From NCBI GenBank assembly GCA_947464275.1, contig CANHVU010000008.1:1-64000 (forward strand): a stretch of 64,000 nucleotides of DNA, given 5' to 3'. The notes under the pieces are model-generated. The model was given only the letters and a program-made list of their open reading frames with translations. It was not told the origin of the DNA and did not search any database. This stretch comes from Bacteroidota bacterium (GTDB lineage: Bacteria; Bacteroidota; Bacteroidia; UKL13-3). Both the position numbers and the translations under genes were made by a program. The stretch's first letter is position 1, and every line of letters starts with the position of its first letter. Positions 1-64,000 of this stretch are shown here, in pieces.

Positions 1-1001
1 ATAGTTTCGTTCACATATTCAATTCGGGCATCGGTTACAGGATGTGAACTTAAAAATTCAGGGATTTCAATATCAATTTTATTTCCTTCTTTCAGTCGTA
101 AAAACAAATTGCTCATTCCATTAGGATTTACTTTGTTCACTTTCATTATTTCAAAACCCTTTAAATCAGCTTCACGCTCAAAACCTCTAGAAAAAGTTAA
201 AGAATAAATTCCATTTGCATTATCAGCAATAGTAGCAATCACTCCATTTGCATCACTTAAAATAGCCGAAATCAATAAGTAACCTGATATGTTTCTGCAA
301 AGCATTTTAACAGAATGACGCTCGTTAACATGGGTTGCTTCATGTCCAAGTAAAGCTACTAGTTCTTCGTAATTTTGCATCAAATCTAATAAACCTGTAA
401 ATACTATAATGTGCCCATCGGGCAAAGCAAAGGCATTTACAATATCTGATTTAACCACTGTAAAATGGAGCTTTTGTGAACTATTAAATTGAAGTTTTTG
501 TGCAAATGCCTCCAGTTGTTTGGTTTTTGCAGAATCAATTTCATTGTATTCTACAAAGTGTTGGTAAAACTCCCCACCCATTTTATCATCGTATGATTTA
601 GGCACTAAAACCACCGCTTGTTCTGCTACAAATGGTAAAACAAAAAAGTAAGAAACTGCGATTAAACCTAAAATACTCAGTGCTATTAAAACATGCACTT
701 TTACGCCTAAATTAATGAGCTTTTGGTACCAAGTTTGGATTCCGTTTGTGCTTAAGTAATTTTTAAGGTATCTGATATACTCAGCGTCATCAATTTTTAT
801 AGTTTGAATTGGACTAGCCCCAAACTGTAAGATTAATAAACCACTTTGAATAGAAATTTGGACTTCCAAAATTGAGTGTTGTATTTTACCTAATTCAGGA
901 GATTCAAAAATGAAAATTGCATTTTTTTCATCCAATATAAAATCAACCGATTGTGCAATGGATGAATTTCCATCAAAATAAATTGCTTTGATATACTGCA
1001 T
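1..1001 (-). CDS. M48-family membrane zinc metalloprotease, C-terminus cut by window edge
   Basis: Reading from ATG at 1001 on the minus strand gives an open frame that runs off the window start, so about 333 residues are visible and the 3' end is missing. A zinc-protease HExxH motif (HEATH, residues about 220-224) is followed by a conserved GFEREADLKGFE stretch near residue 272, whose Glu would be the third zinc ligand. This is the layout of M48 (HtpX/Oma1-like) peptidases. One hydrophobic segment lies at about residues 104-125, so the protein is probably membrane anchored with the catalytic domain behind it. Its ATG shares one base with the stop codon of the upstream DUF898 gene (TAATG), so the two are probably translationally coupled. 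In many bacteria DUF898 and M48 genes are neighbours. The substrate is unknown. Confidence 0.85.
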   Translation of the reverse strand, partial: MQYIKAIYFDGNSSIAQSVDFILDEKNAIFIFESPELGKIQHSILEVQISIQSGLLILQFGASPIQTIKIDDAEYIRYLKNYLSTNGIQTWYQKLINLGVKVHVLIALSILGLIAVSYFFVLPFVAEQAVVLVPKSYDDKMGGEFYQHFVEYNEIDSAKTKQLEAFAQKLQFNSSQKLHFTVVKSDIVNAFALPDGHIIVFTGLLDLMQNYEELVALLGHEATHVNERHSVKMLCRNISGYLLISAILSDANGVIATIADNANGIYSLTFSRGFEREADLKGFEIMKVNKVNPNGMSNLFLRLKEGNKIDIEIPEFLSSHPVTDARIEYVNET

Positions 1002-1975
1002 TACAAGGTAATGTCTAAGTCTAAAAAGTCACTTACATCCTCGCCTGTAGCATCGGTAAACTCTTCTTCAGTTTGACTAATAGAGTCTAAGTCAATATTT
1101 CCTTCTAATTCAATATTGTTCGCAATAAAATTCATAGTACGAACTTGTGTCCATGCAAATCCTAATCCTAAGGTGAATACAATAATTAATAAATTTCCTA
1201 AAATTAATCCTAAAAAGCCAACTCCAGTTGCTGTAGATTTTAACCTAATCTCTCTGTCATCTTTATGCATACTTATGTTGTTAACATAAAAAGCAAAAAT
1301 CTCGCTCATCCACCAAAATGAATAAATACCCAATGTAATGAAGGATAAGAAATAACCTTTGAGTATTAATACAAAATAACTGCTTCCTCTTGCGTTGGAT
1401 TTAAATTCAATATTACCAAACTTGATATTGCTAAAAATATAATTTCTTAAATTCATGGCAAACCAAGAACCGTAGATACCTATAGTTACAACGGTTAAAA
1501 GAATTCCTTTTATAAATAGGCCAAATAATTGTCCTCTTTCTCCTCTGTAACCAAATCGAATTCCTCTCCAAGAAGTTCTTGACATTCTGTACTTGTATGT
1601 TCCATGAATAGCCAAAGGAATTAAACCAAGAAAGCCAATGTAAAATATTGCACCCCCTAAAATTTCCATATGAAATACAACTGAAACAATAAGAATTCCA
1701 TACAACACCACAAAAATAATTAAAGCCTTTATAAAACCTTTGAACATTTCTTTACCAGTGCCATGAAATGCAAAACGATCATTGTTTAAAGAGGTTGCAC
1801 CAAACATATAACTTAATTGTTTGGCTTTTGCCCAGGGATAGTAAAACCCCAAGGTAATTACTGTTAGTAACCAATTTACAATAATAATTCCGAAAAGCTC
1901 ACCACCTGTTCCATGAAAACCAAGTGAATAATTTTTTTGCTCTGCAACTGTTTGTTCAGTAGTTGTTTGTTCCAT
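1001..1975 (-). CDS. DUF898 (YjgN family) polytopic membrane protein
   Basis: 324 residues with several hydrophobic segments. It has an internal repeat pattern: a motif of the type FHGTGGELFG followed by a hydrophobic stretch ending LGFYYPWA recurs in diverged form (FGYRGERGQLFGLF...TIGIYGSWF, and SFITLGIYSFWW). This repeated 'F.G.G..L....LG.Y..W' pattern is typical of DUF898 inner-membrane proteins, whose function is not established. The C-terminal 40 residues are acidic and probably cytoplasmic. It is the first gene of a two-gene unit with the M48 protease, overlapping it by one base. I infer a shared role in membrane protein quality control or export, but the sequence does not show this. 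Confidence 0.8.
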   Translation of the reverse strand: MEQTTTEQTVAEQKNYSLGFHGTGGELFGIIIVNWLLTVITLGFYYPWAKAKQLSYMFGATSLNNDRFAFHGTGKEMFKGFIKALIIFVVLYGILIVSVVFHMEILGGAIFYIGFLGLIPLAIHGTYKYRMSRTSWRGIRFGYRGERGQLFGLFIKGILLTVVTIGIYGSWFAMNLRNYIFSNIKFGNIEFKSNARGSSYFVLILKGYFLSFITLGIYSFWWMSEIFAFYVNNISMHKDDREIRLKSTATGVGFLGLILGNLLIIVFTLGLGFAWTQVRTMNFIANNIELEGNIDLDSISQTEEEFTDATGEDVSDFLDLDITL

Positions 1976-2085
1976 TTATTTAAATACTTTTAATTTGTTA
2001 GGGAATCAAAAATATTTATTAATTCATAAAAACCAAATTATATCAATGTTATTTATAAGTTAAATCAAGTTTGCTGCGTTAACAT

Positions 2086-2158
2086 CAACATTCAAAAACT
2101 TTATAAACTCAAAAACTCCAACACTTAAACACCCCCAAAACTTCAACACTCAAAAACA
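2086..2158. repeat. Degenerate short-word array (AAACTC/CAACACT type)
   Basis: The intergenic stretch between DUF898 and ccmF is built of variants of CAAAAACTC and CAACACTT repeated with slight changes, with no ORF. It is one of several junction-specific low-complexity arrays in the window. Confidence 0.5.
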
Positions 2159-2214
2159 AAAGTACTTGACTTCACTCATACTTTTTTTATCCGTTTTCAT
2201 TCCTTAGCTTTACT

Positions 2215-2222
2215 TACATTTG
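2215..2222 (+). promoter_or_regulatory. Candidate -7 box (TACATTTG) for ccmF
   Basis: TACATTTG fits the Bacteroidota -7 consensus TAnnTTTG and lies 17 bases before the ATG at 2240. No clear TTG (-33) is seen at the usual distance, so support is partial. It would give a very short leader. Confidence 0.4.
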
Positions 2223-2239
2223 CCTTTTAAATTTATTAC

Positions 2240-4786
2240 ATGAGCAATATAATTTTTGAAGGTGAACATTTATGGATTGGAAATTTAGGCCGCATGGCGG
2301 TGGTTTTCAGTTTTATTACATCTATATTATCGGCAGTTAGTTACTATTTTGCCGAAAAAAAGCCACAAGAAACCCATTGGGCTAAAACAGCCAAATTAAG
2401 TTTTTATGTGCATACATTGGCAGTGCTTACCATTATCAGCGCGCTGTTTTTTATTATTTACAAACACTATTTTGAATACCATTATGCATGGCAACATAGC
2501 AGTCGCGATTTGCCGGTTCATTTCATGATTTCGTGCTTTTGGGAAGGTCAAGAGGGTAGTTTTTTACTTTGGATTTTTTGGCAAATGGTTATTGGTTGGT
2601 TAATTTTAACTACAGCCAAATCTTGGACCAATCCTGTAATGTTTGTGGTTATGCTATCGCAAATAGCTTTAACCAGCATGCTTTTAGGAGTAAAAGTTTG
2701 GGGAATAAAATTTGGTAGCACACCTTTTGAATTATTACGCAATGCCATGGGCAATGCACCTATTTTTAAACAACCCGATTATTTAAGCAAGATAAAAGAC
2801 GGAAATGGTTTAAACCCATTATTACAAAATTATTGGATGGTAATTCATCCGCCAACTTTGTTTTTTGGTTTTGCTACTACAGTGGTTCCTTTTGCTTTTG
2901 CCATTGCAGCTTTAATGCGTAAACAGTTTAGCGAATGGATAAAACCTGCTTTACCATGGGCATTGGTAAGTGTTATGGTATTAGGAACTGGTATTATTAT
3001 GGGTGGATTTTGGGCTTACGAAAGTTTAAGTTTTGGTGGCTATTGGGCTTGGGATCCTGTAGAAAATGCATCACTAGTGCCATGGTTAACTTTAATTGCA
3101 GGCTTGCACTTAATGCTTATTTATAAAGCTACAGGCAATGCTTTACAAGCTACTTTTGCCTTTATTATTTTAACTTTTATTTTGGTATTATATGCTACTT
3201 TTTTAACTAGAAGTGGTGTTTTGGGTAATTCATCAGTTCACTCGTTTACCGATTTAGGTATGAGCGGACAATTATTGCTTTTTGTATTGATGTTTGTTTG
3301 GATTGTACCATTGGTTTTAGAGAAAAAACCTTTGATTTTCTGGATCAATTTTGGTGCATTATTACTATTGGTAGTTGGTATTTTATTAAGCGAAAAATTA
3401 AACATTAACAAATGGCCTTTAATAATTATTGGCTCATTAGCAGTAATTTCAAATATTTATTATTTGGCTAAATACATTCCATCCAGCAAAAAGGATGATG
3501 AAATATATACCCGCGAGTTTTGGATGTTTATTGGCAGTTTAATGCTTGGTATTTCGGCTTTCCAAATTATTTTAACTACCTCTATTCCGGTATTTAATAA
3601 AATGTTTGATTTAAAACTGGCCCCTCCTACCGATGTAATAAATCATTACAACAAATGGCAAATGCCTTTGGCAATTATTATTGCTACTTTAACAGCTGTA
3701 GCCCATGTGTTAAAATACAAAAAAAATGGTGCTGATGGCATTAAAAAAATCATAACACATTTTATAATTTCAGGTGTAATTGCATTTGTTTTATTTTTTG
3801 TCTTTAAGCTAGAAAATTATGTATTCATAGCTTTATTGTTTGCTGCTGTTTATGCCATAATTGGTAACGGAAGTTTATTAAAACCAATTTTTAAAGGTAA
3901 GGTAAAATTAGTGGGTGCATCTGTTGCCCATATTGGTTTTGGTGTTTTATTGGTGGGAGTTTTGGTTTCATCGGCCAATAAAAAAGTAATTTCTATAAAC
4001 GAAAGTGGTAAAGTTTTAAACCCTGAGTTTGACGATAAAAACAATATTGAAAACGTGTATTTAGAGGGTGGTAAACCGTTAAGAATGTCGGATTACGAAA
4101 TTACTTATGTAGGCGATAGCCAACAATGGGTAAATACTTTTTACCAAGTAAATTATAAAAAACTTAATAAAGAAACTGGCAAAGTTGATTATGAATTTAA
4201 CTTGTATCCTAACGCACAAATAAATCCTAAATTTGGTTTGGTGGCTAACCCCGATACCAAACATTATTTAAGCCACGATGTATTTACTTATGTAAGTTCA
4301 GTGCCTGCCGAAAAGAAAGAAGCTAAATTTGTAAATACTAAAAAACATGAGTTAGCGCAAGGCGATACCATTTATTTGAGCAATGCATTTTGTGTTCTAA
4401 AAAGCATTAGTTCCAATGTGCAAAAAAGTAATAATGCAAACCAATCGGAAATATTAATAGGGGCAGAAATAGCCATTCATACGCTTGATAATGTATACAA
4501 CATTACGCCACTTTATGGCATAAAAGACAGGCAAGTGGCTAGTTTTGATGCTTACAGCGAAGAAATAAAAACCAAGTTTAGTTTTAAGGAGGTAAATCCT
4601 GAAACTAAAAAAATAACCATTGAAACATCGGAAAAAGACAATACGGGTAATTTCATTATTATGAAAGCCATCGTGTTTCCTTGGATTAACTTAGTTTGGG
4701 CCGGAACTATTATTATGATTATAGGATTCTTTTTATCCATTTTAAAAAGAATTCAAACAAAAGAAATCAACAGCAAAACTGTTTAA
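2240..4786 (+). CDS. ccmF: Cytochrome c assembly protein, CcmF/CcsA type
   Basis: 848-residue polytopic membrane protein. The tryptophan-rich WWD haem-handling signature is present around residues 265-283 (GGYWAWDPVENASLVPW), preceded by conserved histidines in 'NYWMVIHPPTLFFGF' (about residues 197-211). These features define the CcmF/CcsA family, which binds haem in the membrane and attaches it to CXXCH motifs of apocytochromes c on the outer face of the inner membrane. About 15 hydrophobic segments are visible. A large hydrophilic region at about residues 590-815 sits before the last membrane helix, as in CcmF. At 848 residues it is longer than the typical proteobacterial CcmF (about 650). 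No other ccm genes are in the window. It has its own terminator directly downstream. Confidence 0.88.
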   Translation: MSNIIFEGEHLWIGNLGRMAVVFSFITSILSAVSYYFAEKKPQETHWAKTAKLSFYVHTLAVLTIISALFFIIYKHYFEYHYAWQHSSRDLPVHFMISCFWEGQEGSFLLWIFWQMVIGWLILTTAKSWTNPVMFVVMLSQIALTSMLLGVKVWGIKFGSTPFELLRNAMGNAPIFKQPDYLSKIKDGNGLNPLLQNYWMVIHPPTLFFGFATTVVPFAFAIAALMRKQFSEWIKPALPWALVSVMVLGTGIIMGGFWAYESLSFGGYWAWDPVENASLVPWLTLIAGLHLMLIYKATGNALQATFAFIILTFILVLYATFLTRSGVLGNSSVHSFTDLGMSGQLLLFVLMFVWIVPLVLEKKPLIFWINFGALLLLVVGILLSEKLNINKWPLIIIGSLAVISNIYYLAKYIPSSKKDDEIYTREFWMFIGSLMLGISAFQIILTTSIPVFNKMFDLKLAPPTDVINHYNKWQMPLAIIIATLTAVAHVLKYKKNGADGIKKIITHFIISGVIAFVLFFVFKLENYVFIALLFAAVYAIIGNGSLLKPIFKGKVKLVGASVAHIGFGVLLVGVLVSSANKKVISINESGKVLNPEFDDKNNIENVYLEGGKPLRMSDYEITYVGDSQQWVNTFYQVNYKKLNKETGKVDYEFNLYPNAQINPKFGLVANPDTKHYLSHDVFTYVSSVPAEKKEAKFVNTKKHELAQGDTIYLSNAFCVLKSISSNVQKSNNANQSEILIGAEIAIHTLDNVYNITPLYGIKDRQVASFDAYSEEIKTKFSFKEVNPETKKITIETSEKDNTGNFIIMKAIVFPWINLVWAGTIIMIIGFFLSILKRIQTKEINSKTV

Positions 4787-4815
4787 AGAATTTATTTTCT
4801 CCCCATTTTTAATTG

Positions 4816-4848
4816 AAGATTTATTGAATTTTGTATTCAATAAATCTT
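4816..4848 (+). terminator. Intrinsic terminator of ccmF
   Basis: Perfect 13-bp stem (AAGATTTATTGAA / TTCAATAAATCTT) with the 7-base loop TTTTGTA, followed by TTCT. The loop holds the TTG of the next promoter, so terminator and promoter overlap. Confidence 0.65.
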
Positions 4849-4859
4849 TTCTATATTTG
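4831..4859 (+). promoter_or_regulatory. Promoter of the SAM riboswitch-metH transcript
   Basis: TTG at 4831-4833, an 18-base spacer, and TATATTTG at 4852-4859. This fits the Bacteroidota TTG/TAnnTTTG promoter. Transcription would begin about 5 bases before the first base of riboswitch helix P1. Confidence 0.75.
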
Positions 4860-4864
4860 CACCA

Positions 4865-4966
4865 CTTATCCAGAAAGACGGAGGGAATAGGCCCTATGAT
4901 GTCTTGGCAAAACTACCCCAAGTAGCAGAGTGCCAATACCTATCTCCAAAAGAGAGAACTGATAAG
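4865..4966 (+). promoter_or_regulatory. SAM-I riboswitch (S-box)
   Basis: The closing helix P1 is perfect: CTTATC (4865-4870) pairs with GATAAG (4961-4966). Between them lie the SAM-I core signatures in order: AGA..GACGGAGGGAATAGGCCCTATGATG, then TTGGCAA, then AGTGCCAATACC and a final AGAGAAC hairpin. SAM-I aptamers bind S-adenosylmethionine and switch off methionine genes. The gene downstream is the homocysteine-methyltransferase half of methionine synthase, which fits exactly. I do not see a textbook terminator after P1. The 165-base stretch to the start codon contains inverted short-word arrays (5033-5125) that could act as the expression platform; this is inference. Confidence 0.93.
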
Positions 4967-5032
4967 TGAATGAATGCCTCGGCCACGAGTTGCTATCAAA
5001 CACCCAATCGGAAAAAGTTTACTGGATAATCT

Positions 5033-5125
5033 TTAGCAACTGGCAGCTGGCTTCTAGCCACTGGCAAAGCTTTTGTGTTTTAAATTAAATTGCTAGTAGC
5101 AAGAAGCTAGTAGCTAGAAGCAAAA
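5033..5125. repeat. Degenerate inverted short-word arrays before metH1
   Basis: Two stretches of AGC/GCT words: 5033-5070 (AGCAACTGGCAGCTGGCTTC type) and 5090-5125 (GCTAGTAGCAAGAAGCTAG type). The second is roughly the reverse complement of the first, so the leader can fold into a long imperfect hairpin between the riboswitch and the metH1 start. The last 12 bases, CTAGAAGCAAAA, recur just before the start codon of metH2. Confidence 0.55.
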
Positions 5126-5131
5126 GAAAAA

Positions 5132-6130
5132 ATGAACATATACGACATACTAAAGAAAAAAATTGTGATTTTGGATGGTGCAATGGGTACCATGATTCAA
5201 CGACATAAATTGGAAGAAGCTGATTTTAGAAATGAGGCTTTGGCTAATCATGCGCATCCTTTAAAAGGAAACAATGATTTACTTTCAATTACCCGTCCTG
5301 AAATTATTAAAGGCATTCATCGTTTGTACTTTGAAGCAGGAGCTGATATTGTTGAAACCAATACTTTTAGTGGAACTACCATTGCGCAAGCCGATTACCA
5401 TTTAGAACATTTAGTAGATGACATCAATTATTATTCAGCAAAAATTGCCAAAGAAGTAGCTGATGAAATGACAGCCAAAGAACCTCATAAACCTAGGTTT
5501 GTAGCTGGTGCAATGGGGCCAACTAACAGAACTTTATCTATTAGTCCGGATGTAAACGACCCAGGTTACAGAGCAACTACTTTTGACGAACTGGTAAAAG
5601 CTTATAAACAGCAAGCCTTTAAATTAATTGAAGGTGGAGTTGATATTTTATTAATTGAAACCATTTTTGATACCTTAAATGCAAAGGCTGCATTATATGC
5701 AGTTGATGAAGTTTTTGAAGAACTTGGAAAACATTATCCAGTAATGATTTCAGGAACAATCACTGATGCATCTGGCAGAACATTATCTGGTCAAACAACA
5801 GAAGCATTTTTAATAAGTATGCAACATGCGCCATTGATGAGTATTGGATTAAATTGTGCATTGGGTGCAAGTGCTTTGCGTCCGTATTTACAGGTAATGT
5901 CAACACATTCTCCATTTTTTGTGAGTGCCTATCCAAATGCTGGTTTGCCTAACGAGTTTGGACAATATGATGAAAGTCCAGCAGCAATGGCAAAACAAGT
6001 GGAAGAATTTTGCAAAGAAGGATTGGTAAATATTTTAGGCGGCTGTTGCGGAACTACTCCCGATCATATCAAAGCTATTGCAGAAATGGCAGCGAAGTAT
6101 GAACCGAGGGTGATTGTTAATAGTTTATAG
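5132..6130 (+). CDS. metH1: Methionine synthase, homocysteine-binding half (MetH N-terminal module)
   Basis: 332 residues matching the homocysteine S-methyltransferase barrel at the N-terminus of cobalamin-dependent MetH. The protein starts with '[15 protein letters not shown]' and carries the three zinc-binding cysteines: one in GLNCALGA (about residue 240) and the pair in [10 protein letters not shown] (about 307-308). It activates homocysteine as a zinc thiolate that receives the methyl group from methylcobalamin. The other MetH modules (folate, cobalamin, reactivation) are in the separate gene at 6693. Such a split MetH is common in Bacteroidota. It lies behind a SAM-I riboswitch, so SAM abundance should lower its expression. 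No strong Shine-Dalgarno sequence is visible. Confidence 0.93.
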
Positions 6131-6181
6131 ACCATGGACCATGGACCATAGAAAGTTTATGGTTAATAGACTATAGAAGGG
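6131..6181. repeat. Degenerate GACCAT-type array, left of the IVP gene
   Basis: Tandem GACCATG words followed by variants (TTATGGTTAATAGACTATAG) directly after the metH1 stop codon. A longer array of the same vocabulary lies on the other side of the IVP gene. Confidence 0.6.
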
Positions 6182-6211
6182 TTCTAGTTTAAAAGATTTT
6201 AAAACAAGAGT

Positions 6212-6562
6212 ATGTTTAAGTTTGAAAATTTAGAAGTTTGGAAAAAGTCGATTGAGTTAGTTGTAAAGGTTGAAAGCGTAGTAAAAAAATTCCCAAAAGA
6301 AGAAATTTATTTACTTACATCTCAAATGAAAAGAGCTTGTGATTCTATTTCTTTAAACATAGCTGAAGGCTCTCAAGGACAGTCTAATCCTGAATTTTCT
6401 AGATTTTTAGGTTATGCAATGCGCTCTTGCATAGAAGTTGTAGGCTGTATTTACATTGCTCAAGCAAGAAAAATAATTGATGAAGAGGATTTTATAAGTA
6501 TTTATGATGATTGTGAAACATTAGTAAAAATGATTCAATCGCTAAGAAACAAGATTAAGTGA
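6212..6562 (+). CDS. Four-helix-bundle protein (23S rRNA intervening-sequence protein family)
   Basis: 116 residues, mostly helical, with the family pattern: N-terminal 'FKFENLEVWKKSIEL', central 'LTSQMKRACDSISLNIAEGSQ', then 'FSRFLGYAMRSCIEVVG' and a C-terminal helix. Members were first seen inside intervening sequences of 23S rRNA genes. In Bacteroidota many are scattered singly between genes, and their function is unknown. Here it sits exactly between the two halves of methionine synthase and is bounded on both sides by GACCAT-type arrays. That suggests later insertion rather than a role in methionine metabolism. The start codon and frame are clear. Confidence 0.85.
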   Translation: MFKFENLEVWKKSIELVVKVESVVKKFPKEEIYLLTSQMKRACDSISLNIAEGSQGQSNPEFSRFLGYAMRSCIEVVGCIYIAQARKIIDEEDFISIYDDCETLVKMIQSLRNKIK

Positions 6563-6565
6563 GTA

Positions 6566-6688
6566 GTTTATGGACGATAGTCAACGGTTAATAGACGATA
6601 GTCCATAGAATTAAATTAAATAAAATACCATTGTCAATAGACAATAGTCAATAAACTATCGTCCATCGTCTATGGTCTAGAAGCAAAA
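6566..6688. repeat. Degenerate GACTAT/GTCCAT array, right of the IVP gene
   Basis: About 120 bases composed of variants of TTTATGGACGATAGTC, GGTTAATAGACGATAG, CAATAGACAATAGTC and ATCGTCCATCGTCTATGG. The words are mutually complementary in part, so the array can fold on itself. It ends in CTAGAAGCAAAA, four bases before the metH2 start, the same 12-mer found before metH1. Confidence 0.6.
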
Positions 6689-6692
6689 ATAA

Positions 6693-9377
6693 ATGAACAA
6701 AGATTATACATTACGCCTTTCGGGCTTGGAGCCATTGGTAATTACTAAAGATACCAATTTTGTAAATGTGGGAGAAAGAACCAATGTAACGGGTTCTAAG
6801 ATGTTTTTACGCCTTATTCGTGAAGGTAATTTTGAAGAAGCTTTAGCTGTTGCTCGTCAGCAGGTGGAAGGCGGTGCACAAATTATCGACATCAATATGG
6901 ATGAAGGAATGATTGATGGTGTGGAATCAATGGTTCGTTTCTTAAATTTGATTGCTTCTGAACCAGATATTTCTCGTGTTCCAATCATGATTGATTCTTC
7001 TAAATGGGAAATTATAGAAGCTGGATTAAAATGTGTGCAAGGTAAATGTGTGGTAAATTCTATTTCGCTAAAAGGTGGCGAAGAAGAATTTATCCGCCAA
7101 GCAAAAATTGTAAAACGTTTTGGAGCAGCAGTAATCGTAATGCTTTTCGATGAACAAGGACAAGCAGATAATTACGAACGCAGAATTGAAATTGCTGAAA
7201 GAGCTTACAGGGTATTAACAGAAAAAGTTCATTTTCCTGCGGGTGATATTATTTTTGACCCTAATATTTTTCCAGTAGCTACTGGCATGGAGGAGCACAG
7301 AAAAAATGCTTTAGATTTCTTTAACGGAACAAAATGGATTAAAGAAAATTTGCCAGGCGCAAAAGTTAGTGGTGGCGTATCAAACGTTTCTTTCTCGTTT
7401 AGAGGTAATGATAAAGTGCGTGAAGCCATGCACTCAGCATTTTTATTCCATGCTATCAATAATGGAATGGATATGGGCATTGTAAACCCAAGTCAGTTGG
7501 AAGTTTATAGCGAGATTGACAAAGAACTTTTAGAACATGTAGAAGATGTATTATTGGATAGAAGAGACGATGCTACTGAACGTTTATTAGAGCTTGCAGA
7601 ACGTGTTAAAGGAAAAGGAAAAGAAAGCATTGTTGATGATGAATGGCGCAAAGGAACAGTTCAAGAGCGTTTGAGTCATGCGTTGATAAAAGGAATTGTT
7701 GAATTTGTAGAAGCAGATACCGAAGAGGCAAGGTTAATTTACGACAAACCACTTGAAGTGATTGAAGGCCCTTTAATGGCTGGAATGAACATTGTGGGTG
7801 ACTTGTTTGGTGCTGGAAAAATGTTTTTACCCCAGGTAGTAAAAAGTGCTCGTGTAATGAAAAAAGCTGTGGCTGTTTTGATGCCTTACATGGAAGAAGA
7901 AAAGCGTAAAAATGGCAACATGACCACCAACCAAGGCCGCATATTAATGGCAACTGTAAAAGGCGATGTGCATGATATTGGTAAAAACATTGTAGGTGTG
8001 GTGTTGGCTTGTAATAATTACGAAATTATTGATATTGGCGTAATGGTTCCTGCCGAAAAAATATTAGAAATAGCTGTTAAAGAAAATGTAGATGTAATTG
8101 GTTTAAGTGGATTGATTACACCAAGCTTGGATGAAATGGTACACGTAGCCAAAGAAATGGAACGTTTAGGAATGAAAATTCCATTGTTGATTGGAGGAGC
8201 TACAACAAGCCGTGCGCACACAGCAGTAAAAATTGACCCTGTTTATAGCGGACCAGTTGTACATGTGTTAGATGCAAGTAAAAGTGTACCTGTAGCGGCA
8301 AGTTTAATCAGTCCTGATCAACGACCAGCTTCTGAAAAGAAATTTAAAGACGAGTACGAGCAATTTAGAATAGATTATAAAAACCGTAAAAAAGATAAAA
8401 ACTCGGTTGATTTAGCAAAGGCTAGAGCTAATAAAATTCCTGTTAGTTTTGACAATATTGTTGCACCTAAATTTTTAGGCACAAAAGTATTTGATAATTT
8501 TCCGTTAGAAGAATTGCGCCAACGCATTGATTGGACTCCTTTCTTTTTAACTTGGGAATTAGTGGGACGTTATCCAGCCATTTTTAATGATGAAATAGTA
8601 GGTGTAGAAGCAAAAAAATTATTTGACGATGCCAATAAAATGCTCGATAAAGTAATTAACGAAAAACTACTTACCGCGCGCGGTGTAATAGGTTTTTATG
8701 AAGCCAATTCTGAGGGTGATGATGTAATTGTAAAGACGTTGCATGCAACGTCTCTACAGGAAACAACTTTCAACTATTTGCGCCAACAAGGCGAAAAAGC
8801 TGATGGACAACCTTACTTATGTTTGGCAGATTTTGTAGCTCCGAAAGAAAGTGGCAAAAAAGATTATCTAGGCATGTTTGCCGTAACAGCAGGAATTGGA
8901 ATTGAACCTTTGGTTGAAGCTTACGAAAAAGACCATGATGATTATAATAGCATTATGATTAAAGCCATTGCTGATAGATTGGCCGAGGCTTTTGCTGAAA
9001 AAATGCACGAATTGGTTAGAAAAGAATATTGGGGTTTTGCACCAAACGAGCAATTAACCGATGATGAAATAATCAGAGAAAAATACAACAGTATTCGTCC
9101 TGCGCCAGGTTACCCTGCCTGCCCTGACCATACTGAAAAACGCAAGTTGTTTGATATTTTACAAGCTGAAACCAATGCAGGGATTGTATTAACTGAAAAC
9201 TTTGCCATGTATCCAGCTTCGGCAGTAAGTGGTTTTTATTTTGCCAATGATGCAAGTAAATACTTTGCAGTTGGTAAAATTCAAAAAGACCAAGTAGAAG
9301 AATATGCCAAACGCAAAAACGTAAGCATTGATTACGTTGAAAAATGGTTAGCTCCTAATTTGGGGTATGATAATTAA
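6693..9377 (+). CDS. metH2: Methionine synthase, folate/cobalamin/reactivation half (MetH C-terminal modules)
   Basis: 894 residues in MetH order. The pterin-binding barrel begins with '[17 protein letters not shown]' (residues 20-37 area). The cobalamin module has its axial histidine in [10 protein letters not shown] near residue 425. The C-terminal SAM-dependent reactivation domain has [15 protein letters not shown] near residues 802-816. The enzyme moves the methyl group of 5-methyltetrahydrofolate to cobalamin and on to homocysteine bound by the partner protein at 5132. Codons 681-687 lie within a perfect 20-base palindrome (AGACGTTGCATGCAACGTCT, 8734-8753), encoding KTLHATS-type residues just before the conserved [10 protein letters not shown] helix. 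It looks like a repeat accepted in frame in a loop of the reactivation domain. The C-terminus LGYDN and downstream terminator are duplicated at 16134. Confidence 0.93.
8734..8753. repeat. Perfect 20-nt palindrome inside metH2
   Basis: AGACGTTGCATGCAACGTCT equals its own reverse complement and is followed by CTACAGG. It is in frame within the coding sequence, where MetH proteins normally have a short variable loop, so it reads as an inserted palindromic repeat. Confidence 0.75.
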
Positions 9378-9576
9378 AATTAAATTCTAAAAAAGAAATT
9401 CTAAATTCGAAGAACTTATCGTCAAACGATTGCATTAAGGTTTATGTTGGCAAGGTGTCAGACGGTTATAGTGTTATTAACTCATTTGAATTACAATAAC
9501 TAATTATTTAAAAATAAAACCGCTTTACACAAATACTAAAGCGGTTTTTTATTAACTTGCTAAAAAGAATAAGTGG
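9361..9576. repeat. Segmental duplicate A: metH2 3' end plus terminator region
   Basis: The 216 bases from the last codons of metH2 (GGGTATGATAATTAA) through the terminator to AAGTGG match 16134-16349 over their whole length, by eye at roughly 80 percent, in the same orientation. Shared landmarks are GTTGGCAAGG, AGACGGTTAT, CAACTCATTTG-like text, TAACTAATTATTTAAAAA and the AACCGCTTTA hairpin. Confidence 0.75.
9516..9550 (+). terminator. Intrinsic terminator after metH2
   Basis: AAACCGCTTTA pairs with TAAAGCGGTTT and is followed by a T run. It closes the riboswitch-metH1-IVP-metH2 transcript. Confidence 0.8.
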
Positions 9577-9606
9577 ATAATCGCACCAGCGAAGTGCTAG
9601 AAATAG

Positions 9607-9688
9607 CCTCATTGCGAGGTACGAAGCAATCTCAGGTCATGTGTAATAGTTACTTGCTTGAGATTGCTTCTCTGCGATCGCAATGACG
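9607..9688. repeat. Short palindromic element, copy 1 (CATTGCGAGG...CGCAATGACG)
   Basis: Left arm CTCATTGCGAGGTACGAAGC and right arm ending GATTGCTTCTCTGCGATCGCAATGACG form an imperfect inverted repeat with an 82-base span. It belongs to the same family as the gene-bearing elements at 9730 and 18210. Confidence 0.75.
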
Positions 9689-9729
9689 TTTGCTGCTGCA
9701 ATTTCATGCTGACTCATATTAAAAAAGTG

Positions 9730-10161
9730 CGGAACGAGGAACGAAGCAATCTCAAGTTATGTGAAACGTATGTTTTAAAATTCTATTGTTTCATACAAAT
9801 CAATCCATTCTTTATTCATTGAATCAATAAGTTTTATTTTGCTATTTCTTGTGCCAGATTTGATTCTCTTTTCTTCGTTTATTGCTTCTTCTATAGTGCT
9901 GAAATAATTGTAATAAACCAATTTAGTAATATTATACTTCGCGGTAAACGATTGAGGAAAATAGTGCGTTTTATGCTGCCAGATTCTTTTTTGCAAATTA
10001 GATGTAACACCAATATATAAAACTGAATTATCTTTATTGGTTAAAATATAAACACATCCACCCTTAGTCGTTTATTAATCTTTTTTATGAAGGAAATAAA
10101 TCTTTCCATGACAAATTTCCAATAAATCGCTTGAGATTGCTTCACTGTATTCGCAATGATG
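9730..10161 (-). mobile_element. Gene-bearing palindromic element, copy 1 (decayed)
   Basis: The left arm (GAGGAACGAAGCAATCTCAAG, outer end deleted relative to copy 2) lies about 10-20 bases past the GIY-YIG stop. The right arm (TCGCTTGAGATTGCTTCACT...CGCAATGATG, 10127-10161) lies upstream of the gene. The layout and size (about 0.43 kb) match the element at 18210-18644. The outer flanks (TTTGCTGCTGCAATTTCAT..., TTAAAAAAGTGCGG) also match the spacers of the second array. Confidence 0.65.
9775..10065 (-). pseudogene. GIY-YIG nuclease gene, start codon lost
   Basis: The reading frame encodes 96 residues equal in length to the intact copy at 18259, with about 8 amino-acid differences (GGCVYILTNKDNSVLYIGV..., ending EWIDLYETIEF). 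The codon aligned with the initiator ATG of copy 2 is AAG (10065-10063), and two in-frame stops lie just upstream. The only internal start in frame is a TTG at 9996, which would remove the GIY half of the active site. I therefore read it as inactivated by a single-base start-codon change, with the rest of the frame still open, so the loss looks recent. Confidence 0.75.
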
Positions 10162-10201
10162 TTTGTTGATATACTTTCTCCTGCAAAAGTGCTAGAATTA
10201 T

Positions 10202-10283
10202 CGTAATTGAGAGGTACGAAGCAATCTCAGGTCATGTGAAATAGTTACTCGATTGAGATTGCTTCACTATGATCGCAATGACG
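10202..10283. repeat. Short palindromic element, copy 2
   Basis: CGTAATTGAGAGGTACGAAG ... GATCGCAATGACG, 82 bases, the same arms and centre (CAGGTCATGTGAAATAGTTACTCG) as the copy at 9607. It follows the gene-bearing copy after a 40-base spacer, giving the order short, gene-bearing, short. Confidence 0.75.
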
Positions 10284-10421
10284 TTTGTTGCTGATTGATT
10301 AAAAACTTTTTCAAAGTTTATGTTAATTTATTAAAGGAAGATGCTTACAGCATAAACGAGTGCGAAGTTCGAAATGTTGACTGCGAACTAAAATCCAATT
10401 AAGCTTTGCATTTAATTATTT

Positions 10422-11165
10422 CTATTTGCGGCTAATCAAATTTAGTAGCGTATCTAACTTATCGGTTGATACTGATATTTGGTGTTCTTTATTTACCAAT
10501 GCATATCCTCCATCATTTCTTACATATTCATTTATATAATTGATATTAACTATAAACGATTTATGACTCCTGAAAAAGAAAGCAGTATCGGCTAAAATAT
10601 CCTCATAAGTTTTAAGGCTTTTACTTGCCAAAATTTCTGTTTCATCGTTTAAAATAATGCGTGTGTAAGCACCATCTGCTTTAAAAAACAATATTTCGTT
10701 TATATCAATAAATTTTATGGACCCAGTAGTATAAATAGCTAATTTCCTTTGTTGTGTGGTGTTTGATAAGTTATCTTTTAAAATACCAAAATTTTGTTTG
10801 TGATTTTGTTTTCTAAAACGTTCCAATGCAGTTTCTAAATCGGCAATCTCAATAGGCTTTAGTAAATAATCAATAGCCGAAAACTTAAAAGCTTGAATGG
10901 CATATTGATTATAAGCTGTGGTAAAAATTACTGAAAAATTTATTTCCTCATCGTTAAAAAACTCCAACAATTCCAAACCGCTATGCCCTGGCATTTCTAT
11001 GTCTAAAAACACCAAATCAGGATTGAGCTTTCGTATTGCTTTTACACCAGTTGGTAAATCTTTACAGCTTTCTACAATGGTTATATCTTTACAATATTCA
11101 TTAAGCATGCCCTCCAATAAGGTGCGAGCCATTTTTTCATCATCTATAATTACAGCTTTGTACAT
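10422..11165 (-). CDS. LytTR-family response regulator
   Basis: 247 residues. The receiver domain at residues 1-120 has the acidic pocket (IIDDE at 6-10), the phospho-acceptor D55 in LVFLDIEMPG, and the conserved K in LLKPIE. The LytTR DNA-binding domain spans about residues 140-245 and contains FFRSHKSFIVN, the usual recognition-strand motif. It follows the sensor kinase gene at 11175 by 9 bases on the same strand. Pairs of this kind (LytS/LytR, YehU/YehT) are phosphorelay systems in which the kinase signals to this regulator. Targets cannot be read from the sequence. Confidence 0.92.
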   Translation of the reverse strand: MYKAVIIDDEKMARTLLEGMLNEYCKDITIVESCKDLPTGVKAIRKLNPDLVFLDIEMPGHSGLELLEFFNDEEINFSVIFTTAYNQYAIQAFKFSAIDYLLKPIEIADLETALERFRKQNHKQNFGILKDNLSNTTQQRKLAIYTTGSIKFIDINEILFFKADGAYTRIILNDETEILASKSLKTYEDILADTAFFFRSHKSFIVNINYINEYVRNDGGYALVNKEHQISVSTDKLDTLLNLISRK

Positions 11166-11174
11166 GTATTAGTT

Positions 11175-14060
11175 TTAAGTTAGAGGTATGGTGAGTGTTA
11201 CGGTAGTTCCTGTTGCATTTCCAATTTCGTTATAATTGTCGGTAATAATTACAGCTACTAGTTTGTTTTTACTTTTATTTAAAATTTCTAAACGTTTTTT
11301 ATTGGCCTGAGTGGAAAAAGACTGATGCTTACTATCTTTTATTTTATTCAATTGCTCAGAACGTCTTCTTCCCACTCCATTATCGTTAATGGTTACAACC
11401 AAATTGTTTTCAGTACAATCAAATAAAACAGATAAATTTTTCTTTCCTTCCTTGTGAAGCAAGCCATGTTTGATAGCGTTTTCTATATATGGCTGCACCA
11501 ACATTGGAGGTAATTTATCCATTTCTTTATCTATTTCAAGGCTTACTTTTATTTCAAAGTAAAAGTCGTCTTCAAAACGCATTTGTTCCAAGGCAAGATA
11601 GAGGCTTAGTGCTTCTATTTCTTCGCCTATGGTAATAGTATCCTTTTCGCTCATTTCAAGAATCATGCGTGTTAGTTTTGAAAACTTAGACAAGTAATTG
11701 CTTGCATTTTTTTTATCGTTAATAAAAATATACGATTGAATGGTATTAAGTGCATTGTAAAAAAAATGAGGATTCATTTGCGATTTGATAGAAGTTAATT
11801 TTGATTTATTTAACTCATTTTCCAAAACCATTTTTTCGGTTACCAGTTTATTCTTTTTTATCAATAATCCAATTTGCCATTTGTAATAACCAAATCCTGA
11901 AACAGTTAAAACAGCAACTATTAATAACAAAAACCACCATTGTAACCAAAAAGGTTTATTAATTTTAAAATTTACAACAGCATTGGTAAGTACGGTATTA
12001 TTAATTTTAAACTGAATGGTATAATTACCTGGCGAGAGCGAGGCAAACTGAAGAGAACGCATATTAGGCATGGTATTAACCCAGTTTTCGTTATTTATTT
12101 TGTAAGCAATATTTTGGTTTTGAAATTGAACATAATTAAGCAAAGCATAATTAATAATTATATTGTTTTCTTGGTACGATAATGATTCGTTTAATATTGC
12201 ATAAGGCTTTCCCTTTACTTCATAATTTTCTATTACAAAATTGGGTTTTACTTCAAGTTTATTTAACCCATTTATACTTACACTAATTATTTTATTATTT
12301 GTTAAAACATGAAGTTGATTTTTCTCTAAAATAAAATCATTTATTTCACTAGTTTTTAATGGTATTGCAAGATCATAGGTAGTTCTATTTAAATTTTCAG
12401 TATCAATAATTACAAATTTGTCGTTACCCAAAATACACAAATAATTACCAAAAGCTTTTATTTTTTTTACTTCTTTTATATTAATATTGGGTAGGTTATT
12501 TAGCGAATTAAAAATGGTATCGTTAGTGATGGTAATTAACTCGCCTTTGGTGGTTAATGCTAATATAAACGATTTACAAGCTATTAGCTTTGAAACAAAA
12601 ACACTTTGGTTGTTTTGCTTTATTTCAGTTTGATAATAAATGGTTTGCTTATGAAGCCCAATATTTGAACCGCAGTAAATAGCATTTTGGCTTGGACTAT
12701 ATGCCACTGTTTTGGCCCTGATACTACTAATAAATTTGGCTACATTTTTATTGTCTTCTTTTAGTTTTTTATTGTAAAATGCATCCCATTTTGATGGAAT
12801 ATTTTTATTGGCATTTGGCGAAATAACCAAATTAGCGTATCCACTTATGGCTTGTGCATAGTATTTATGATCAATCTTTGCAATTGATTTTAAAGCAAAA
12901 TCTTCATGTTTAATAAAACCAAATGGCTTTGATTTAAAAATACTAATACCAAGCGAAGAAGTGTATAATAAATCTAAAGTTGAATCGTAATAGGTATAAT
13001 AAATAGATGCATTGCTTGGATTTTGAAATAACTTTTTGTGTGGTTCAAAATTATTGTTTAGTGCCACCACCTCATTATTTTGAGTAAAAAGTAAATAACC
13101 ACTTTTTGTTTTTTCAAATAAACTAGGCACATAATTTTCAATAGAAACAAACGTGGTTTGAAGCGAAGGAATGATAAATATACCTTTATTAATGGACGAT
13201 ATCCAATAGTTATTATCCCTATCTTTTATAACACACGAAATACTTTGATCTTTAAAATAATGTTTGTTTCCATTTTTGCCAAATACATAAGCACCATTAG
13301 GAGCTAAAACCCAATAATCATTATCTATTAAATGCAAATTTTGAATGAGTTGAGGCCCGCTTATTTTAAAAGCAGGTTGCAACTTATCTTTATCAGCAAA
13401 ATACAATTGTTCGTTTTCATTTTCTCGAGCAGTTAAAACCAAATTATTATTGGTGGCATATATTTGATTGTTTTTTTCATTACTTGCAATTTTGGCATTA
13501 GTGGATACTAAAGTTAAATTAGAGGTAATTTTATAAAGTATTTTATTCGCTGTGAAGTAATAACTATTGTTATAGCAGGCTGTGTTGTTAAAATCCTTAT
13601 TATCAAATAAAATTGGTATTGTTTTAATTAAATGTAAAGTTTTAATATCATAAACATCAACACCTTTACTTTGAAGTAAGTACAAATAACGATTGGTTAA
13701 TCCAAAAGCAAAAAAGCCAATTGGTTTGTTTTGATTCAATGCATGTAATGAATCATTTTCTATATAATAACAATAACCATCAAAATTTTGATACCAAATT
13801 CTTCCCAAACAATCTTCTTTTAAATTACTACCTGATGCTGATGTTTGTTTAGGGTTTTTGTATGTTTTAAAATTAAATCCATCATAGCGACTTATTCCCT
13901 CTTGGCTTGCTATCCATATATAACCCTTTTTATCTTGTAAAAGACTATATACATTGTTGGAAGGTAAACCCTTTGTATCATTTAACACCGTATAATAAGG
14001 CTGCTGAGCACTTATTAAAATTGGCATGACAAAAGTTATTATAAATAATAGCGCTCTCAA
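11175..14060 (-). CDS. Sensor histidine kinase with periplasmic beta-propeller (LytS-type kinase domain)
   Basis: 961 residues. A TTG start gives a proper signal peptide (MRALLFIITFVMPILISAQQ). The next in-frame ATG would cut it in half, so TTG is preferred. The periplasmic part starts with a two-component-regulator propeller repeat (LPSNNVYSLLQDKKGYIWIASQEGISRYDG) and continues with diverged blades. It ends in a Y_Y_Y-like beta-sandwich (about 615-690, LSPGNYTIQFKINN). One membrane helix (about 695-718) precedes the kinase, which has the PF06580-type motif NPHFFYNALNTIQSYI (phospho-acceptor His near 763) and the N-box PYIENAIKHG. A TATATTTG box on the minus strand lies at 14088-14081, about 20 bases before the start. 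It is expected to sense an extracytoplasmic cue and phosphorylate the regulator encoded next. Confidence 0.9.
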   Translation of the reverse strand: MRALLFIITFVMPILISAQQPYYTVLNDTKGLPSNNVYSLLQDKKGYIWIASQEGISRYDGFNFKTYKNPKQTSASGSNLKEDCLGRIWYQNFDGYCYYIENDSLHALNQNKPIGFFAFGLTNRYLYLLQSKGVDVYDIKTLHLIKTIPILFDNKDFNNTACYNNSYYFTANKILYKITSNLTLVSTNAKIASNEKNNQIYATNNNLVLTARENENEQLYFADKDKLQPAFKISGPQLIQNLHLIDNDYWVLAPNGAYVFGKNGNKHYFKDQSISCVIKDRDNNYWISSINKGIFIIPSLQTTFVSIENYVPSLFEKTKSGYLLFTQNNEVVALNNNFEPHKKLFQNPSNASIYYTYYDSTLDLLYTSSLGISIFKSKPFGFIKHEDFALKSIAKIDHKYYAQAISGYANLVISPNANKNIPSKWDAFYNKKLKEDNKNVAKFISSIRAKTVAYSPSQNAIYCGSNIGLHKQTIYYQTEIKQNNQSVFVSKLIACKSFILALTTKGELITITNDTIFNSLNNLPNINIKEVKKIKAFGNYLCILGNDKFVIIDTENLNRTTYDLAIPLKTSEINDFILEKNQLHVLTNNKIISVSINGLNKLEVKPNFVIENYEVKGKPYAILNESLSYQENNIIINYALLNYVQFQNQNIAYKINNENWVNTMPNMRSLQFASLSPGNYTIQFKINNTVLTNAVVNFKINKPFWLQWWFLLLIVAVLTVSGFGYYKWQIGLLIKKNKLVTEKMVLENELNKSKLTSIKSQMNPHFFYNALNTIQSYIFINDKKNASNYLSKFSKLTRMILEMSEKDTITIGEEIEALSLYLALEQMRFEDDFYFEIKVSLEIDKEMDKLPPMLVQPYIENAIKHGLLHKEGKKNLSVLFDCTENNLVVTINDNGVGRRRSEQLNKIKDSKHQSFSTQANKKRLEILNKSKNKLVAVIITDNYNEIGNATGTTVTLTIPLT

Positions 14061-14250
14061 ATTTTAGATTTAATAGTTATCAAATATAGTTTGATATAAT
14101 AAAATAAGGATTGGTATTTTACCAAACCATAAAAAACTGCAATCAAATTGCTAATGTAGTTAATAAACCTAAAATATTACTTTAAACAGAAAGTTTTGAT
14201 AAATTGACTCTCAAAAACTCTTAACAATTAATAAAAATAATTTTTTGTAT

Positions 14251-14349
14251 AACAGAATATAAAAAGTGAGTTAATAAAACTTCACCAACTCAAATAGCTT
14301 TTTCATTTTAAAAAGATCAGTTTTACAAACTAGTATTATTTTAAACCCC
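14251..14349. repeat. Intergenic duplicate, copy 1 (about 99 bp)
   Basis: AACAGAATATAAAAAGTGAG to TATTATTTTAAACC matches 15321-15418 with a long identical core (GAGTTAATAAAACTTCACCAACTC...TTTTTCATTTTAAAA). The core contains the inverted pair GAGTT/AACTC. The two copies flank the small secreted-protein gene in direct orientation. The rest of 14061-14482 shows no ORF that I can support. Confidence 0.75.
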
Positions 14350-14470
14350 AACTATACTTATTATCAAGTGTGGATGTATAAAATCCGATTCTTTACAAAT
14401 CCTTTTTGCAGTTTCATATGCTTTTTATAGCTTTTTGTAAAACAAGCCAAATTCAAAAATAGTAGCAAGC

Positions 14471-14478
14471 TACTTTTG
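14471..14478 (+). promoter_or_regulatory. -7 box (TACTTTTG) directly before the start codon
   Basis: TACTTTTG fits TAnnTTTG and ends only four bases before the ATG at 14483, so the transcript would be leaderless or nearly so. No TTG is seen at the usual -33 distance. Confidence 0.4.
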
Positions 14479-14482
14479 TACC

Positions 14483-14986
14483 ATGATACATAAAATATTA
14501 CTAACCGTTACGTTGGCTTTAAGCTTGGCCTTTACGTCTTATGCTCAAAACACTAAAGAGCAAATAAAGGAAAATAAAAAAGAAGGTTGTAGCGATAAAT
14601 TCAACGTAGATGAGAGCAACATCGTAATCAACAACGATAAGTCTTTCCTCAGTGGCTACTTCGCTATCCGTTTCGATGCCAAAAGTGATGTGCCCACTAC
14701 CATGAAGGCGATTATGAAAATAATGGATTGCAAAGGCAATATTAGTTATATATCTATACCGTTGGTATTGGATGCAAAATCTAACCTTTGGGTAGGCAAA
14801 TTCGGCATCCCACAAGTGGCTGGCTGCCTTTTTAGTGTTGAAGCATTAACCTTAATCGTTACCAACGAATGTGGTGACGAGTTTGGTGAAACAAGTTATA
14901 AAGAAAAGGGTAATGTTGAAAGTGTTTTAGAAGCTAAATTTAAGAAACTAAAGGGTAGCAAATCAAAAGGCTACGAGGCATTTTAA
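14483..14986 (+). CDS. Small secreted protein of unknown function
   Basis: 167 residues with a clear signal peptide (MIHKILLTVTLALSLAFTSYAQ, cleavage after the Ala-Gln region at about 21-22). The mature part is a single predicted beta-rich domain with four cysteines (CSDKFN, MDCKGN, AGCLFS, NECGDE) that could form disulfides. The C-terminus is lysine-rich. I do not recognise the family. It stands alone between two copies of a 99-bp repeat and has a strong terminator. Its codon use is slightly less AT-biased than its neighbours, judged by eye. Periplasmic or secreted location is inferred from the signal peptide only. Confidence 0.7.
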   Translation: MIHKILLTVTLALSLAFTSYAQNTKEQIKENKKEGCSDKFNVDESNIVINNDKSFLSGYFAIRFDAKSDVPTTMKAIMKIMDCKGNISYISIPLVLDAKSNLWVGKFGIPQVAGCLFSVEALTLIVTNECGDEFGETSYKEKGNVESVLEAKFKKLKGSKSKGYEAF

Positions 14987-15009
14987 TCATTCAAATCTCG
15001 ATCAATTGC

Positions 15010-15046
15010 AAAAGCCCTGCCATCTAAAAACGATGGCAGGGCTTTT
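15010..15046 (+). terminator. Intrinsic terminator, 15-bp perfect stem
   Basis: AAAAGCCCTGCCATC pairs perfectly with GATGGCAGGGCTTTT across the loop TAAAAAC, followed by CTTTTTATCTTTTTTT. It closes the secreted-protein gene. Confidence 0.9.
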
Positions 15047-15320
15047 CTTTTTATCTTTTTTTAATAATCCATCATTGTTGCTGTTCAGCAATTATTTTCC
15101 ATAATTCCCAGGAACATCTATATCATACAAAACTCCAACTATCTGTGGAGTTAGCGAAGTGCTGTAAGGATTTAAAATGAAATGCAGTGGTCTTTAGCTA
15201 TCGGACTTTGACACGGGCAAACTAAAAAAGTTTACAAACTCTTTTTCTGTTAATTATTTCGCGGTTTTCGTGGTATGATTATAATTTAAAGATATCCAAA
15301 TCCAAAAGATTCTTTTATTT

Positions 15321-15418
15321 AACAGCATATAAAAGATGAGTTAATAAAACTTCACCAACTCAAATAGCTTTTTCATTTTAAAAATAATTGGTTTTATAAA
15401 CTTACATTATTTTAAACC
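15321..15418. repeat. Intergenic duplicate, copy 2 (about 98 bp)
   Basis: Same orientation as 14251-14349. The core from GAGTTAATAAAACTTCACCA onwards is identical, and identity drops only near the 3' end. Confidence 0.75.
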
Positions 15419-15477
15419 AATCATTATTTCATTTTTGAGGAGATAAAAAACATCAGAACATAAAAAAACACTATTAC

Positions 15478-15499
15478 CCGCACTCGCTAGCGAGTGCGG
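15478..15499. repeat. Perfect 22-nt palindrome
   Basis: The bases CCGCACTCGCT followed by their exact reverse complement AGCGAGTGCGG. It lies 40 bases before the HD-domain gene. It could fold into a cruciform or bind a dimeric protein, but no regulator is suggested by the sequence. Confidence 0.7.
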
Positions 15500-15539
15500 T
15501 GGATCGGGTGGTAATTCAAAAACGAATAAAATTTAAAAT

Positions 15540-16070
15540 ATGAATAGTGAAATAATCAACTTCGCAATTGAAGCGCATAACAAAACAAACCACTTATACG
15601 ATGGCAAACCTTATTCAGTGCATTTATCAATGGTAGCATTAAATGCAGTTCGATTTATTGATTGTATACCAACACAAAACCAAAACGATGTAATATTGGC
15701 TTGTTGGCTGCACGAAACTATTGAAAATTGCCGATTGACTTATACTGACATTAAAGAAGTAGCTGGAGAAACCGTTGCAAATATTGTTTATGCCGTTACC
15801 AATGAAAAAGGTAAGAACCGAAAAGAAAGGGCAAACGATGTTTATTATGATGGTATCAGAAAAACAATGTGGGCAAAGTATGTAAAGCTATGTGATAGAC
15901 TTGCAAATGTTCAATACAGCTATGATAATATGTCAACAATGTATGATGTGTATCAGGATGAAAACGATGCTTTTATAGAGGCATTATTTCCAAATGAAAG
16001 CGGAATGCAACATTATATAGAACTTATTAAAGAACTAAAATGTTTATTGAGTTCCAAGGTCGCAGCTTAA
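15540..16070 (+). CDS. HD-domain (RelA/SpoT-hydrolase-like) protein with an HE variant
   Basis: 176 residues with the fold pattern of the HD hydrolases related to SpoT/MESH1: first metal His at residue 28 (KPYSVHLSMVA), the paired ligands at 58-59 read HE (CWLHETIENCRLTYTDI) instead of HD, and the distal Asp at 119 (KLCDRLANVQYS). The surrounding order (YDGKPY..H, LHETIE, FG-less helix, KLCDRLAN) fits nucleotide-metabolising HD enzymes, perhaps a (p)ppGpp or NADPH hydrolase. The Asp-to-Glu change may keep or weaken metal binding. It stands alone inside the repeat-rich island. The substrate is not established by sequence. Confidence 0.7.
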   Translation: MNSEIINFAIEAHNKTNHLYDGKPYSVHLSMVALNAVRFIDCIPTQNQNDVILACWLHETIENCRLTYTDIKEVAGETVANIVYAVTNEKGKNRKERANDVYYDGIRKTMWAKYVKLCDRLANVQYSYDNMSTMYDVYQDENDAFIEALFPNESGMQHYIELIKELKCLLSSKVAA

Positions 16071-16133
16071 CGTATAACGTTTGGCTGCAATTGCAAGCGG
16101 AAAGCTAGTGAGGCTAAAAGTTGGCAACTCATT

Positions 16134-16349
16134 TGGGTTATGATAATTAAAATTAAATTCGAAAAAAAAATTCGAAATTCGAAGCACTTACCGTCAGACG
16201 ATTGCGTTAAATTTTGTGTTGGCAAGGCGTAAGACGGTTATTGAGTTATCAACTCATTTGGGACACTGTAACTAATTATTTAAAAACAAAAACCGCTTTA
16301 GTATACAACTAAGCGGTTTTTTTGTTCGTTTGCTATAGGGAACAAGCGG
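16134..16349. repeat. Segmental duplicate B of the metH2 3' end and terminator
   Basis: It begins TTGGGTTATGATAATTAA, matching the last codons and stop of metH2, and runs through a copy of the AACCGCTTTA terminator to AACAAGCGG. Overall similarity to 9361-9576 is roughly 80 percent by eye, in the same orientation. Here it has no metH in front and follows the HD-domain gene. Confidence 0.75.
16288..16323 (+). terminator. Intrinsic terminator (duplicate of the metH2 terminator)
   Basis: AAAACCGCTTA-type left arm pairs with TAAGCGGTTTT, followed by T-rich sequence. It probably serves the HD-domain gene and lies inside duplicate B. Confidence 0.75.
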
Positions 16350-16405
16350 ACGCTCACATTATTGGAAATTTGTATAAGCCAATTACAAGCTAGACTTGTT
16401 ATTCC

Positions 16406-17485
16406 CTATACTGTTTCCTTTGATTTATCGTAATTGTCTACAATTGCAAATAAGGTTTCAGCGTGTTTAAATATATCGTCAAGTGAAGTGATTTCATTTT
16501 TCACTTCCTTTTTTTGTTCGTCAAGTGTTACAAAATATTTTTTAGCACCGTTTAAGTATAGTCTACAAATCGTTTTACGGTTATTGTCGTCAAGTAAGAT
16601 TGCAAAATAGGATTGAGCATCGCGATAAGTTACTCTTGACACACTAATTTTTTGTCGAAGAATTGTTTTTATAATCATGAAACCTTCTAATTCTTCTTCG
16701 GTCGTTATTACTTTATTTTCGTCCACCTTTGCTTGTTCCGCTTGAATTGCTTCTTGTTCTTTTGTGTTTTCGTCTTCTTTTGTCAAAGCCGTTTTTAAAC
16801 GTTCAGTTATTAAATCGCTTATGTGTTGTTGAATTGACTTCTTTGTTAAACTAGTAAATTGTTCTAAAATTTTTGCAGTAATAACACTTGGGTAAACTTG
16901 TCTTGCAAAATGCTTTACAAAGTCAGGACTTGGATTCGTTAATTCTTGTTGCAAAATATGTTTAAGTTCATTTGTGTATTTTAATTCACTTGCAGTATTA
17001 GTAATACTTTCAGCATCAAAAATATTCTTATGAAACTTTTTTAGTTCTTCTATTTGGTTATCCTTAATTTCATTAATGTTAAACTCTAAAAATGGTTTTT
17101 CATCCATTTTATTTGCATCAACCAAATCAGAATAGAAACGATAAGAAATACCATTCGTTAAAAGACCAAATTTTGCTTTAGATACATGAAAATATCTTAG
17201 AATTTGACCATCGTGAACATTTAGATTTTGAGCCCAATGCTTACACTCAATTAGTATTGTTGGATTTCCATCTTTGAAAATTGCATAATCTATTTTTTCG
17301 CCCTTTTTAGTCCCAATATCTGTTATGTATTCTGGAACTACTTCAATTGGATTAAAAACATCGTAGCCTAATACTTGTAGAAATGGCATTATGAAAGCAT
17401 TTTTCGTTGCTTCTTCTGTTTGAATTTGATCTTTCAATTTGGCAACTCTGTCACCCAGTTGTTTGATTTGGTCTTTAAAGTCCAT
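16406..17485 (-). CDS. Orphan HsdR_N-type PD-(D/E)xK nuclease-like protein
   Basis: 359 residues. The N-terminal half matches the N-terminal nuclease domain of type I restriction R subunits and stand-alone type IV-like relatives: 'EEATKNAFIMPFLQVLGYDVF' (residues 24-44), then D66 in KIDYAIF and the E80-x-K82 pair in ILIECKHW, the PD-(D/E)xK catalytic set. This is followed by 'GQILRYFHVSKAKFGLLTNG'. The C-terminal half is charged, with a long Gln/Glu/Lys linker, and no helicase motifs are present. No modification or specificity subunit is nearby. Stand-alone proteins of this type are widespread and may cleave modified DNA, but activity here is inference. It belongs to the accessory island. Confidence 0.75.
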   Translation of the reverse strand: MDFKDQIKQLGDRVAKLKDQIQTEEATKNAFIMPFLQVLGYDVFNPIEVVPEYITDIGTKKGEKIDYAIFKDGNPTILIECKHWAQNLNVHDGQILRYFHVSKAKFGLLTNGISYRFYSDLVDANKMDEKPFLEFNINEIKDNQIEELKKFHKNIFDAESITNTASELKYTNELKHILQQELTNPSPDFVKHFARQVYPSVITAKILEQFTSLTKKSIQQHISDLITERLKTALTKEDENTKEQEAIQAEQAKVDENKVITTEEELEGFMIIKTILRQKISVSRVTYRDAQSYFAILLDDNNRKTICRLYLNGAKKYFVTLDEQKKEVKNEITSLDDIFKHAETLFAIVDNYDKSKETV

Positions 17486-17532
17486 ATTTGTTTTTAGTTT
17501 TTACAAAGTTAATATTTCTCTTGTATGTCGTT

Positions 17533-17754
17533 CTACTTTTGGCTAAAAATTTTACAACAACAAGAAGTTGGCGATTTCAAAGCACTAAACTCTTTGCCGT
17601 TACTTAACTTGATACGTTGATAAAAATTTGATTTAAGCACTGAACCCGATTTTTTCCAAACGCCTATTAGCGGTTCGGCTTTCTTTTTCCAGTGTTTCCA
17701 TTCTTCCAATTTAATGTCTTTAACAATCGAGTCATTTGTGAACTCGATATACAA
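17533..17754 (-). CDS. Hypothetical protein fragment, 5' end running into a repeat
   Basis: 73 residues from a TTG codon (LYIEFTNDSIVKDIKLEEW..., ending SPTSCCCKIFSQK). The frame stays open upstream through the half palindromic element at 17789-17822 (NEAFSSNNWNIDNQKGK...), so the true N-terminus is probably lost or replaced by repeat sequence. The text between repeat and ORF (AATTGGAATATTGACAATC) resembles the leader of the two GIY-YIG copies (AATTGGAAATTTGTGATAA). I recognise no family. It lies 47 bases beyond the start of the HsdR_N-like gene on the same strand. Confidence 0.35.
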   Translation of the reverse strand: MYIEFTNDSIVKDIKLEEWKHWKKKAEPLIGVWKKSGSVLKSNFYQRIKLSNGKEFSALKSPTSCCCKIFSQK

Positions 17755-17788
17755 TATCTTACCTTTTTGATTGTCAATATTCCAATTA

Positions 17789-17822
17789 TTGCTTGAAAAT
17801 GCTTCATTATGTTCGCAATGAC
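17789..17822. repeat. Half palindromic element (right arm only)
   Basis: TTGCTTGAAAATGCTTCATT...GTTCGCAATGAC matches the right arm of the family. No left arm is found on its other side, where the fragment ORF begins. Confidence 0.6.
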
Positions 17823-17867
17823 TTTTGCTACTGTAATTTCATAATATTAAAAAAGTGCGGGAACAAT

Positions 17868-17945
17868 CGTCATTGCGAGGAACGAAGCAATCTCAAGTTA
17901 TGTGTAATACTCGCTTTAGATTGCTTCGCTACATTCGCAATGACG
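17868..17945. repeat. Short palindromic element, array unit 1
   Basis: CGTCATTGCGAGGAACGAAG...GCTACATTCGCAATGACG, 78 bases. It is separated from the next unit by a 44-base spacer (TTTGCTGATGTAATTTCATA...GTGCGGGAACAAT), giving a 122-base period. Confidence 0.8.
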
Positions 17946-17989
17946 TTTGCTGATGTAATTTCATAATATTAAAAAAGTGCGGGAACAAT

Positions 17990-18067
17990 CGTCATTGCGA
18001 GGTACGAAGCAATCTCAAGTTATGTGTAATACTCGCTTTAGATTGCTTCACTACATTCGCAATGACG
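17990..18067. repeat. Short palindromic element, array unit 2
   Basis: 78 bases, nearly identical to the unit at 17868 (GAGGTACG for GAGGAACG, TTCACT for TTCGCT), and starting exactly 122 bases after it. Recent tandem duplication is likely. Confidence 0.8.
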
Positions 18068-18111
18068 TTTGCTGATGTAATTTCTCGTACTAAAAAAAGT
18101 TCGGAAACTAT

Positions 18112-18193
18112 CGTCATTGCGAGGTACGATACAATCTCAAGTTATGTGAGATTATTACTCGCTTGAGATTACTTCACTACGTTCGCAATGACG
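18112..18193. repeat. Short palindromic element, array unit 3
   Basis: 82 bases with the centre TATGTGAGATTATTACTCGC. Its right-hand centre TTACTCGCTTGAG matches the sequence just outside the GIY-YIG gene in the next unit. Confidence 0.8.
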
Positions 18194-18209
18194 TTTGCTG
18201 ATGTAATTT

Positions 18210-18644
18210 CGTCATTGCGAGGAACGAAGCAATCTCAAGTTATGTAAGGCGTTTGTTTTTAAAATTCTATTGTTTCATACAAATCAATCCATTCTTTATT
18301 CATTGAATCAATTAATATTATTTTACTATTTCTCGAGCCAGATTTAATTCTCTTTTCTTCCTTTATTGCTTCTTCTATTGTACTGAAATAATTATAATAA
18401 ACTAATTTAGAAATATTATACTTTGCTGTAAACGATTGAGGAAAATAGTGTGTTTTATGTTGCCAGATTCTTTGTTGCAAATTAGATGTAATACCTGTAT
18501 ATAAAACTGAATTATCTTTATTAGTTAAAATATAAACAAATCCACCCATAGTTATTAATTAGTCTTTTTTAGGAACTAAATAAACCTTTTTATCACAAAT
18601 TTCCAATTACTCGCTTGAGATTGCTTCACTATGTTCGCAATGAC
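18210..18644 (-). mobile_element. Gene-bearing palindromic element, copy 2 (intact GIY-YIG gene)
   Basis: Left arm CGTCATTGCGAGGAACGAAG...CTCAAGTTATGT (18210-18245) and right arm TTACTCGCTTGAGATTGCTT...CGCAATGACG (about 18607-18644) are those of the short copies, but about 360 bases containing a complete GIY-YIG gene lie between them. Short units equal this element with the interior between TTATGT and TTACTCGC removed. The same order (short, gene-bearing, short) is found at 9607-10283. It is read as a small mobile or formerly mobile element with MITE-like derivatives; the mechanism is inference. Confidence 0.7.
18259..18549 (-). CDS. GIY-YIG nuclease (YhbQ/UvrC-like single-domain) inside palindromic element
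   Basis: 96 residues forming one GIY-YIG domain: N-terminal strand MGGFVYILTNKDNSVLYTGI (VYI for GIY, YTG for YIG), then the catalytic Arg in NLQQRIWQHK, and a Glu in the helix IEEAIKEEKRIK, ending in EWIDLYETIEF. The family contains homing endonucleases, UvrC N-domains and small unassigned nucleases. The gene occupies nearly the whole interior of the element: its stop is about 14 bases from the left arm and its start about 60 from the right arm. The start codon ATG is intact here, whereas copy 1 has AAG. The nuclease may drive movement or conversion of the element, by analogy with homing nucleases and RAYT/REP pairs; this is inference. Confidence 0.85.
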   Translation of the reverse strand: MGGFVYILTNKDNSVLYTGITSNLQQRIWQHKTHYFPQSFTAKYNISKLVYYNYFSTIEEAIKEEKRIKSGSRNSKIILIDSMNKEWIDLYETIEF

Positions 18645-18696
18645 GTTTGTTGGTGTAATTTCATTGTAACTCGTACTAAAAAAGTGCGGGAACTAT

Positions 18697-18793
18697 CGTC
18701 ATTGCGAGGTACGAAGCAATCTAAAGTTATGTATGATAATTGTTAGCTTGAGATTGCTGGTTATTGCTCTCACATTAAATGTTCGCAATGACG
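18697..18793. repeat. Short palindromic element, array unit 5
   Basis: CGTCATTGCGAGGTACGAAG...TTAAATGTTCGCAATGACG, 97 bases. The right arm is enlarged by a short insertion (GGTTATTGCTCTCACATTAA). It closes the 17.8-18.8 kb array. Confidence 0.75.
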
Positions 18794-18930
18794 TTTGTTG
18801 GTGTAATTTCAATAGCGAATCGCTAGCAAATGCTTACCCCCAAAACAAATAATTTTTCACATAATTTTATTTTTTATTGAAACTATAATTTGCAGCCCAT
18901 TTTGGTTCATTATATTGCGCTCCAATAACT

Positions 18931-20547
18931 ATGATTAAATTTTTATCCCAATACACCACCAAACAAGCATGGCTGCAGGCAATTCTGCTTTTTGTATGTT
19001 TTGGAATTGGGTTTTATAATTTCCCGTTAAGTTTAGTACAAACCAATTTTAGCTATATGCCTGGCGATTTAGGCGATGCAAGGTTTATAAACTTTGTACT
19101 GGAACATGGCTATCAATATCTAATAGGCAATCAACCTTCGTTTTACGATGCTACCTTTTTTTATCCTGCCAAAAACACTTTGGCTTTATCGGATAATATG
19201 GTTGGAACATTACCCATTTATGCCATTTATAGAGCCTTACATTTTGATAGAGAAACAGCTTATCAATGTTGGTGGTTAAGCATATTTGTACTCAATTATT
19301 TTATAGCATTTTATTGTTTTTATAAAATTACCAAAAATAGTTATGTATCTATTTTAGGAGCCTACTTGTTTACTTTTTCCATGATCATGTTTGGGCAATG
19401 CAATTTTACCCAACTCAATATCCGTTTTTTATTACCGGTTATTATTTTAGCAGCTTATAATTTAGCTACTCTTGCCAAACCTAAATACTATTATTATTTG
19501 GTGTTAGCCGTTGCTTTTCAGTTTGTATTAGGCGTTTATTATGCCTTCCTTTCAGTATATTTATTGGTGATATTTTTTGCTTGTTATGCCCTCATTACAC
19601 GCAAATTTGATTTTATAATTCAGCTGTTTTATAATAAAATGCAAAGCATAAAAACCATTGCTTACACTTTAGCCGTTATTGGTTTATTGGCGCTTTACAT
19701 GCAAAATTATATTGAAGTTTCTAAGCACGTTAATCTGCATAAATTTAGCGAAGTATTACACCTAATGCCAACTTTTACAAGCTACACTTTAGCTAACGAT
19801 GCTAGCACTTGGGCCTTTACCAATAAATATGGGAAAAACTTATTAGCTGATAGATGGTGGTTAAACGAGTTTTTTATGGGAGTATTTTCTATTGGTTTAT
19901 TAATTAGCTACGCAATTATTACTTTTAAAAACAAAGATTCAAATAAATTTTTAGTAGTTGCTATTGGTATGGCTATCGTTTGCAGTTTATTGTTTGCCAA
20001 TAAATACAGTGTTTTAGCCATTTTTTATTACTTACCCGGCTTTGGAAGTTTATCGGTATTGGTTAGGGTAATTACAGTAATTTTTACTCTAATAGTATTT
20101 GTCAATGTGCTATTTTTAAATGACCTATTTTTAAAATACAAAAAATGGTGTTTGTTTATCTTTATAAGTTTGTTTGCCTTATTGTTTATCGATAATCATG
20201 TAGATGCAAGCAAACTAACCAGAACAAAAAAAGAAACCATTTTAAACAGATACAAAACCATAGAAACACAAATTGGCAATCATAAAAAACCTATTTTAGC
20301 CATAGTAAGCGAAGGCGATGATTGGAAAAACTTCAAATTTCATTTAGATGCAGCATTGTATGCGCAAGCCCATCAAATGAAGAGCATTAACGGCTATTCG
20401 AGCAATGCTCCGCAAAATTTTGGAGGCTTTTGGGAAAAACATAACCGAAAAACCTTGAATGATTGGTGTATTTATAATAATATTGACACCAGTAAAATAA
20501 TAATAATTGATAATATAAACCTTGTAACCTCGGTTAATAACGAATAA
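18931..20547 (+). CDS. Polytopic membrane protein, possible GT-C-like glycosyltransferase
   Basis: 538 residues with about a dozen hydrophobic segments. After the first helix there is a loop with acidic residues (SYMPGDLGDARFINFVLEHGYQ) placed like the catalytic first loop of GT-C lipid-linked-sugar transferases. Conserved aromatic text follows (DATFFYPAKNTLALSDN). The C-terminal 100 residues form a soluble domain (ILAIVSEGDDWKNFKFHLDA) as in that group. I cannot place it in a named family with confidence. It is the first of three closely spaced genes, with a CoA-transferase subunit 7 bases downstream and a GT22-like protein next. A role in cell-envelope glycan synthesis is inferred. Confidence 0.6.
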   Translation: MIKFLSQYTTKQAWLQAILLFVCFGIGFYNFPLSLVQTNFSYMPGDLGDARFINFVLEHGYQYLIGNQPSFYDATFFYPAKNTLALSDNMVGTLPIYAIYRALHFDRETAYQCWWLSIFVLNYFIAFYCFYKITKNSYVSILGAYLFTFSMIMFGQCNFTQLNIRFLLPVIILAAYNLATLAKPKYYYYLVLAVAFQFVLGVYYAFLSVYLLVIFFACYALITRKFDFIIQLFYNKMQSIKTIAYTLAVIGLLALYMQNYIEVSKHVNLHKFSEVLHLMPTFTSYTLANDASTWAFTNKYGKNLLADRWWLNEFFMGVFSIGLLISYAIITFKNKDSNKFLVVAIGMAIVCSLLFANKYSVLAIFYYLPGFGSLSVLVRVITVIFTLIVFVNVLFLNDLFLKYKKWCLFIFISLFALLFIDNHVDASKLTRTKKETILNRYKTIETQIGNHKKPILAIVSEGDDWKNFKFHLDAALYAQAHQMKSINGYSSNAPQNFGGFWEKHNRKTLNDWCIYNNIDTSKIIIIDNINLVTSVNNE

Positions 20548-20554
20548 TAAAACT

Positions 20555-21208
20555 ATGTTAGATAAATTTGGCATTGCAAAACGAATTGCAAAAGAATTAA
20601 AAGACGGATATTATGTAAATTTAGGAATTGGCATTCCTACTTTGGTAGCAAATTATGTTCCTGAAGGAATTGAAGTAATCCTTCAATCGGAAAATGGACT
20701 TTTGGGAATTGGACCCTTTCCATACGAAGAAGAAGTAGATGCTGATTTAATAAATGCTGGAAAACAAACTGTTACCACTAAAAAAGGTTCAAGCTTTTTT
20801 GATAGTGCCATGAGTTTTGGTATGATTAGAAGTGGAAGAGTTGATTTAACCGTGTTAGGTGCTATGGAAGTAGCTGATAATGGAGATATAGCTAACTGGA
20901 AAATTCCAGGTAAAATGGTAAAAGGAATGGGAGGTGCTATGGATTTAGTGGCATCGGCTAAAAATATTATTGTGGCTATGCAGCATGTAAATAAAGCTGG
21001 CGAATCGAAACTTTTAAGCAAATGTTCGTTACCTATAACAGGCTTAGGTTGCGTTAAAAAAGTAGTTACCGAGCTAGGTGTTTTTGAAATTACCGAAGAA
21101 GGTTTTAAACTGTTGGAATATGCACCAGGAGTAACCATTGATTATATCAAATCGAAAACCGAAGGACGCTTAGTTATAGCCGACAATGTGTTTGAAATGA
21201 GCATTTAA
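20555..21208 (+). CDS. scoB: 3-oxoacid CoA-transferase subunit B
   Basis: 217 residues, the usual length for subunit B. The catalytic glutamate is E46 in QSENGLLGIGPF. NLGIGIPTLV (residues 22-31), MGGAMDLV and the C-terminal TIDYIKSKTEGRLVIAD block are typical. With subunit A it moves CoA between succinyl-CoA and acetoacetate in ketone-body metabolism. Subunit A is not next to it and not elsewhere in the window, which is unusual because the two are generally adjacent. The gene sits 7 bases after one membrane protein and 13 bases before another, probably in one transcript. Confidence 0.92.
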   Translation: MLDKFGIAKRIAKELKDGYYVNLGIGIPTLVANYVPEGIEVILQSENGLLGIGPFPYEEEVDADLINAGKQTVTTKKGSSFFDSAMSFGMIRSGRVDLTVLGAMEVADNGDIANWKIPGKMVKGMGGAMDLVASAKNIIVAMQHVNKAGESKLLSKCSLPITGLGCVKKVVTELGVFEITEEGFKLLEYAPGVTIDYIKSKTEGRLVIADNVFEMSI

Positions 21209-21221
21209 CATGTATTTTTAA

Positions 21222-22724
21222 ATGAAAAAATTTTATCAAGAACAACCTTTAAATGCCATATTGATTGTGGCATTTTTAGTTAGATTAGTAGCTGTAATTT
21301 TTAGCCAAGGTTATGGCATGAGCGATGACCACTTTTTAATTATTGAAGTGGCTCAAAGTTGGATAGATGGTAGAGATGATAGCCTATGGTTACCAGGCCC
21401 TATGAACCCCAATGCAGTTGCCACAGGTCACGTATTGCTTTACACTGGTTTTCATTATTACTTCTTTAAATTTTTAGCGCTTTTGGGCATAGTAGAGCCT
21501 AATACCAAAATGTTTGTTGTAAGACTTTTTCATGCTTTGCTTTCATTAATTGTGGTAAAATATGCTTTTAAAATTACTGAAAAACTAAGCAATGTAAACG
21601 ATGCCAAATTAGTGGCTTGGTTATGTGCATTGCTTTGGTTTATTCCTATGCTAAGCGTAAGGAATTTGGTAGAGGTAGTTTGCATTCCACCATTAATTTA
21701 TGGAACTTGGTTAGTGGTAAGTAATGATAACAAAAAAGTAATGCAATACTTACTTGCAGGTTTTGTTACAGGTTTGGCATTTTCTATTAGGTTTCAAACA
21801 TCTACATTTATAGCTGGATTAGGCTTGGTAGTTTGGATTCAACATCAGTTTAAGAATGCGTTTTTTTATGGTGTAGGTGTAGTTTTATCGTTATTGGTTT
21901 TTCAAGCCAGTGTAGATATGGTAATTTGGGGCAAACCATTTGCTGAGTTTCTAGCTTACTCAGTTTATAATGCTGCCAATGCCTATAATTACATAGTTGG
22001 TAATTGGTATAATTATTTGCTATTGGTAGGTGGTATTTTAATTCCACCAGTAAGTTTATTTTTAGCTTATGGCTTTGCTTTAAGCTGGCGCAAATATTTG
22101 GTATTGTTTTTACCTGCATTTTTGTTTTTTATATTTCATTCAGCCTTTCCAAATAAACAAGAACGCTTTATTTTGCCTGTAATTCCGTTTATAGTAATGG
22201 CAGGTGTAATTACCTTTAACCAAGTAAAAGAAACCAATGCATTTTTACTTAAAAACAAAAAGTTTGTGGCAGGCAGTTGGAAATTCTTTTGGGTATTTAA
22301 CACTATTGTTTTGATAGCTTTAACACCTTCATCTACCAAGTTAAGCAGAGTAGAAGCCATGAATTATTTATCGAAAAAAACCGATGTAAATTCATTTATT
22401 TTAGAAAGTAGTAACTCAGGTACTGTCCTAATGCCACGTTATTATTTACAAAAATGGGTTCCATATTACAATGTAACCAAAGAAATTCCAGCAGACACCT
22501 TACTTACGCAATTGCATACCGAAAAGGCTGAATTGCCAAATTATTTGGTAATTGGCGAAGCTGAAAAATTGGTAAACAGACTTACGCCTTGTATAAAAAG
22601 TTTTGGTAAAGTTGAATATTTAACCACCATAGACCCAAGTTTTTTAGACAAATTTATGCATTGGTTAAACCCTTACGGTAACGAAAACCAAACTTATTAT
22701 ATTTATAAGTTTGATAGAAAATAA
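21222..22724 (+). CDS. GT22-like (Alg9/PIG-B related) glycosyltransferase
   Basis: 500 residues, multi-spanning. The first extracytoplasmic loop carries adjacent acids (GYGMSDDHFLIIEVAQSW, the catalytic place in GT-C enzymes). SVRNLVEVVCIPPL is near residue 145, and NKQERFILPVIPF near 311-323 corresponds to the HKEERF signature of GT22 mannosyltransferases. Such enzymes transfer sugars from polyprenyl-phosphate donors to envelope glycans on the outer face of the inner membrane. The C-terminal 120 residues are soluble. It is third in the three-gene unit. The donor and acceptor are unknown. Confidence 0.75.
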   Translation: MKKFYQEQPLNAILIVAFLVRLVAVIFSQGYGMSDDHFLIIEVAQSWIDGRDDSLWLPGPMNPNAVATGHVLLYTGFHYYFFKFLALLGIVEPNTKMFVVRLFHALLSLIVVKYAFKITEKLSNVNDAKLVAWLCALLWFIPMLSVRNLVEVVCIPPLIYGTWLVVSNDNKKVMQYLLAGFVTGLAFSIRFQTSTFIAGLGLVVWIQHQFKNAFFYGVGVVLSLLVFQASVDMVIWGKPFAEFLAYSVYNAANAYNYIVGNWYNYLLLVGGILIPPVSLFLAYGFALSWRKYLVLFLPAFLFFIFHSAFPNKQERFILPVIPFIVMAGVITFNQVKETNAFLLKNKKFVAGSWKFFWVFNTIVLIALTPSSTKLSRVEAMNYLSKKTDVNSFILESSNSGTVLMPRYYLQKWVPYYNVTKEIPADTLLTQLHTEKAELPNYLVIGEAEKLVNRLTPCIKSFGKVEYLTTIDPSFLDKFMHWLNPYGNENQTYYIYKFDRK

Positions 22725-22760
22725 TAATGCTGGTTAATATTAAATTCTAAAATTCCATTA

Positions 22761-22884
22761 ACACGGTGTGTTGGGCCGGCAAAAAAGCGGGCCAGCTAAG
22801 TCCCGAAAGCTTTCGGGATGTGCGTGGAAGCATTTTTTTGCCTTGATTTTTTGTTTCTTTTTCATCTAAGGAAAAAGAAAGCAG
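22761..22884. repeat. Composite intergenic repeat with palindrome and hairpin
   Basis: It contains GGGCCGGC...GCGGGCC text, the perfect palindrome TCCCGAAAGCTTTCGGGA (22801-22818), TTTTTTGCCTTGATTTTTTG, and the hairpin TTTCTTTTTC-ATCTAAG-GAAAAAGAAA (22854-22880). Such mosaic repeats are familiar between Bacteroidota genes. No ORF is supported. Confidence 0.6.
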
Positions 22885-22974
22885 AAAAAATGGTTCAAAG
22901 AATAAATTTTTACTATTTGTGGCTAATTTTTATGTTATCAAATTAATTTATTATTCAAAATTAAAGAAGAAATA

Positions 22975-23637
22975 ATGAGCCAATACATCAATTTACACAC
23001 CCACCGAAAACCACGCGTAACGGAAGAAATAGCTATTAGAAATGGCTTTTTAAAAACCATTGATTTTAGTAAAGTCAATTACCCTGTTTCAATTGGTTTG
23101 CATCCGTGGCATGTGCATAAAACTGATTTAAATTGGGCATTACAAATTATAGAACAAAACCATACTCAAATTATAGCAATTGGTGAATGCGGACTTGATA
23201 GAGCAATTAAAACTCCTATTGAACCGCAGTTATTGGCTTTTGAAAAACAAATAAAGTTAGCATTGCAATACAATTTGCCTGTAATAGTGCATTGCGTAAA
23301 AGCGTATGCCGACTTTGCAGCTTTTGCTAAACAAAACAGCCAAGTTAATTTTGTGCTGCACGGTTTTTCTGGCAATGATGAAACCTTACAGCAACTTTTA
23401 GCTTTTAAAAATGTGTATTTTAGTGTAGGTAAATATTTGTTTAATACGCAATCAAATGCTAGTTTAGTATTGAATAAAATTCCACTAAACCGCCTATTTT
23501 TAGAAACGGACACTACCCCACTTTTAATTAATAATGTTTACGAAAAGGCATCACAAATTATTGAAATAGAAGAAACTGTTTTAAAAAATCAAATCTTTTC
23601 TAACTTTGCGCTCCTTTTTAAAAATAAAAGCTTTTAA
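22975..23637 (+). CDS. TatD-family metal-dependent hydrolase
   Basis: 220 residues with the TatD metal ligands in order: NLHTHRK (residues 6-12, HxH), IGECGLDR (Glu near 66), VIVHCVKAY (His near 103), LHGFSGN (His near 126) and LETDTTPLL (Asp near 179). TatD proteins are nucleases or deoxyribonucleases of the amidohydrolase superfamily. At 220 residues it is shorter than E. coli TatD (260), as is common in Bacteroidota. It lies 3 bases before tcdA, so the two are cotranscribed. Confidence 0.88.
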   Translation: MSQYINLHTHRKPRVTEEIAIRNGFLKTIDFSKVNYPVSIGLHPWHVHKTDLNWALQIIEQNHTQIIAIGECGLDRAIKTPIEPQLLAFEKQIKLALQYNLPVIVHCVKAYADFAAFAKQNSQVNFVLHGFSGNDETLQQLLAFKNVYFSVGKYLFNTQSNASLVLNKIPLNRLFLETDTTPLLINNVYEKASQIIEIEETVLKNQIFSNFALLFKNKSF

Positions 23638-23640
23638 AAC

Positions 23641-24378
23641 ATGAAAGAAGTACAACCCTGGATGGGAAGAACCGAGCTTTTGCTTGGACCTGATAAATTA
23701 AAAACGTTAATTAACGCTAATGTATTGGTGGTTGGTTTAGGTGGTGTAGGCGGTATTTGTGCCGAAATGATAGCCCGTGCAGGTGTTGGAAAAATGACCA
23801 TAGTAGATGCTGATACTGTTGACCCTACTAACAGAAACAGACAAATTCCAGCTTTAAAAAGTACCGAACATAAAGTAAAAGCCGATGTATTGGCTGAACG
23901 TTTATTAGACATCAATCCAGATTTGGAGTTGCAGGTTTTACCAGTTTATTTCCGCGATCAAATAACTGAAGAAGTTTTAAATAACAACAAATTTGATTAC
24001 GCAGTTGATTGTATTGATACCCTTTCGCCAAAAGTTTATTTTATAAAAGCTTGTATTGATAGAGGTATTCCAATAGTAAGTTCGATGGGTGCAGGTTCAA
24101 AGGTTGATCCTACTCGTTTGCGCGTGGCAGATATTTCGGAAACTTACAATTGCCATTTGGCAAAATATGTGCGCAAATATTTACACCGCTTAGGTGTGTA
24201 TAAAGGCGTTAAAGCAGTGTTTAGCGATGAACAACGCATGCCCGAATACCAAGTGGTAGAAACACCTAACGATACCCGCAAAAAATCGGTAGTGGGAACT
24301 ATAAGCTATATGCCAGCCGTATTTGGTTGCACAGTAGCCAGCGTTTGCATCCGCGATTTGTATAATAGAAAACAATAA
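23641..24378 (+). CDS. tcdA: tRNA threonylcarbamoyladenosine dehydratase
   Basis: 245 residues of the E1/ThiF family. The nucleotide-binding loop VVGLGGVGGICAEMIARAGVG starts near residue 30. DADTVDPTNRNRQIPAL and DCIDTLSPKVYFI follow. The TcdA-specific C-terminal region (MGAGSKVDPTRLRVADIS, RKYLHRLGV, YMPAVFGCTVAS) separates it from ThiF and MoeB. It cyclises t6A37 of ANN-decoding tRNAs to ct6A in an ATP-dependent way. It is the second gene after the TatD hydrolase. Confidence 0.93.
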   Translation: MKEVQPWMGRTELLLGPDKLKTLINANVLVVGLGGVGGICAEMIARAGVGKMTIVDADTVDPTNRNRQIPALKSTEHKVKADVLAERLLDINPDLELQVLPVYFRDQITEEVLNNNKFDYAVDCIDTLSPKVYFIKACIDRGIPIVSSMGAGSKVDPTRLRVADISETYNCHLAKYVRKYLHRLGVYKGVKAVFSDEQRMPEYQVVETPNDTRKKSVVGTISYMPAVFGCTVASVCIRDLYNRKQ

Positions 24379-24396
24379 TGTGTCCATTTACAAAAT

Positions 24397-24442
24397 AAGT
24401 GTATCCTAAAAAGTGTTTTATTTTATGGAAATGGATACACTT
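24397..24442. repeat. Inverted repeat (10-bp arms)
   Basis: AAGTGTATCC and GGATACACTT separated by 26 bases. A third related word (ATGTGTCCATTT) lies just upstream. It is not followed by a T run, so it is not a typical terminator. It could be the trace of an inserted element. Confidence 0.5.
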
Positions 24443-24592
24443 AATAGAACATACTATAGTTCAGCAACAAACATTAAAAACACAAACAACTAAATAACAG
24501 TAATTTAGAAAAACATGTCGCAATATTGATACTTTTGGCACAGTGATTGCTAAATACTAATTAATAATACTTTTTTCTAATTCATATAAAGT

Positions 24593-24626
24593 AAAAACCC
24601 TTGATTATAGCTAATCAAGGGTTTTT
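24593..24626 (+). terminator. Intrinsic terminator after tcdA
   Basis: AAAAACCCTTGATTA pairs with TAATCAAGGGTTTTT around a short loop, followed by CTATTTTAG. It is symmetric enough to act in both directions. Confidence 0.8.
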
Positions 24627-24641
24627 CTATTTTAGGCCCAT

Positions 24642-24674
24642 AAAAAAACCTGAACCATTTCTGATTCAGGTTTT
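24642..24674 (-). terminator. Intrinsic terminator of the T9SS/PKD gene
   Basis: AAAACCTGAA (24645-24654) pairs with TTCAGGTTTT (24665-24674), and the minus strand continues into a run of seven T. It lies 20 bases past the stop of the PKD protein. Confidence 0.8.
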
Positions 24675-24693
24675 GAAAAAAGTGTTGTAAATT

Positions 24694-26955
24694 CTAGTCT
24701 TGTTTAAAAACTTTTTTAACTACCGTATCTCCATCTTTCGAAATTACTTTAACTAAATATAAGCCATTGGTGTATTCTGATATATTTAACTCTGCACTTA
24801 AATCATTAGCTTCTATATTTTTAGTAACTATTAACTTACCTGTTATATCAAATATTTGAACCGCATTAGGTTTTTGATTTAAGGCTTCCCAATCAATTTT
24901 AACAATTCCGTTAGTTGGATTTGGATAAACATTGATTGCTGCTGTTTCTTTAACTTTTGGTTGTTCACTAATTGAGGTGCTAACTGTATTTTTTCCAATA
25001 ATTATGTTTATACCTGAAACTTTATTTACTGTATTGTTAATATTAGCCAAAGCAGGAATAGTTTGTTTACCAGCCATTTCGCCCCAAACTTTATAATTTC
25101 CTACTGGCACTTTCCCGAAATCGAAAACGCCATCTGTATTTGTGTGCGTAAAGGCTACTGTTCTGCCACTTCCATCCACCAAATACACTAACATTTTTTC
25201 AGCAGGTTTACCAACCTCAATTGGTCCATTTTGATCAACCACACCTGTACCATATTTAACAAAACCCGAAATGTTTCCTTTGCCTGTAGAGTCATAAGTA
25301 TATGGTATGAGGTCAATATCAATGCCACTTCTTTTGCCTTGAAAATATAAAACATCAGCCAAATCCCAATTCAATTTGTTTTTATAATAGGTTGGTAAAT
25401 AAAACCCATTGTTGAAAGGGTCAAAAGCAAAATCAGCTTGCACCAAATAAAAACCCTTTTTCAAACTAATTGAATAATTTCCATTTTCATCGGTGCTGGT
25501 ATAATTATTTTTGTATAACAAACCTGAAATTGAATCATAGCTGTATACATAAACTCCAGAATAATAAGCAGGCAATCCACCTTGTGTTATTTTTCCGCTT
25601 AGCACATAGTTTGGTCCAACACTTACAATTTTAGTTAATGAGTCACTGCAACCTGCAATATTATTCATTATTAAAGTAACATTGTAAGTACCTTCATTGG
25701 CATAAGTATGGTTAAATGTACCACTGTCAATTCCCGAATAAATCAATCCATCTCCCCAATTAATGGTTATATTAGTAGGTGCCGAACTACCATAAGCTAT
25801 TGATGAATTGTATAAAATTGCAGCATATTCGTAGTCATAAAGCTCGAAATTGGCCTTGCAAATGGCGGTTAAACTATTAATTCTTACCGTATCGCAGCTC
25901 ATTAACTGTATGTCACACAAATTAATTTGAGAATAAACGCAAACCTTATAACTACCAGTGTCAGTATAAATATGCGATATGCTGTTGGTTTGCATATAAT
26001 CTTGATTTAAATCTCCATAATCAATTAAGTATTTTTCAAATAATGGCTCAGTATTACTTGAAGTTACAGTAAATAGTACTTTTTGATAATTGATTGTACT
26101 ATTAAAGTTTATGTTACATAAAATTGTATCTGGTTGACTAATGGTTTTTTGAATGGTATCGCCACAAGTTGGACCAAACATATATAATTTTACTTCATAA
26201 TTTCCTACTGCTGCATATTTATGTGTTGGTTCTTTTAAGTAACTTACATTTGTATTATCTCCAAAAACCCAAGTAAAGTTTACCGTGGTATCAGGGCTTG
26301 TACTTAAATTTCTAAACTGAAATTGATTATCAATATATTCAAAATCAAAATCGGCAAAGCAAGGAGTATTAACGGTTACATTCAAAGTATCGTGGTATAT
26401 ATCAAAATTATTGTTGCTATCTAAAATGGTTAAACTTACAATATATTGACCAGTAGCGTGATAATTATGTTTTACCAATTTATCGTTACTCATTACGCCA
26501 TCGCCAAAATCCCATTGATAGGTAATGATTGGAGAACCAGAAGTAGTACTTGAATCGCTGAAAAAATAATTACCATTTCCTAAATCAACAATACCAAATT
26601 TGGCATTAACTTCCTTGGTATTGCTAACCAAAATACTATCGCAAAACATGGCATTACCAGTGCATAAACTATCAACCAAGCAAACGCGGTATTTGCCAGC
26701 TTGTGAGTAGTTATGGCTTAATTGATACTCGCCATTATTTAAAACAGGGCTGCCATCTCCAAAATTCCAGTAAAAAGAATTGATACCAACATGCCACTCT
26801 GATTTATTTACAAAAACTACATTTTGGGCATTTTTATAATAATCAAATTTGGTGGCACATGGCTGCGCCCATAAAGTCATGGCTGAAAGCAGGAAAACTT
26901 GTAGTGTTAAAAACACTTTTCGTAAATTCATAGTGTTAAAAATTTTATTTTTCAT
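24694..26955 (-). CDS. Secreted multi-PKD-domain protein with type IX sorting domain
   Basis: 753 residues. The signal peptide (MNLRKVFLTLQVFLLSAMTLWAQ) begins at residue 9, so ATG at 26931 may be the true start. Several PKD modules follow, each with a W.FGDG or W.FGDN strand and an HxY motif (FYWNFGDGSP, YQWDFGDGVM, FTWVFGDNTN, INWGDGL). Then come two carboxypeptidase-regulatory-like beta domains (YSYDSISGLLYKN...TDENGNYSISL; NTDGVFDFGKVPVGNYKVWGEM). The C-terminal 75 residues are a type A T9SS sorting domain (NVYPNPTNGIVKI ... NISEYTNGLYLVKVISKDG). It is expected on the outer surface or released. It is the last gene of an ECF sigma/anti-sigma unit, 26 bases after the anti-sigma-like gene. 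Confidence 0.9.
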   Translation of the reverse strand: MKNKIFNTMNLRKVFLTLQVFLLSAMTLWAQPCATKFDYYKNAQNVVFVNKSEWHVGINSFYWNFGDGSPVLNNGEYQLSHNYSQAGKYRVCLVDSLCTGNAMFCDSILVSNTKEVNAKFGIVDLGNGNYFFSDSSTTSGSPIITYQWDFGDGVMSNDKLVKHNYHATGQYIVSLTILDSNNNFDIYHDTLNVTVNTPCFADFDFEYIDNQFQFRNLSTSPDTTVNFTWVFGDNTNVSYLKEPTHKYAAVGNYEVKLYMFGPTCGDTIQKTISQPDTILCNINFNSTINYQKVLFTVTSSNTEPLFEKYLIDYGDLNQDYMQTNSISHIYTDTGSYKVCVYSQINLCDIQLMSCDTVRINSLTAICKANFELYDYEYAAILYNSSIAYGSSAPTNITINWGDGLIYSGIDSGTFNHTYANEGTYNVTLIMNNIAGCSDSLTKIVSVGPNYVLSGKITQGGLPAYYSGVYVYSYDSISGLLYKNNYTSTDENGNYSISLKKGFYLVQADFAFDPFNNGFYLPTYYKNKLNWDLADVLYFQGKRSGIDIDLIPYTYDSTGKGNISGFVKYGTGVVDQNGPIEVGKPAEKMLVYLVDGSGRTVAFTHTNTDGVFDFGKVPVGNYKVWGEMAGKQTIPALANINNTVNKVSGINIIIGKNTVSTSISEQPKVKETAAINVYPNPTNGIVKIDWEALNQKPNAVQIFDITGKLIVTKNIEANDLSAELNISEYTNGLYLVKVISKDGDTVVKKVFKQD

Positions 26956-26981
26956 GTTAATTTTAATTATTTGTTTTTTAC

Positions 26982-28304
26982 TTAAAAATTATACTTTAAA
27001 CCGGTTTGTATTTGTAAGGTATTAGGTTGATGTAAAGAGCCATTTAAATATTTTAAATAATTGGCCGAAATATGAAGAGCCCAATTATGATATAATTTTT
27101 GATATCCACCAACACCCATAGTTGGCGCAAATAACAACTGATAATTATTATTGGTTTGGATGGTTTCATTAAATAAGCCAATATTATTTACATTTGTTTC
27201 TTGCTGATAAATAACGGTACCTGTAATTCCTATTGCCCCATAAATACCTCGCTTTTCATTACCTAATTGATAGCGTAACTGAATTGGTAAATTGTAAAAA
27301 GCAATATTATTCTGGTACGAATTATTAGCATGATGCTCTACATTTTTTTCACTTGTAACAGTATCTATTTGCATCATTAATCTTTTATAAAAAGCATTGT
27401 ATTTAATAGTGGTATCAATGCTTTCAATATGTTTTTCGGTAGTTACAAATGCCCTTTTATTCATTTCAATTTGATTAAAAAACAAGGCACTTAAACCAAA
27501 ATTCAAACTCCAATTTTTACTCATATTAAATCCTGCATTGACACCTATTCCATTAAAATATTGGTTAGATGAATTATTCAGTTGTTTATAAACATTGCTT
27601 TGCAACAAATAACCTAACTCTACATAAGCCAAGTTTACCATTAATTTCCCTTTGGTTTTTAAGGTTTTGTTTTTTGCTGAATCAATATCTATTGTATAAA
27701 TTTTAGTTCTTAATGCATTTCTATTTTCAATACTTATTAATTGTGGCTGACTTAAATTAAGCAAATAGCTCTTGCTTGTTAAAAGTATTAAGTCACTCCA
27801 ATTCTTAATCAATTCAATGCGGCCCTTTGTTTCAATAAGTGTATTTTGATTTGCAACATTTACCTCATTTCTGTTTTTATTTTCTATCTTACTTTTTTGA
27901 ATGATTTGCTTAGCAACTGCGTTACCATCTTCCTTATTATTTGATAGTAATCTAGTTTTATTATTTGCAATTTCAGACGTTGTTAAATTAGGTTTTTCTA
28001 AATTAGTGAATGGTGCAATCGAAACTTCATCTTTTATAATTTCTTTAGTATCTTTTGGTTTTACAATACTTAACTGTTCATTAGTAATTTTATTTAAATA
28101 AATAGCATAAACACTAAACAGCGAAACAGTTAAAATACTAATCCAAATCAAAAAGCTCATTTTACGTTTTTTATTGCCCTGTTTGTGGGCACGATAAGCC
28201 TTATCAAAGCTATCCCAATCACCATTGGTGGGCTGCTTTGGCGTTACTTGGCTTATTTTATCACCAAGTAATTTAAAAAACTCATCGTCCTTGTTATAAA
28301 ACAT
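26982..28304 (-). CDS. Anti-sigma-like membrane protein with C-terminal barrel-like domain
   Basis: 440 residues. The N-terminal 45 residues are charged and could bind the sigma factor (MFYNKDDEFFKLLGDKISQ...NGDWDSFDKAYRA). They are followed by one membrane helix (MSFLIWISILTVSLFSVYAIYL, about 48-70). A long Asn/Lys-rich linker follows. The last 220 residues show alternating strands of an outer-membrane-barrel-like domain (YVELGYLLQSN..., NAGFNMSKNWSLNFGLSALFF, ending in LQIQTGLKYNF with terminal Phe). Proteins of this layout next to ECF sigma genes are common in Bacteroidota. It overlaps the sigma gene by 11 bases. Whether the C-terminal part forms a true barrel while the protein sits in the inner membrane is unclear. 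Confidence 0.75.
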   Translation of the reverse strand: MFYNKDDEFFKLLGDKISQVTPKQPTNGDWDSFDKAYRAHKQGNKKRKMSFLIWISILTVSLFSVYAIYLNKITNEQLSIVKPKDTKEIIKDEVSIAPFTNLEKPNLTTSEIANNKTRLLSNNKEDGNAVAKQIIQKSKIENKNRNEVNVANQNTLIETKGRIELIKNWSDLILLTSKSYLLNLSQPQLISIENRNALRTKIYTIDIDSAKNKTLKTKGKLMVNLAYVELGYLLQSNVYKQLNNSSNQYFNGIGVNAGFNMSKNWSLNFGLSALFFNQIEMNKRAFVTTEKHIESIDTTIKYNAFYKRLMMQIDTVTSEKNVEHHANNSYQNNIAFYNLPIQLRYQLGNEKRGIYGAIGITGTVIYQQETNVNNIGLFNETIQTNNNYQLLFAPTMGVGGYQKLYHNWALHISANYLKYLNGSLHQPNTLQIQTGLKYNF

Positions 28305-28851
28305 ACGTATTTAAACTATTAACTAATTTTTTTAAAATGGCTCTTCCTTTCGATAATTGCGATTTTGAAGTTCCTTCACTAATACCCAAATTTTCGCTTA
28401 TTTGCTTATGGCTTAAACCTTCAATGGCATATAAATTAACCACTGTTCGATAGCCATCAGGTAATTTTTGCAATAAACTCAAAGCTTCATCGGGCGAAAG
28501 TTCTTTTACCAATTCGTTATCAAAATCAGGTAAATCTGGAACCAAAAACTCGTTTTCGCTAATGGATAAAAATGAATTTTTATTTTTTGCTTTTAAGTAA
28601 CTTATTGCATGGTTAACCATTATACGGCTTAACCAAGTACTTAAGCTACTTTCACCTTTAAATTTTTTTACTCCTTCAAAAGCTTTAATAAATCCTTCTT
28701 GTAAAATATCTTTAGCTTCATCTTCATTTTTGGCAAACCTGATGCAAATAGCAAACATTTTAGAATAGTATTTATCAAAAAACAGGCGTTGAAAACGACT
28801 ATCTTCCTTAATACACCCTAATATGATTTCTTGATCGGTAAAATCCTTCAT
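28294..28851 (-). CDS. ECF-type RNA polymerase sigma factor
   Basis: 185 residues with region 2 (FFDKYYSKMFAICIRFAKNEDEAKDILQEGFIKAFEGVKKF, residues 24-64; STWLSRIMVNHAISYLK, 73-89) and region 4 (LPDGYRTVVNLYAIEGLSHKQISENLGISEGTSKSQLSKGR, about 128-168). It directs RNA polymerase to a specific promoter set. It is probably held by the membrane protein encoded next. The unit sigma, anti-sigma-like, T9SS protein reads as one transcript on the minus strand. Confidence 0.92.
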   Translation of the reverse strand: MKDFTDQEIILGCIKEDSRFQRLFFDKYYSKMFAICIRFAKNEDEAKDILQEGFIKAFEGVKKFKGESSLSTWLSRIMVNHAISYLKAKNKNSFLSISENEFLVPDLPDFDNELVKELSPDEALSLLQKLPDGYRTVVNLYAIEGLSHKQISENLGISEGTSKSQLSKGRAILKKLVNSLNTYVL

Positions 28852-29258
28852 TCCATTTATTACTAAATAGACACACTTTTGTAAAAAGGTTGCCTAGCTA
28901 CTTCTTATTTTTATTAAAAAACAATGTTTTTAATAAAAAGATTTGACAATGAAGAATTTAAATAAAGATAGGATTACTTAATACTATTTTAAATTTCCAA
29001 TGCGAGCTTATTTCAATTCGTGAAACAACATTTTATTTTGTTCCACAACTATTTTATTAACTATTAGCACTCTGCAAAACCAAAGTTCAGTTATCAACAC
29101 GCATGTTGACAAGGAGTGTATATGTTACCTTGTCAAATGGCGTTATTTGGTAAATACAAAATATAAAAATAATTGGTGTTTAATTAAAAACCAATTGGTT
29201 AAATAATAAATATATTAATTACAAAAAAATATAAAATTAAGTTGAACAAATACTTAGC
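28852..29258. other. Divergent regulatory region between ECF sigma and parA
   Basis: 407 bases with no supported gene. It contains the inverted repeat TTGACAAGG (29106-29114) / CCTTGTCAA (29128-29136), CAACA-CGCA-TGTTG just before it, and near parA the pair AATTGGT...ACCAATT with the palindrome AACCAATTGGTT (29189-29200). These are candidate operators. No -33/-7 pair was clear. Only one DnaA-box-like word (TTATCAACA) is present, so an origin is not supported. Confidence 0.45.
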
Positions 29259-30071
29259 ATGGCAAAAATAATAGCAATAGCAAATCAAAAAGGTGGAGTT
29301 GGAAAAACTACAACTGCCATTAATTTATCGGCAAGCTTAGCAGCTTTAGAGTTTAAAACTCTATTGGTAGATGCTGATCCTCAAGCAAATTCAGCTTCAG
29401 GTACAGGATTTGATCCGCGTGAAGTTTCAACTGGTTTGTATGAGGTAATGGTTAATGAAACTCCAACCACCAATGCAATAGTACATACTGAGCTGCAATA
29501 CATGGATTTACTTCCATCAAATATTGATTTAGTTGGGGCAGAAATTGAATTGGTTAACTTACCCAACAGAGAAAAGTTGTTAAAATTTGCATTAGATTCT
29601 ATTAGAAAAGATTACGATTTTATCATTATTGATTGCTCGCCAAGTTTGGGTTTAATTACCACCAATGCTTTAGTAGCTAGCGATAGTGTTATAGTTCCAG
29701 TTCAGTGCGAGTATTTTGCATTAGAAGGTTTAGGTAAATTATTAAATACCATCAAAATTGTACAACAAAGTTTAAATACCAATTTACAAATTGAAGGAAT
29801 ATTATTAACTATGTATGACATGCGTTTACGCTTGAGTAACCAAGTGGTTGAAGAGGTTAAAATGCATTTTCAACAATTGGTTTTTGATACCATTATTCAA
29901 CGTAATACTAAGTTAAGCGAGGCTCCAAGTTTTGGTAAACCTGTAATTCTTCATGATGCAGAAAGTCGTGGCTCAATTAATTACATGAATCTTGCAAAAG
30001 AATTATTAGCAAAAAATGGCTTAATTGAGGGTTTTAATAATCCAAATTCAGACACGCAATCATTAAATTAG
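29259..30071 (+). CDS. parA: Chromosome-partitioning ATPase ParA/Soj
   Basis: 270 residues with the deviant Walker A box [17 protein letters not shown] (residues 10-26), Walker A' DADPQANS (about 40-47) and Walker [12 protein letters not shown] (about 121-131). ParA forms ATP-dependent dimers on the nucleoid and positions the ParB-parS complex. It is followed 31 bases later by parB in the usual order. The C-terminus is slightly extended ([11 protein letters not shown]). Confidence 0.95.
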
Positions 30072-30102
30072 TAGTCAAAAAAAAGTAGTAGAAAGATATA
30101 AA

Positions 30103-31014
30103 ATGAGTAACCCACGCAGAAACGCATTAGGACGAGGATTAAGTGCATTACTTGAAAATGCCGCAACTGATATTACCACAACCGAATCAAAACCGGTTAA
30201 TTCTATTAGCGAAGTTCCTATTTCGCAAGTAGAAGCAAATCCATTTCAACCTAGAACCGATTTTAAAGAAGAAGAATTAAACGAATTAGCAGAAAGTATC
30301 AAGGTACATGGAGTAATTCAGCCTATTACTGTTCGTAAAATTGGATTTGATAGGTACCAATTAATTAGTGGGGAACGCAGAACGCGCGCCTCACGAATTG
30401 CCGGTTTAGAAAAAATTCCTGCCTATATTCGCTTAGCCGATGACCAAGGAATGCTAGAAATGGCATTGATTGAAAACATTCAACGCGAAAATTTAAACGC
30501 TATGGAAGTGGCTTTAAGCTACAAACGCCTTATGGACGAATGTAAATTAAACCAAGAGGAATTAGGCGATAGAGTTGGTAAAAACCGTAGTACTGTTAAT
30601 AATTACATGCGTTTATTAAAACTTCCTGATAATATTCAAGCCGCTTTGAGAGATGATAAAATTTCGATGGGACACGCACGTGCCATAATAAATATTGACA
30701 ATGCCGATGAGCAACAATATTTATTTAACGAAATGGTTTTAAAAGATTTATCGGTTCGTCAGGTAGAAGCTTTGGTACGTGAAGCTAGTGAAAGAGCCAA
30801 ACAAGATCAATCACTTATTGAAGATGAAAAACCTAAAAGCAAAAAAGTTTCAAAATTACCTTTAAGTGAAGTAGTAACTGAATTTCAAAAACTATTAACT
30901 GATAAATTTGGTAATAAAGTAAAAATTACCAATGATGAAAAGGGAAAAGGAAATATTACTATTCCTTTTAAATCTGAAGCTGATTTGAACAAAATTTTAG
31001 ATATGCTATCTTAA
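30103..31014 (+). CDS. parB: Chromosome-partitioning protein ParB/Spo0J
   Basis: 303 residues. The N-terminal RRNALGRGLSALLENA is the ParA-contacting motif. The CTP-binding ParB/Srx domain has VEANPFQPR (about 45-53) and YQLISGERRTRASRIAGL (GERR box, about 86-103). The central helix-turn-helix (NQEELGDRVGKNRSTVNNYMRLLKLP) reads parS. The C-terminal dimer domain is EFQKLLTDKFGNKVKI.... No canonical parS was found in the window. A strong terminator follows. Confidence 0.95.
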   Translation: MSNPRRNALGRGLSALLENAATDITTTESKPVNSISEVPISQVEANPFQPRTDFKEEELNELAESIKVHGVIQPITVRKIGFDRYQLISGERRTRASRIAGLEKIPAYIRLADDQGMLEMALIENIQRENLNAMEVALSYKRLMDECKLNQEELGDRVGKNRSTVNNYMRLLKLPDNIQAALRDDKISMGHARAIINIDNADEQQYLFNEMVLKDLSVRQVEALVREASERAKQDQSLIEDEKPKSKKVSKLPLSEVVTEFQKLLTDKFGNKVKITNDEKGKGNITIPFKSEADLNKILDMLS

Positions 31015-31026
31015 TAGTAATCAGAT

Positions 31027-31060
31027 AAAAAAGCCAACTTTAATAAAGTTGGCTTTTTTT
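31027..31060. terminator. Bidirectional terminator between parB and the MBL gene
   Basis: AAAAAAGCCAACTT pairs perfectly with AAGTTGGCTTTTTT. T runs on both strands suit the convergent genes on either side. Confidence 0.88.
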
Positions 31061-31062
31061 AT

Positions 31063-32172
31063 TTAAAATTCCCACCATATTATGCTGTCAGGATAATTTT
31101 TATTTATTGTAATTACCTCTCCAATTAATGGCGTTGTTATAGGCATTTTCATTTCTTTGGCCTTAGCTGTTACTTTTTTTATAGGTTCATTCCAAGGATG
31201 CAAAGCCAAAGTAAATTTACTCCAATGAACAGGCATTAACACGCTAGCTTTTAAATCAATAGCAGCTTGAACCACTTCTTCAGGCATCATATGAATATAA
31301 CCCCACATTTTATTGTATTGACCACATTCTAATAAAACCAAATCGAAAGGACCATATTTTTGTCCAATTTCCTTAAAATGAGTATCAAATCCACTATCAC
31401 CTCCTAAAAATATTTTTTCTGTTGGTGTTTGTAAAATGTATGAAGCCCACAAACTTTGATTTCTTTTGAATTTTCTGCCTGAGAAATGACGACCCGGAGC
31501 GGCTGTTAGAATAATATCATCAGTTACTTTTATTGATTCCCACCAATCAAATTCAGTAATTAGCGAATCGTTAATACCCCATAAATTTAAATGAGACCCA
31601 ACCCCTAGCGAAGTATAAAAATGTTTAGTTTTATTTTTTAACTCCATTATCGTTTTATAATCCATATGATCATAGTGATCGTGTGTAATTATAACCATAT
31701 CTATTTGAGGAAAATCGCTTATTTTATATTCATTGCTACCGCTAAAATTTTTTCCAAAAAAACTAACAGGCGAAGCATTGCCACTAAAAACTGGATCTAC
31801 CAAAATAGTCAAACCATTGGTTTTTATTAAATAACTTGAATGTCCAAACCAAATAATTTGCGTTTTTTCTGTATCAAGATTATTTAAATTGGTTTTTATA
31901 AAAGGTAATGAATGTGGAGGTTCTGTGTTTTTAGGTTTGTTCAAATACGCTTTTAAAATATCCCAATAACTTGTTCCTTCTGCTAAATCAGGCGTAAAAT
32001 GTTGGTTTTGGAAAGCCCCATCTCGGTAGTTGGGTGATTTTTTTATTCGTTCCAATCTGGGTCCAGTTGGCAGTTGTCCAAATTGTTTTTGTTCTAAAAA
32101 TAAATAGCTTCCCGTTGATAAACTTAGTAAAATTGCAATAAATATTATCATTCGTTTTTTTGTGTTTGACAC
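31063..32172 (-). CDS. Metallo-beta-lactamase-fold hydrolase (NAPE-PLD/UlaG-like)
   Basis: 369 residues with an N-terminal membrane anchor or signal (RMIIFIAILLSLSTGSYLFLEQ). The zinc motif is ITHDHYDHMD (HxHxDH, near residue 165), with WFGHSSYLI before it, GGDSGFD later and PVHWSKF near residue 320. This is the arrangement of the MBL branch that includes N-acylphosphatidylethanolamine phospholipase D and its many bacterial relatives. The substrate is unknown; periplasmic or membrane-associated lipid hydrolysis is a guess. It stands alone and converges on parB. Confidence 0.82.
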   Translation of the reverse strand: MSNTKKRMIIFIAILLSLSTGSYLFLEQKQFGQLPTGPRLERIKKSPNYRDGAFQNQHFTPDLAEGTSYWDILKAYLNKPKNTEPPHSLPFIKTNLNNLDTEKTQIIWFGHSSYLIKTNGLTILVDPVFSGNASPVSFFGKNFSGSNEYKISDFPQIDMVIITHDHYDHMDYKTIMELKNKTKHFYTSLGVGSHLNLWGINDSLITEFDWWESIKVTDDIILTAAPGRHFSGRKFKRNQSLWASYILQTPTEKIFLGGDSGFDTHFKEIGQKYGPFDLVLLECGQYNKMWGYIHMMPEEVVQAAIDLKASVLMPVHWSKFTLALHPWNEPIKKVTAKAKEMKMPITTPLIGEVITINKNYPDSIIWWEF

Positions 32173-32268
32173 TTGTTTAATGTTTTATAATTTACAAATG
32201 AAACCAATTATTAGTTTCAATTAAACCTTAGTTTTTAATATCAACCGAATTATTATTTAAACGGAAAA

Positions 32269-32844
32269 TTATCGATACAAATCATTTTCGTCTATAAATT
32301 CTTTCACAACTTTTGGCACCAAATACCTGATTGATTTACCTGCTTGTAAAGTTTCTCTAATATAAGTAGATGAAATATTGAGCAAAGGAACTTCGTATAA
32401 ACTAATTTTTTTGTGGTTGGCTAATAATGGATTTTCATGAAATCCAGCCCTGCGGTATACAAATAGCTGATAGTTCTCTAAAATGCTTTCGTAGTTTTTC
32501 CATAAATGAAAACTTTGTAAATTATCACCTCCAATAATTGGAGTAAACTGATGTTCGGGATATTTTTCCGCAAGCGTTGTTAGGGTTAAATAGGTATAAT
32601 TAGGTTTGGGCATTCCAAATTCAATACTGCATGCTTCAAATCTGTTATCATCGGCTATAGCCATTTCTATCATTTTTAACCGCAAATTTTCATCAAGCAA
32701 TTCATCGTTTACTTTAAATGGATTTTGCGGACTTACCACAAACCAAATTTTATCCAACTCGGTATATTCTACCATGTAATTGGCTATTAATAAATGCCCT
32801 GTATGAATGGGATTAAACGACCCAAATAACAAACCTATTTTCAT
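32269..32844 (-). CDS. nadD: Nicotinate-nucleotide adenylyltransferase
   Basis: 191 residues with the nucleotidyltransferase signature GLLFGSFNPIHTGHLLIANY (residues 4-23, GxFxPxHxGH) and the C-terminal ISSTYIRETL motif (near 157-166). It adenylates nicotinate mononucleotide in NAD synthesis. It starts 3 bases after the gmk stop on the minus strand, so yicC, gmk and nadD are probably one operon. Confidence 0.94.
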   Translation of the reverse strand: MKIGLLFGSFNPIHTGHLLIANYMVEYTELDKIWFVVSPQNPFKVNDELLDENLRLKMIEMAIADDNRFEACSIEFGMPKPNYTYLTLTTLAEKYPEHQFTPIIGGDNLQSFHLWKNYESILENYQLFVYRRAGFHENPLLANHKKISLYEVPLLNISSTYIRETLQAGKSIRYLVPKVVKEFIDENDLYR

Positions 32845-32847
32845 TGT

Positions 32848-33411
32848 TTACTTTGCTATAAAATCATTTACTAATTGTTCTGCTTTTTGCAATGCTTCAC
32901 GTAAATTTTCGTTTACTAAAACAGTTTCAAATTTGCTTTCATAAGCCAATTCTAAAACAGCTTTTCCAACCCTAACTTGTAATGTTTCTTCAGTTTCTGT
33001 AGAGCGTTCTTTTAAGCGTTGAGCAAGAATTTCAACGCTTGGTGGTTTTACAAAAATGGCCAAGGCTTTATCTTCAAAATGCTTTTTAAGGTTTAATCCA
33101 CCTACTACATCTACATCAAAAATCACCACTTTGCCTTCAGCCCAAATTCTGTCAATTTCCGATTTTAAAGTACCGTAAAAATTACCTCCATAAACTTCTT
33201 CATATTCTAAAAACTCACCATGAACCAGTTTGTTTTTAAAATCCTCGTGAGTTAAAAAATAATAGTCTTTACCATGCACCTCATTGGCTCTTTGCGCGCG
33301 TGTGCAAGCCGATACTGAAAAAGCCAATTGCTTATTTACACTTAATAAATGTTTTACAATGGTGGTTTTTCCGCTGCCACTTGGCGCACAAAATATAATT
33401 ACTTTATTCAT
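32848..33411 (-). CDS. gmk: Guanylate kinase
   Basis: 187 residues with the P-loop CAPSGSGKTTIVKHLL (8-23), the GMP-binding block 'SACTRAQRANEVHGKDYYFLT' (34-54; usual SxxTRxPRxGExxGxDYxF) and 'EFLEYEEVYGGNFYGT'. The usual Pro of TRxPR reads Ala here (TRAQR). It phosphorylates GMP to GDP. It is followed by nadD and preceded, after a repeat-filled gap, by yicC. Confidence 0.95.
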   Translation of the reverse strand: MNKVIIFCAPSGSGKTTIVKHLLSVNKQLAFSVSACTRAQRANEVHGKDYYFLTHEDFKNKLVHGEFLEYEEVYGGNFYGTLKSEIDRIWAEGKVVIFDVDVVGGLNLKKHFEDKALAIFVKPPSVEILAQRLKERSTETEETLQVRVGKAVLELAYESKFETVLVNENLREALQKAEQLVNDFIAK

Positions 33412-33428
33412 TTTCTTCTTTTTATTTC

Positions 33429-33499
33429 CCGCAGATTTCGCTGATAACCGCAGAAATCTGTGTAATTAATTTCTGTGAAATCTGTGTTATCTGTGGCTA
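33429..33499. repeat. Degenerate CCGCAGATTTC/AATCTGTG array
   Basis: The 94-base gap between yicC and gmk consists of words such as CCGCAGATTTCGCTGATAAC, CGCAGAAATCTGTG, TTTCTGTGAAATCTGTG and TTATCTGTGGC. It is low-complexity, partly self-complementary text like the other junction arrays but with its own vocabulary. Confidence 0.6.
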
Positions 33500-33505
33500 A
33501 AGTCT

Positions 33506-34387
33506 TTAGCAAATATTATTGATTTGTTCCTTAATTTTCTCTAATTCATCTTTCATTTCTACCACCAATCGCTGCATATTGCTATCGTTACTTTTGCTAC
33601 CAATGGTATTGATTTCGCGGCCCATTTCCTGAGCAATAAAACCTAATTTTTTACCATTAGTTTCTTGTTTTAAAGTTTCTAAAAAGAAAGTACAATGCTC
33701 GGTTAACCTCGATTTTTCCTCGTTAATATCTAGTTTTTCAATATAATAAATCAGCTCTTGTTCGAAACGGTTTTTATCAATCAAATCGGTTTGTAAGCTA
33801 CTTAACTCCTTAGCTATTTTAGCCCTTACATTTTCTATTCTTGCAGTTTCAAAAGGTGCTAAAGCAATCAATTTGTTTTGAATACTTTGGCATAAATTAA
33901 TCAATTCAGTTGCCAAAATTTCACCTTCGCGTGTTCTAAATTTATTAAACTCAACCAAGGCATTGTTAACAGTATTTACTATTATTTTCCAATCATCTTC
34001 ATTGGTGCCCTCATCTTCTTTACTCTGAATAATTCCAGGGAAATCAAAAATAGATTTAAATAGTTGACTACTTGGTATATTAGTTTGTGTAGAAAGGTTA
34101 CTTATTTGAGTTAAATAAAATTGCGCCACATCTTGATTGATAGGCAAATATGAATCGTTGGTGTTTTTGCTTGAAACATTAATACTAATGCTAATACTGC
34201 CTCTTTCTAGCTTTTTCGATAAATCATTGCGCAGCTCCAACTCCTTATTTTGCAAATTGCGAGGCATACGAATATTAATATCTAAAAACTTACCATTTAA
34301 AGCTTTAATATCTACTTTGCATAAAAATTGGTCTGTATCGGTTTCAGCTTGCCCAAAACCAGTCATTGATTTTATCATATTTTTCAA
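33506..34387 (-). CDS. yicC: YicC-family endoribonuclease
   Basis: 293 residues. The N-terminal MIKSMTGFGQAE motif is preceded by two extra residues (MKN), so the start may be at the second ATG. The DUF1732 C-terminal domain shows 'RFEQELIYYIEKLDINEEKSRLTEH' and ends 'LGFIAQEMGREINTIGSKSND', both hallmarks of the family. YicC and relatives are metal-dependent endoribonucleases in E. coli and B. subtilis. It is the first gene of the probable yicC-gmk-nadD operon. Confidence 0.92.
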   Translation of the reverse strand: MKNMIKSMTGFGQAETDTDQFLCKVDIKALNGKFLDINIRMPRNLQNKELELRNDLSKKLERGSISISINVSSKNTNDSYLPINQDVAQFYLTQISNLSTQTNIPSSQLFKSIFDFPGIIQSKEDEGTNEDDWKIIVNTVNNALVEFNKFRTREGEILATELINLCQSIQNKLIALAPFETARIENVRAKIAKELSSLQTDLIDKNRFEQELIYYIEKLDINEEKSRLTEHCTFFLETLKQETNGKKLGFIAQEMGREINTIGSKSNDSNMQRLVVEMKDELEKIKEQINNIC

Positions 34388-34417
34388 AAAAAAGAAGGCG
34401 AAAGTAGGTTAAATTTG

Positions 34418-34545
34418 TGAATTATGATTTATGATTTGTGAAGTTCACTATAAGTATTGAATTCATTAGCATCAAGACAAAAATCAAAGATCAGCAATCA
34501 AAAATCAAAACTCACTTAATCTTCTAATCTTGTAATCATTCAATT
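34418..34545. repeat. Degenerate word array before crcB
   Basis: It consists of ATTATGATTTATGATTTGTG, then AAAATCAAAGATCAGCAATC, AAAAATCAAAACTC, TTAATCTTCTAATCTTGTAATC. There is no ORF. The right end merges with the crcB promoter (TTG at 34530). Confidence 0.5.
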
Positions 34546-34558
34546 TAGCTTATATTTG
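34530..34558 (+). promoter_or_regulatory. Promoter of crcB
   Basis: TTG (34530-34532), an 18-base spacer, TATATTTG (34551-34558). It has the same spacing as the metH riboswitch promoter. It ends six bases before the crcB ATG, so the transcript would be leaderless or nearly so. Confidence 0.7.
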
Positions 34559-34564
34559 CCTTTC

Positions 34565-34930
34565 ATGAAATCAATAATATTTGTAGCCCTTGGAGGTGCG
34601 TTGGGAGCGGTTTTACGCTATTTGTTTTCTGTATTATTAAAAGATTACACCCAAGTACAGTTTCCAATTAACACCTTTTTGGTAAATGCCATTGGCTGCT
34701 TTTGCATTGGTTTGTGTTATGCTTTGTTTTTAAATAATAATCATTTCGATACTATCAAATTGCTTCTTATCGTAGGTGTTTTAGGTGGTTTTACTACTTA
34801 TTCATCATTCGCTTTCGAAACCATTACTATGTTAAAACAACAGCTTTTTAAACAGGCTTTTGCTTATATTTTATTAACCAATTTGGTGTGCATTGGGTTT
34901 GCATATTTAGGATTTTCAATTAAAAGCTAA
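34565..34930 (+). CDS. crcB: Fluoride exporter CrcB/Fluc
   Basis: 121 residues from ATG 34565; an upstream TTG at 34556 lies in the promoter and is rejected. There are four membrane helices with the Fluc signatures GGALGAVLRYLFS (near residues 8-20), NTFLVNAIGCFCIG (near 38-51) and GVLGGFTTYSSFAFE (near 71-85), the last holding the sodium- and fluoride-path residues. It forms dual-topology dimers that export fluoride. Its stop overlaps the rsgA start (TAATG), so the two are cotranscribed. No fluoride riboswitch is seen. Confidence 0.93.
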   Translation: MKSIIFVALGGALGAVLRYLFSVLLKDYTQVQFPINTFLVNAIGCFCIGLCYALFLNNNHFDTIKLLLIVGVLGGFTTYSSFAFETITMLKQQLFKQAFAYILLTNLVCIGFAYLGFSIKS

Positions 34931-35853
34931 TGGAAGGAATTGTTGTAAAATCAACTGGGAGTTGGTACGAAGTAATGAAACCCGATTTGCAAATTGTAAA
35001 TTGCAGGTTAAAAGGTAAGTTTAGATTACAAGGTTTAAAACACACCAATCCTGTAACCGTTGGCGATAAAGTAAATTTTGAAATGGAACCCAATAGCGAA
35101 AATGGAGTGATTTTTTCAATTGAAAATCGTAAAAATTACATTATTCGTAAGGCCAGCAATCTTTCAAAACAAACGCATATTATAGCCAGTAATATTGACC
35201 AAGCTATATTGATGGTAACCATTGCTTTTCCTACTACTTCGCTAGGTTTTATTGATCGCTTTTTAGCCACAGCCGAGGCTTATCATATTCCAACTACTAT
35301 TATTTTTAATAAAGTAGATTTATGTACCGATGGATTGGAAGATGTATTGAACGATACCATTCATTTATACCATAATCAAGTTGGATACAATTACATAAAA
35401 ACTTCCGTTAATGACCAAATTGGGTTAGATGAAGTAAAGGCTTTATTGAAAGATAAAACCACTTTAGTTGCTGGTCATTCAGGTGTAGGAAAATCATCGT
35501 TATTAAATGGAATTGAGCCTAACTTAAATTTAAAAACAGGCGAAATTTCAAAATCGAGTTTTAATGGGCAACATACTACCACTTTTGCACAAATGCATCC
35601 TTTAAGTTTTGGTGGATTTATTATTGATACACCTGGAATTAGAGAGTTTGGAGTAGTGGATTTAAACAATGCAGAACTATCGCATTATTTTAAAGAAATG
35701 AAACCCTATATTGGTAAATGCAGATTCAATAATTGCAAACACATGAACGAACCTCAATGCGCGGTTTTAGAAGCCATTGAACAAGGTATTATTCCTGCCG
35801 AGCGTTACCAAAGCTACCTTAGCATTATGGCTAACGAAGATGTGTTTAATTAG
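34930..35853 (+). CDS. rsgA: Ribosome small-subunit-dependent GTPase RsgA
   Basis: 307 residues. An OB-fold N-terminus is followed by the circularly permuted GTPase: NKVDLC (G4, near 133) comes before GHSGVGKSSLLNGI (G1, near 179) and DTPGIREFG (G3, near 234). The C-terminal zinc finger is CRFNNCKHMNEPQC. It helps late 30S maturation. The ATG overlaps the crcB stop by one base. Confidence 0.95.
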   Translation: MEGIVVKSTGSWYEVMKPDLQIVNCRLKGKFRLQGLKHTNPVTVGDKVNFEMEPNSENGVIFSIENRKNYIIRKASNLSKQTHIIASNIDQAILMVTIAFPTTSLGFIDRFLATAEAYHIPTTIIFNKVDLCTDGLEDVLNDTIHLYHNQVGYNYIKTSVNDQIGLDEVKALLKDKTTLVAGHSGVGKSSLLNGIEPNLNLKTGEISKSSFNGQHTTTFAQMHPLSFGGFIIDTPGIREFGVVDLNNAELSHYFKEMKPYIGKCRFNNCKHMNEPQCAVLEAIEQGIIPAERYQSYLSIMANEDVFN

Positions 35854-36026
35854 GGTTGTATGAAATGACTTTTGAAGAATATTTTACCTATTTAAACCAA
35901 CTTGTAAAAGTTGAAAATATTCAGAGTGAATCATTTTCTGAAAATTTGATAATACTTTTAAAAGCATTTATTGACAATAAAACTAATTCTTCAGTTATTG
36001 AATTCAAAAAGTGCGGGCTGTCAAAT

Positions 36027-36061
36027 CCCCCTCAAAAAGAGGGGTGGTCGAAGACCGGGGA
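36027..36061. repeat. Inverted-repeat element inside the DUF559 gene, copy 1
   Basis: CCCCCTCAAAAAGAGGGG hairpin followed by TGGTCGAAGACCGGGGA. The reverse complement (CCCCGGTCTTC...) begins the second copy at 36510. It encodes NPPQKEGWSKTGE in frame. Confidence 0.7.
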
Positions 36062-36509
36062 GTTAAAAAAGCCATATAGGGTTATTGCTATCAATGATAT
36101 TATTTTAACTCAAAATCCAATTACAGAACTGCCTTTTAACCCCAATTTGAAAGAAAAAGCAAAGCAGTTAAGGCAAGCTAGAAATTAATCGGAAGTATTG
36201 TTTTGGAAACAAGTAACCAAAGGTCGTTTTCATAATATTGACTTTGATAGGCAACGAGTTATAGGTAACTATATAGTCGATTTTTATGTTAAAAGATTTG
36301 GGCTGGTTATTGAAATTGATGGCTCTAGCCACGATAGTAAAGTGGAGTATGATATTGAAAGAGAAGCATTTTTAAAGCAGTTGGGCTTAAAGGTTTTTCG
36401 AATTAAAGTAGTTGATGTTTTTAAACGTTTAACTTATGTGATGCAAGAGTTAGAGTATTTTTTTATTGAGAATTATGCTGATAATTTTGATGAAAATGCA
36501 TTGATTTTG

Positions 36510-36561
36510 CCACCCCGGTCTTCTACCGATAATTATCGGCACACCCCTTCTTCGGAAGGGA
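36510..36561. repeat. Inverted-repeat element inside the DUF559 gene, copy 2 with nested palindrome
   Basis: CACCCCGGTCTTCTA, then the perfect palindrome CCGATAATTATCGG (36526-36539), then CACACCCCTTCTTCGGAAGGGG. The outer parts match the reverse complement of copy 1, and the palindrome sits where copy 1 has GACCA. A palindrome inserted into an older repeat is the simplest reading. It encodes PPRSSTDNYRHTPSSEG in frame. Confidence 0.7.
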
Positions 36562-36767
36562 ATTTTGTTCCCGAACAATTTTCACAAGAGCAGTTTTTTA
36601 AAACCATACCAAATAACATATACAATTATAAAATAGGTAATTTCTATCCAATAATTTATTGGTTTGAGTTAAATAAAAACAAGAGTCTTAATCATGATGA
36701 TTTTTTACATTTTCAAAAAATTATTATTGCAATTGAAGAAACGAAAAAGACATATAATAACTAACCC

Positions 36768-37220
36768 ATGCGCATTATTATTCAACGAGTTACAAAGGCT
36801 CAAGTACATATTGATAACAAACTATTTTCTGAAATTGGAAATGGATTATTGGTTTTATTAGGAATTGAGGATGCTGATTCGGAAGAGGATATCAATTGGT
36901 TGGCACAGAAAATAATAAATCTTAGGGTATTTAACGATGAAAATGGTGTGATGAATATTTCTCTCATTGATGCCAATGCGGATATTTTACTGGTAAGTCA
37001 ATTTACACTTTTTGCCTCTACAAAAAAAGGAAATCGACCTTCTTATATCAAAGCTAGCAGACCAGAATTTGCCATTCCGTTATATGAAAAAATGATTGCA
37101 GAATTAAAAGAACTTTTAGGCAAAAAAATAGCCACAGGATCATTTGGTGCTGATATGCAAATCAGCTTAACCAATAATGGCCCTGTGACAATTATGATTG
37201 ATAGTAAGATGAAGGAATAG
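36768..37220 (+). CDS. dtd: D-aminoacyl-tRNA deacylase
   Basis: 150 residues of the DTD family, with MRIIIQRVTKAQVHI at the N-terminus, SQFTLFAST (near 78-86, the catalytic Thr/Ser loop) and the Gly-cisPro motif NGPVTIMID (near 137-145). It removes D-amino acids and glycine wrongly attached to tRNA. It starts 3 bases after the end of the broken DUF559 gene. Confidence 0.95.
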   Translation: MRIIIQRVTKAQVHIDNKLFSEIGNGLLVLLGIEDADSEEDINWLAQKIINLRVFNDENGVMNISLIDANADILLVSQFTLFASTKKGNRPSYIKASRPEFAIPLYEKMIAELKELLGKKIATGSFGADMQISLTNNGPVTIMIDSKMKE

Positions 37221-37226
37221 TTGATA

Positions 37227-37248
37227 GTTGTTGGTTGTTAGTTGATAG
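37227..37248. repeat. Left member of a 22-bp inverted repeat bounding an unknown cassette
   Basis: GTTGTTGGTTGTTAGTTGATAG. Its reverse complement occurs with one mismatch at 39410-39431. More words of the same type lie next to both. Confidence 0.65.
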
Positions 37249-37284
37249 AAATGGAATCTGAAATTTTACTAACTAATCTTAAGA

Positions 37285-38391
37285 TTATAATTTTTTTAAT
37301 TGGATACAATGGGAACCATCAGGTCTATTTGCCAGTGGACTAAACCAAATATTGAATTCACCTGTTCCTTCTTTTACACCCAAAAAACTTATACTAAACT
37401 TAATTGCAGAATCGTACCAAACCGAACCATATAGCTTGGCTTCTTTTGTTGTCATTGGAAAAGTTGGATTAAATCCTTTTGGAATATAAAATTCCTTCAA
37501 CCTAGCATAAAATATTTTTTCACCTTTAGTTGAAATTGTTTCTATAAAAGGTACAATAAATTCGTTTTGCAGTTCACTATTATATTTAATATAATTAGCT
37601 TTTACAATTTTAGGCATCAATAATCTTTCTTCAATACATTTCCCAGCAATAACGACATCAATTCCTGTTGATTCTAAGCCTTGGTTTGTTAGCATCAAAT
37701 GTTCTTCTTGTATTTCTCCTGGTTTAATATCTACCAGAATAACTCCAGAAATACCGCTGAATTTAGTTAAACCAAGTTCTGCTGCTTTCTTTTTGTCTTT
37801 TTTTGCAAAGTTTAATTTTATTCCTTCGTTTGGATTTTCTTCACTTAGATATTCATAACCTGTCAGTAATTTTGAACTATCTATATTGATAAATTTGGAG
37901 AATTCTCTTAAAAATTCTTCAACAAATACGGATTTATTTCTCCAAGCCTTTACTATATCCTCAAACGAATAATTTTCTAATAAAATATTTGACCAAACGT
38001 TTGGCTTACTTTTATTGAAATCAATTTCTTTAGAAAGATTGCTTATGGTATCTTTAAGTTTCCCATTTATGTTGAGTCCAACATAAATATAATCACTATC
38101 ATGTACTAAAATACTTAATGCACTTGTATTGAAATGTTTTGATAAGTTAGAAGAGAATTTATAGAACTTTTTAGAGCCTTGATCTTCGAACTCTTCATCA
38201 TATATTGACAACCAATTTGAATTAGCTGGTTCAGAAATAATCACAGTTTTATCAGCCTCATCACTATTCTCAACTACAACATAACCATCTTCCAAATTAA
38301 ACAAAGTAACATATTCAATTACCAAGTCTAACAGTTTGGTTTTGTCAATACCCAAAGTGTTTAGTTGAATATTTGTAAAAAAGGCTCCCAT
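37285..38391 (-). CDS. Unknown cytoplasmic protein of 368 residues
   Basis: No signal peptide, no membrane helix and no motif that I recognise. The N-terminal 120 residues look like an alpha/beta domain (VIEYVTLFNLEDGYVVVEN, KTVIISEPANSNWLSIYDEEF, ALSILVHDSDYIYVGLNING). The middle is helical (YSFEDIVKAWRNKSVFVEEFLREF). The C-terminal 150 residues are rich in beta strands and end in FSPLANRPDGSHCIQLKKL. The style recalls SMI1/immunity-like accessory proteins, but that is only an impression. It is the last gene of a three-gene minus-strand cassette bounded by an inverted repeat. Confidence 0.6.
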   Translation of the reverse strand: MGAFFTNIQLNTLGIDKTKLLDLVIEYVTLFNLEDGYVVVENSDEADKTVIISEPANSNWLSIYDEEFEDQGSKKFYKFSSNLSKHFNTSALSILVHDSDYIYVGLNINGKLKDTISNLSKEIDFNKSKPNVWSNILLENYSFEDIVKAWRNKSVFVEEFLREFSKFINIDSSKLLTGYEYLSEENPNEGIKLNFAKKDKKKAAELGLTKFSGISGVILVDIKPGEIQEEHLMLTNQGLESTGIDVVIAGKCIEERLLMPKIVKANYIKYNSELQNEFIVPFIETISTKGEKIFYARLKEFYIPKGFNPTFPMTTKEAKLYGSVWYDSAIKFSISFLGVKEGTGEFNIWFSPLANRPDGSHCIQLKKL

Positions 38392-38425
38392 TTAGTATTA
38401 TGTTGAAAGAATAGTTGATAGCAGT

Positions 38426-38995
38426 TTATTTAGTAATTTCAAATAAAAAGTTGAATGCGTCTCGTAAACTGCCATATCCACATGGAGTTAAAAATAAATT
38501 GTATTTCTTTTCCTCTACATTTCTATCCCTTTTTCCTTCCAAAATATAAGTGTTGCAACATAAAAAATCACTATCATCTTTATTGTTTGATAAATTCCAA
38601 AAATAACTGTCAGAAATTTTTTCTTTAAAATCTAACCAAACTATTAACCTAATTTTTTTAGTAACATTTTCAATTAAAGAGTCAACTTTGATAGGAATTC
38701 CATTGTTCCAAATAAAACATTTTTTAGAGAGGGTTATAGAATCATTTTTATTTTCTAAGGTGAATATAAAACTCTTAGATGGTTTTTCATTTAAAACCCA
38801 AACACGGTAAACTTCACTTTGAGAAGAATCTATTCTCAAGTCTTTTTCATTTATAGTTTTATCAATAGGATAAATATAGTTTTGATAAATTACTTTTTCT
38901 TCTATTACGTTTTTAAACTGTCTAGTTGTTTTATTATTACTACAACTAAGCAAGCTAATACATATAAACGCAAAATAAAAGGAATTCAATTTCAT
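38426..38995 (-). CDS. Putative lipoprotein, unknown function
   Basis: 189 residues with a lipoprotein signal (MKLNSFYFAFICISLLSCSNN; lipobox LLSC with Cys 18). The Ser-Asn-Asn after the cysteine has no acidic retention or export code that I can interpret firmly. The mature part is a single beta-rich domain (KSFIFTLENKNDSITLSKKCF, RLIVWLDFKEKISDSYFW) with cysteines near CCNTYIL. I do not recognise it. It is the middle gene of the cassette, 34 bases from its downstream neighbour. Confidence 0.6.
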   Translation of the reverse strand: MKLNSFYFAFICISLLSCSNNKTTRQFKNVIEEKVIYQNYIYPIDKTINEKDLRIDSSQSEVYRVWVLNEKPSKSFIFTLENKNDSITLSKKCFIWNNGIPIKVDSLIENVTKKIRLIVWLDFKEKISDSYFWNLSNNKDDSDFLCCNTYILEGKRDRNVEEKKYNLFLTPCGYGSLRDAFNFLFEITK

Positions 38996-39011
38996 TTTTT
39001 TTCTTACTTAT

Positions 39012-39374
39012 TCAAATTAAACCGTCACGTTTGTTTGCATATAGTATGTATTTCTCTCCAAACTCAAGTTCAAGTCCAATGCGTATTAGCCCCTGAAATG
39101 AAAACCAAAATCCATTCTCAATTTTTAGTTCAAGGTTGTCAATTGAATTGTCCTTTCGATACCATTTCAAATGTTGGTCGTCTAATGGTTCGCTATCGAT
39201 TTTCAATAACATTATTCGATGCCTAGTCATTAAGTTATTAAATTTTTCTACGGTGTCAACTCCAAAGTGTAGTAGTTCATTTAACTCCTCTTCATAGTCT
39301 GATTTTGAAAAATCGTTCTGAGAAGGAAACAACATCAACATTGTCGAATATACTTTACTATCTGTCAATTTCAT
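39012..39374 (-). CDS. Unknown small protein of 120 residues
   Basis: Acidic, soluble, probably helix-rich at the N-terminus (DYEEELNELLHFGVDTVEKFNNLMTRHRIMLLKID) and beta-rich at the C-terminus (LELKIENGFWFSFQGLIRIGLELEFGEKYILYA). No family is recognised. It is the first gene of the three-gene cassette on the minus strand, 16 bases from the lipoprotein gene. The cassette separates dtd from purQ. Confidence 0.6.
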   Translation of the reverse strand: MKLTDSKVYSTMLMLFPSQNDFSKSDYEEELNELLHFGVDTVEKFNNLMTRHRIMLLKIDSEPLDDQHLKWYRKDNSIDNLELKIENGFWFSFQGLIRIGLELEFGEKYILYANKRDGLI

Positions 39375-39409
39375 TTGTTTACTATATTAAGAAACCTATC
39401 AACTGACAA

Positions 39410-39431
39410 CTATCAACTGACAACCAACAAC
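39410..39431. repeat. Right member of the 22-bp inverted repeat
   Basis: CTATCAACTGACAACCAACAAC is the reverse complement of 37227-37248 at 21 of 22 positions. It is embedded in further CTATCAACTGACAA words (39395-39440). Confidence 0.65.
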
Positions 39432-39440
39432 TGTCGTCTA

Positions 39441-40133
39441 TTAACCATTCACCAACTGCAACAAACTTTCGAACATAATGCGTCCGTCAGTATTGTAAAT
39501 ATCAGCATCTACAGCGCGTTCAGGGTGAGGCATCATACCAAATACATTGCGGTTTTTGTTACAAATTCCAGCTATGTTATCCAATGCACCATTAGGATTG
39601 GTTTCGGCAGAAACGTTTCCATTTTCATCGCAGTATCTAAATAATATTTGGTCGTTGGCTTTTAATTCTTGCAATAATTCATCGTTGCAATAAAATCTTC
39701 CCTCGCCATGCGCAATAGGAATTTTTAAAGCTTTTCTTACTTCATTTAAACTAGTAATTTTACTGTTATTGGTTTCGGTTTTTATAAATACATTTTTGCA
39801 ATTAAACTTTTGATGGTCGTTGTGTAACAATGCGCCCGGTAATAAACCGCTTTCGCATAAAATTTGAAAACCATTACAAACGCCCCACACCAAGCCTCCA
39901 TTATTGGCAAATTCAATTACACTTTGCATAATAGGCGAAAAACGAGCAATTGCACCGCTGCGTAAATAATCGCCATAGCTAAAACCACCTGGTAAAAACA
40001 CCAAATCTACATTTTGTAAATCAGTATCTTTATGCCAAAGTTCTACTACTTCTTGGCCAAACATGTTTTGAAATGCCCAAACTGCGTCTTTATCGCAATT
40101 ACTTCCCGGAAATATTAATACACCTATTTTCAT
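39441..40133 (-). CDS. purQ: Phosphoribosylformylglycinamidine synthase glutaminase subunit
   Basis: 230 residues of the class I glutaminase fold. The start is MKIGVLIFPGSNCDKD. The oxyanion and catalytic Cys are in LVWGVCNGFQILCESGLLPGA (Cys near 86), and the His/Glu pair is in MMPHPERAVD near the C-terminus. It supplies ammonia to PurL in purine synthesis. purL and purS are not in the window. thiL is upstream on the same strand after an 86-base gap with a palindrome. Confidence 0.95.
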   Translation of the reverse strand: MKIGVLIFPGSNCDKDAVWAFQNMFGQEVVELWHKDTDLQNVDLVFLPGGFSYGDYLRSGAIARFSPIMQSVIEFANNGGLVWGVCNGFQILCESGLLPGALLHNDHQKFNCKNVFIKTETNNSKITSLNEVRKALKIPIAHGEGRFYCNDELLQELKANDQILFRYCDENGNVSAETNPNGALDNIAGICNKNRNVFGMMPHPERAVDADIYNTDGRIMFESLLQLVNG

Positions 40134-40149
40134 ATAATTTGCTATTGGC

Positions 40150-40167
40150 TCCCGATAGCTATCGGGA
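40150..40167. repeat. Perfect 18-nt palindrome TCCCGATAGCTATCGGGA
   Basis: It lies between purQ and thiL. It has the same design as TCCCGAAAGCTTTCGGGA at 22801 (CCCGA-N-AGCT-N-TCGGG). Confidence 0.75.
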
Positions 40168-40219
40168 TGGCTCCTGATATTTAACTGGATAGCCTTTAGC
40201 CATTTGTTTTATTTATTTT

Positions 40220-41254
40220 TTAAAATGCTTTCCAACCTTGAGCTTTTAACTCGTGTTTTTGACCGCCTTTGCTAATCATGTTAACACCTTCATCGGGTTT
40301 GGTTACATGCCCAATTACGGTAAAATCAGGATGGTTTTCTAACTTTTTATAATCGCTTTGTTTGATGGTAAATAACAATTCGTAATCTTCGCCTCCGCTT
40401 AAAGCTGTTAAAGTTGGATCTAAATCTAACTCGCGCGCCATATTGTAAGTAGTGGCATCAATTGGAATTTTTTCTTCATAAATTGTAACTCCCATTTTTG
40501 ATTGATCGGCCAAATGAAAAATTTCAGATGCCAAACCATCACTCACATCAATCATAGACGTTGGCACAATTTCCAAAGCCTTAAACATTTCAATAATATC
40601 TTTTCTAGCCTCAGGCTTTAACTGACGTTCCAAAATATAATCGTGTCCGGCCAAATCAGGCTGCAAATCTGGATTGTTAATAAACACACGTTTTTCGCGT
40701 TCTAATAACTGAAAACCAGCATAAGCACCACCTAAATCTCCTGTTACACAAACCAAATCATATTCCATTGCACCATTTCGGTAAACCACTTCATTTTCAG
40801 CTGCTTCACCAATTACGGTTACACTAATTACCAAACCTTGTTTGCTTGAGGTGGTATCGCCACCAATAATATCAATTTTATATTTTTCGCAGGCTAAATT
40901 TATGCCTTCGTAAATTTCTTGAATAGCTTCTACACTAAATTTGCTGCTAATTCCTAACGAAACTGTAATTTGTTTAGGCGTTCCGTTCATGGCATAAATG
41001 TCGCTTGCATTTACGCTCACGACCTTATAACCCAAATGTTTTAAAGGAAAATAACTTAAATCAAAATGAATTCCTTCTAGCAACATATCGGTTGAAACCA
41101 AAGTAACTTTTCCGTTAGTAGGATTAATTACTGCGGCATCATCACCTACACCTTTAAGTGTATTGTTCTTTAATTCAATGTGTTGCGTAAGTTGTTTAAT
41201 TAAGCCAAACTCGCCAATTGTTTCTAATTTTGTTATTTCAGGTTCATTAAACAT
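40220..41254 (-). CDS. thiL: Thiamine-monophosphate kinase
   Basis: 344 residues. The N-terminal acidic metal site is GVGDDAAVI (near 36-44), with VSTDMLLEGIHFD (near 53-65). DIYAMNGTPKQITVSLGI, GGDTTSSKQGLVISVTVIG (near 125-143) and 'SMIDVSDGLASEIFHLA' follow. SGGEDYELLFTI is at the C-terminus. All are ThiL/PurM-superfamily landmarks. It phosphorylates thiamine monophosphate to the pyrophosphate cofactor. It is transcribed divergently from the carotenoid genes. Confidence 0.94.
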   Translation of the reverse strand: MFNEPEITKLETIGEFGLIKQLTQHIELKNNTLKGVGDDAAVINPTNGKVTLVSTDMLLEGIHFDLSYFPLKHLGYKVVSVNASDIYAMNGTPKQITVSLGISSKFSVEAIQEIYEGINLACEKYKIDIIGGDTTSSKQGLVISVTVIGEAAENEVVYRNGAMEYDLVCVTGDLGGAYAGFQLLEREKRVFINNPDLQPDLAGHDYILERQLKPEARKDIIEMFKALEIVPTSMIDVSDGLASEIFHLADQSKMGVTIYEEKIPIDATTYNMARELDLDPTLTALSGGEDYELLFTIKQSDYKKLENHPDFTVIGHVTKPDEGVNMISKGGQKHELKAQGWKAF

Positions 41255-41314
41255 GGGCGCAAATTACTAAAAATATAATAAGTGAAAGAATAGAAAAAGC
41301 TATTTTTTATTTTT

Positions 41315-41346
41315 TTGTAACAATTAAAAACCCAATGTTACATTTG
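41315..41346 (+). promoter_or_regulatory. Promoter of the carotenoid genes
   Basis: TTG (41315-41317), a 21-base spacer, TACATTTG (41339-41346), then 16 bases to the crtD-like ATG at 41363. Confidence 0.55.
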
Positions 41347-41362
41347 GGGTTATAAATCAAAG

Positions 41363-42841
41363 ATGAAAATAGTAATAATTGGCTCTGGAATAGCTGGCTT
41401 AGCCAGTGCTGTTAGGCTTCAAGCAATGGGCTTTAAAGTAACAGTTTTGGAAGCCAATGCTTATTTTGGCGGAAAATTAACCGAGTTTACTCAACAAGGT
41501 TTTAGGTTTGATGCTGGTCCTTCGCTTTTTACATTGCCTCAGTTAGTGCTTGAACTGTACGATATTGCAAAGCAAAATAAAAACAGTTTTGAATACTTGC
41601 AGTTGGAAAAAGCGTGCAATTATTTTTACGAAGATGGAACAAGTTTTACAGCTTACCATCAGTCAGAAAAAATGGCCAACGAACTAAACCAGAAATTAGG
41701 AGTAAGCAATCCTAAACCATTTTTTCAATACCTTAAAAATGCTGAATTTAGGTATAAAACTACCACACCAATTTTTATAGAAAGCAGTTTACATAAAGTA
41801 AAAAACTTTTTAAACTTAGCTACGCTTAAGGGTATTTTAAGCATTCCAAAACTTAATTTGTTCAACAGTATGAACCATGAAAATGAGCAAATTTTTGCCG
41901 ATAAAAGATTGGTTCAATACTTTAATAGATTTGCTACTTACAATGGCAGTAACCCATATCAATCGCCAGCTTTATTGAATATGATTCCGCATTTAGAAAG
42001 CAATATTGGAACTTATTTTCCTAAAAATGGCATGCACCAAATTAGCCAAAGTATTTACCAATTGGCTTTGGATTTAGGAGTAAAATTTGAGTTTGATAAA
42101 AAGGCTACTGAAATAGTTTTAAACCAAAATAACAAGCAAGTAAAAGGACTAAAAGTAGGAGAGCAGTTTTATGAAGCCGATATTGTGTTATCGAACATGG
42201 ATATTTACCCTACTTACAAAAAGTTATTGCCAAAGGTAAAACATCCTGAAAAAATTTTGGTGCAGGAAAAGTCTTCTTCAGCATTAATTTTTTATTGGGG
42301 AATTAATAAACAATTTGCCGAGTTAGATTTACATAACATACTTTTTACCGAAAATTACCAAGCAGAATTTGAACACATTTTTAGTAAAAAAACCATTTAT
42401 AGCGACCCAACTATTTACATTAACATTACCTCAAAATACAAGCCAGATGATGCACCTGCGAGTTCCGAAAATTGGTTTTTAATGATAAATACACCCAATA
42501 ACCAAGGGCAAAATTGGGATGCATTAATTTTTGAAGCAAGAAAAAATATTATTTCAAAATTAAATCGTTTGCTCAAAACCGATATTGAAAAATACATTGT
42601 AACCGAAAATATATTAGACCCAAGAAGTATTGAAAGCAAAACCAGCAGCCACCTTGGTGCACTCTATGGCAATGCAAGCAATAATAGGTATGCTGCATTT
42701 TTAAGGCATAAAAATTTTAGTTCTAATATAAAAGGATTGTACTTTTGTGGCGGTTCTGTGCATCCCGGTGGTGGAATTCCTTTGTGTTTAAATTCAGCTA
42801 AAATTGCAGCTGGTTTAATTAAGGATGATTATGGAAAGTAA
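41363..42841 (+). CDS. crtD: Carotenoid desaturase, probably CrtD (1-hydroxycarotenoid 3,4-desaturase)
   Basis: 492 residues of the CrtI/CrtD flavin family. The FAD-binding N-terminus is IVIIGSGIAGLASAVRLQAMG with EANAYFGGK, then FDAGPSLFTLPQLV. The C-terminal signature is GLYFCGGSVHPGGGIPLCLNSAKIAAG. The central 'SSALIFYWGINKQF' stretch and the neighbours cruF, crtZ and a lycopene cyclase favour CrtD over phytoene desaturase CrtI. In saproxanthin/myxol-type pathways CrtD desaturates the 3',4' bond at the hydroxylated acyclic end. A phytoene desaturase role cannot be excluded. crtE and crtB are absent from the window. Confidence 0.75.
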   Translation: MKIVIIGSGIAGLASAVRLQAMGFKVTVLEANAYFGGKLTEFTQQGFRFDAGPSLFTLPQLVLELYDIAKQNKNSFEYLQLEKACNYFYEDGTSFTAYHQSEKMANELNQKLGVSNPKPFFQYLKNAEFRYKTTTPIFIESSLHKVKNFLNLATLKGILSIPKLNLFNSMNHENEQIFADKRLVQYFNRFATYNGSNPYQSPALLNMIPHLESNIGTYFPKNGMHQISQSIYQLALDLGVKFEFDKKATEIVLNQNNKQVKGLKVGEQFYEADIVLSNMDIYPTYKKLLPKVKHPEKILVQEKSSSALIFYWGINKQFAELDLHNILFTENYQAEFEHIFSKKTIYSDPTIYINITSKYKPDDAPASSENWFLMINTPNNQGQNWDALIFEARKNIISKLNRLLKTDIEKYIVTENILDPRSIESKTSSHLGALYGNASNNRYAAFLRHKNFSSNIKGLYFCGGSVHPGGGIPLCLNSAKIAAGLIKDDYGK

Positions 42842-42921
42842 TTGCATAAAAGGTCATGTTGTAAACATCTTCCTTGAATATGAGTTTGATTGCTAATGGA
42901 AAGGTGCTTTTAAACAAGGAA

Positions 42922-43021
42922 TTCCGCTTTGGCGGAACTACGGAATGACCCAATATTATGTCCGTCATTGCGAGGCACGAAGCAATCTCGCACTTAGATT
43001 GCTTCGTGCCTCGCAATGACG
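42922..43021. repeat. Two hairpin repeats between crtD and cruF
   Basis: TTCCGC-TTTG-GCGGAA (42922-42937), then the most perfect member of the CGTCATTGCGAGG family (42963-43021): two 26-bp arms that are exact reverse complements around the 7-base loop CGCACTT. The 205-base gap they fill is the only long one in an otherwise compact gene set. Confidence 0.85.
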
Positions 43022-43046
43022 TTAAAGTAAGAACACAATAAGAAAA

Positions 43047-43691
43047 ATGAAAAAAGAAAATATTGCCATTATAATTTTAGCCATTTTATATGCTGTTGGC
43101 CTTTTTGGTTCGGCTATTTTTAAGTTTGATTTATTATCACTTTCGCCAATCAATTTGATAATTAGTGCGGTAGTGTTGTTTTATTTTCATCAACCTAAAA
43201 ACACTTTTTTCTGGATTTGGGCCATTGGTGTTTTTCAAGCAGGTTATATTTTAGAACTTTTAGGAGTAACTACGGGTAGAATTTTTGGTCAGTATTTTTA
43301 TGGAAATAACCTTGGCTTAAAAATGGCCGATGTGCCTGTAATTATTGGTTTAAACTGGGTTATGCTATGTTATGTTTCTATGCATGTGGCCGAGCTGTTT
43401 TTTAGTAAAATAGGTAAACAAAATACTGTTAACCCAATCATAAAAATTGCTTTAAGTGCGTTGCTTATGTTGTGTGTTGATTTTTTAATTGAACATGTGG
43501 CTCCACAATTAGATTTTTGGTATTGGAAAAATGGTAGTATTCCAATTCAAAACTACACCGCTTGGTATATTTTTGCCTTTGCATTTATGTTTGTTTACCA
43601 AAAATTAGAGTTGCCATTAACCAATAAAATTGCACCTTGGTTGTATGTTTTTCAATTGGTGTTTTTTGCCGGAATGAATTGGTGGTATTAG
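43047..43691 (+). CDS. cruF: Carotenoid 1,2-hydratase, CruF type
   Basis: 214 residues, about six membrane helices, of the PF04240-type family (CruF, bacterioruberin C50 hydratases). Landmarks: LELLGVTTGRIFGQYFYGNNLG (near residues 69-90), VPVIIGLNWVMLCY (near 96-109), 'DFLIEHVAPQLDFWYWKNGSIPIQNYTAWY' (near 147-176). It adds water to the psi end of acyclic or monocyclic carotenoids to give the 1'-hydroxyl group of saproxanthin and myxol. It lies directly after the crtD-like gene, which acts on the hydroxylated end. Confidence 0.85.
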   Translation: MKKENIAIIILAILYAVGLFGSAIFKFDLLSLSPINLIISAVVLFYFHQPKNTFFWIWAIGVFQAGYILELLGVTTGRIFGQYFYGNNLGLKMADVPVIIGLNWVMLCYVSMHVAELFFSKIGKQNTVNPIIKIALSALLMLCVDFLIEHVAPQLDFWYWKNGSIPIQNYTAWYIFAFAFMFVYQKLELPLTNKIAPWLYVFQLVFFAGMNWWY

Positions 43692-43753
43692 ATTTTTTCT
43701 AAAAACAATTTCCAATTAAAGTGTTTAGTATAATAAAACGATTTTAAAAATAT

Positions 43754-44206
43754 ATGTGGTTTAATATTTTAGTAGTGTTTCTTACTTTTTGGTTCATGGA
43801 GTTTATGGCTTGGTTTACACACAAGTTTATTATGCATGGTTTACTTTGGTATTTGCATAAGGACCACCATCAAGTGGAGCCGGGCTTTTTCGAAAAAAAC
43901 GATAGTTTCTTTTTAATTTTTGCCATACCAAGTGCTTATTGTTATGTAACAGGTTTAATGTACAACGATTTTAGATTGTATATTGGAATTGGTATTTCTT
44001 TGTATGGATTTGCCTATTTTATTATTCACGAAATTATCATTCACCAAAGGTTTAAGCTTTGGTCGCGCCTAGATAATAGATATATAAAAGCCATTCGCAG
44101 GGCGCATAAAATTCATCATAAATATTTAGGAAAAGAGCATGGCGAAAATTTTGGAATGCTTATAGTTCCGCTTAAATATTGGAAAAATCCTAATTCAACC
44201 AATTAA
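43754..44206 (+). CDS. crtZ: Beta-carotene hydroxylase
   Basis: 150 residues, membrane-bound, with the histidine boxes of the CrtZ di-iron hydroxylases: HKFIMHG (near 22-28), HKDHH (near 35-39), HEIIIHQR (near 96-103) and HKIHH (near 117-122). It adds the 3-hydroxyl to beta-ionone rings. It starts 62 bases after cruF and ends 3 bases before the cyclase gene, so coupling with crtY is likely. Confidence 0.93.
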   Translation: MWFNILVVFLTFWFMEFMAWFTHKFIMHGLLWYLHKDHHQVEPGFFEKNDSFFLIFAIPSAYCYVTGLMYNDFRLYIGIGISLYGFAYFIIHEIIIHQRFKLWSRLDNRYIKAIRRAHKIHHKYLGKEHGENFGMLIVPLKYWKNPNSTN

Positions 44207-44209
44207 ACC

Positions 44210-44890
44210 ATGAGTTTGTATGCTTGGTTAATGCTGGTATCCTTTGTTGGTCCTTTTGCATTAAGTTTCGATAAAAAAGTAGCTTTTTACAAATGGTTTA
44301 AACCACTTTTTATTGGTATTGCCTTAAATGCTTTACTCTTTATTTTGTGGGATGGTTGGTTTACTCGAGCAGGTGTTTGGGGCTTTAATAATCAATATGT
44401 TTGGCATTACCGTTTTAACGATTTACCTATTGAAGAATGGAGTTTTTTTGTAGTAGTTCCATTTGCTAGTGTGTTTATTTATGCTTGCTTAAAAGCTTAT
44501 TTTTCCGATAACTTTTTTAAGCCATTGGTAACTTATATAAATTATTTTTTTATAGTAATTTTAGCAGTGACTTGCATTGTATTTTATTATAAAACTTACA
44601 CTTTGGTAAATTGTTCCTTGGCCTTAATATTATTGCTTTGGCATCAGTTATATTTAAAGAAGCCATATATGGGTTATTTTTGGTTGGCATACTTAGTGCA
44701 CTTAATTCCTTTTTTAGTGGTAAATGGCGTGCTAACTGGAGCTGTAACGCCTGAACCTGTTGTGTTTTATAATACTAACGAAATTATTGGTTTACGCATA
44801 ATTACCATTCCGATTGAAGATACCATTTATGCCTTAACATGCTTGTTAATTCCAATAACAGTTATGGAATATTTATTGAATAGAAAATAA
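44210..44890 (+). CDS. crtY: Lycopene beta-cyclase, CrtYcd-type fused form
   Basis: 226 residues with about seven membrane helices. It carries two copies of the PxE(E/D) motif that marks this cyclase type: LPIEEWSFFVVVPF (near 84-97) and IPIEDTIYALTCLLI (near 201-215). These correspond to the two subunits CrtYc and CrtYd, here in one chain. It forms beta-ionone rings on lycopene or on a hydroxylated derivative. It is the last gene of the crtD-cruF-crtZ-crtY set. Confidence 0.92.
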   Translation: MSLYAWLMLVSFVGPFALSFDKKVAFYKWFKPLFIGIALNALLFILWDGWFTRAGVWGFNNQYVWHYRFNDLPIEEWSFFVVVPFASVFIYACLKAYFSDNFFKPLVTYINYFFIVILAVTCIVFYYKTYTLVNCSLALILLLWHQLYLKKPYMGYFWLAYLVHLIPFLVVNGVLTGAVTPEPVVFYNTNEIIGLRIITIPIEDTIYALTCLLIPITVMEYLLNRK

Positions 44891-44904
44891 GTCTAAAAAA
44901 CAGT

Positions 44905-45321
44905 CTAATTATTTGAATACAAAATAGATTCTAATTTTTCTTGTTTTAATGGTTTATTTAAAAAGCCTTTTACGACCTTATACTTTTTCGCCTTCTCGTT
45001 GTCGCTTTTGTCAATGGAAGATGTAAGCATGTAAATTGGAATATTGATTTCTCTAGCACCTACTTCTTCAATAAAATCCCAACCATCCATTAGTGGCATA
45101 TTTATATCTAACAAAATCACATCAGGTATTATTTTATTAACCATCAAATCGTTTAACGCAATTTCTGCACTTGAATAGCTAAATATTTCAATCGTTTTAT
45201 CAATAGAATGAATAATTCTTACATTTAACCAATGCTGCATATCGTCATCATCAATTAAACAAATTTTTTTAAAATTTAATTTGTGTTGTAAAATATTTTC
45301 CGAATTTATATTATCTATCAT
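44905..45321 (-). CDS. Single-domain response regulator
   Basis: 138 residues, a CheY-like receiver without an output domain. The acidic pocket is CLIDDDDMQHW (near 21-31), the phospho-acceptor is in VILLDINMPLMDGW (Asp near 74), and the later signature residues are MLTSSID and the Lys in FLNKPL. It probably passes phosphate between proteins or acts through protein contacts. No kinase is next to it. It converges with crtY, 14 bases apart. Confidence 0.9.
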   Translation of the reverse strand: MIDNINSENILQHKLNFKKICLIDDDDMQHWLNVRIIHSIDKTIEIFSYSSAEIALNDLMVNKIIPDVILLDINMPLMDGWDFIEEVGAREINIPIYMLTSSIDKSDNEKAKKYKVVKGFLNKPLKQEKLESILYSNN

Positions 45322-45460
45322 TTATCTCCCATTTTGAGCCAAAATTCCCATAAAAAACCGCTATTACGAAATAGAATATAACCTCAAGCCCTATAAACAC
45401 TGCTTTCACTTAAATTTACTGTTCTTTTTCAAATTAATAACTGCTAGAATCAGGCCAAAA

Positions 45461-45493
45461 AAAATCCTAGTTAAACAAGTTCAACTAGGATTT
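45461..45493 (-). terminator. Intrinsic terminator of the PhaE-like gene
   Basis: AAATCCTAGTT pairs with AACTAGGATTT. The minus strand runs on into a T-rich tract (complement of AAAAAAA). Confidence 0.75.
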
Positions 45494-45517
45494 GTGCAAA
45501 AATTTTAAAATATAGAA

Positions 45518-46837
45518 CTAAGCGTTCTTAGTAGTTTTTTTAGCTGCTGCTTTTGGAGCTTCGTCATTTACTTCAATTGAAGCTACACTACTCTTTTCTT
45601 TTTCAAGGGTGTTTATACGTTTTTTCAATTCTTGAATTGTTTTGTATAATTCATCCATTTCACTGCGATTAATAATTGGAAATTTCTCTAATGATTTTTC
45701 CATTTGTTTTTCAATTTTTCCTTTAAGGTTTAATTGCAAAGCACTTACTTCACTCATCAATTTTGAATATTCAGGAGTTTCAAATAATTGAACAAAATGC
45801 TTATCATTAGTATTTAACCAATTTTTATAAACATCAGCAAATTCCTTTACATCTTCACCATTTCTAATCTTAGCATACATATTTTCGGCCATATCATCCA
45901 TTGCCTTCATGCCTGTTGTGTACATCATGTATTGCATTTGATTATTTTTAGTATTGTATTCAGTCATCATTTCCACTAATTCTTTCATAGTTTCCATGCT
46001 TGCCATATTTGAATTAGTACCAAATAATTTGGTTAATGGAGCCATTGAAGTTTGCATTTGAGTGTACATTTGATTGTAATTACTCATCATTCCATCCATT
46101 ATTGGATTTGAGTTAAACATATTACCCATGTTATTTTTCATGTTATCGTAATTTGTTTTACCATTATCCATCATTTTATACATATTATCCTTCATGCTTG
46201 CCATCATGGTATTATCCATAAAGTTTTTCATCATATCAGGATTCATGTTAAACATTTTATCCATCATGTCTTTATATGCTTCTGTATTGAACATACTTTT
46301 AAACATTTCAGGAGTAAAAGTTTTATCGTTTAAACTTTTCATCATTGGCATAAAAAACTGGAAGGTTTTCATGTACATTTCTGAATTATTAAACATATCA
46401 GAAAAATTATTCTTAGTTTCACCATTATTGAAATTTTTCATCATTTCATTATAGCTATCAGTCATTGTACTTTTCCAAGAGTTGAATACATTCATCATGC
46501 TATCCATATTCATGTTTTTCATATCAAAACTATTATTCATGTTTGGCATCATATTTTTACTCATGTCCATCCATTGTTTTGCCATTTCATTTTGTTTATT
46601 CATGTAGTTTGTAAAAAACTCCATTCCATTATGCATGTTATTATTTTCGCTACCAACTTGATTAAACCAATTCATTTGGCCATCATACCATTTTTTAAAG
46701 TTTTCAGAATCCATATTAATATTGGTTCCATTTGCCATTGATTGTTGCATAGTCTTAGCAGCATTTGTCATAGTTTCCATAGCTTGTTTTTGCATATCAG
46801 CCATAGTTTCAAACATGTTTTTTGTGTTGTTTTCCAT
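45518..46837 (-). CDS. Methionine/asparagine-rich PhaE-like (PHA synthase III subunit-type) protein
   Basis: 439 residues from ATG 46837; the frame is open further upstream, but that part overlaps the leader. The C-terminal 110 residues (KHFVQLFETPEYSKLMSEVS...RSEMDELYKTIQELKKRINTLE) match the PhaE family, ending in a coiled coil and an Ala/Lys-rich tail (PKAAAKKTTKNA) like phasins. The N-terminal 325 residues are extremely rich in Met and Asn, with MM pairs every few residues; I count about 70 Met in the whole chain. It should be helical and amphipathic. No phaC is in the window. PHA granule binding or synthase activation is inferred from the C-terminus. Confidence 0.7.
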   Translation of the reverse strand: MENNTKNMFETMADMQKQAMETMTNAAKTMQQSMANGTNINMDSENFKKWYDGQMNWFNQVGSENNNMHNGMEFFTNYMNKQNEMAKQWMDMSKNMMPNMNNSFDMKNMNMDSMMNVFNSWKSTMTDSYNEMMKNFNNGETKNNFSDMFNNSEMYMKTFQFFMPMMKSLNDKTFTPEMFKSMFNTEAYKDMMDKMFNMNPDMMKNFMDNTMMASMKDNMYKMMDNGKTNYDNMKNNMGNMFNSNPIMDGMMSNYNQMYTQMQTSMAPLTKLFGTNSNMASMETMKELVEMMTEYNTKNNQMQYMMYTTGMKAMDDMAENMYAKIRNGEDVKEFADVYKNWLNTNDKHFVQLFETPEYSKLMSEVSALQLNLKGKIEKQMEKSLEKFPIINRSEMDELYKTIQELKKRINTLEKEKSSVASIEVNDEAPKAAAKKTTKNA

Positions 46838-46897
46838 AATTGTAGTTTTTATACTTTTTGGTTTGATTTTGAACAAATTAGTGTCTCAAATCGGGCG

Positions 46898-46927
46898 CAA
46901 AAGTAAGTATTATTAAAAATAAGTCAA
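46898..46927 (-). promoter_or_regulatory. Promoter of the PhaE-like gene
   Basis: On the minus strand TTG (46927-46925), a 19-base spacer and TACTTTTG (46905-46898). A leader of about 55 bases follows, to the ATG at 46837. Confidence 0.65.
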
Positions 46928-47076
46928 TTAATATGTTTACTTCCTAAATTTAAATTAAAGGCAATCGCTTTACAGTGGCTTCAATTCATGGTACTTGATT
47001 TTTGTCATGCTAACTTATTGATAATATTGAGGCTGCGTGCCTTTTAATAATATTTACATGTAATTGGCATAACAAA

Positions 47077-47106
47077 AAAAGCCTGTTTTGAATAAAACAG
47101 GCTTTT
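47077..47106 (-). terminator. Intrinsic terminator of the sulfur-gene pair
   Basis: Perfect 13-bp stem AAAAGCCTGTTTT / AAAACAGGCTTTT with a short loop. The minus strand continues into a T run. It lies 21 bases past the stop of the lipoprotein gene. Confidence 0.85.
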
Positions 47107-47126
47107 AATAATATTATATTTATATA

Positions 47127-47876
47127 TTACTTATTTATACTATTTTCTATAGCCTTTAATAAATCGGCTTTGGCAATTAAACCAATATTGGTGTAAACAC
47201 GTTTACCATTTTTATAAAGAATAAGAGTTGGTAATTCTTCTACATTTAAATTTTTTACTATTTCTTGGCTTTCGTCAGCATTTACTTTTATAAATGTTAA
47301 CTTATCTTTTTTCTCTTCGGCTATGTCGGCCAAGTACGGTGCCATTTTTTTGCAAGGTCCACACCAAGGTGCATATACATCAACCAAAACCAACTGATTA
47401 TCGGCAATTTGTTTATTTAAGTCGGCTAATGATAAGCCAGTAGTTGCAGGTTTTACTGGTTCATTTCCAGTAACCGAAATTGGTTTTGCAGCATTGCGCC
47501 AAGCATTCATACCTCCTTTTAAATCATATACTTGGGTAAATCCCATTTCTTTTAATTTATTAGCAGCACTTGCACTTCGTCCACCAGCTAAACAATATAC
47601 ATATACCGATTTGGTTTTATCTAATTTGGCAGCTTCAGCAGTAAAGTTTTCGCCATTCCAATCAATATTTTTTGCAGTTCCAATAAAACCTTCGGCATAT
47701 TCTCCCGGAGTTCTTACATCAATTAATTGAATATTTTTATCGGCATTAATATTTTGCTCAAATACATTTACATCAAGCCTTCCGCCAGCTCCACTGGCAT
47801 TATTTTGACAAGATGATATATTGATAACAAAAAATAACGCAATAACCGCTGTGGTAAAAAATTTAATAATTTTCAT
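47127..47876 (-). CDS. Rhodanese-thioredoxin fusion lipoprotein
   Basis: 249 residues. A lipoprotein signal (lipobox NISSC, Cys 23) is followed by a rhodanese domain (about 35-130; active Cys 95 in CLAGGRSA) and a thioredoxin domain (about 145-249) with W171-CGPC-175 and a cis-Pro in EELPTLI. It should sit on the periplasmic or outer-membrane side and combine sulfur transfer with disulfide chemistry. It starts 2 bases after the stop of the persulfide dioxygenase-rhodanese gene, so the two probably work together on sulfane sulfur. Confidence 0.88.
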   Translation of the reverse strand: MKIIKFFTTAVIALFFVINISSCQNNASGAGGRLDVNVFEQNINADKNIQLIDVRTPGEYAEGFIGTAKNIDWNGENFTAEAAKLDKTKSVYVYCLAGGRSASAANKLKEMGFTQVYDLKGGMNAWRNAAKPISVTGNEPVKPATTGLSLADLNKQIADNQLVLVDVYAPWCGPCKKMAPYLADIAEEKKDKLTFIKVNADESQEIVKNLNVEELPTLILYKNGKRVYTNIGLIAKADLLKAIENSINK

Positions 47877-47878
47877 TT

Positions 47879-49294
47879 TTATAATAAAGTTAAAGGCGCA
47901 ATATAATTGGTTTGGGGAACACTTGTTTTTGAAATTTCGCCAAATCCCCCTAAAACATCTACAAAATTATTCCAACCTCTTTGTTTTAAAATAGATGCAG
48001 CCACCATACTTCTATAACCACCAGCACAATGTAAAATAAATGGCTTCTCTTTAGGAAACTCAGCCAAATGGTTGTTAATTTTTGCTAATGGAATATTTAA
48101 GGCCCCAATTACATGGCTTGATTCAAACTCGCTTGCTTTTCTGACATCAATTACCAAAGTATCTTTTGTTTTATAAACTTGCTCAAATTCTTGTGATGTA
48201 ATTCGGTTTATTACGTCAAATTCATGACCGCTATTTTTCCAAATATTAAATCCACCATCTAAAAAACCGATAGTTTTATCATAACCAACTCGCGCTAACC
48301 TAATAATAGTTTCTTCTTCGCGGCCTTTATCAGTTACAATAATAATTTTTTGGTTTATATCGCTTATCAAATCTCCAACCCACATAGCAAAGTTGCTGTC
48401 TAAGCCAATATTTATACTCAAAGGCACACTTCCCTCGCTGTAATCATTTGCGTTTCGTGTATCTAGAACCAGTACATCATCTTGTTTTGACAATAATTCA
48501 AAAGCCGAAATTGTTAGTGGCTGCATACCTCGTTTTATTATTTCGTCAATACTTTCGTAACCATTAATGTTTAATAATACATTTTTAGGAAAATAAGCCG
48601 GTGGAGTGGTTAAACCAGTTAAAACTTCTTTTATAAACTCTTGCTTGCTCATATTAGGCCTTAGTGCATAGTTAAATTTCTTTTGATTCCTCAAGGTGTC
48701 AACAGTTTCTTTACTCATCATTTTGCCACAAGCACTACCAGCACCATGGTTTGGATAAATTACCAAATCATCGCTCAATGGCATAATTTTATTCCTTAAA
48801 GAATCGTATAAATGACCCGCTAAAATTTCCTCGGTTAAATCAGCTATTACATGTTGTGCTAAATCTGGCCTGCCTACATCGCCTATAAATAAAGTATCGC
48901 CAGTTATTAAACCTTTTTCTTGATTATTTTCGTCAATCAATAAATAACAAGTACTTTCTAAAGTATGTCCAGGAGTATGAATTACTTTTATTTTACACCC
49001 CCCTACATTAAACACTTGATTATCTAAAGCTACAATGGCACCAAAATTAGGTTTTGCAGTTGGGCCGTATACAATCAAAGCATTGGCTTTTTTAGCTAAA
49101 TCAATATGCCCCGATACAAAATCAGCATGAAAATGTGTTTCGAAAATATATTTTATTTTGGCGTTATCGTGTTTGGCTTTTTCCAGATAAGGAGCCACCT
49201 CACGTAATGGATCAAAAATAGCTGCTTCTCCGTTACTTTCAATATAATAAGCTGCATGAGCCAAACATCCTGTGTATATTTGATTAATAATCAT
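47879..49294 (-). CDS. Persulfide dioxygenase-like MBL protein with two rhodanese domains
   Basis: 471 residues. The N-terminal metallo-beta-lactamase domain has THFHADFVSGH (H54, H56, D58), HTPGHT (near 110-115) and FIGDVGRPDL, as in ETHE1-type persulfide dioxygenases. Two rhodanese domains follow. The first (about 255-365) has lost its cysteine (IIIVTDKGREEE). The second has Cys 423 in LHCAGGYRS. This is the CstB/BH0970 layout, which oxidises glutathione or low-molecular-weight persulfides to sulfite or thiosulfate. It is first in a two-gene unit. Confidence 0.9.
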   Translation of the reverse strand: MIINQIYTGCLAHAAYYIESNGEAAIFDPLREVAPYLEKAKHDNAKIKYIFETHFHADFVSGHIDLAKKANALIVYGPTAKPNFGAIVALDNQVFNVGGCKIKVIHTPGHTLESTCYLLIDENNQEKGLITGDTLFIGDVGRPDLAQHVIADLTEEILAGHLYDSLRNKIMPLSDDLVIYPNHGAGSACGKMMSKETVDTLRNQKKFNYALRPNMSKQEFIKEVLTGLTTPPAYFPKNVLLNINGYESIDEIIKRGMQPLTISAFELLSKQDDVLVLDTRNANDYSEGSVPLSINIGLDSNFAMWVGDLISDINQKIIIVTDKGREEETIIRLARVGYDKTIGFLDGGFNIWKNSGHEFDVINRITSQEFEQVYKTKDTLVIDVRKASEFESSHVIGALNIPLAKINNHLAEFPKEKPFILHCAGGYRSMVAASILKQRGWNNFVDVLGGFGEISKTSVPQTNYIAPLTLL

Positions 49295-49391
49295 TTTATA
49301 TAAATATTTGTTTACACAAATTTTAACTCAAATAATTGGATAACAATTGACTAGAATCAAGTATTTTAATAAATTATGCTATCAAAAAAAC

Positions 49392-51131
49392 TTATTTACC
49401 TGTAAACTGAATATAAAAGGTGGTGCCCACTCCTACTTCACTTTCTACATGTATTTTGCCACCTGTTTTATTCAAAAAATCTTTGCAAAGCAATAAACCC
49501 AAGCCTGTTCCTTTTTCTTTATCGGTGCCAAGCGTAGTAAAAGTTTCAGTACCAAATAGTTTTTTTACTTTATCAGCACTCATACCTATGCCTGTATCTT
49601 TAAAAACAACTGTTTCTTCGCCATTAATTTCTTGCGTTGAAAGCATAATTGAATCGCCCGATTTACAAAACTTAATAGCATTTGAAAACAAATTCCTAAA
49701 TACTAATTGCACAGTATTTCTATCAGCATTTAATAAATAATCGCTTGCTATATTATTATTTATTTGTATGTTTTTTTCAAGTGATAATTTGTTAAAAAAA
49801 GTTATTTCAGCATCAACCAAATCCTTTAATAATATTGGTTCTATTACAACCTTCACTGCATCAATTTGGCTTTTTGACCAATTAAGTAAATTTTCTAATA
49901 ACGATGAAGTGTAATCTACGTTTTCAGTTAATTTAGGTAAATACTGCTTAAACTCCTCATGTGAAATATCGTCATCACTTACAATTCGAAGCATGCTAAC
50001 TAAACTAGCAAAAGGAGCTTTTAGATCGTGTGCAATTATTGAAAACAATTTATCCTTTAACCTATTAAGTTCTTCTAGTTCTTTAGTTTGTTTTTCTAAC
50101 TTTTCTTTAGCTAGCTCACTTTCTGAAATATCTCTAAATATTAATAAATTACCTTTGTAAACACCTTTCATTGGGTTTATTTCATTTACAGTAATATCAA
50201 AAATTTTATTATGTGTATTTATTGTAAAATGGTTTCCGTTTGCTATTTGTAAATGATCCGTTAATAAAGGTTTATCATCAATTATTCCAAGTAAATTTTT
50301 ACCAATAATTTCATAATGAGTTGCGTTCAAAAATTTCAAAACAACTGAATTTACATCCAAAATTCTATACTGCGAATCTATAATAATTACCCCCTCACTC
50401 ATATTTTCAATAACTTTTTCCCTAGCTATTGGAATTAAATTAAACAAACTATACCTTAATAGAGAAAAGGCAATTGTAGAGGAAGTAATGATGAAAGCAT
50501 AGGGAGTTAAATCAATGTGCCCGAAAGGTCTAAAACCAACTATATAAATCAAATTGGTTATCCATGGAATTAATGCGGCTAAAATAATTGAGATGTATTG
50601 CTTTTTATAAATAAAATAGCCTTTAATAAGCGAATTTATTAATAAATACATGCCGAAAATAAGCATACAGTAAAAGTAAACAGTATGAATTATGTAAACA
50701 ATGCCAGGCGAAAAGGATAGTAATGGAATGCCATCAGAATTATCGATGGTAACAGTTTTATATTGTAATTTATGGTAATTGTTAGAAATTACAAGTGTGA
50801 ATTCAATAATTGAAATAAAAAAAATTAGGGAGAGATTGGCTTTAGTTAACCATTCGGCTTTATTTACAAAATGTAAAACAAATACAACCCAAATTGCAGG
50901 CAAAAAGGCAATACCCAAATATTCAACCTTGATAAAAAATAACATTTGTTCCAAAGTTGAACTAGCTAGTTCAAAAGAATAAGCTATGCTCCATAATGAA
51001 ATAAAAAACATTAAGGAAGCAAACCACTTAACAATTTCGCCATTACGTTGAAAAAGGATAACTGCTAAAAATAAATTAGCACTTCCAATTATTAATAACA
51101 CTAATGCAAAAACATTGAAGTCAAAACTCAT
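49392..51131 (-). CDS. Sensor histidine kinase with 7TM input and PAS domain
   Basis: 579 residues. The N-terminal 225 residues have seven membrane helices of the histidine-kinase 7TM type. A PAS domain follows (about 235-340; MSEGVIIIDSQYRILDVNSVVLKFL). Then comes HisKA (FSIIAHDLKAPFASLVSMLRIV, His near 367) and the ATPase domain with N-box LFSNAIKFC, G1 DTGIGMS and G2 GTGLGLLLCKDF. No response regulator is adjacent; the receiver at 44905 is 4 kb away and could be a partner, but nothing links them. Confidence 0.92.
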   Translation of the reverse strand: MSFDFNVFALVLLIIGSANLFLAVILFQRNGEIVKWFASLMFFISLWSIAYSFELASSTLEQMLFFIKVEYLGIAFLPAIWVVFVLHFVNKAEWLTKANLSLIFFISIIEFTLVISNNYHKLQYKTVTIDNSDGIPLLSFSPGIVYIIHTVYFYCMLIFGMYLLINSLIKGYFIYKKQYISIILAALIPWITNLIYIVGFRPFGHIDLTPYAFIITSSTIAFSLLRYSLFNLIPIAREKVIENMSEGVIIIDSQYRILDVNSVVLKFLNATHYEIIGKNLLGIIDDKPLLTDHLQIANGNHFTINTHNKIFDITVNEINPMKGVYKGNLLIFRDISESELAKEKLEKQTKELEELNRLKDKLFSIIAHDLKAPFASLVSMLRIVSDDDISHEEFKQYLPKLTENVDYTSSLLENLLNWSKSQIDAVKVVIEPILLKDLVDAEITFFNKLSLEKNIQINNNIASDYLLNADRNTVQLVFRNLFSNAIKFCKSGDSIMLSTQEINGEETVVFKDTGIGMSADKVKKLFGTETFTTLGTDKEKGTGLGLLLCKDFLNKTGGKIHVESEVGVGTTFYIQFTGK

Positions 51132-51168
51132 TGGATAGGTATCTATTAAATAATAATAATAATTAATA

Positions 51169-52329
51169 TTATTTATTTTGCTTGCCTAGTAACTCTTCTA
51201 TTTCTTGTTCAATTTCATTCGCGTCTGCATCAATATCAGTAATCAAATGCCTGTGGATATAAACAGGTAATTGACCTAATATTATGGCCATACCAACAAT
51301 TACAGAAGCTAACACCATAATATTTGTATTTCGTAATAATACTGCTACAAAAATAAAAAGTACATTAGTTACATAAAGCGTTAAACAAACTTGATTATGT
51401 GTCAATCCAATCTTTATGAGCCAATGATGTAAATGGTTTCTATCTGCTTTGAAAGGAGATTGCTTGTTCACTATTCTTAAAATAAAAACTCTTAATGTAT
51501 CGTACAAAGGAATTATTAAAACTGCAATTGCTATAATTGGTGCTGTGGTTAAAGACAATCCATCTGTTCTAACAATATTTCCAAACTCAATGAATTTTAA
51601 AGTAAAAATAGAAATCAAAAAGCCAATTGTCAATGATCCGGCATCACCCATAAAAATTTTAGCGGGAGCGTAATTAAAAAACAAAAAACCTAAAAGAGAA
51701 CCACTTAAAGCAAAACTAATTGTAGCCCAACCAAATTCACCAATAAGATAAAACCACGCAGCGAAAGCTAACGAAATAATCAAACCTAGTCCACCTGCAA
51801 GTCCATCAACTCCATCAATTAAATTAAAAGCATTAGTAATTACAATAAGTGTAAAAATACTTATTGGTATACTTAAATAAATGGAAATATCATTAATACC
51901 AAATAAACCCTGAAAACTCGTAATTCTAATTCCTTCTGCCATACATACTAAACTTGCAGAAAAAATTTGCATTACCAATTTGTTGATAGGCGATATTACG
52001 ATAATATCATCCTTTAATCCTGAAAAAAAAAGCACTATTAATCCTGCAGTTAAATATTGTAAACGGGGAACATTCGAATCAGCCCACAAACATACAGAAA
52101 TTGCAAAAGCTGCAAAAATAGCTAATCCTCCTAACCTTGGAATTTTACTTGTATGTAATTTCCTGTCATTATGTGAGTCATACAAACCCTTGAGTTTAGC
52201 AATTGTTATAATTGAAGGAATTCCAAAAAGGACAATTATAAATGAGGTAATAAATAAAAGTGTAGTATTTAACATAATAAATGAAACACAAAGAATGACA
52301 AAAGAAATGATAAAAAGAAATTTAAACAA
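51169..52329 (-). CDS. Polyprenyl-phosphate HexNAc-1-phosphate transferase (WecA/TagO family)
   Basis: 386 residues with about 11 membrane helices. Family motifs: HTSKIPRLGGLAIF (near 60-73), the catalytic Asp block NAFNLIDGVDGLAGGLGLI (near 165-183), FMGDAGSLTIGFL (near 225-237), and the basic HxxH stretch NHLHHWLIKIGL (near 295-306). It links a HexNAc-1-phosphate to undecaprenyl phosphate and so starts envelope polysaccharide synthesis. It is adjacent to the ribosomal operon but separated by a terminator. Confidence 0.92.
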   Translation of the reverse strand: MFKFLFIISFVILCVSFIMLNTTLLFITSFIIVLFGIPSIITIAKLKGLYDSHNDRKLHTSKIPRLGGLAIFAAFAISVCLWADSNVPRLQYLTAGLIVLFFSGLKDDIIVISPINKLVMQIFSASLVCMAEGIRITSFQGLFGINDISIYLSIPISIFTLIVITNAFNLIDGVDGLAGGLGLIISLAFAAWFYLIGEFGWATISFALSGSLLGFLFFNYAPAKIFMGDAGSLTIGFLISIFTLKFIEFGNIVRTDGLSLTTAPIIAIAVLIIPLYDTLRVFILRIVNKQSPFKADRNHLHHWLIKIGLTHNQVCLTLYVTNVLFIFVAVLLRNTNIMVLASVIVGMAIILGQLPVYIHRHLITDIDADANEIEQEIEELLGKQNK

Positions 52330-52332
52330 AAA

Positions 52333-52364
52333 AAACTCCGAAAATCAATAGATAATCGGAGTTT
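52333..52364 (-). terminator. Terminator of the ribosomal protein operon
   Basis: AAACTCCGA pairs with TCGGAGTTT. The minus strand continues into TTTTTT. It lies 18 bases past the rplQ stop. Confidence 0.8.
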
Positions 52365-52381
52365 CTAATAAATTTATTAAA

Positions 52382-52852
52382 TTACTCAGCAGTTTCTGTA
52401 GCAACCTCAGTAGTTACTTCATCCTTCTTAGGAGCTCTTCCACGTCTAGTTTTCTTAGCAGTAGATTTAGCTGCTTTCATTGAAAGCATAGCCTCATTAA
52501 AGTCTACTAATTCAATAATTGCCATTTCAGCATTATCACCTTGACGGTTCATCAACTTTAAAATTCTTAAATATCCACCTGGTCTATCTGCTACCTTAGC
52601 AGCTACAGGTCCAAATAATTCTTTAACTGCTTCTGCTTGCTTTAAATAAGAAAAAACAGTTCTTCGGCTATGTGTAGAGTCTGTCTTTGATTTGGTAATT
52701 AAAGGCTCAGCAAATAATCTTAGCGCTTTAGCCTTCGCTAAAGTAGTTGTAATTCTTTTATGCAAAATCAATGATGAAGCCATATTGGCTAACATTGCTT
52801 TTCTGTGAGGTGCAGTTCTACCTAAATGATTAAGTTTGTTTCCGTGTCTCAT
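52382..52852 (-). CDS. rplQ: 50S ribosomal protein L17
   Basis: 156 residues. The start [31 protein letters not shown] is diagnostic. It has a C-terminal extension of about 35 residues rich in Lys, Ala and Glu ([21 protein letters not shown]) beyond the E. coli protein. It is the last gene of the operon and follows rpoA as usual. Confidence 0.96.
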
Positions 52853-52882
52853 TATATTTTTTTTTATATCGTACTAATACGA

Positions 52883-53875
52883 CTAGTCTTCGTTTAATTT
52901 AAATTTAGCAACATCCATTCCAAAGGTTAATCCTTTGTCGCGAACTAACTCTTCTAACTCTGAAAGTGACTTTTTACCGAAATTTCTGAATTTTAATAAA
53001 TCAGCTATATCAAAACTAACCAATTCAGATAATGATTTAATATCGGCTGCTTTTAAACAATTATAAGCACGAACAGATAAATCTAAATCAGATAAAGGAG
53101 TTTTAAGAATTTTGCGAACATGTAGTAAATTCTCATCTACTTCCTGAGGAACTTCTTTTACTTGAGTATCCAAAGTAATTAGTTCATCACTAAATAACAT
53201 AAAGTGTTGAATTAAAATTTTTGCAGCTTCTTTTAAAGCCTCTTCAGGATGAATTGAGCCATCAGTACTGATTTCAATATTTAACTTTTCGTAATCAGTT
53301 TTTTGTTCAACACGGTAGTCCTCAACTAAAAATTTAACATTAATAATTGGAGTAAAAACAGCATCTATTGGAATTACACCAACAATAGAGTCCTTAGTAC
53401 GGTTCTCATCAGCAGGCAAATATCCACGACCTTTTTCTACAACAAGTTCAACTTCTAAATGAACAAAACTTTCCATATTACAAATTACCAACTCAGGGTT
53501 AAGTATCTTGTAAGCGTTAGTATGCTTTGCAATATCGCCAGCAGTAAATTGCTCTTGACCTTTAATATTAATATAAATTTTTTCGTTATCAACCCCATCC
53601 ATGGTACGTTTGAAACGTACACGTTTTAGATTAAGAACTATTTCAGTTACATCTTCAATAACACCCTTAACTGTTGAAAACTCATGATCTACACCAGTTA
53701 TTTTTACGGAAGTAATTGCGTAACCTTCAAGTGAAGACAATAAAATTCTTCTTAAAGAGTTACCAATAGTAACTCCGTATCCTTTTTCAAGAGGACGGAA
53801 TTCGAACTGACCAAAAAAGTCAGTATCTTTATGCATGATAACCTTGTCAGGCTTTTGAAAAGCAAGTATTGCCAT
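52883..53875 (-). CDS. rpoA: RNA polymerase alpha subunit
   Basis: 330 residues: N-terminal dimer domain ([35 protein letters not shown]) and C-terminal domain (about 250-330; [26 protein letters not shown] ... [22 protein letters not shown]), which contacts UP elements and activators. It lies in the standard S13-S11-S4-alpha-L17 order. Confidence 0.97.
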
Positions 53876-53899
53876 TTATAATATTCTTTTTTTAAATTA

Positions 53900-54511
53900 T
53901 TATTTAGAGTATAACTCTACTATTAATTGTTCTTTGATGTTTTCAGGAACTTGATCACGCTCAGGTAAAGAAAGGAAAGTACCAGTAAGTGATGAAGAAT
54001 CCCATGATAACCAATTAAAACGTTTAACATTAGAATTAGCTAGGCTATTAACTATAACCTCTACTGATTTTGATTTTTCTCTAACTGCAACAATATCACC
54101 TGGTCTTAAAGTATAAGAAGAAATATTAACAACTTTACCATTTACTGTGATATGTCTATGGCCAACCAATTGACGAGCAGCTGCTCTTGTTGGAGCTAAT
54201 CCTAAACGATAAACAGTATTATCCAAACGAGCTTCTAAGAATTTAATCAAGTTCTCGCCAGTAACACCTTTACGTCTAACAGCCTCTTCAAAAATTTTAT
54301 AAAACTGACGCTCTAAAACGCCATATGTGTATTTTACTTTTTGTTTTTCACCTAACTGAATAGCATACTCAGTTTGTTTTGTTCTTCTTCTAGCATTACC
54401 GTGTTGTCCAGGAGGAACAGTACTACGTTTTTCGTAATATTTGTCGCTTCCAAAAATCGGATCTTTAAAGCGTCTTGCTATTTTGGTTTTTGGACCTATA
54501 TATCTTGCCAT
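53900..54511 (-). CDS. rpsD: 30S ribosomal protein S4
   Basis: 203 residues. N-terminal [21 protein letters not shown] and the S4 RNA-binding domain ([32 protein letters not shown], near 92-123). The cysteines of the zinc-binding S4 type are absent. S4 starts 30S assembly and in other bacteria represses its operon. Confidence 0.96.
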
Positions 54512-54532
54512 TTTGTATTCTTATTTAAATGA

Positions 54533-54925
54533 TTATACTCTTCTGCTTTTTGGAGGACGACAACCGTTGTGAGGTAGCGGAGTGATATCTTTAATTGATA
54601 ATACTTCTAAACCACTAGCTTGTAAAGTACGGATTGCACTTTCTCTTCCACTACCAGGTCCCTTAACAAAAACATCAATTTTTTTCATACCAGCATCTAC
54701 AGCAACTTTAGCACATTCTGAAGCAGCTGTTTGTGCGGCATAAGGAGTATTTTTCTTAGAACCTCTAAATCCCATTTTACCGGCAGAGCCCCAAGATACA
54801 ACCTGACCAGTTGCATTGGTAATAGAGATAATTATATTATTAAAAGAAGCTTTAATGTGAGCTTGACCATGTGTGTCAATTACAACAACTCTTTTTTTAC
54901 TAACTTTTTTATTATTTGTAGCCAT
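54533..54925 (-). CDS. rpsK: 30S ribosomal protein S11
   Basis: 130 residues with [46 protein letters not shown] and the C-terminal [13 protein letters not shown]. It is a component of the 30S platform near the mRNA exit. It is 21 bases from rpsM. Confidence 0.97.
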
Positions 54926-54946
54926 TATTCTTTTTTATGCTATTTA

Positions 54947-55324
54947 TTATTTAGTAACTTTCTTTTTACCTGCTACCGTTTTACGTTTACCTTTTCTGGT
55001 ACGTGAATTGGTTTTAGTTCTTTGACCACGAACAGGTAATCCTTTACGGTGACGAAGACCACGATAGCAACCAATATCTAATAAACGTTTAATATTTAAT
55101 TGTTTTTCCGATCTTAACTCACCTTCAACAGTTACAAAATCAGTGATGTGTTTACGAATAGCACTTAATTCGTCATCACTCCACTCACTAACCTTTTTAT
55201 TTACATCAATATTATTAGTATTTAATATTAACGTAGCGGTTGAACGTCCTATTCCGTAAATATAGGTTAAACCTATTTCACCTCTTTTATTTTTTGGTAA
55301 ATCTATACCTGATATACGAGCCAT
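54947..55324 (-). CDS. rpsM: 30S ribosomal protein S13
   Basis: 125 residues. [26 protein letters not shown] at the start, [23 protein letters not shown]-like C-terminus ([16 protein letters not shown]). It contacts the P-site tRNA and forms the intersubunit bridge to L5. Confidence 0.97.
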
Positions 55325-55333
55325 ATTATATTA

Positions 55334-55450
55334 TTATCCTTGACGTTGTTTAAACTTTGGGTTCTTTTTGTTAATTACGTAAACTCTACCTTTACGTTTT
55401 ACAATTACACAATCCTCGCTGCGTTTCTTTACAGAAGCTCTTACTTTCAT
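55334..55450 (-). CDS. rpmJ: 50S ribosomal protein L36, zinc-free type
   Basis: 38 residues read from ATG 55450 to TAA at 55334: it begins [14 protein letters not shown] and ends NPKFKQRQG. Of the four zinc ligands of the classic L36 (three Cys and one His) only one Cys remains, so this is the zinc-independent form. It sits in its usual place between infA and rpsM. Confidence 0.93.
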
Positions 55451-55467
55451 TTCTTCTATTTATTTTT

Positions 55468-55686
55468 TTATTTGTATCTATAAATAATTCTTCCTTTTGT
55501 CAAATCGTATGGACTCATTTCACATGCAATTTTATCACCAGGTAAAATTTTGATATAATGCATTCTCATCTTACCAGAAATATGGGCAATTATTTGATGT
55601 CCGTTTTCCAACTGGACTCTAAACATTGCATTACTTAAGGCTTCGACAATAATACCGTCTTGTTTTATAACTGATTGTTTTGACAT
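55468..55686 (-). CDS. infA: Translation initiation factor IF-1
   Basis: 72 residues from ATG 55686 ([20 protein letters not shown]); the longer open frame upstream is not needed. It is an OB-fold with [21 protein letters not shown] and [20 protein letters not shown]. It binds the A site during initiation. It lies in the operon between secY and rpmJ. Confidence 0.96.
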
Positions 55687-55738
55687 TTTTAATTGGGGTT
55701 GCGAAAATAATATATTTTTTTTATTTATCAACAACTAA

Positions 55739-57082
55739 TTAAGCCGCTGTATTACTTCCACTTCTACCTTTGATTTTCCCACTTTTCATTAATCCATCAT
55801 ATTGACGCATTAATAAATGACTTTCTATTTGTTGCAAAGTATCTAAAACAACACCTACCAAAATTAGTAACGATGTTCCGCCATAAAATTGTGCAAATTG
55901 GCTATTAATATTAAAAGCACCTGCAAATGAAGGCAATACTGCAACAAAAGCTAGGAAAATTGCTCCTGGTAAAGTAATTCTGCTCATAACATTATCGATG
56001 AAATCTGCAGTAGACTTGCCTGGTTTAATCCCCGGTATAAATCCATTATTCTTTTTCATATCATCCGAAATTTGATTAGCATTCACTGAAATTGCAGTAT
56101 AAAAATACGTAAACAATACAATTAATAAGCCAAAAGTCATATTATATGCAAAAGACAAAGGGTTAGCAAAAGAAGATAAAAAACTATTCGCCTCTACATT
56201 TGAAACAAATTGTGCGATATAACCTGGAATAAACATTAATGCTTGAGCAAAAATTATTGGCATAACACCTGCAGCGTTAATTTTTAAAGGGATATATTGT
56301 CTTACACCTCCAAATTGTCTGTTACCAACAATTCTCTTGGCGTATTGAACAGGGATTCGCCTTGTTCCTTGTACTAATAAAATAGTTATCATTATTACAG
56401 CGAATAAAGCAGCAAGCTCTATTACAAAAATAACCAATCCACCACCACCAGTTGACAATTTAAAGTTGAATTCGTCCCAGAAAGCTATCGGTAAACGAGC
56501 AATAATTCCAATCATAATGATTAAAGAAATACCATTACCTATACCTTTATCCGTTATTCTTTCACCTAACCACATAACAAACATTGTACTTGCAGTTAAA
56601 ATAATCATAGAACTAAAAGTGAACATAAAATCAGAAACAACATCAGCAGAAATAATAGCTGAAGGGTTTGTGTTTTTTAAATTGATTATAAAGCCGTAAG
56701 ACTGAACAACAGTGATTGCTATAGTTAAATAACGAGTAATTTGATTAATTTTTCTTCTACCATCTTCGCCTTCCTTTTGCATTCTTTGGAATGAAGGTAA
56801 AGCTAACGATAATAACTGAACAACAATTGATGCGCTAATGTATGGCATAATTCCGAGAGCAAAAATAGAAGCTCGGCCAAAAGCACCACCAGCAAACATA
56901 TTAATGATACCAAATAAACCACCATCTGCCTGCTTAGTATCTAACAGATTTGGATCAATGCCAGGTAAAGTTACATAGCTACCAATTCTGTATACTAGTA
57001 ATAACCAAAATGTGATTTGAAGTTTGAATCTTAAATCATCAATTCTCCAAATGTTTTTTAATGTATCAAATAGTTTTTTCAT
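55739..57082 (-). CDS. secY: Preprotein translocase subunit SecY
   Basis: 447 residues with ten membrane helices. Plug and pore landmarks are RIGSYVTLPGIDPNLL and GGAFGRASIFALGIMPYISASI. The cytoplasmic loops are GTRRIPVQYAKR and MKKNNGFIPGIKPGKSTADFID. It is the channel subunit of the Sec translocon. It lies between rplO and infA as in most bacteria. Confidence 0.97.
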   Translation of the reverse strand: MKKLFDTLKNIWRIDDLRFKLQITFWLLLVYRIGSYVTLPGIDPNLLDTKQADGGLFGIINMFAGGAFGRASIFALGIMPYISASIVVQLLSLALPSFQRMQKEGEDGRRKINQITRYLTIAITVVQSYGFIINLKNTNPSAIISADVVSDFMFTFSSMIILTASTMFVMWLGERITDKGIGNGISLIIMIGIIARLPIAFWDEFNFKLSTGGGGLVIFVIELAALFAVIMITILLVQGTRRIPVQYAKRIVGNRQFGGVRQYIPLKINAAGVMPIIFAQALMFIPGYIAQFVSNVEANSFLSSFANPLSFAYNMTFGLLIVLFTYFYTAISVNANQISDDMKKNNGFIPGIKPGKSTADFIDNVMSRITLPGAIFLAFVAVLPSFAGAFNINSQFAQFYGGTSLLILVGVVLDTLQQIESHLLMRQYDGLMKSGKIKGRSGSNTAA

Positions 57083-57088
57083 TTGTTA

Positions 57089-57538
57089 TTAGATTTTTAC
57101 TATTGAACCTCCAACTGCCTCGATAGCCTTTTGAGCTGAAGCAGAAAAAGCATGAGCTTTAACCTCAACAGAAACGCTAATATCTCCTCTTCCTAAAATT
57201 TTAACAAGGTGATTTTTACTTACAATACCATTGGCAACTAGAACATCAAAATCAATTGATTTCAATCCTTTTTCTGTAGCAATGATTTGTAATCTATCTA
57301 AATTGATACCAACGTATTCAACTCTATTCAAACTTTTGAAACCAATTTTTGGTAAACGTCTGTATAAAGGCATTTGTCCACCTTCGAAGCCACGCTTAGT
57401 GCTAGTACCACTTCTTGAACCAGCACCTTTATTACCACGTGCAGCAGTCCCACCTTTTCCACTACCTTCACCTCTACCTACTCTTTTACCTTCTTTATGA
57501 ACTGAACCAGCTGCTGGTTTTAAATTATGTAAATTCAT
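57089..57538 (-). CDS. rplO: 50S ribosomal protein L15
   Basis: 149 residues with the Gly/Arg-rich N-terminus (MNLHNLKPAAGSVHKEGKR, then GRGEGSGKGGTAARGNKGAG) and 'RRLPKIGFKSLNRVEY'. It is a late 50S assembly protein. It is 12 bases from rpmD and 6 bases from secY. Confidence 0.96.
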   Translation of the reverse strand: MNLHNLKPAAGSVHKEGKRVGRGEGSGKGGTAARGNKGAGSRSGTSTKRGFEGGQMPLYRRLPKIGFKSLNRVEYVGINLDRLQIIATEKGLKSIDFDVLVANGIVSKNHLVKILGRGDISVSVEVKAHAFSASAQKAIEAVGGSIVKI

Positions 57539-57550
57539 TAATTAATATTT

Positions 57551-57730
57551 TTAAATGTTTTCAACTTTTAATAAATGAGCAACTTTGTTGATCATACCTA
57601 ATACAGCAGGAGTTCCTTCAACCTCACGGGATTGATTCAATTTTGAAAATCCTAAAGCCTTGATAGTACGCTTTTGACCTTCAGGTCTGTCAATGATGCT
57701 TTTTACGTATGTAATTTTAACCTTAGCCAT
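57551..57730 (-). CDS. rpmD: 50S ribosomal protein L30
   Basis: 59 residues from ATG 57730: [20 protein letters not shown], then [17 protein letters not shown], ending HLLKVENI. It overlaps the end of rpsE by 8 bases (ATGGCTAA contains its ATG and the TAA of rpsE), so it is translationally coupled. Confidence 0.95.
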
Positions 57731-58259
57731 TATTCACTTCTCCTCCATTAAAAACTTTTTTCATCGATATACCACGAGTATTTGCAATTGTATATGCATC
57801 ACGCATATTTAATAAAGCATCAACAGTAGCTTTAACAACATTGTGCGGATTAGATGAACCTTTAGATTTAGCTAACACGTCTGTAACCCCAGCACTTTCT
57901 AAAACTGCACGCATAGCACCACCAGCAATTACGCCTGTACCATGAGCAGCAGGCTTAAGAAACACTCTTCCTCCACCATATTTTCCAAGTTGCTCATGAG
58001 GTATAGTACCTTTAAGAACTGGAACTTTCATTAAATTCTTTTTAGCGTCTTCAACTCCTTTGCTGATAGAATCAGTTACCTCGTTAGCTTTACCTAAACC
58101 GTAACCAATAACCCCATTTCCATCTCCCACTACAACTAAAGCTGAAAAGCTAAAAGTACGTCCACCTTTTGTAACTTTTGCTACACGGTTTATTGCAACT
58201 ACTCTTTCTTTAAGCTCTATGTCGCTTGATTTTACTCTTTTTATATTTTCTGTAGACAT
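57723..58259 (-). CDS. rpsE: 30S ribosomal protein S5
   Basis: 178 residues with the S5 double-stranded-RNA-binding motif ([43 protein letters not shown]) and '[22 protein letters not shown]'. It affects decoding accuracy. Its stop codon overlaps rpmD. A 53-base gap to rplR holds a small hairpin-prone AT-rich stretch. Confidence 0.97.
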
Positions 58260-58312
58260 AATATTTATTGTTTTACTTTATGCTGATAACAACATAAAAT
58301 GATAAAAGCAAT

Positions 58313-58660
58313 TTAAAACTTTAAACCTCCTTCGCGAGCACCTTCAGCTAAACTTTTGATACGACCATGGTACAAATAACCATTTCTATCAAAAACCACT
58401 TCAGTAATGCCAGATGATATTGCTTTTTGTGCTATTTCTTTACCTACTATAACTGATAATTCTACTTTACAAACTTTCTCAGTAATTGAACGAGACGAAG
58501 AAGACACTAAAGTCTTTCCTGCCACATCATCAATAATTTGAGCATATATAGCTTTATTGCTACGGAATACAGATAAACGTGGTTTTACAGGAGTACCTTT
58601 AATACGGCCACGAATTCCTCTTTTTATTCTAGATCTGCGTAATTCTTTTTTGGTTGCCAT
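58313..58660 (-). CDS. rplR: 50S ribosomal protein L18
   Basis: 115 residues. [37 protein letters not shown] and the C-terminal [25 protein letters not shown] are typical. It binds 5S rRNA together with L5. It is 8 bases from rplF. Confidence 0.96.
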
Positions 58661-58668
58661 AACTTTTA

Positions 58669-59223
58669 TTATTTAGATGCTGTTTTACCCGCTTTTCTTC
58701 TTAGAACTTCACCAACAAACTTGATACCTTTACCTTTATAAGGTTCAGGAGAACGTAATGAACGAATTTTAGCAGCTACTTGACCAATCAATTGTTTATC
58801 GGCACTTTCTAAGGTAATGATTGGGTTTTTACCTTTTTCAGTTTCAGTTTTCACAGTAATTTCTTTTGGAACTTCAAAATAAATATGATGTGAGAAACCT
58901 AATATTAAATCAAGAATATTTCCTTCGTTTGTTGCTTTGTAACCAACACCTACTAATTCTTGTTTTTTGGTGTACCCTTGAGTAACACCTACAATCATAT
59001 TATTTATTAATGATCTGTAAAGACCATGTAAAGCTCTATGTCTCTTGTGGTCAGTTGGTCTTGAAACCAAAATCTCACCTTCGTTAAGAGTAATTGTAAT
59101 ATCCGCATCAACTTGTTGATGTAACTCGCCTTTAGGACCTTTAACAGTAACTAAATTGCTGTTGCTAATTTTAAAATCAACACCAGCTGGCAATTTTATT
59201 GGGGCTTTTCCTATACGTGACAT
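58669..59223 (-). CDS. rplF: 50S ribosomal protein L6
   Basis: 184 residues with two related alpha/beta domains: [27 protein letters not shown] and the C-terminal '[32 protein letters not shown]'. It lies near the factor-binding site of the 50S subunit. The order S8-L6-L18 is standard. Confidence 0.97.
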
Positions 59224-59242
59224 GAAATTGTTCTCCTATTAA

Positions 59243-59641
59243 TTAATAAATATAACATAAAACTTCGCCACCAACATTAAGTTTTCTAGCTTCTTTATCT
59301 GTCATTACACCTTTGGAAGTTGTAAGAACAGCAATACCTAAGCCATTAATAACTCTAGGCATACTTTCAATACCTGCATATCGTCTTAAACCAGGACGAC
59401 TAACGCGGTCTAGTTTTTTTATAGCAGATGCTTTTGTAATAGGATGATATTTTAAGGCAATTTTTATTGAACCTTGATGATTTACTACGTCCTCAAATTT
59501 GTAATTTAAGATGTAACCTTTTTCAAAAAGAACTCTTGTAATTTCTTTCTTCAAGTTTGACGCAGGAATTTCTACGATGCGATGATTTGCTTTAATAGCA
59601 TTACGCAACCTTGTTAAGTAATCTGATATTGGATCTGTCAT
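59243..59641 (-). CDS. rpsH: 30S ribosomal protein S8
   Basis: 132 residues: MTDPISDYLTRLRNAIKANH and the C-terminal GIAVLTTSKGVMTDKEARKLNVGGEVLCYIY. It binds 16S helix 21. In E. coli S8 also represses the spc operon. Unlike its neighbours it is preceded by a 122-base gap with a good promoter and a leader of about 75-80 bases that contains a hairpin, so it may start a separately controlled transcript. Confidence 0.97.
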   Translation of the reverse strand: MTDPISDYLTRLRNAIKANHRIVEIPASNLKKEITRVLFEKGYILNYKFEDVVNHQGSIKIALKYHPITKASAIKKLDRVSRPGLRRYAGIESMPRVINGLGIAVLTTSKGVMTDKEARKLNVGGEVLCYIY

Positions 59642-59721
59642 TATGTTTTTGTTTTACTTGTTAGCAGTAAGCCAAGGGCACTCTTACTAACTAAGTTATG
59701 TTTATATTTTATAAAGGGGTG

Positions 59722-59752
59722 CAAATATAAGTATTTATACACCTTTAGCAAA
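59722..59752 (-). promoter_or_regulatory. Internal promoter of the ribosomal operon, before rpsH
   Basis: On the minus strand TTTG (59752-59749), a 19-base spacer and TATATTTG (59729-59722). The downstream leader contains AGTAAG...CTTACT (around 59664-59686 on this strand) with an inner CC-CTT-GG, a possible regulatory hairpin. Confidence 0.7.
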
Positions 59753-59763
59753 TTTATTTTAAA

Positions 59764-60033
59764 TTACCAAGAAGCCTTAGTAACACCTGGTATTTTACCC
59801 ATAGAAGCAAGTTCACGGAATTGATTACGACAAATACCGAAATCACTCATGTAACCTTTTGGTCTACCTGTTAATTTACATCTGTTGTGTAAGCGTACAG
59901 GTGATGAATTTCTAGGTAACTTTTGTAAACCTACATAATCACCAGCTTCTTTAAGAGCTTTACGTTTGTCTGCAAATTGAGCATTTAACTTTTCTCTTTT
60001 GCGTTGACGAGCTTTAACTGATTCTTTAGCCAT
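59764..60033 (-). CDS. rpsN: 30S ribosomal protein S14, zinc-free type
   Basis: 89 residues: [57 protein letters not shown], ending [11 protein letters not shown]. The CxxC pairs of the zinc-binding short form are absent, so this is the long C-minus form. It is 7 bases from rplE. Confidence 0.96.
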
Positions 60034-60040
60034 TTGTTAA

Positions 60041-60604
60041 TTATTTATTTTGATTTTTGAAAGGTAAACCAAATTCTTTCAATAAAGAAAGACATTCTTC
60101 ATCTGTTGCAGCAGTAGTAACAAAAGTTATATCCATACCATTAATTCTGGTAACTTTTTCAATTACTATTTCAGGGAAAATGATTTGCTCTGTGATACCC
60201 ATTGTATAATTACCACGGCTATCAAAACCTTTTTCATTTAATCCAGCAAAATCTCTAACACGTGGTAAAGAAACCGAAATTAATCTATCTAAAAATTCGT
60301 ACATTTTTACACCTCTTAAAGTTACGCGAGCCCCAATAGGAATATTCTTACGTAATTTAAAATTTGAAATATCTTTTTTAGATTTAGTACCAACAGCTTT
60401 TTGACCTGCTATCGAAGTCATTTCAAGTAGTGCTTGATCAACTATTTTTTTATCTGATACTGCAGCACCCACACCTTGGTTTAAACAAATTTTAACCAAT
60501 TTTGGTACTTGCATTACATTTTTATATCCAAACTTTTCTATCATGGCAGGTTTAACCTTAGCATCATAGTCTTGTTTTAATCTAGGAACGTATGTTGTTG
60601 TCAT
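60041..60604 (-). CDS. rplE: 50S ribosomal protein L5
   Basis: 187 residues: '[33 protein letters not shown]', then [22 protein letters not shown] and '[16 protein letters not shown]'. It binds 5S rRNA and contacts P-site tRNA. Confidence 0.97.
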
Positions 60605-60608
60605 GTTC

Positions 60609-60947
60609 TTAATTAATTATATCTTGCGATTTTTTTGAAAATCTAACAGTTTTTCCTTCAGCATCTTTCTTACGACCGATTTTTGAAGCAACACCATTGT
60701 TATCTAAAACAGCTAAATTACTTATACTGATAGGTGCTTCTTTTTTAATGATACCACCTTGTTGATTTTGTGCATTAGGCTTTGTATGACGGCTAACAAT
60801 GTTAATACCTTCAACTATAGCTTTATTTTTTGCAGTAATAATTTCTAAAACTTTTCCAGTTTTACCTTTATCATCACCAGCAATAACTTTTACGCGATCA
60901 TCTTTCTTGATACGTAACTTTATCTTGTTGTTTACGTTTTTTTCCAT
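60609..60947 (-). CDS. rplX: 50S ribosomal protein L24
   Basis: 112 residues with the KOW motif ([24 protein letters not shown], near 14-37) and [23 protein letters not shown]. It is an early 50S assembly protein. Two bases separate it from rplN. Confidence 0.96.
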
Positions 60948-60949
60948 GA

Positions 60950-61318
60950 TTATAATACCTCCGGTGCTAATGAAACAATTTTCATGAATTGTTTTTCTCT
61001 TAACTCACGTGCAACTGGGCCAAATATACGAGTAGCACGAGGTTCATCTTGCGCATTTAATAATACACATGAATTATCGTCAAAACGAATGTAAGAACCG
61101 TCAGCTCTACGAACTTCCTTTTTGGTTCTAACAACAACAGCTTTAGAAACTGCACCTTTTTTAACTCCTCCTGAAGGTAAAGCTGACTTAACTGTAACTA
61201 CAATTTTATCACCTACAGAAGCATATCTTCTTCCAGTACCACCAAGAACTCGGATACATAATACCTCGCGAGCTCCACTATTATCGGCTACTTTTAGTCT
61301 TGATTCCTGTTGTATCAT
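60950..61318 (-). CDS. rplN: 50S ribosomal protein L14
   Basis: 122 residues: [27 protein letters not shown], '[28 protein letters not shown]' and C-terminal [10 protein letters not shown]. It forms intersubunit bridges and is the docking site for RsfS-type factors. Confidence 0.97.
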
Positions 61319-61322
61319 TTTA

Positions 61323-61592
61323 TTATTTAGCTTTTTCTACTATTTCTACTAATCTCCAACGTTTATCTTTACTTAATGGTCTTGTTTCCATTAATTTAAC
61401 GATATCGTTCATGCTACTTTCATTTTTCTCATCGTGAGCTTTAAAAGTAGAAGTCATTTTTATGAACTTCCCGTATTTTGGGTGCATTACTTTACGCTCT
61501 ACAGAAACAACAATTGTTTTTTGCATTTTGTTGCTTACTACTTTCCCAATAATAACCTTACGTGAATTTCTATTCTCTGCTGTTATTTCCAT
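61323..61592 (-). CDS. rpsQ: 30S ribosomal protein S17
   Basis: 89 residues: [34 protein letters not shown] and '[27 protein letters not shown]', the S17 OB-fold signatures. It is an early 16S-binding protein. It is 15 bases from rpmC. Confidence 0.96.
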
Positions 61593-61607
61593 TTTGTTAC
61601 AGTATAA

Positions 61608-61805
61608 TTAAGCAGTAGCTAACTGACGAGCTTTCTTTTCAGTAAGAATTCGTGCAATAGTTTTTTTGCTTTCGTTTATCAATCTTGGATTTTCGATAGG
61701 TGAAACTGCATTTTGTAGAGATAGTTTTGAAAAATTCAAACGCTCTTCCTTTAAAGCAATATTCAATTCTTTTTCCGATAATTCTTTAATTTCTTTATTA
61801 TTCAT
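61608..61805 (-). CDS. rpmC: 50S ribosomal protein L29
   Basis: 65 residues, helical: IKELSEKELNIALKEERLNFSKLSLQNAVSPIENPRLI followed by ESKKTIARILTEKKARQLA. It lies at the peptide exit tunnel. It is 2 bases from rplP. Confidence 0.95.
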   Translation of the reverse strand: MNNKEIKELSEKELNIALKEERLNFSKLSLQNAVSPIENPRLINESKKTIARILTEKKARQLATA

Positions 61806-61807
61806 AA

Positions 61808-62230
61808 CTAGTTTCCGTTATAATCTGGTTTAACAATAAATTTGGTGATTACAGGTAACTTTTGAGCAGCTAAGCGCATTGCTTCTCTTGCTGTTTCCAC
61901 TGGAACACCTTCTGCTTCAAATATAATTGTACCAGGCTTACAAACAGCTACCCAAAATTCAGGAGCTCCTTTACCTTTACCCATACGAACCTCTGCTGGT
62001 TTTCTAGTCATCGGTTTATCAGGGAAAACTCTAATCCAAACCTGACCTTCTCTTTTCATGAAGCGGTTTAAAGCAACACGAGCCGCTTCAATTTGCTTAG
62101 AAGTCAAGAAGCAAGTATCAAGTGCTTTTAATCCAAACGAACCAAAGGCAACAGTAAAACCTCTAGAAGCATTACCTTTTACTTTACCTTTTTGTTGTTT
62201 CCTAAATTTTGTTTTTTTGGGCTGTAACAT
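61808..62230 (-). CDS. rplP: 50S ribosomal protein L16
   Basis: 140 residues: [59 protein letters not shown] and '[16 protein letters not shown]'. It organises the A-site region of the 50S subunit. Confidence 0.97.
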
Positions 62231-62265
62231 TTTTACAGTTATTTAATATTATTGATAAAACTAAT

Positions 62266-63042
62266 TTATTTTTTTTCTCTTTTTGGCTTTCTATCGCCAC
62301 CTCTACCAGCTCCGCCACGACTATCTCTTCTGTCATCTCTTCTATCACCTCTACGATCAGGACGTTGGTTTTGGCCTTTTGCTTCAGCTACACCTTGGTT
62401 AGGAGATAAATCTCTTTTTCCATAAATCTCACCTTTGCAAATCCACACTTTAATACCGATTTTACCATACACAGTTAAAGCCTCAGCAATAGTGTAGTCA
62501 ATATCAGAACGTAAAGTATGTAATGGAGTTCTTCCTTCTTTATAAGATTCAGAACGAGCCATTTCAGCTCCACCTAAACGACCACTGATTGTAACTTTTA
62601 TACCATCAGCACCCATTTTCATGGTGTTTGAAATAGCACCTTTTAAAGCTCTTTTATATGAAACGCGAGCTTCAATTTGGCTAGCAATTTGCTCTCCAAC
62701 AAGAACCGCATCTAACTCAGGACGTTTGATTTCAAATATATTGATTGCAACGTCTTTTTTAGTTAATTTTTTGATTTCTTCCTTGATTTTATCAACCTCG
62801 GTTCCACCTTTTCCAATTATAATACCTGGACGTGAGGTGTGAATAGTAATGATGATACGTTTAATTGTACGCTCAATAACTATTTTAGACATACCTGCTT
62901 TTACTATACGAGCACGTAAGTATTTTCTAATTTTCTCATCCTCAATTAATTTTTCGGCAAAATTTTTACCACCAAACCAATTGCTTTCCCAGCCTCTGAT
63001 TATGCCTAAACGTAATGCTATCGGATTTACCTTTTGTCCCAT
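62266..63042 (-). CDS. rpsC: 30S ribosomal protein S3 with Arg/Asp/Gly-rich tail
   Basis: 258 residues: [20 protein letters not shown], the KH domain with [18 protein letters not shown] (near 73-90) and C-terminal [15 protein letters not shown]. The last 35 residues are a low-complexity tail of [15 protein letters not shown] and [13 protein letters not shown] words, absent from the 233-residue E. coli protein. S3 lines the mRNA entry. It overlaps rplV by one base. Confidence 0.97.
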
Positions 63043-63437
63043 TATACTTTAGAATTTTCTTTATCGTTTGTTGTTTCTACTGAATTATTAGCAACCATGC
63101 TATCAACTATTAAAGTTACATGGTTAGAACGTTTACGGATTCTATGTGCACGTCCTTGAGGAGCAGGTAAAACACGTTTCATCATAGCACCACCATCAAC
63201 AAAAATAGTTTTTACATATAATTCATTGTTTTCAGCACGTGAACCTTCGTTTTTTTGTTCCCAATTTGCTATTGCACTGCGTAATAATTTTTCAACGCGG
63301 TGAGCACTTTCTTTTTTATTATTGAAACGTAAAGTATTGAAGGCTTCTTCAACTCTTTTACCACGAATCAAATCTACAACTAACCTCATTTTACGAGGTG
63401 AAGTAGGACAATTATTTAATTTTGCTACTGCTTCCAT
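63042..63437 (-). CDS. rplV: 50S ribosomal protein L22
   Basis: 131 residues: [30 protein letters not shown], '[24 protein letters not shown]', with a polar C-terminal extension ([20 protein letters not shown]). It contributes to the exit-tunnel wall. It is 2 bases from rpsS. Confidence 0.96.
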
Positions 63438-63439
63438 TA

Positions 63440-63706
63440 TTAATCTTTCTTAACTGGATGTGATTTAAATGTACGTGTAGGAGCAAATTCACCTAGCTTA
63501 TGACCAACCATATTTTCAGTAACATAAACAGGTATAAATTTATTGCCATTATGAACAGCAAAAGTATGTCCTACAAATTCTGGAGATATCATTGATCTGC
63601 GACTCCAAGTTTTAATTACAGATTTTTTCTTTGCCTCATTCATAGCATCAACCTTTTTTTCAAGTTTGAAATCAATGAAAGGACCTTTTTTTAGTGAACG
63701 AGCCAT
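63440..63706 (-). CDS. rpsS: 30S ribosomal protein S19
   Basis: 88 residues: [56 protein letters not shown]. It sits in the 30S head next to S13. It is 6 bases from rplB. Confidence 0.97.
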
Positions 63707-63712
63707 ATTCTA

Positions 63713-64000
63713 TTACTTCTTACGCTTTTCGATGATAAATCTATTTGAATATTTTTTAGGTGTGCGGGTTTTGTAACCTTTTGATTTCATACCGTTACGA
63801 GAACGAGGATGACCTCCTGAAGCTCTACCTTCACCACCACCCATTGGATGATCAACCGGATTCATTGCAACCGGACGAGTACGTGGTCTAACACCTCTCC
63901 ATCTATTTGCTCCAGCTTTACCTTTTCTTTCCAAGTTATGATCTGGATTTGAAACCTGACCGATAGTAGCTGAACAAGCAACTAATATCATACGTGTCTC
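63713..64000 (-). CDS. rplB: 50S ribosomal protein L2, C-terminal part (cut by window edge)
   Basis: The last 95 residues are visible; the frame is open to the window end ([21 protein letters not shown]...). The invariant [21 protein letters not shown] loop near the peptidyl-transferase centre is present, with the C-terminus KRKK. The gene start and upstream genes of the S10 group lie outside. Confidence 0.96.

Follow-up and report, generated by a model that had tools for sequence, protein, structure and literature searches.

A small GIY-YIG nuclease gene enclosed by CGTC-REP-like repeats in Bacteroidota, a candidate enzyme partner of these repeats

Analysis of a 64,000-nucleotide stretch of a Bacteroidota genome (assembly GCA_947464275.1, contig CANHVU010000008.1, positions 1 to 64,000; referred to here as the window) revealed a gene for a small GIY-YIG nuclease enclosed by inward-pointing copies of a short hairpin repeat. 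The repeats (GTCATTGCG type) and the nuclease probably form a CGTC-REP-like family with an enzyme of its own, in which nicking and repair would drive the turnover of the repeats. Judged from the sequence comparisons given below, the pairing of enzyme and repeat is not a matter of chance, and the nuclease very probably recognises its repeat; that it also drives the spread of the gene-bearing unit is quite possible, falling somewhat short of likely. From these comparisons we infer that the enzyme cuts the repeat and, plausibly, that it drives mobility.

The gene-bearing unit spans 436 bp (18210–18645, minus strand) and consists of a left REP, the GIY-YIG gene, a leader and a right REP. It contains CGTCATTGCGAGGAACGAAGCAATCTCA and a mirror-image right arm that ends with CGCAATGACG, the arms being inward-pointing CGTCATTGCGAGG hairpin repeats with CGTCATTGCGAGG beginning at 18210. 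The left REP (18210–18237, plus strand) reads as the hairpin CGTC-ATTGC-GAGGAACGAA-GCAAT-CTCA; the right REP (18617–18645, minus strand) lies in reverse orientation and ends with CGCAATGACG. The 96-codon gene that a preliminary description of this DNA had placed on the minus strand was confirmed at 18259–18549 by its open reading frame and by the match of the 96-residue product to the GIY-YIG domain (Pfam PF01541, E = 1.4e-14). A structure model reached pLDDT 96.4, and the nearest fold was UPF0213 BH0048, with Slx1 next. The match of TIGR01453 to the protein was weak and far under the cut-off. Residues Y6, Y17, G19, R27, E65 and N84 were invariant among 46 homologues, so that the nuclease looks catalytically intact. 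A known defence gene was rejected as an identity, PADLOC giving no match, and so was a phage origin after 0 matches among 50,697 phage records.

A second gene-bearing unit, in decayed form, was located at 9733–10161 on the minus strand. Its left arm is truncated, being without its first bases (AAGTGCGGAACGAGGAACG) and hence without the CGTCATTGCGAGG start, and its right arm has one mismatch. The GIY-YIG copy in this unit (9775–10062, minus strand, 92% identical) has AAG in place of the ATG start, yet its frame is open. The common plan that had been proposed for the two loci thus holds for the unit at 18210–18645, and the 9.7-kb copy departs from it by the truncated left arm and the lost ATG. 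The two genes differ at 14 synonymous and 9 non-synonymous positions, and the dN/dS of 0.12 points to constraint through most of their divergence. Between the two gene-bearing repeat arrays (9377–18900) lie about 8 kb with genes for a LytTR regulator, a sensor kinase and others; in genome G004 metH directly adjoins the gene found at 18931 in window numbering, and the stretch of about 8 kb is missing. A second repeat family (9377–9519 and 16149–16291; 143 nt, 81% identity), with a motif like CCGTCAGACGATTGCGTTAAGG...AAGGCGTCAGACGGTTA, occurs in several repetitions at one site of G004.

Six short copies and one pure hairpin had been reported to share the arms of the unit, and all of them were recovered. 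The short copies are REP doublets on the plus strand at 9607–9688 (CGTC changed to CCTC), 10202–10283 (two mismatches in the left arm), 17868–17945, 17990–18067, 18112–18193 (with a centre resembling the joined edges of the gene-bearing unit) and 18697–18793 (with a larger centre). The doublets at 17868 and 17990, the former folding as one hairpin (z −6.3), belong to a 122-bp tandem array that starts with a lone right-arm remnant (17813–17823, minus strand); some of the short copies within 17784–18149 are therefore not independent insertions. The perfect doublet hairpin at 42963–43021, with 26-bp arms and a 7-nt loop, is absent at the orthologous site of G003; another hairpin is absent in G003 and present in G004, and a third is common to all three genomes. 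The exact 11-base arm CGTCATTGCGA was found 14 times in the window, counting either strand, and with up to two mismatches there were 22 matches versus 6.8 in the shuffled window. The whole genome contained 33 arm copies, versus 0 for the reversed control, again with doublets plus some single arms.

When the edges of the 18210–18645 unit were joined, the product closely matched the short doublets. The match claimed in the preliminary description is thus borne out; a loss from the unit as the direction does not follow from it, since congeners in which no matching gene was detected carry similar doublets. The short copies may be deletion derivatives, or they may represent an older form, the gene having been gained by a doublet.

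The enclosure of GIY-YIG genes by inverted repeats extends across the phylum. In 58 related genomes many GIY-YIG homologues were located between inverted repeats, whose sequence varies by subfamily. Comparison of each upstream flank with the reverse complement of the gene's own downstream flank (score of at least 16) gave a match for 49% of the 79 genes compared; with mismatched flanks the figure was 4.9%, and with shuffled flanks 2.3%. For a separate set of 75 named Bacteroidota loci (Pedobacter, Mucilaginibacter, Sphingobacterium, Chitinophaga, Algoriphagus and others), an inverted flank match was obtained in 59%, compared with 0.8% when positions were drawn at random from those loci. The sequence GTCATTGC was present within 300 bp of 59 of the 78 window-type homologues from Bacteroidota, and on both sides of 47, in agreement with the expectation that genes of this clade are regularly flanked by the arms; most close homologues have the repeat. 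The simplest units span about 380–425 bp, and all ten loci with exactly one arm per side had these pointing inward. The arm-to-gene distance varies (39–195 bp upstream) and many loci are complex arrays; over all loci the orientation of the nearest arm showed no preference (p about 0.8). A fixed-end transposon was set aside as an improbable model: the arms point inward in simple loci, but their distances to the gene vary. The earlier reading as a minimal element was accordingly sustained in part, in that the nuclease is regularly enclosed and unit-free sites exist, but distances vary and no target duplication was found. Genome G000 contains three further GIY-YIG genes, at C39:22888 (58% identical), C14:83748 (39% identical) and C2:794 (35% identical, broken); the C39 copy is accompanied by a tandem array of another GTCATTGC subtype and the C2 copy by repeats of GTCATTCA type. 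In a Dysgonamonadaceae locus (L145, about 2400–2850) the stretches of about 31 bp beyond the two arms likewise make up a near-perfect inverted repeat, which places the nuclease gene within a palindrome of more than 60 bp per side.

Repeats of other GIY-YIG clades differ in sequence, but all have the form GTCA-stem-GA-loop-stem'. The flanking repeats share GTCAnnnnGA, in which nnnn varies with the enzyme clade, and within 300 bp of the genes GTCAnnnnG[A/T] was observed 235 times versus 38 expected. When repeat type was mapped along a maximum-likelihood tree of 63 enzymes, 40 of them labelled by repeat type, 18 changes were required, versus a mean of 28.5 and a minimum of 24 in 300 shuffles. In 296 of 567 repeats the reverse complement of the stem Annnn followed within 46 nt and closed it, versus 19 when the stem of another type was used, and closure held for TTGC, CTGC, TCGC, TGCT, TGCC, CCCT, TCCT, TTCC, TTCT, TTTC, GTTC and others (over a dozen types). 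A single 28-nt REP folded no better than shuffled sequences (z −0.5), so that the stem rests on this covariation and not on energy. Covariation across types thus means that selection keeps a hairpin and that the hairpin changes with the enzyme, which in turn points to an enzyme recognising the single-stranded repeat.

A tblastn search of a plasmid collection that includes chromosome-sized records labelled as plasmids (e.g., NZ_CP119140.1 and NZ_AP026896.1; N. gonorrhoeae, 2.17 Mb, and Aeromonas, 4.94 Mb) yielded homologues in Neisseria gonorrhoeae, Azospirillum, Sinorhizobium, Rhizobium, Shinella, Sphingobium, Novosphingobium, Neorhizobium, Aeromonas and Planktothrix. Of the 13 homologues inspected, 11 had CGTC-type REPs, or slightly deviating forms of them, on both sides, the enclosed ones being from N. 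gonorrhoeae, Azospirillum, Sinorhizobium, Rhizobium, Shinella, Sphingobium, Novosphingobium, Neorhizobium and Planktothrix; on inspection, the Rhizobium tumorigenes homologue had no flanking REP and that of Photobacterium had one on one side only. The same flanking pattern occurs in Alpha-, Beta- and Gammaproteobacteria (Pseudomonadota) and in Cyanobacteria. The homologue from N. gonorrhoeae shares 43% identity with the window protein and lies between CGTCATTCCCGC...GCGGGAATC repeats of dRS3 type, and that of A. lipoferum between REPs CGTCATCCCCGCGAAGGCGGGGATCCA.

Among 247 genomes of the class, at least five exact copies of CGTCATTGCGAG were found in 19 of the 22 with a strong window-type nuclease, in 23 of 71 with weaker homologues and in 8 of 154 with none (Fisher p = 2.6e-12 for strong nuclease versus the rest, kinship not corrected for). 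The remaining three strong-nuclease genomes had close variant arms, and all 22 thus carry the repeat or a close variant. Within the genus, each of the ten genomes has the repeat (2–34 exact copies), and among them the matching nuclease was found in the window's genome and not in the nine congeners. Genome G072, of the same class (one contig, 100% complete), contains 588 exact CGTCATTGCGAG copies; its search revealed no small GIY-YIG gene (only UvrC and a 460-residue GIY-YIG protein) and no Y1 transposase match. The supposed dependence of copy number on an intact gene was thus found in one direction, a strong nuclease going with repeats, but repeats are also abundant without the gene: the number of copies is no simple function of gene presence, and repeats persist without a matching nuclease.

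Presence and absence of the unit were seen when sites were aligned as the preliminary description had proposed, but the flanks had diverged and gave no clean joint. In A. lipoferum the spacer between sufB and sufC, inside the suf operon, holds a REP doublet, the gene and another REP doublet. In 11 other Azospirillum records (94.7% to 85.5% identity) the flanks were covered and the stretch of the unit had no match, and five inspected records had a short sufB-sufC spacer without the unit. Since the outgroups are without the unit, these alignments are most simply explained by its gain in A. lipoferum. The two stretches that flank a gene-bearing unit in G013 are separated by 28 bp in G034 (82–83% identity), and G025 has a different palindrome at this site; the equal 28-bp spacing at the G013/G034 site could not be aligned, and we give it no weight. 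Comparisons of the window's genome with G003, G004 and G006, of G013 with G034 and within Azospirillum showed presence or absence, but the intergenic flanks were too diverged to reveal an exact insertion boundary or a target duplication.

The belief that no named family has this design was not supported by comparison with the CGTC-tagged REP superfamily of Di Nocera, De Gregorio and Rocco (2013), which includes dRS3 of Neisseria and RPE-4 and RPE-6 of Rickettsia and which the present repeats resemble (PMC3733652). Members of that superfamily have a stem of 8–9 bp, a loop of 4–5 nt and a CCA tail, and 'apparently lack a dedicated transposase', none having been found at transposase genes; the survey reported no associated enzyme and did not mention GIY-YIG (PMC3733652). 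The window repeats agree with them in the CGTC tag, the A-T first stem pair (CGTC-ATTGC...GCAAT), the short stem-loop and the dispersed copies in head-to-head doublets, though some arms are single. They differ in the 5-bp stem, the loop of about 10 nt and the CTCA tail, and are therefore called CGTC-REP-like; the pseudomonadotal repeats fit better. CGTC-bearing taxa of the survey (Neisseria, A. lipoferum, S. meliloti and N. aromaticivorans; PMC3733652) carry a GIY-YIG gene between such repeats, and the obvious candidate for the partner that CGTC REPs have lacked so far is the GIY-YIG protein. Among the papers available to our literature search, none linked GIY-YIG to REPs.

With RAYT/REPIN systems (TnpA-REP; GTAG REPs) the window system shares a dispersed doublet of short hairpins and a cognate enzyme gene flanked by the same repeat, but RAYT is a Y1 HUH transposase and the tag is GTAG, whereas here the enzyme is GIY-YIG and the tag CGTC. 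GIY-YIG homing endonucleases (I-TevI and free-standing forms) have the same catalytic domain and possibly a similar spread by break-induced copying; unlike them, the window protein is a single 96-residue domain with no intron or intein and no fixed target gene, and the GIY-YIG genes lie in intergenic positions, both in the window and in those annotated records that were inspected. A 2025 study in Nature Communications reportedly described Ssn, a family of site-specific single-strand nucleases with the NTS repeat in Neisseria, in which a small GIY-YIG enzyme is accompanied by many repeat copies and each homologue is said to have its own repeat. The N. gonorrhoeae protein between dRS3-type repeats may be the published Ssn. 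The window system is like Ssn/NTS in its small GIY-YIG enzyme and in a multicopy cognate repeat specific to the homologue, and unlike it in the GTCATTGC-type repeat, the host phylum Bacteroidota, and the repeat-bounded units and unit-free sites described here. Ssn enzymes are reported to cut single-stranded DNA only, at specific sequences, a trait that the window enzyme may share. The best reading of the unit would be a REPIN-like system with a cognate GIY-YIG nuclease, most like Ssn/NTS; the formal label Ssn hinges on single-strand cutting, and if that paper contains repeat-bounded Bacteroidota genes, less is new here.

Each repeat is a short hairpin with a CGTC tag, a 5-nt stem ATTGC, a GAG loop, the counter-stem GCAAT and a TC tail, often in head-to-head, REPIN-like doublets with the nuclease gene inside or between them. 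In the mechanism that we consider probable, the enzyme would recognise its cognate repeat as a hairpin in single-stranded DNA, exposed by replication, by transcription or in incoming single strands, and would nick it. Repair of the nick against other copies could then spread, delete or rearrange repeats and now and then take the nuclease gene with it in a REP-bounded unit, which would make the system a GIY-YIG counterpart of RAYT/REPIN. Rejoining of DNA is not known from GIY-YIG enzymes, and any spread must therefore rely on host repair.

Chance placement, with two independent short repeats landing on either side of the gene, is hardly conceivable: the intergenic regions of the genus are full of palindromes and arm distances do vary, as the preliminary description had foreseen for such a case, but the flank statistics (49% versus 4.9% and 2.3%; 59% versus 0.8%) speak against it, and the pattern recurs in Alpha-, Beta- and Gammaproteobacteria and Cyanobacteria. 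Strong folding of the doublets and their close flanking of the gene would also suit hairpins that serve a small nuclease gene as terminators or in autoregulation, a regulatory role that tens to hundreds of dispersed copies far from the gene, and stems that change with the enzyme family, render very improbable. A RAYT/TnpA-REP or other transposase might instead move the repeats in trans, the GIY-YIG gene being a passenger. This is improbable in turn: Y1 transposases exist in the window's genome (11 matches) and repeats persist without the GIY-YIG gene, but none of 20 Y1 loci had the repeat nearby, on which ground RAYT was rejected as the mover, G072 combines its 588 copies with no Y1 match, no CGTC REP was found at transposase genes (Di Nocera 2013, PMC3733652), and a repeat type that tracks the phylogeny of a mere passenger is not expected.

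A service to the host deserves more weight, although we hold it to be unlikely. The nuclease and repeats would then be kept since single-strand cutting at the repeats tunes transformation or recombination, and not for selfish spread; Ssn in Neisseria is said to act in this way on natural transformation or recombination, the N. gonorrhoeae homologue with 43% identity to the window protein sits between CGTCATTCCCGC repeats, and the dN/dS of 0.12 indicates purifying selection on the gene. The patchy occurrence within the genus, several nuclease/repeat pairs per genome, the decayed copy and the lineage-specific presence look more like selfish turnover.

With nicking and repair-driven turnover as the preferred reading, a specific enzyme candidate, a lineage-stem code and sites with and without the unit can be set beside the 2013 survey, which left the mover of CGTC-tagged REPs open. 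If the nuclease drives the spread, this would be a second REPIN-like system in bacteria, built on an unrelated enzyme. A wider proposal, rather doubtful at present, is that the whole CGTC REP superfamily, in several phyla, consists of selfish miniature elements that GIY-YIG single-strand nucleases maintain through a stem code that can be read, the REP-bounded genes of about 400 bp being the autonomous form; if true, these would move without a transposase and rank with the smallest autonomous mobile elements. The enzyme-repeat pairs may also be a natural source of nucleases with different hairpin specificities on single-stranded DNA. As to genomic neighbourhood, the GIY-YIG/REP unit of Planktothrix agardhii plasmid p1 (L266) is located between an MmeI-type restriction-modification gene and the DISARM gene drmA.
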